The translations under genes were made by a program, and so were the position numbers. Below the pieces are notes generated by a model. It was not told where the DNA came from, did not search any database, and worked only from the letters and a program-made list of their open reading frames with translations. DNA of 11,736 nucleotides from the NCBI GenBank assembly GCA_030630935.1, contig DAOVMD010000049.1:1-11736 (forward strand), read 5' to 3'. Source of the stretch: Candidatus Mcinerneyibacteriota bacterium (GTDB taxonomy: Bacteria; AUK180; JAQVHJ01). Of this stretch, positions 1 to 11,736 are shown piece by piece (within the stretch, counting starts at the first letter, position 1; the number at the start of each line of letters is the position of its first letter).

Positions 1-1148
1 CTCATCTCTCCTTTTAAAACATTAATGAATTGGGGCATCTCGTCCAAACTGGTTTTTCTTAGGAACTTCCCTATTTTCGTTATCCTTTCATCATCCTTCA
101 TAGTCCAGGTTGGACCAGTCTCCTTCTCTGCTTCTACGATCATTGTTCGATACTTCAGCATGATAAAATTCTTTAGATCTTTTGTAACTCTCTCCTGTTT
201 GAAAAAGACCGGGCCTTTTGAAGTCGCTTTAATCAGGATTGCAATAATTAAATATGGAATTGAAAAAAGGGTTATTACCATTAACGAGAATATAATATCA
301 AATATCCTTTTTAAGAACACATTGAACCCGTGGAGCGGCAGGCTCTTCACGGTAAGAGTCGGGATCCCATCCAGGTTCTCCACCTGAACTTTTGTTGTAA
401 TTAAACCAAATATATCCGAGACAATCTTTATCTCACAACCCATCTGTTCAAAGTATTCCATAATCTCAACAAGATACTTATGATTAAAATCTTCAATTGT
501 CCAGATAATGGAATTGATCCCCTCATCAGTTACGATTTTTTTATAATCCTTTAGGCTCCCTAAAATTTTCTCTCCCCCTGAATCATGGTTTTTACCATCT
601 TCATCAATAAAACCTATAAACTCATAACCAAGATTCCTGTTCATTATAACTTTTTTCTTTATATCAATTGCTTCAGGGTTCAGACCAAAAATCACTAACC
701 TTTTCACCCCAATTCCACGTCTTAATAATAGGACTGCAAACCATCTTAATAGAAATCTGCTGATTATAAGAAAGAAGAATATTGCAAACCATGCGATTAA
801 AATCATAATTCTTGAGTATGTAAATTCCCTATACCAAAAAGTCAATGCCATCATAATCAAGGTTGCTGAGATTGTTCCGATTAATAAGGAATACGCCTCA
901 TCGATCCTGGAATACTTCAGCTTCTCTGAATACAGATCAAAGAACTGGAATACTGCAACCCAAACAAATATCATAAGAATAAATGCTCTTAAATAAGAAA
1001 TAAATGGCGGAATACCCTTCGTCACTTCAATTAATCCTGAATTAAATCTCAACCAATATGAAAACAGGAAACCTAAAAATATCATTACGGAATCACTTAG
1101 AATATAAGTAAATGGTTGTAGTAAAATATTTAGTTTTTTTCTTTTCAT
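1..1148 (-). CDS. Polyprenyl-phosphate glycosylphosphotransferase (WbaP/PssY-like initiating sugar transferase), partial
   Basis: This frame starts at an ATG at 1148 and runs open for 382 codons to the window edge, so the C-terminus is missing. Residues 15-35, 54-72, 86-104 and 112-140 look like membrane helices. Residues 148-250 resemble the nucleotide-binding-like CoA_binding_3 domain. From about residue 277 the bacterial sugar transferase domain begins: FLKRIFDII, a hydrophobic segment at 285-306, then SKGPVFFKQERV (310-321), LKYRTM (331-336) and KTSLDEMPQFINVLKGEM at the edge. The family transfers a sugar-1-phosphate from a UDP-sugar to undecaprenyl phosphate and starts repeat-unit synthesis at the inner membrane. 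Family members are about 450-480 residues, so roughly 80 are lost. The start codon overlaps the stop of the upstream glycosyltransferase as ATGA, so it is probably translationally coupled as the last visible gene of operon A. The sugar cannot be told from sequence. Confidence 0.93.
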   Translation of the reverse strand, partial: MKRKKLNILLQPFTYILSDSVMIFLGFLFSYWLRFNSGLIEVTKGIPPFISYLRAFILMIFVWVAVFQFFDLYSEKLKYSRIDEAYSLLIGTISATLIMMALTFWYREFTYSRIMILIAWFAIFFFLIISRFLLRWFAVLLLRRGIGVKRLVIFGLNPEAIDIKKKVIMNRNLGYEFIGFIDEDGKNHDSGGEKILGSLKDYKKIVTDEGINSIIWTIEDFNHKYLVEIMEYFEQMGCEIKIVSDIFGLITTKVQVENLDGIPTLTVKSLPLHGFNVFLKRIFDIIFSLMVITLFSIPYLIIAILIKATSKGPVFFKQERVTKDLKNFIMLKYRTMIVEAEKETGPTWTMKDDERITKIGKFLRKTSLDEMPQFINVLKGEM

Positions 1149-2245
1149 AGGTTTCTCTTTATGGTTTTTATTGAATTAAGAAAACTCTCTTTAAACTTAT
1201 TCTCAGAAAATCTCAAGGATTCATCCCGCAAAGCTCCAGGTTCAAATGTCAAATTCTCAAATCTTTCAATTGCAGAATTCAAACCGTTAATACTCGGGTC
1301 ATCAAAAAACACCCCCGTTTTTCCTTCTTTAATAATCTCCTTTGCACCGCCGCCATTAAATGCAATTACCGGTGTTCCACACGCAAGAGCTTCAACCATT
1401 GTTATTCCAAAATCTTCAGTCCCAGGAAAAATTAAACCCTTAGCTTTTCGAAGAGAGGCTCGAAGTTTATCATCATCCTGGTATCCGATCAGTGTAATAT
1501 TTGAACCTGCAATTCTCTTTAATCTTTTTAACTCTGGTCCTGTTCCGATGATAAGAAGTTTCTTCTTGGTTTGATTAAATGCCCTGATCGCAAGGTCAAT
1601 TTTCTTATACGGAACAAGTGCAGAAATAATCAAGTAATAATCTTCCTTGCTGTATTCAGGATCCGGTGTGAAATATTCCGTATTAACAGGGGGATAAATA
1701 ATCTCTGAGTCTTTATTATAAAATCTTTTTATGCGGGTTTTTACAAAATCTGAAATTGTAATTAATTTATCCACTCTTTGTGTTGAGATATAATCCCAGG
1801 TTCTTAAGTAATTAAAGATCCATCCGAATAAAAGCTTTTTCATTAACCCGAAACTTTTCAGGTCGAAATATTCATAAAACATATCATACGCATATCGCAT
1901 GGGAGTAAACATATAAGTCAGGTGCGGAATACCCTGGGGTACAATCACTCCCTTGGATACACAGTGGCTGAGTGAAATTACAAGATCATAACTTCTTAAA
2001 TCAAATAATTCAATTGCGGCAGGATGATAAAACAGGTAATGCTTATATAATTTTTTCGAAAATGGAAATCGCTGAATTATTGATGTATGAATCTTTTTTG
2101 AATTAATTTTATCACTCATTTTTTTGGGATTATAAACAAGTGTAAATATTTCAGCTTGCGGAAAGAGATCCAAAACAACCTCAAGGACTTTCTCCCCGCC
2201 TCTTAAAGTAACAAGCCAATCATGGATAATCGCGACTTTATTCAT
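1145..2245 (-). CDS. Glycosyltransferase family 4, WbaZ-like
   Basis: A 366-residue GT-B fold glycosyltransferase of family GT4. The N-terminus (KVAIIHDWLVTLRGGEKVLE, residues 3-22) carries the HDW and GGE motifs that I associate with the WbaZ-like mannosyltransferase subgroup. The acceptor-side domain covers about 1-195. The donor domain follows, with VPYKKID (211-217), GTGPE (234-238) and the family E-x7-E signature EDFGITMVE (277-285), followed by ACGTPVIAF. No signal peptide or clear transmembrane helix is visible, so it should act at the cytoplasmic face of the membrane on a lipid-linked acceptor. It is the third gene of operon A: it overlaps the end of the preceding glycosyltransferase by 8 bp and the following sugar transferase by 4 bp. 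Mannose transfer would be a guess from the subgroup. Donor and linkage are unknown. Confidence 0.92.
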   Translation of the reverse strand: MNKVAIIHDWLVTLRGGEKVLEVVLDLFPQAEIFTLVYNPKKMSDKINSKKIHTSIIQRFPFSKKLYKHYLFYHPAAIELFDLRSYDLVISLSHCVSKGVIVPQGIPHLTYMFTPMRYAYDMFYEYFDLKSFGLMKKLLFGWIFNYLRTWDYISTQRVDKLITISDFVKTRIKRFYNKDSEIIYPPVNTEYFTPDPEYSKEDYYLIISALVPYKKIDLAIRAFNQTKKKLLIIGTGPELKRLKRIAGSNITLIGYQDDDKLRASLRKAKGLIFPGTEDFGITMVEALACGTPVIAFNGGGAKEIIKEGKTGVFFDDPSINGLNSAIERFENLTFEPGALRDESLRFSENKFKESFLNSIKTIKRNL

Positions 2246-3335
2246 TTATTACCCTTTTATATAAATCATACGTTTTCTGAGCCGCATCAGCCCAGGAAAA
2301 TTTTTTAATATGCTCTAAACCTTTCTTCACCATTTCATTATATAACTCTGAGTCTTCAGATAGTTTAATGATTGCCTGGACAATATCATCTATCTCCTTT
2401 GGATTAATCATCAACCCGGCATCCCCAACTACTTCAGGTAATGAAGATGCATTTGAAACAATAACCGGTGTCCCGCAAGCCATTGCTTCAAGGGGCGGTA
2501 ATCCAAACCCTTCGTAAAAACTGGGTAGGATAAAGATATCTGCGGCATTATATGCGTAAAGCATCATTAAATCATCAAGATAAGATAATACCTTGACATT
2601 CTCTGAAATCCCTAACTCATCAATAGTTTTAAGGAGCTGCTTCTCATTCATCTTTGTTCCTGCTAACAGCAGGGTGAAATCAAAATTCTTCTCTTTAAGT
2701 ATCTTCGAAACCTTTAATAATGCCTGGATATTTTTGTGATATTTATTTAACCCGACAAACATTAACATTAATCCTTTCACACCCAATTTCTCTTTAAACC
2801 TTGAGATTACTTTAGGGTCATCGAGTTGTTTAAAATAAGGGTCAACACCAATATAAATAACTTCAATGTTCTCAGGTTTAAATTTGAAATATTCTATCAG
2901 GTCCCGTTTCGTAGATTCAGAGTCTGTAATGATTTTATGAGATTTTTTTTGAAGTTTCTTAAACATATACCGGGAATATAGTTTTGCCAGTTTTGAACGT
3001 AATTCAATCGGGTAAAGAAAATGAATAATATCATGAACTGTAACAATCACTCTGCCTCTATATAAGATAGGAAAATTATAGTGCGGGGAATGAAATATAT
3101 CCAAGTCTTTTAACTTGGAAGGGAGCATTATTTGTTCAACAATTTTATATATTTCATATTCGGTCTGGTAAATTACCGCTTCAGTTGTCGGGAATTGATT
3201 CCGAACTTCGTTTATCTTGCCATATAAAATGAATTCCTCACCATTATTATATTCTAACATATGACTCAGAATGTTCCTGATATATCTACCAATCCCGGAA
3301 TAATTTATCATCCTGACGTCAAGTCCAATTTTCAT
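2238..3335 (-). CDS. Glycosyltransferase family 4 (MtfB-like)
   Basis: A 365-residue GT4 enzyme. The start MKIGLDVRMINYSGIGRYI is typical of the subgroup, with the Gly-rich GIGRY motif near residues 14-18 that helps bind the nucleotide. HDIIH (101-105) and TDSESTKRDL (137-146) lie in the N-terminal domain. In the donor domain are FVGLNKYHKN (193-202) and the E-x7-E signature EGFGLPPLE (275-283), followed by ACGTPVIVS. It is a close relative of the C-terminal half of the upstream 767-residue fusion protein, which has the same order of motifs, so the two may descend from one duplication. It starts 3 bp after the stop of that gene and overlaps the next gene by 8 bp. Donor sugar and linkage cannot be assigned. 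Confidence 0.93.
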   Translation of the reverse strand: MKIGLDVRMINYSGIGRYIRNILSHMLEYNNGEEFILYGKINEVRNQFPTTEAVIYQTEYEIYKIVEQIMLPSKLKDLDIFHSPHYNFPILYRGRVIVTVHDIIHFLYPIELRSKLAKLYSRYMFKKLQKKSHKIITDSESTKRDLIEYFKFKPENIEVIYIGVDPYFKQLDDPKVISRFKEKLGVKGLMLMFVGLNKYHKNIQALLKVSKILKEKNFDFTLLLAGTKMNEKQLLKTIDELGISENVKVLSYLDDLMMLYAYNAADIFILPSFYEGFGLPPLEAMACGTPVIVSNASSLPEVVGDAGLMINPKEIDDIVQAIIKLSEDSELYNEMVKKGLEHIKKFSWADAAQKTYDLYKRVINE

Positions 3336-3338
3336 CCG

Positions 3339-5642
3339 TTAACCTGCTAATTTTAAATAATGTTCATGAGTTATCTTCACAGTTTCATGCCAATTATAAT
3401 TTTTAATAATTATTTTGCCATTAGCAATTAATTTATTTCTTAATTCCAAATCAGGGATCAAGGTCTTGAGAGCTTGGTATATTGAATCAATATCATCCGG
3501 GTCAATATACAACGCTGAATCCTTTAGTATCTCCTTAAGTGACCCTCCCGATGATGAGATCACAGGTTTACCCGATGCAATCGCTTCAAGGGGCGGGAAC
3601 CCAAACCCTTCATAATAACTCGGGTAAATAAAAATATCACATTCATTATAAAGTGTAATTAGTTCTTCATTACTGACATAATCCGTGAATACTACCTTAT
3701 CAGATAGACCCAATTCATTCACAAGAAGTTTGGCTTGATTATAAGTATGAGAAAATTTCCCGACTATTACTAAGATATAATCAGGTTCCGAACTCTGAAA
3801 TTTGTTGAAGGCTTTTATGAGATTTAAAACATTTTTCCTCGGTTCAAAACCGCCTGTATTGAGAATGAATTTCTTTTCAATTCCAAATCGGGTCTTCAAT
3901 AATTCAATTGATCCACTTGAAGTTGTGCTGGTGAACTCATCTCGTACTCCTAAATAAACTGCTTCAACTTTCCTGCGTGACTTGGAATAAATCCGTTCAA
4001 TATCCCGCTTTGAATTTACGGAATCAGTTAAAATTAAATCGGCGGCATTTACAACTTTCGGATAAAGAATTCGCGCAAGGAAAGAAAATTTCTTCGATGC
4101 ATACTCAGGATAGATAATCGGAACCAGGTCATGAATAGTTACAATCTTCTTAAAATCTCCATGCAGCGGCATTTCAAAATTAACTGGTGAATGAAGAATA
4201 CTAATCCTATCTTTCATACATTGTTTTGGAAGTTTATGCTGGAGCCAAATCTGCCGGATGCCCATAGGTATAATTCTCAGATGGAAATTATCCGGTAAAT
4301 CGAGATTAGGTGGAGTATTATCAAAGTATATGAAATATTCATTGAATTTATCAAGCTCAGGAAGAATCCTGATGAGATTCTCAACATATTCTCCTATCCC
4401 CATTCTTGAATAAAACATTAACCTGGCATCTATCCCAATTCGAACTTTTTTCTTTTCCTTCATAATATCTGCAGTTGGATATTTAATTTCGATATTATCC
4501 TTCTCATTTATCAGGGTAACAAGTTTATCTATTCTATCACCCCAGGTATTCTCTGAAGCTAATTGAATACGGTCTTCAGCTTGAGTCGAACTACCGGAAG
4601 CATTAAGTTCCCTGCAGCTTCTAATGAAATCAGATGGTGAACCCGCAATTTTAACAATGCTCCCGAACTTCTCAAGCTCAGGGATCCGGGTTGCAATTAC
4701 CGGCTTACCTGTCGCAAGGTATTCGAAGAACTTAATCGGGAAACAAGATTTTATATATTCATTTAACCGGTACGGTAAGATCAAGATGTCAGAATGCTGA
4801 ATGTATTCAGGTAATCTCGAATATCGCTTCTTACCAAGGAAATAAATATTCTTATGTGACTCCAAACCCTTGATATCAGTCTTAAGCTCACCTGTGTTCT
4901 TTGGGCCTAATAAAATAATCGAAAATTCAGGGAGCTCATTTGCTAATGCCTCAAGCAAATCAAAATCAAGTTTGAAACTGCTAATTGCTCCGATGAAAAG
5001 TAAACGCGGATGCGGAATATCAGATAGGTCACTGGGTTCGGCGTAATTTAATTTCTTAATGGAATTAAAATGATCAAACTCTGCAACATTAGTTATCAAG
5101 TGTGTGTTTGAGTTTAATTTCTGCTTATCAGTAAATATCTTATGCGACGTTGCAAATACTATGTCTACGCGTGAAACTAAATGGTTCTCAATACGTTTGA
5201 TACGTTGCTCACCAAATTTCTCCCGATAAACCGGAAACTGGGAATAATCATCTACACAATCATAAATACTGAACGATTCATTAAAGTGATTTAACCAAAT
5301 CCCGCCTTCAGGTTGATAAATCCATAATACCTTCTTTCCAGGTAATAAAATTAAAACAAAAATCTTTAGGAATAACCTCCAGTATAAATTGAGAATCTGA
5401 TCGATTAACCTAATTCGAAAACCAGTGGCACTAAGTCCCGATGGAAGGATAAAAATATTACGGTTTGGTCGCGAGAAAATATCCCTGAAAGAATATCCGC
5501 CAGTGATAAACTTACGAAAACTCAAATACTCCGGGTTCAAATATAAGACTCGGTTAAATCGCGATAGGATATTCATAATATACTGCTTGTTTGTCCAAAG
5601 CTCTTCAAGCCAATTCTGTGTCGAAACACAAATTATATTCAT
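3339..5642 (-). CDS. Two-domain fusion of GT4 glycosyltransferases (TuaH-like N-half, MtfB-like C-half)
   Basis: A 767-residue protein, about twice the usual GT4 length, holding two complete glycosyltransferases in tandem. The N-half (1 to about 385) resembles TuaH-type enzymes: WIYQPEGGIW (107-116), SIYDCVDDYSQFP (125-137), and a donor-site block FEYLATGKPVIAT (306-318). The C-half (about 394-767) opens with MKEKKKVRIGIDARLMF, like an independent GT4 start, and contains GIGEY (415-419), HDLVP (504-508), GGFEPRKN (597-604) and the E-x7-E motif EGFGFPPLE (678-686). About 15 polar residues link the halves. Start chosen at the ATG at 5642; AAAGG lies 10 bp upstream at 5653-5657. It is the first gene of operon A. 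An internal ATG at 4463 could start the C-half alone, but no good ribosome site precedes it. Two sugars added in succession is the simplest inference. Confidence 0.92.
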   Translation of the reverse strand: MNIICVSTQNWLEELWTNKQYIMNILSRFNRVLYLNPEYLSFRKFITGGYSFRDIFSRPNRNIFILPSGLSATGFRIRLIDQILNLYWRLFLKIFVLILLPGKKVLWIYQPEGGIWLNHFNESFSIYDCVDDYSQFPVYREKFGEQRIKRIENHLVSRVDIVFATSHKIFTDKQKLNSNTHLITNVAEFDHFNSIKKLNYAEPSDLSDIPHPRLLFIGAISSFKLDFDLLEALANELPEFSIILLGPKNTGELKTDIKGLESHKNIYFLGKKRYSRLPEYIQHSDILILPYRLNEYIKSCFPIKFFEYLATGKPVIATRIPELEKFGSIVKIAGSPSDFIRSCRELNASGSSTQAEDRIQLASENTWGDRIDKLVTLINEKDNIEIKYPTADIMKEKKKVRIGIDARLMFYSRMGIGEYVENLIRILPELDKFNEYFIYFDNTPPNLDLPDNFHLRIIPMGIRQIWLQHKLPKQCMKDRISILHSPVNFEMPLHGDFKKIVTIHDLVPIIYPEYASKKFSFLARILYPKVVNAADLILTDSVNSKRDIERIYSKSRRKVEAVYLGVRDEFTSTTSSGSIELLKTRFGIEKKFILNTGGFEPRKNVLNLIKAFNKFQSSEPDYILVIVGKFSHTYNQAKLLVNELGLSDKVVFTDYVSNEELITLYNECDIFIYPSYYEGFGFPPLEAIASGKPVISSSGGSLKEILKDSALYIDPDDIDSIYQALKTLIPDLELRNKLIANGKIIIKNYNWHETVKITHEHYLKLAG

Positions 5643-5693
5643 CCGATATCAACCTTTATACTTTATTATATCTATTAAACACAATAAATATTA

Positions 5694-5722
5694 ATTATAT
5701 CATAAAAAAGACCAAATTTCAA
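5694..5722 (-). promoter_or_regulatory. Sigma-70-type promoter of operon A
   Basis: On the minus strand the -35 TTGAAA (5722-5717) and -10 TATAAT (5699-5694) are separated by exactly 17 bp. TGA directly precedes the -10 hexamer, giving an extended -10 TATGATATAAT. The predicted transcription start is near 5687, about 45 bp before the ATG of the 767-residue fusion glycosyltransferase. The surroundings are AT-rich, so a chance match is possible. The same layout recurs before operon B and, less well, before the small membrane protein gene. Confidence 0.6.
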
Positions 5723-5785
5723 TTGATTTTAAAGAGAAAGATAACCGTTTATTTGTTTACTTGATTTAATTGAATTACCGTCATT

Positions 5786-5822
5786 TGTCATTGCGAGGGA
5801 AGCGAAGCGACCGCGGCAATCC
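5786..5822. repeat. REP-like palindromic repeat
   Basis: The stretch begins TGTCATTGCGAGG and ends CGCGGCAATCC. Its outer arms ATTGC and GCAAT pair around a GAAGCGAAGCG core. From memory this closely resembles a short interspersed palindrome found in many copies in unrelated bacterial genomes. Only one copy lies in the window, so dispersal here is unproven. Confidence 0.6.
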
Positions 5823-5877
5823 ATTTTTTTATCTTAATATTGCGTTTAAGACTAAGTATTGTTAGCATTTAATACAG

Positions 5878-5901
5878 TCTCGATCTGATATCTCGATCTG
5901 A
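5878..5901. repeat. Short direct repeat, two copies of TCTCGATCTGA
   Basis: Two identical 11-bp copies of TCTCGATCTGA lie at 5878-5888 and 5891-5901, separated by two bases. They directly precede a hairpin. This could be a small tandem duplication within the repeat cluster or a protein-binding site; nothing decides between these. Confidence 0.5.
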
Positions 5902-5907
5902 ATACTG

Positions 5908-5927
5908 TTGTTTGCGAGAGCAAACAA
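5908..5927. repeat. Hairpin with GAGA tetraloop
   Basis: TTGTTTGC (5908-5915) pairs perfectly with GCAAACAA (5920-5927) around a GAGA loop, a GNRA-type tetraloop. The 8-bp stem would be stable as RNA if transcribed rightward. It is one member of the hairpin cluster in this intergenic stretch. Confidence 0.55.
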
Positions 5928-5930
5928 TAT

Positions 5931-5966
5931 GGAGTGCATCGATGGTAATCGATGGGGTGGCCACCC
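5931..5966. repeat. GGAGTGC element, copy 1, with two palindromes
   Basis: It begins GGAGTGC (5931-5937). CATCGAT (5937-5943) then pairs with ATCGATG (5948-5954) around GGTA, followed at once by the perfect 12-bp palindrome GGGTGG/CCACCC (5955-5966). The opening heptamer is shared with the next element. Confidence 0.5.
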
Positions 5967-5974
5967 TTTATAAA

Positions 5975-6018
5975 TTTGGAGTGCGTCAGGTAAATCTTCG
6001 ATTTTCCTGATGCAAAGT
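5975..6018. repeat. GGAGTGC element, copy 2, with long hairpin
   Basis: TTTGGAGTGC is followed by a 13-position stem: GCGTCAGGTAAAT (5983-5995) pairs with ATTTTCCTGATGC (6001-6013) with one T-T mismatch and one G-T pair, around CTTCG. It ends with AAAGT. From memory, short interspersed elements opening TTTGGAGTGCG and closing with a complementary arm occur in Bacteroidota-like genomes. Confidence 0.55.
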
Positions 6019-6104
6019 ATTTGTGATATTTATATTTTCAATATTTATTTTATAAAGACATTTTGAAAATAGTCCAGCAATTTATTGCTTATATATCTCG
6101 TAGG

Positions 6105-6122
6105 CTCGGGTTTCAACCCGGG
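6105..6122. repeat. CGGGTT/AACCCG hairpin
   Basis: CGGGTT (6107-6112) pairs perfectly with AACCCG (6115-6120) across two bases, extended outward by a C-G and a T-G pair. A run of eight C residues follows at 6131-6138, a likely slippage site. A smaller hairpin, AGCAA/TTGCT, lies just upstream at 6076-6089. Confidence 0.5.
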
Positions 6123-6145
6123 TATTGAATCCCCCCCCACACCCA

Positions 6146-6159
6146 GGGACTTTAGTCCC
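6146..6159. repeat. GGGACT/AGTCCC hairpin
   Basis: GGGACT (6146-6151) and AGTCCC (6154-6159) are perfect inverted copies separated by TT. No T-run follows, so it is not a convincing terminator. It is the last strong palindrome of the repeat-rich stretch before the small membrane protein gene. The whole gap 5643-6287 holds no other coding frame that I can support. Confidence 0.5.
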
Positions 6160-6212
6160 ATTATGGTTAACTTTGCTAACTGAATAGAGAACAGAGTTAA
6201 CCGAAAAACAGG

Positions 6213-6241
6213 TTGCATTGAATTAAAAAATATGCTAAACT
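6213..6241 (+). promoter_or_regulatory. Candidate promoter of the small membrane protein gene
   Basis: TTGCAT (6213-6218), a 17-bp spacer and TAAACT (6236-6241), with TATGC just before the -10, give an extended -10 layout like that of the two operon promoters. The -10 matches the consensus at 4 of 6 positions. The predicted start near 6248 leaves a 40-base leader containing AGGAG at 6275-6279. Confidence 0.4.
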
Positions 6242-6287
6242 ATTTGTAGGACTAAAACAACAGCACAAGGACGCAGGAGCACAATAT

Positions 6288-6686
6288 ATGTTATTTTTTT
6301 TAGTTTTAAGTTGGGCATTCTTTTTTATTGGTATTTATATCAGATTTAGTAAAGATCCATTTGCAAAAAAAAACTTATGGAAAACGGGAATGTGGGCAGG
6401 TATTATTTTTATTACAATATCAGTAATTATTCCTTTTAAAGTCGTTATTACTCTATATGACTCCATACCGCTACCATCATTCCCATCTGTAATGTTTGTG
6501 CATCTGTTATTCGCTATTATGTTGGAATGTTTTCTAGGAGGTCCAGGAAGTTTAGTACCTTTTGGCACTTTGTATATTCGCTTTTCGATTACTTTACTTT
6601 TACTTTACGGAGGATTAGGAGCATTTATAGGTTATGTTATTGGGAAATTTATCCCTTCAGAAAAAAAGAATAATTTGAGAGATTAA
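6288..6686 (+). CDS. Small predicted integral membrane protein, unknown function
   Basis: A 132-residue protein with about four hydrophobic segments: 1-19, 35-54, 67-87 (weaker, interrupted) and 97-121. It has a charged cytosolic-looking tail, SEKKNNLRD. I do not recognise the family. The charged loop KDPFAKKNLWK lies between the first two helices and a GGPGSLVPFGT stretch precedes the last. The start is supported by AGGAG at 6275-6279, 8 bp before the ATG, and by a candidate promoter at 6213-6241. It is the only plus-strand gene: it points away from operon A and toward the end of operon B, flanked on both sides by palindromic repeats. A role in polysaccharide synthesis is not supported by anything except location. 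Overlapping frames on the other strand lack comparable start signals. Confidence 0.7.
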   Translation: MLFFLVLSWAFFFIGIYIRFSKDPFAKKNLWKTGMWAGIIFITISVIIPFKVVITLYDSIPLPSFPSVMFVHLLFAIMLECFLGGPGSLVPFGTLYIRFSITLLLLYGGLGAFIGYVIGKFIPSEKKNNLRD

Positions 6687-6690
6687 CGCG

Positions 6691-6710
6691 ATGGGGATCT
6701 ATGCCCCCAT
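6691..6710. repeat. ATGGGG/CCCCAT stem-loop after the membrane protein gene
   Basis: ATGGGG (6691-6696) pairs with CCCCAT (6705-6710) across 8 bases, starting 5 bases after the TAA of the upstream gene. No T-run follows, so it is not a standard rho-independent terminator, though it may protect the transcript 3' end. It looks like another short interspersed repeat. Confidence 0.4.
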
Positions 6711-6880
6711 AACAATGAGGTTTTACCCCCAACAGTCGTTCTAAACAAATGTAAATTATATAAACACTCCAGTTATAAGTCTCGTCAAGTCTCTGTCGCT
6801 TTTTTTGTTTTTTTCTCTACGTCCTCGGTGAGTAAAAAATTTCTTCCATGCTTATGTCGAAGAATTATTGCGAATGATTC

Positions 6881-6899
6881 GGGCGAAGGCCCTTCGCCC
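6881..6899. repeat. REP-like palindrome between convergent genes
   Basis: GGGCGAAGG and CCTTCGCCC are perfect inverted copies around a central C, followed by CTAC. From memory this sequence type recurs between genes in many bacteria. It lies 62 bp beyond the stop of the minus-strand glycosyltransferase at 6962 and could end transcripts from both sides. It lacks a T-run directly after the stem. Confidence 0.55.
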
Positions 6900-6961
6900 C
6901 TACTTTGTTTGGGACACAATTCTTTTGTTTTCGAATGAATAACTATTTTTTTCTTTGAATA

Positions 6962-8023
6962 TTATAAAAACTTGTTTATAACAGAAAGAAGTGAAGCACC
7001 GTTCCCTATTTCATATTTCTCTTCAACCAGTTTTCTACCTTCAGTTCCCATTTTTATTTGCAAATCTTTATTTTCATAGAGTTCATTTAATGCATCTAAC
7101 CATTCTGTTTGTGTATCCGCTAAATAACCATTTATTTTATTTTCAATAATTTCATTATTTATCCCCACAGGTGTTGCAATTACAGGTAAAAAACATCCCA
7201 TATATTGGATCAATTTCAAACCGCATTTTCCCCTGGTCCATTTTGTATCAGGAAGGGGCATAATACCTACATTGAACTCTCTAATATCTTTTACTTCATC
7301 CTCTTCAGTCCATTTCCATATTTCAGTATTTATTCCCTTTAACCTTTTTCTCATACTTTCATTAGCACCAATTAATACAAGTTTATAATCATGATTTTTA
7401 CCAAACTGTTTTAAAACAGGATATATTTCCATCATATAATCTTCGGTATATGGAGAACCTATCCAACCAATCGTAAATTTTTCCGGAAGCGGAGATTTCT
7501 TTTCCGGATATTTTTTCAAATCGATAACCGTAGGAATTTCAAATACATTATTATTATATTTTTCCATATATGCAGTTAAATAAGGACTACCGGTTACAAT
7601 TGCATTCGCTTTTTTTGCAATATTTTTTATTTTACTTCCTAATATTATTTTTCTCATTGGGCTTGTATCATAATGATGAAATATCGCATCATCATAGTCA
7701 AGTAAATATGGTATATGAAATACCTTTAATAACCATTCAAAAAGTCCAGGAATGTAAGGAAATAATTCCGCTTCGATCAATAATAAATCGTACTTTTTTA
7801 CAGAGAACAATATAATTAAACGTTTAAAATAACATCTAAGGATATCTTGTAAAAAATGTTTTTTTGTTGAATAAATATTCTTTACATAGATTTCATCAAA
7901 AAGTGGGGTTGTGTCAATTATTATTCCTTCTTTTTTCAAATATGGAATATATTGATAAGATCTATATCTGCTATTAGCTCCTAATCTATTGTATTTTGTT
8001 AAAAAAAGTATTTTCTTACTCAT
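6962..8023 (-). CDS. Glycosyltransferase family 4-like protein
   Basis: A 353-residue GT-B type glycosyltransferase. The N-terminus KKILFLTKYNRLGANSRYRSYQYIPYL (3-29) has the GANSRYR pattern seen in GT4-like enzymes. LLDYDDAIFHHYD (107-119) forms the end of the first domain. The donor domain has FTIGWIGSP (183-191) and RGKCGLKLIQYMGCFLPVIATPVG (264-287), which aligns with the usual E-x7-E region, but the first Glu position is replaced by a Lys/Gly-rich segment, as in some GT4 branches. No signal peptide is visible. Its ATG overlaps the 3' end of the upstream GT2 gene by 8 bp, and it is the last gene of operon B. Composition is strongly AT-rich (14 G or C in bases 7501-7560). Donor and acceptor are unknown. 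Confidence 0.9.
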   Translation of the reverse strand: MSKKILFLTKYNRLGANSRYRSYQYIPYLKKEGIIIDTTPLFDEIYVKNIYSTKKHFLQDILRCYFKRLIILFSVKKYDLLLIEAELFPYIPGLFEWLLKVFHIPYLLDYDDAIFHHYDTSPMRKIILGSKIKNIAKKANAIVTGSPYLTAYMEKYNNNVFEIPTVIDLKKYPEKKSPLPEKFTIGWIGSPYTEDYMMEIYPVLKQFGKNHDYKLVLIGANESMRKRLKGINTEIWKWTEEDEVKDIREFNVGIMPLPDTKWTRGKCGLKLIQYMGCFLPVIATPVGINNEIIENKINGYLADTQTEWLDALNELYENKDLQIKMGTEGRKLVEEKYEIGNGASLLSVINKFL

Positions 8024-8978
8024 GTTTCCTCATTCTTCTTATTGTGTCATTCAAATTTAAATAAAATAAGGTATACCCTTTTAACACTTCAATAAATCCT
8101 TTAAATCCGCTTTTTATTGATAAAAAAATTATTCTTGTAAAGAATTCAATGGTTATTATAGAAATTAAATTTACTATGGAAACGAAAAATGAAAAATATT
8201 TGAAATAATAAAGTATCCTGCTTTGTAAAACATAAAATAATCTTTTTCCCTTTACTTGGTCAGATGTTCCACCAGCTTTATGGAAAACTTTCGCTTTTGA
8301 AATATACATACTTTTATATCCTGATAAATTCGCTCTATAAGAAAGATCAACATCTTCAAAATAAAGAAAAAAACGCTCATCAAATCCATTTAATTGTTTA
8401 AAGATTTCAGCTCTTATGAGTAAAAAAGCACCCATGACCTGATCTACTAATCTATCTTCATCATGTTCCCACTCCAGCATAAAATGACCCTTTATTTTTT
8501 GCGGGAAAAATTTATGTAAATTCAAAGCCATTTCTATAAAACGGCTGCTGTTTGGAAATCTTGCACAATTTCTAGAAACTTTTCCACTTTCATCAAACAA
8601 TTTTACTCCCACAATACCTATTTTTTTATTTTTTTCATTTTCCATAAATTCAATGGGAACAGTAAGAGAATTGTTTTCTAATATAACATCAGGATTTAAA
8701 AAAAGCAAATATTCCGCCTTTGAATATTGAACAGCCTGGTTACATGCTTTTGCGAATCCAACATTCTTTTTATTTTTTATTAATTTAATATTTAAGGCTA
8801 ACTCGTCTATTTTTTCTAAGGATTTATCCCTTGAATTATTATCTACAACAATAATATTCTTCAGGGATAAGTTGGTTTTATCAGCACTTTTTATTGATAA
8901 TAAACATTTATATAATTGAGCTTGCGAATTCCAGTTAACGATAATAATACATAAATTAGGTTTAATCAAGTTCATCAT
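8016..8978 (-). CDS. Glycosyltransferase family 2 (rhamnosyltransferase-like)
   Basis: A GT-A fold family 2 enzyme. With the ATG at 8978 it has 320 residues. Motifs in order: LCIIIVNWNS (9-18), IIVVDNNSRDKS (42-53), NVGFAKACNQA (72-82), LLFLNPDV (91-98; NPD is the metal-binding DXD equivalent), VMGAFLLIRAEIF (181-193), GFDERFFLYFEDVDLSYR (198-215) with the acidic catalytic block, and H233. A hydrophobic stretch at about 262-286 may anchor the C-terminus to the membrane. The longest frame would begin at a TTG at 8996, but two consecutive ATG codons at 8978 and 8975 are better starts. They overlap the out-of-frame tail of the upstream GT2 remnant, which suggests a formerly coupled pair. Rhamnose transfer is only the most common activity of relatives. 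Confidence 0.9.
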   Translation of the reverse strand: MMNLIKPNLCIIIVNWNSQAQLYKCLLSIKSADKTNLSLKNIIVVDNNSRDKSLEKIDELALNIKLIKNKKNVGFAKACNQAVQYSKAEYLLFLNPDVILENNSLTVPIEFMENEKNKKIGIVGVKLFDESGKVSRNCARFPNSSRFIEMALNLHKFFPQKIKGHFMLEWEHDEDRLVDQVMGAFLLIRAEIFKQLNGFDERFFLYFEDVDLSYRANLSGYKSMYISKAKVFHKAGGTSDQVKGKRLFYVLQSRILYYFKYFSFFVSIVNLISIITIEFFTRIIFLSIKSGFKGFIEVLKGYTLFYLNLNDTIRRMRKHE

Positions 8979-9406
8979 AACCAATCCATTTTTCAACTTC
9001 CCAAAAAGTTACCTTTCTTTTTTTTTACCACCTTATGCTTTCTTTAACATTGTGGAAAATATTTTATGGTATCTATTTTTCCCTTTATTCTAAATTTCCT
9101 AACAACACAATTTGGCGGGTGCTTACCCGGAACATTACCAGGAAAAATAAGAAAAACCGGTGTATCATAAAGAATTCTACCCAAACCAATTAGCAAAGTT
9201 TTTATTGAAGCATTCTTTATATAATAAGGCAGATTTCTTGAAAGGAAATATTCCTTTACTTTACCTCCACTTGCAGAAAATTTATGATATACAAAGAAGT
9301 TGGGGAAATAATAACTTTTCCAAATAGACAGACACAGGCGCCAAGCTAAATCGACATCTTCAAAATATGCAAAGGAATCTTTATCCATGTTAAATCCTTT
9401 CTGCAA
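8962..9406 (-). pseudogene. Remnant of a GT2 glycosyltransferase, N-terminus deleted and C-terminus frameshifted
   Basis: The open frame 9406-9044 encodes only the C-terminal third of a GT2 enzyme. It contains GFNMDKDSFAYFEDVDLAWR, matching GFDERFFLYFEDVDLSYR of the intact downstream gene, then FVYHKFSASGG and RNLPYYIKNASIK. The nucleotide-binding half, with the VVDNNS and NPD motifs, is absent. An in-frame stop at about 9419-9421 shows that it does not extend upstream. Translation could begin only at a TTG (9406) or an ATG (9388), inside or next to the last codons of the permease gene. After the stop at 9044, a different frame (9018-8962) encodes RKVTFWEVEKWIGYDELD, which looks like the lost C-terminal tail. 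The frame change falls in or near a run of nine A at 9018-9026. It should be inactive as a glycosyltransferase. Confidence 0.75.
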
Positions 9407-10235
9407 CTCTGGTTTCAGTTAAATGAAAAATAACAATACAAATAACAAATACAAAAATAGAAATAATGGTAGAAATTAAAAATCCAAGTACATTTGTAGA
9501 TTCCCCGAATAAAATAATATCCCTTGGAACAGTAATTAAATAAAATAGCGGGTTATATTTTGTTATAACTGCCATTAGCCCTTTTGTCGGTGTGGAATAA
9601 AGTACTGGTGTAAGGAACATCAAAAAAGTAATTAATACAGAAAGGATATTTCCAATATCCCGAAATACACCATTTAATAAGGAAAGAATAAAACCAAAAC
9701 CAAGTGTGAATAAGATAATGGGTATTATTAAAATAGGCGTAAGCAAAATATATAAGTTTGGTGAATAGTTGTAAATAAAGAATAGGATAATAACTAATAA
9801 AAACTGAACTAAAAAGGATATTAATGCCTGACCTATTGCAGCTATAACCAATGTCTTTTTTGAAAAATTTATTTTAATGATCATTGAACCGGCTTTTACT
9901 AAAGAATTTGATGTACTTAATAATCCCGTCGAGAACAATTGCCATATAGATATACCTAAAACAGCATAAATTGCATACGGAACTTTTATTGTACCAATGT
10001 TAAAAATACCTGCTCTATTTAATAAAACAAAGGTTCCCACACTTATAAGGGGAATTATAAACGCCCATAAAACACCGATAAAAGACTGCTTATAAATTGC
10101 TAAAAAATCACGCTTAAAAAATTGAAAAGTTAACCATGTATTACTTTTTAACTCTCTATAAATTTCGCCAAATAAAGAAAAGTATCCTTTCTTTATGGAA
10201 TTATCCGGTTCGTATGTTTTTTTTATATTAGCCAT
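9390..10235 (-). CDS. wzm: Polysaccharide ABC transporter permease (Wzm-like, ABC-2 family)
   Basis: A 281-residue integral membrane protein with six predicted helices near 54-74, 87-107, 130-153, 162-188, 196-213 and 249-270. The N-terminal cytoplasmic segment ELKSNTWLTFQFFKRDFLAIYKQS, the FRDIGNIL motif (191-198) and YNPLFYLITVPRDIIL (227-242) are typical of permeases that export O-antigen or other polysaccharide lipids across the inner membrane with a Wzt ATPase. The end FHLTETRVAERI looks like a natural family C-terminus, so the protein seems complete. Start at the ATG at 10235, with AGGA at 10246-10249. It is the first gene of operon B. No ATPase (no Walker A or ABC signature) is encoded anywhere in the window, although wzt normally follows directly. 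The symbol rests on family resemblance. Confidence 0.87.
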   Translation of the reverse strand: MANIKKTYEPDNSIKKGYFSLFGEIYRELKSNTWLTFQFFKRDFLAIYKQSFIGVLWAFIIPLISVGTFVLLNRAGIFNIGTIKVPYAIYAVLGISIWQLFSTGLLSTSNSLVKAGSMIIKINFSKKTLVIAAIGQALISFLVQFLLVIILFFIYNYSPNLYILLTPILIIPIILFTLGFGFILSLLNGVFRDIGNILSVLITFLMFLTPVLYSTPTKGLMAVITKYNPLFYLITVPRDIILFGESTNVLGFLISTIISIFVFVICIVIFHLTETRVAERI

Positions 10236-10418
10236 TTACTATATATCCTGAATTTGATTTAAGATTGGAGTGTGTACTTTTAATATCACAATTATTATCT
10301 CCCGTATATTATTTATAGCAGGTAATGATAAAATACCCTTACCTTTCTTTTCAAAAAACTAAAAAAACAACTGATTCTTTTAAAATTCTTATAAAATATC
10401 TCTATTTTATCTTGATTT
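10236..10418 (-). other. Long untranslated leader of operon B
   Basis: Between the predicted promoter and the permease ATG lie about 180 AT-rich bases without a coding frame. A weak hairpin is visible: AGGTAA (10320-10325) and TTACCT (10339-10344) with a 13-base loop. No JUMPStart/ops element (GGCGGTAG) is present. I see no recognisable riboswitch. Together with 10448-10642 this makes the 407-bp gap between the permease gene and the transposase. Confidence 0.4.
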
Positions 10419-10447
10419 ATTATATCATATTTAAATAAAAAAATCAA
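10419..10447 (-). promoter_or_regulatory. Sigma-70-type promoter of operon B
   Basis: On the minus strand, TTGATT (10447-10442), a 17-bp spacer and a perfect TATAAT (10424-10419) are present. TGA immediately precedes the -10, giving TATGATATAAT, identical to the operon A promoter core. Predicted start near 10412, giving a leader of about 177 bases to the permease ATG. The AT-rich context means a chance match cannot be excluded. Confidence 0.6.
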
Positions 10448-10520
10448 TCTATCTTATTTTTTAGAAGTTTCCCCATTTTTTATGTTACATTAATATTGAA
10501 TTATATTATACTTTAAAACG

Positions 10521-10538
10521 AAAGGAATTTATTCCTTT
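10521..10538. terminator. Weak AT-rich hairpin between the IS end and operon B
   Basis: AAAGGAA (10521-10527) pairs with TTCCTTT (10532-10538) across TTTA. Read leftward, the stem is followed by CGTTTT; read rightward, by TATAT. It could stop transcripts leaving the transposase gene before they enter operon B, but the stem has only two G-C pairs. Confidence 0.25.
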
Positions 10539-10550
10539 TATATTTAGTAG

Positions 10551-10577
10551 GCAGGTTACCACGTAGGGTAAACCTGC
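10551..10577. repeat. Hairpin near the presumed IS terminus
   Basis: GCAGGTT (10551-10557) pairs with AACCTGC (10571-10577). Inside, ACC pairs with GGT with one bulged A, around a 6-base loop. It sits 66 bp beyond the transposase stop, where composition changes from AT-rich to mixed, so it probably marks or lies close to the IS end. The matching opposite end is outside the window. Confidence 0.45.
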
Positions 10578-10642
10578 ACAGCCCTGCGCTGCCATGGTCC
10601 CGACGCGTCAAGGATTTTTCAAGGGTAATTAATTATACATTT

Positions 10643-11487
10643 TTATTTAAATTGAAAATCGATTTTAAAATTATATAACCAGGGTATTCGTGGATTAATT
10701 CCTTCTTTTACTAATTTATCGGGTAAGTTTTCGTAGTGTTTTTTCAACTTAAGTTTTTCCGGGATATTGTACAGCGTAACAATTATAGTATCTTTTTTAA
10801 TTTTCAAATCGCCATCGATCCCATGGAATATAGTGTCGGCAAGATGTTTTGCTGTCCAATTTTTATATGGCCGCGGTAACTTTTTTCTGAATTGATAAGT
10901 AGCAGCCTGTGCAATTAACGCTAACGACATCTTGCCATAACGGATATTTAAATTCATGGTTGATGCTCTATCCCAACCCATTGCTGCTTCGAAATTAAAG
11001 AATTCCTCTATTGTCCAACGTTTTGGATAATCTTCTGTAAGCATCTTCATTTGCTTATTTCCACTATGTAAAGAAGTTGAACCAAATCCTTTGTATTCAT
11101 ATTTTGATTTGATCTCTCCAGTCCTTTGGGAAATCAAATTTATCAACATATCATTTCTCCCAAATGGATAAGTCCCCGAAGATAAAGAATATCCGGGCCA
11201 TTGTCTTTCATATTTTAACCCTTTCATATATTTTATGAGTTTTTCTGTGTTGGACATAGGCATAAGAACTTCATAATTTTCAGTTTCTTTAAACTTTTTA
11301 AAGATATCTACTGCTGCATGTTCAGTGTCAGCCATAAATAAACCGCCTTCCGGAACAATGCCCTTCATCATATCTACTAACTCTAAAGCAGCTCCGCTTA
11401 CGGTTTTGCCTGATGAGCCTATCGTAAAAACAACCGGTTGGCCTGTAATAGCATTAATGCAAAAGAATGTTTGTAGATTTTTTTTTT
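10643..11487 (-). CDS. IS4-type transposase, C-terminal portion (downstream of frameshift)
   Basis: The frame carries the central and C-terminal catalytic core of a DDE transposase. It is open upstream of the first ATG (11371) as far as 11521, and the stretch LQTFFCINAITGQPVVFTIG just after the A-run reads as native protein, so the real coding part begins at the frameshift and not at an ATG. FMADTEHA holds the likely second catalytic Asp (residue 15 when counted from the ATG). YPKRWTIEEFF matches the Y-x2-R-x3-E signature of the IS4 family around the catalytic Glu. The end at 10643 is natural. No ribosome site supports separate translation from 11371. Intact function would need a change of frame at the ten-A run at 11478-11487. 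Confidence 0.75.
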
Positions 11488-11736
11488 GAATGGCTTTTTG
11501 GTTTACTTTTTTTTGCAGGCATTATGCGTTTCGAATAGGTATTAATTCTATGAGGGTCAATGGCAAATAGCTCTCCGTTGTAATCTCCTCTGTTTTTACG
11601 TAATTTGCCAAGGGCAACCTGGAGAGCTTTCGCTTCTGATATGGTATGTAAATCTAATAACTCATGAATTGATTTATCTGTAGGCAAACAAAATAAACCA
11701 TTGAGAATTTCAAAACCTTGGTGACAGAGTGAACGC
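11454..11736 (-). CDS. IS4-type transposase, N-terminal portion, partial and frameshifted
   Basis: The frame enters from the right window edge and stops at 11454. Its visible start GFEILNGLFCLPTDKSIHELLD and GELFAIDPHRINTYSKR are transposase-like. AIDPHR contains the probable first catalytic Asp of the DDE triad. After a lysine-rich stretch and the ten-A run (11478-11487), this frame ends at LLH, while the homologous continuation is in the next frame. The TTG at 11685-11687 is not a credible start because the frame continues through it to the edge. The two pieces are one gene interrupted by a single-base frame change. It could be a dead copy or one expressed by slippage. Confidence 0.7.
   Translation of the reverse strand, partial: RSLCHQGFEILNGLFCLPTDKSIHELLDLHTISEAKALQVALGKLRKNRGDYNGELFAIDPHRINTYSKRIMPAKKSKPKSHSKKKSTNILLH

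Follow-up and report, generated by a model that had tools for sequence, protein, structure and literature searches.

A probable deletion between wzm and a GT2 glycosyltransferase gene leaves a polysaccharide-export permease without an adjacent Wzt ATPase

A Wzm-Wzt (ABC-transporter-dependent) locus for polysaccharide export in a Candidatus Mcinerneyibacteriota bacterium has probably lost its ATPase gene, wzt, together with the front of a GT2 glycosyltransferase gene, and the exporter would have been left without its ATPase. The locus lies in the window, by which we mean the whole stretch of DNA analysed, namely the entire contig C103 of 11,736 bases from an assembly of 3.16 Mb in 471 contigs with a completeness of 80%. 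We propose that the locus underwent one deletion, presumably as a single event, with its two ends in the opening codons of wzt and about 58% of the way into the GT2 gene. The permease would have remained untouched and wzt would be gone save its start, and this translation start would now open a GT2 remnant of 114 codons. The original prediction of one deletion that took wzt and the front of the GT2 gene is well supported, except that wzt seems not to have been removed whole, with the start codon and perhaps the next three codons still present.

The gene for the Wzm-type ABC-2 permease (9390..10235, minus strand) encodes 281 residues ending in ...HLTETRVAERI. The permease had been described as complete and ending at position 9390, which the comparison with other proteins bears out. 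It matches PF01061 (ABC2_membrane) at 2.6e-13 and aligns end to end with the permeases of 12 relatives from many phyla (G005, G006, L026-L033, G223, and G071) at 61–72% identity, as found for a full-length ABC-2 permease subunit of a Wzm-Wzt exporter. The match to the galactan Wzm/RfbD model is far under the model cut-off, and the plasmid records contained only relatives below 60% identity. The C-terminus shares the pattern H[L]xETR[VI]xE[RK][IV] with the wzm-wzt loci of G005, G006, G223, and L026-L033. At 94 columns invariant in the 12 relatives, the permease shows four changes, compared with 0 to 10 when each relative was left out in turn. Judged from its sequence, the permease is intact with no visible decay. 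The Wzm annotation alone is no proof that the strain exports polysaccharide by the Wzm-Wzt route.

The contrast between the window and the related loci is found immediately behind the permease gene. The expectation that Wzt is usually encoded directly downstream of wzm agrees with the relatives, all of which carry a Wzt-type ATPase gene downstream on the same strand where there is enough sequence (11 of 11: G005, G006, L026-L033, and G223). The contig of the twelfth relative, G071, ends before the wzt position, and it was excluded from this count. The 11 ATPases bear the Walker A motif, and those scanned match PF00005, several of them also PF14524. The KKYCKSL motif of wzt lies 40–41 nt past the permease stop in five relatives and also in G244, which is more distant; the spacing grows to 164–606 nt where the relatives have an insertion. 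The window, in contrast, has no KKYCKSL motif behind the permease, and no ATPase ORF was found on contig C103.

We searched the assembled genome (80% complete) for a Wzt homologue and found no cognate, as the original prediction would have it. The best ATPases, on contigs C138 and C176, each adjoin a permease of their own and thereby form two other complete wzm-wzt pairs. Their nucleotide-binding domains (NBDs) are 40–48% identical to the cognate family, whereas the cognates are mutually 63–85% identical; the assembled genome therefore holds no cognate Wzt. One could suppose that the orphan permease remains active and draws its energy from the ATPase of either of these two pairs, which would be in keeping with the undecayed permease and its number of changes within the range of the relatives. 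We consider this unlikely, as the two ATPases are distant from the cognate family and their own permeases are only 23–25% identical to that of the window, and after a recent deletion an intact permease is to be expected in any case. In a fragmented genome of this completeness, the cognate wzt might also reside in the unassembled or unbinned 20%, having moved rather than been lost. This is quite improbable, because wzt adjoins this permease in the relatives examined, and a moved wzt must also account for the truncated GT2 gene and the start codon left behind.

The deletion reading is best followed at the junction itself, where an ATG at 9388 lies one base past the permease stop. In 5 of the 11 relatives (L026, L027, L028, L030, and L032), wzt starts 1–2 nt past the permease stop with the residues MD or ME. 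The junction of L032 reads TAA-C-ATGGATGAAAGATTG and that of the window TAA-C-ATGGATAAAGATTCC (TAA-C-ATGGAT), and the chance of an ATGGA at position +1 or +2 is about 0.0026. Intact GT2 proteins that we inspected carry F or L where the remnant has the ATG codon. This ATG does not appear to derive from GT2, and, sitting where the relatives start wzt, is probably the wzt start. On the most economical reading of the sequence, the ATG and perhaps three further codons (MDKD; 9377..9388, minus strand), sharing position and first residues with the wzt genes of the relatives, represent the wzt start with the breakpoint just beyond, although the three codons after the ATG could equally belong to GT2. 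The retention of the wzt start would place the breakpoint among the opening codons of wzt, and the many relatives with the intact order allow it to be located within about 10 bases. The breakpoint may coincide with a microhomology (GAT.AAGAT). The nearest relatives, G005 and G006, carry a small ORF inserted between wzm and wzt, and for this reason we infer the directly adjoining wzt start from more distant relatives. The junction of the window is common to no relative examined.

The ATG opens a frame (9044..9388, minus strand) whose homology to intact GT2 proteins begins at the second codon and which matches them from residues 180–200 of about 320 onwards. The best intact homologue, from G100 (324 residues), aligns with the remnant from residue 190, with 54% identity over 59 aligned residues (tblastn against the fetched loci, E 1e-13), and the GT2 protein of G223 (321 residues) aligns from residue 187. 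The remnant was correctly predicted to be a C-terminal part beginning at the junction; its extent was underestimated as one third, since about 40% is kept and about 58% of the GT2 gene is gone. It retains the ED.D motif (EDVDLAWR) of the C-terminal part of GT2, and no domain was detected in it with Pfam or NCBIfam. The nucleotide-sugar-binding half (PF00535) is missing, as there is no Pfam match and the homology begins only at residues 187–190 of the relatives, and the remnant can therefore not be a working glycosyltransferase.

The homology fades past about residue 67–73 of the remnant, leaving the last third unrecognisable, and the frame stops at 9044–9046. Position 8962, earlier taken as the remnant boundary, has no support, as the approximately 80 nt beyond the stop show no detectable homology. 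We dropped the candidate of a frame-shifted GT2 C-terminus in 8964-9043 (KKRKVTFWEVEKWIGYDELD) because 304 of 1000 shuffles were as good. The spacer between the stop of the remnant and the next gene (8979..9043, minus strand), without homology and with the codon-position G+C pattern lost, is possibly the decayed 3' end of GT2. We also rejected the idea that the remnant descends from a second copy of the adjacent GT2 gene (8016-8978), because the remnant is closer to the G100 gene (score 149 vs. 109). An undeleted GT2 gene was sought in seven genomes of the same phylum, and no other had a match at E 1e-8. A native arrangement, with no wzt ever next to the permease at this locus and with the short ORF encoding a small protein that functions, could draw on the ATG one base past the permease stop and on the stretch AGAAAGG in front of it, a plausible ribosome-binding site. 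Such an arrangement was seen in no relative, and the short ORF corresponds to a GT2 protein only from its middle onwards, with the last third of the ORF unrecognisable, making this explanation extremely improbable.

How much the proposed deletion removed depends on the ancestral gene order, which we drew from relatives outside the genus and family of the source genome. If GT2 stood next to wzt, the loss comprises about 1.2 kb of wzt and about 0.56 kb of GT2, and the lost piece would amount to at least about 1.8 kb. In G223, one contig carries on one strand wzm, a 23S-rRNA-IVP ORF, wzt, a methyltransferase gene, further ORFs, three GT2 genes, and a GT4 gene; the last two GT2 genes and the GT4 gene match in order the remnant, the intact GT2, and the GT4 of the window, so that the downstream GT2-GT2-GT4 order is common to both. 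With this order in the ancestor, some 7 kb may have been lost instead of 1.8 kb (about 7.0 kb, locus L080, 5603 to 12600), and the deletion may have taken more genes than wzt and GT2. The G100 homologue lies directly behind an ORF whose N-terminus resembles the ORF behind the G223 methyltransferase gene, an arrangement that appears to fit the larger loss. The one genome compared from the same family, G001 (72% complete), has neither this wzm nor the GT4 gene and gives no undeleted locus for comparison.

The intact GT2 gene downstream of the remnant (8016..8978, minus strand) encodes 320 residues from an ATG at 8978 and matches PF00535 at 3.2e-21, with genes 51–58% identical in G019 and G006. 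It is followed by a GT4 gene (6962..8023, minus strand; PF13692, 4.3e-13), and the two genes form a GT2-GT4 pair conserved across G005, G006, G019, G351, and G223. Strand, gene order, and reading frame are kept over the join, with a similar gene order in G223, which speaks against an assembly artefact joining two places not adjacent in the cell. In favour of such an artefact one could cite the fragmented assembly and the contig end in a repeated insertion sequence (IS). However, neither flank of the junction recurs elsewhere in the genome, and those matches that cross it (20–27 nt, 86–95% identity) are too short for a k-mer join. The lack of a genomic repeat across the junction is evidence against repeat-driven misassembly, and we regard an artefact as very unlikely.

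The Wzm permease of ABC exporters does not itself hydrolyse ATP, and the exporter is for this reason probably dead. That the orphan permease is in service with a borrowed paralogous ATPase, with one Wzt serving two permeases, seems to us a doubtful prospect; if true, the wzm/wzt junction would be a place of exporter re-wiring. In the Wzm-Wzt O-antigen exporter of the ABC-transporter-dependent pathway, known from Aquifex aeolicus structures (PMC6379404, PMC9445017), Wzm is the channel-forming permease and Wzt the nucleotide-binding subunit (PMC6379404). The window has an ABC-2 permease of the same family, likewise clustered with GT2 and GT4 glycosyltransferase genes and a polyprenyl glycosylphosphotransferase gene, but differs from this exporter in lacking the Wzt subunit, of which only the start codon appears to be left. 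The retained permease and missing ATPase resemble engineered wzt deletions such as the Brucella Rev1 wzt mutants (PMC9306315). Unlike the window, these mutants are laboratory-made; upon removal of wzm or wzt in Brucella, the polymer is still made without being exposed on the surface, and capture of the lipid carrier has been suggested as possible (PMC9306315). The analogy with Brucella likewise suggests that the exporter of the window is probably dead. The loss in the window amounts to gene decay of an ordinary kind within a variable cluster, and it offers a clean case of an export operon breaking that is documented unusually precisely.

Small ORFs that separate wzm from wzt, or directly follow wzm, occur in about half of the relatives and in different phyla (L035 5887-6267, L008 1053-1436, L033 5646-6005, L080 12194-12550, L058 100-845, and L009 772-1501). 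They belong to unrelated families, namely PDDEXK_3, 23S_rRNA_IVP, and NTP_transf_2 plus HEPN. It is as if the wzm/wzt junction were an insertion hot spot, with the breakpoint of the window at the same place, and these mobile-looking ORFs may be of more general interest.

The polysaccharide cluster in the window, with nearly all genes on the minus strand, further includes the glycosylphosphotransferase gene (3-1148) and several GT4 genes (1145-5642 and 6962-8023). The gene at 3339-5642 (minus strand) encodes a 767-residue protein with two GT4 glycosyltransferases in one frame, a TuaH-like one followed by a second GT4. A hydrophobic ORF of 132 residues at 6288-6686 lies on the plus strand amid minus-strand genes, without a Pfam or PADLOC match. 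Upstream of the permease, a DDE_Tnp_1-type IS (about 10598-11736, minus strand) is cut by the contig end. It is the only IS seen and lies about 1.2 kb from the junction, and an IS-mediated deletion is unsupported. The frame of this copy is broken between 11371 and 11454, while a 95% identical copy on contig C282 has an open frame of 475 codons. The IS adjoins a repeat of about 125 bp (10462-10585, minus strand), in which two stretches, GCAGGTTTACCCTACGTGGTAACCTGC and AAAGGAATAAATTCCTTT, are hairpin-like and which has no match in Rfam. This repeat occurs genome-wide in over 20 copies, partial or full and 79–97% identical, and on contig C225 an IS end appears to adjoin it as well.
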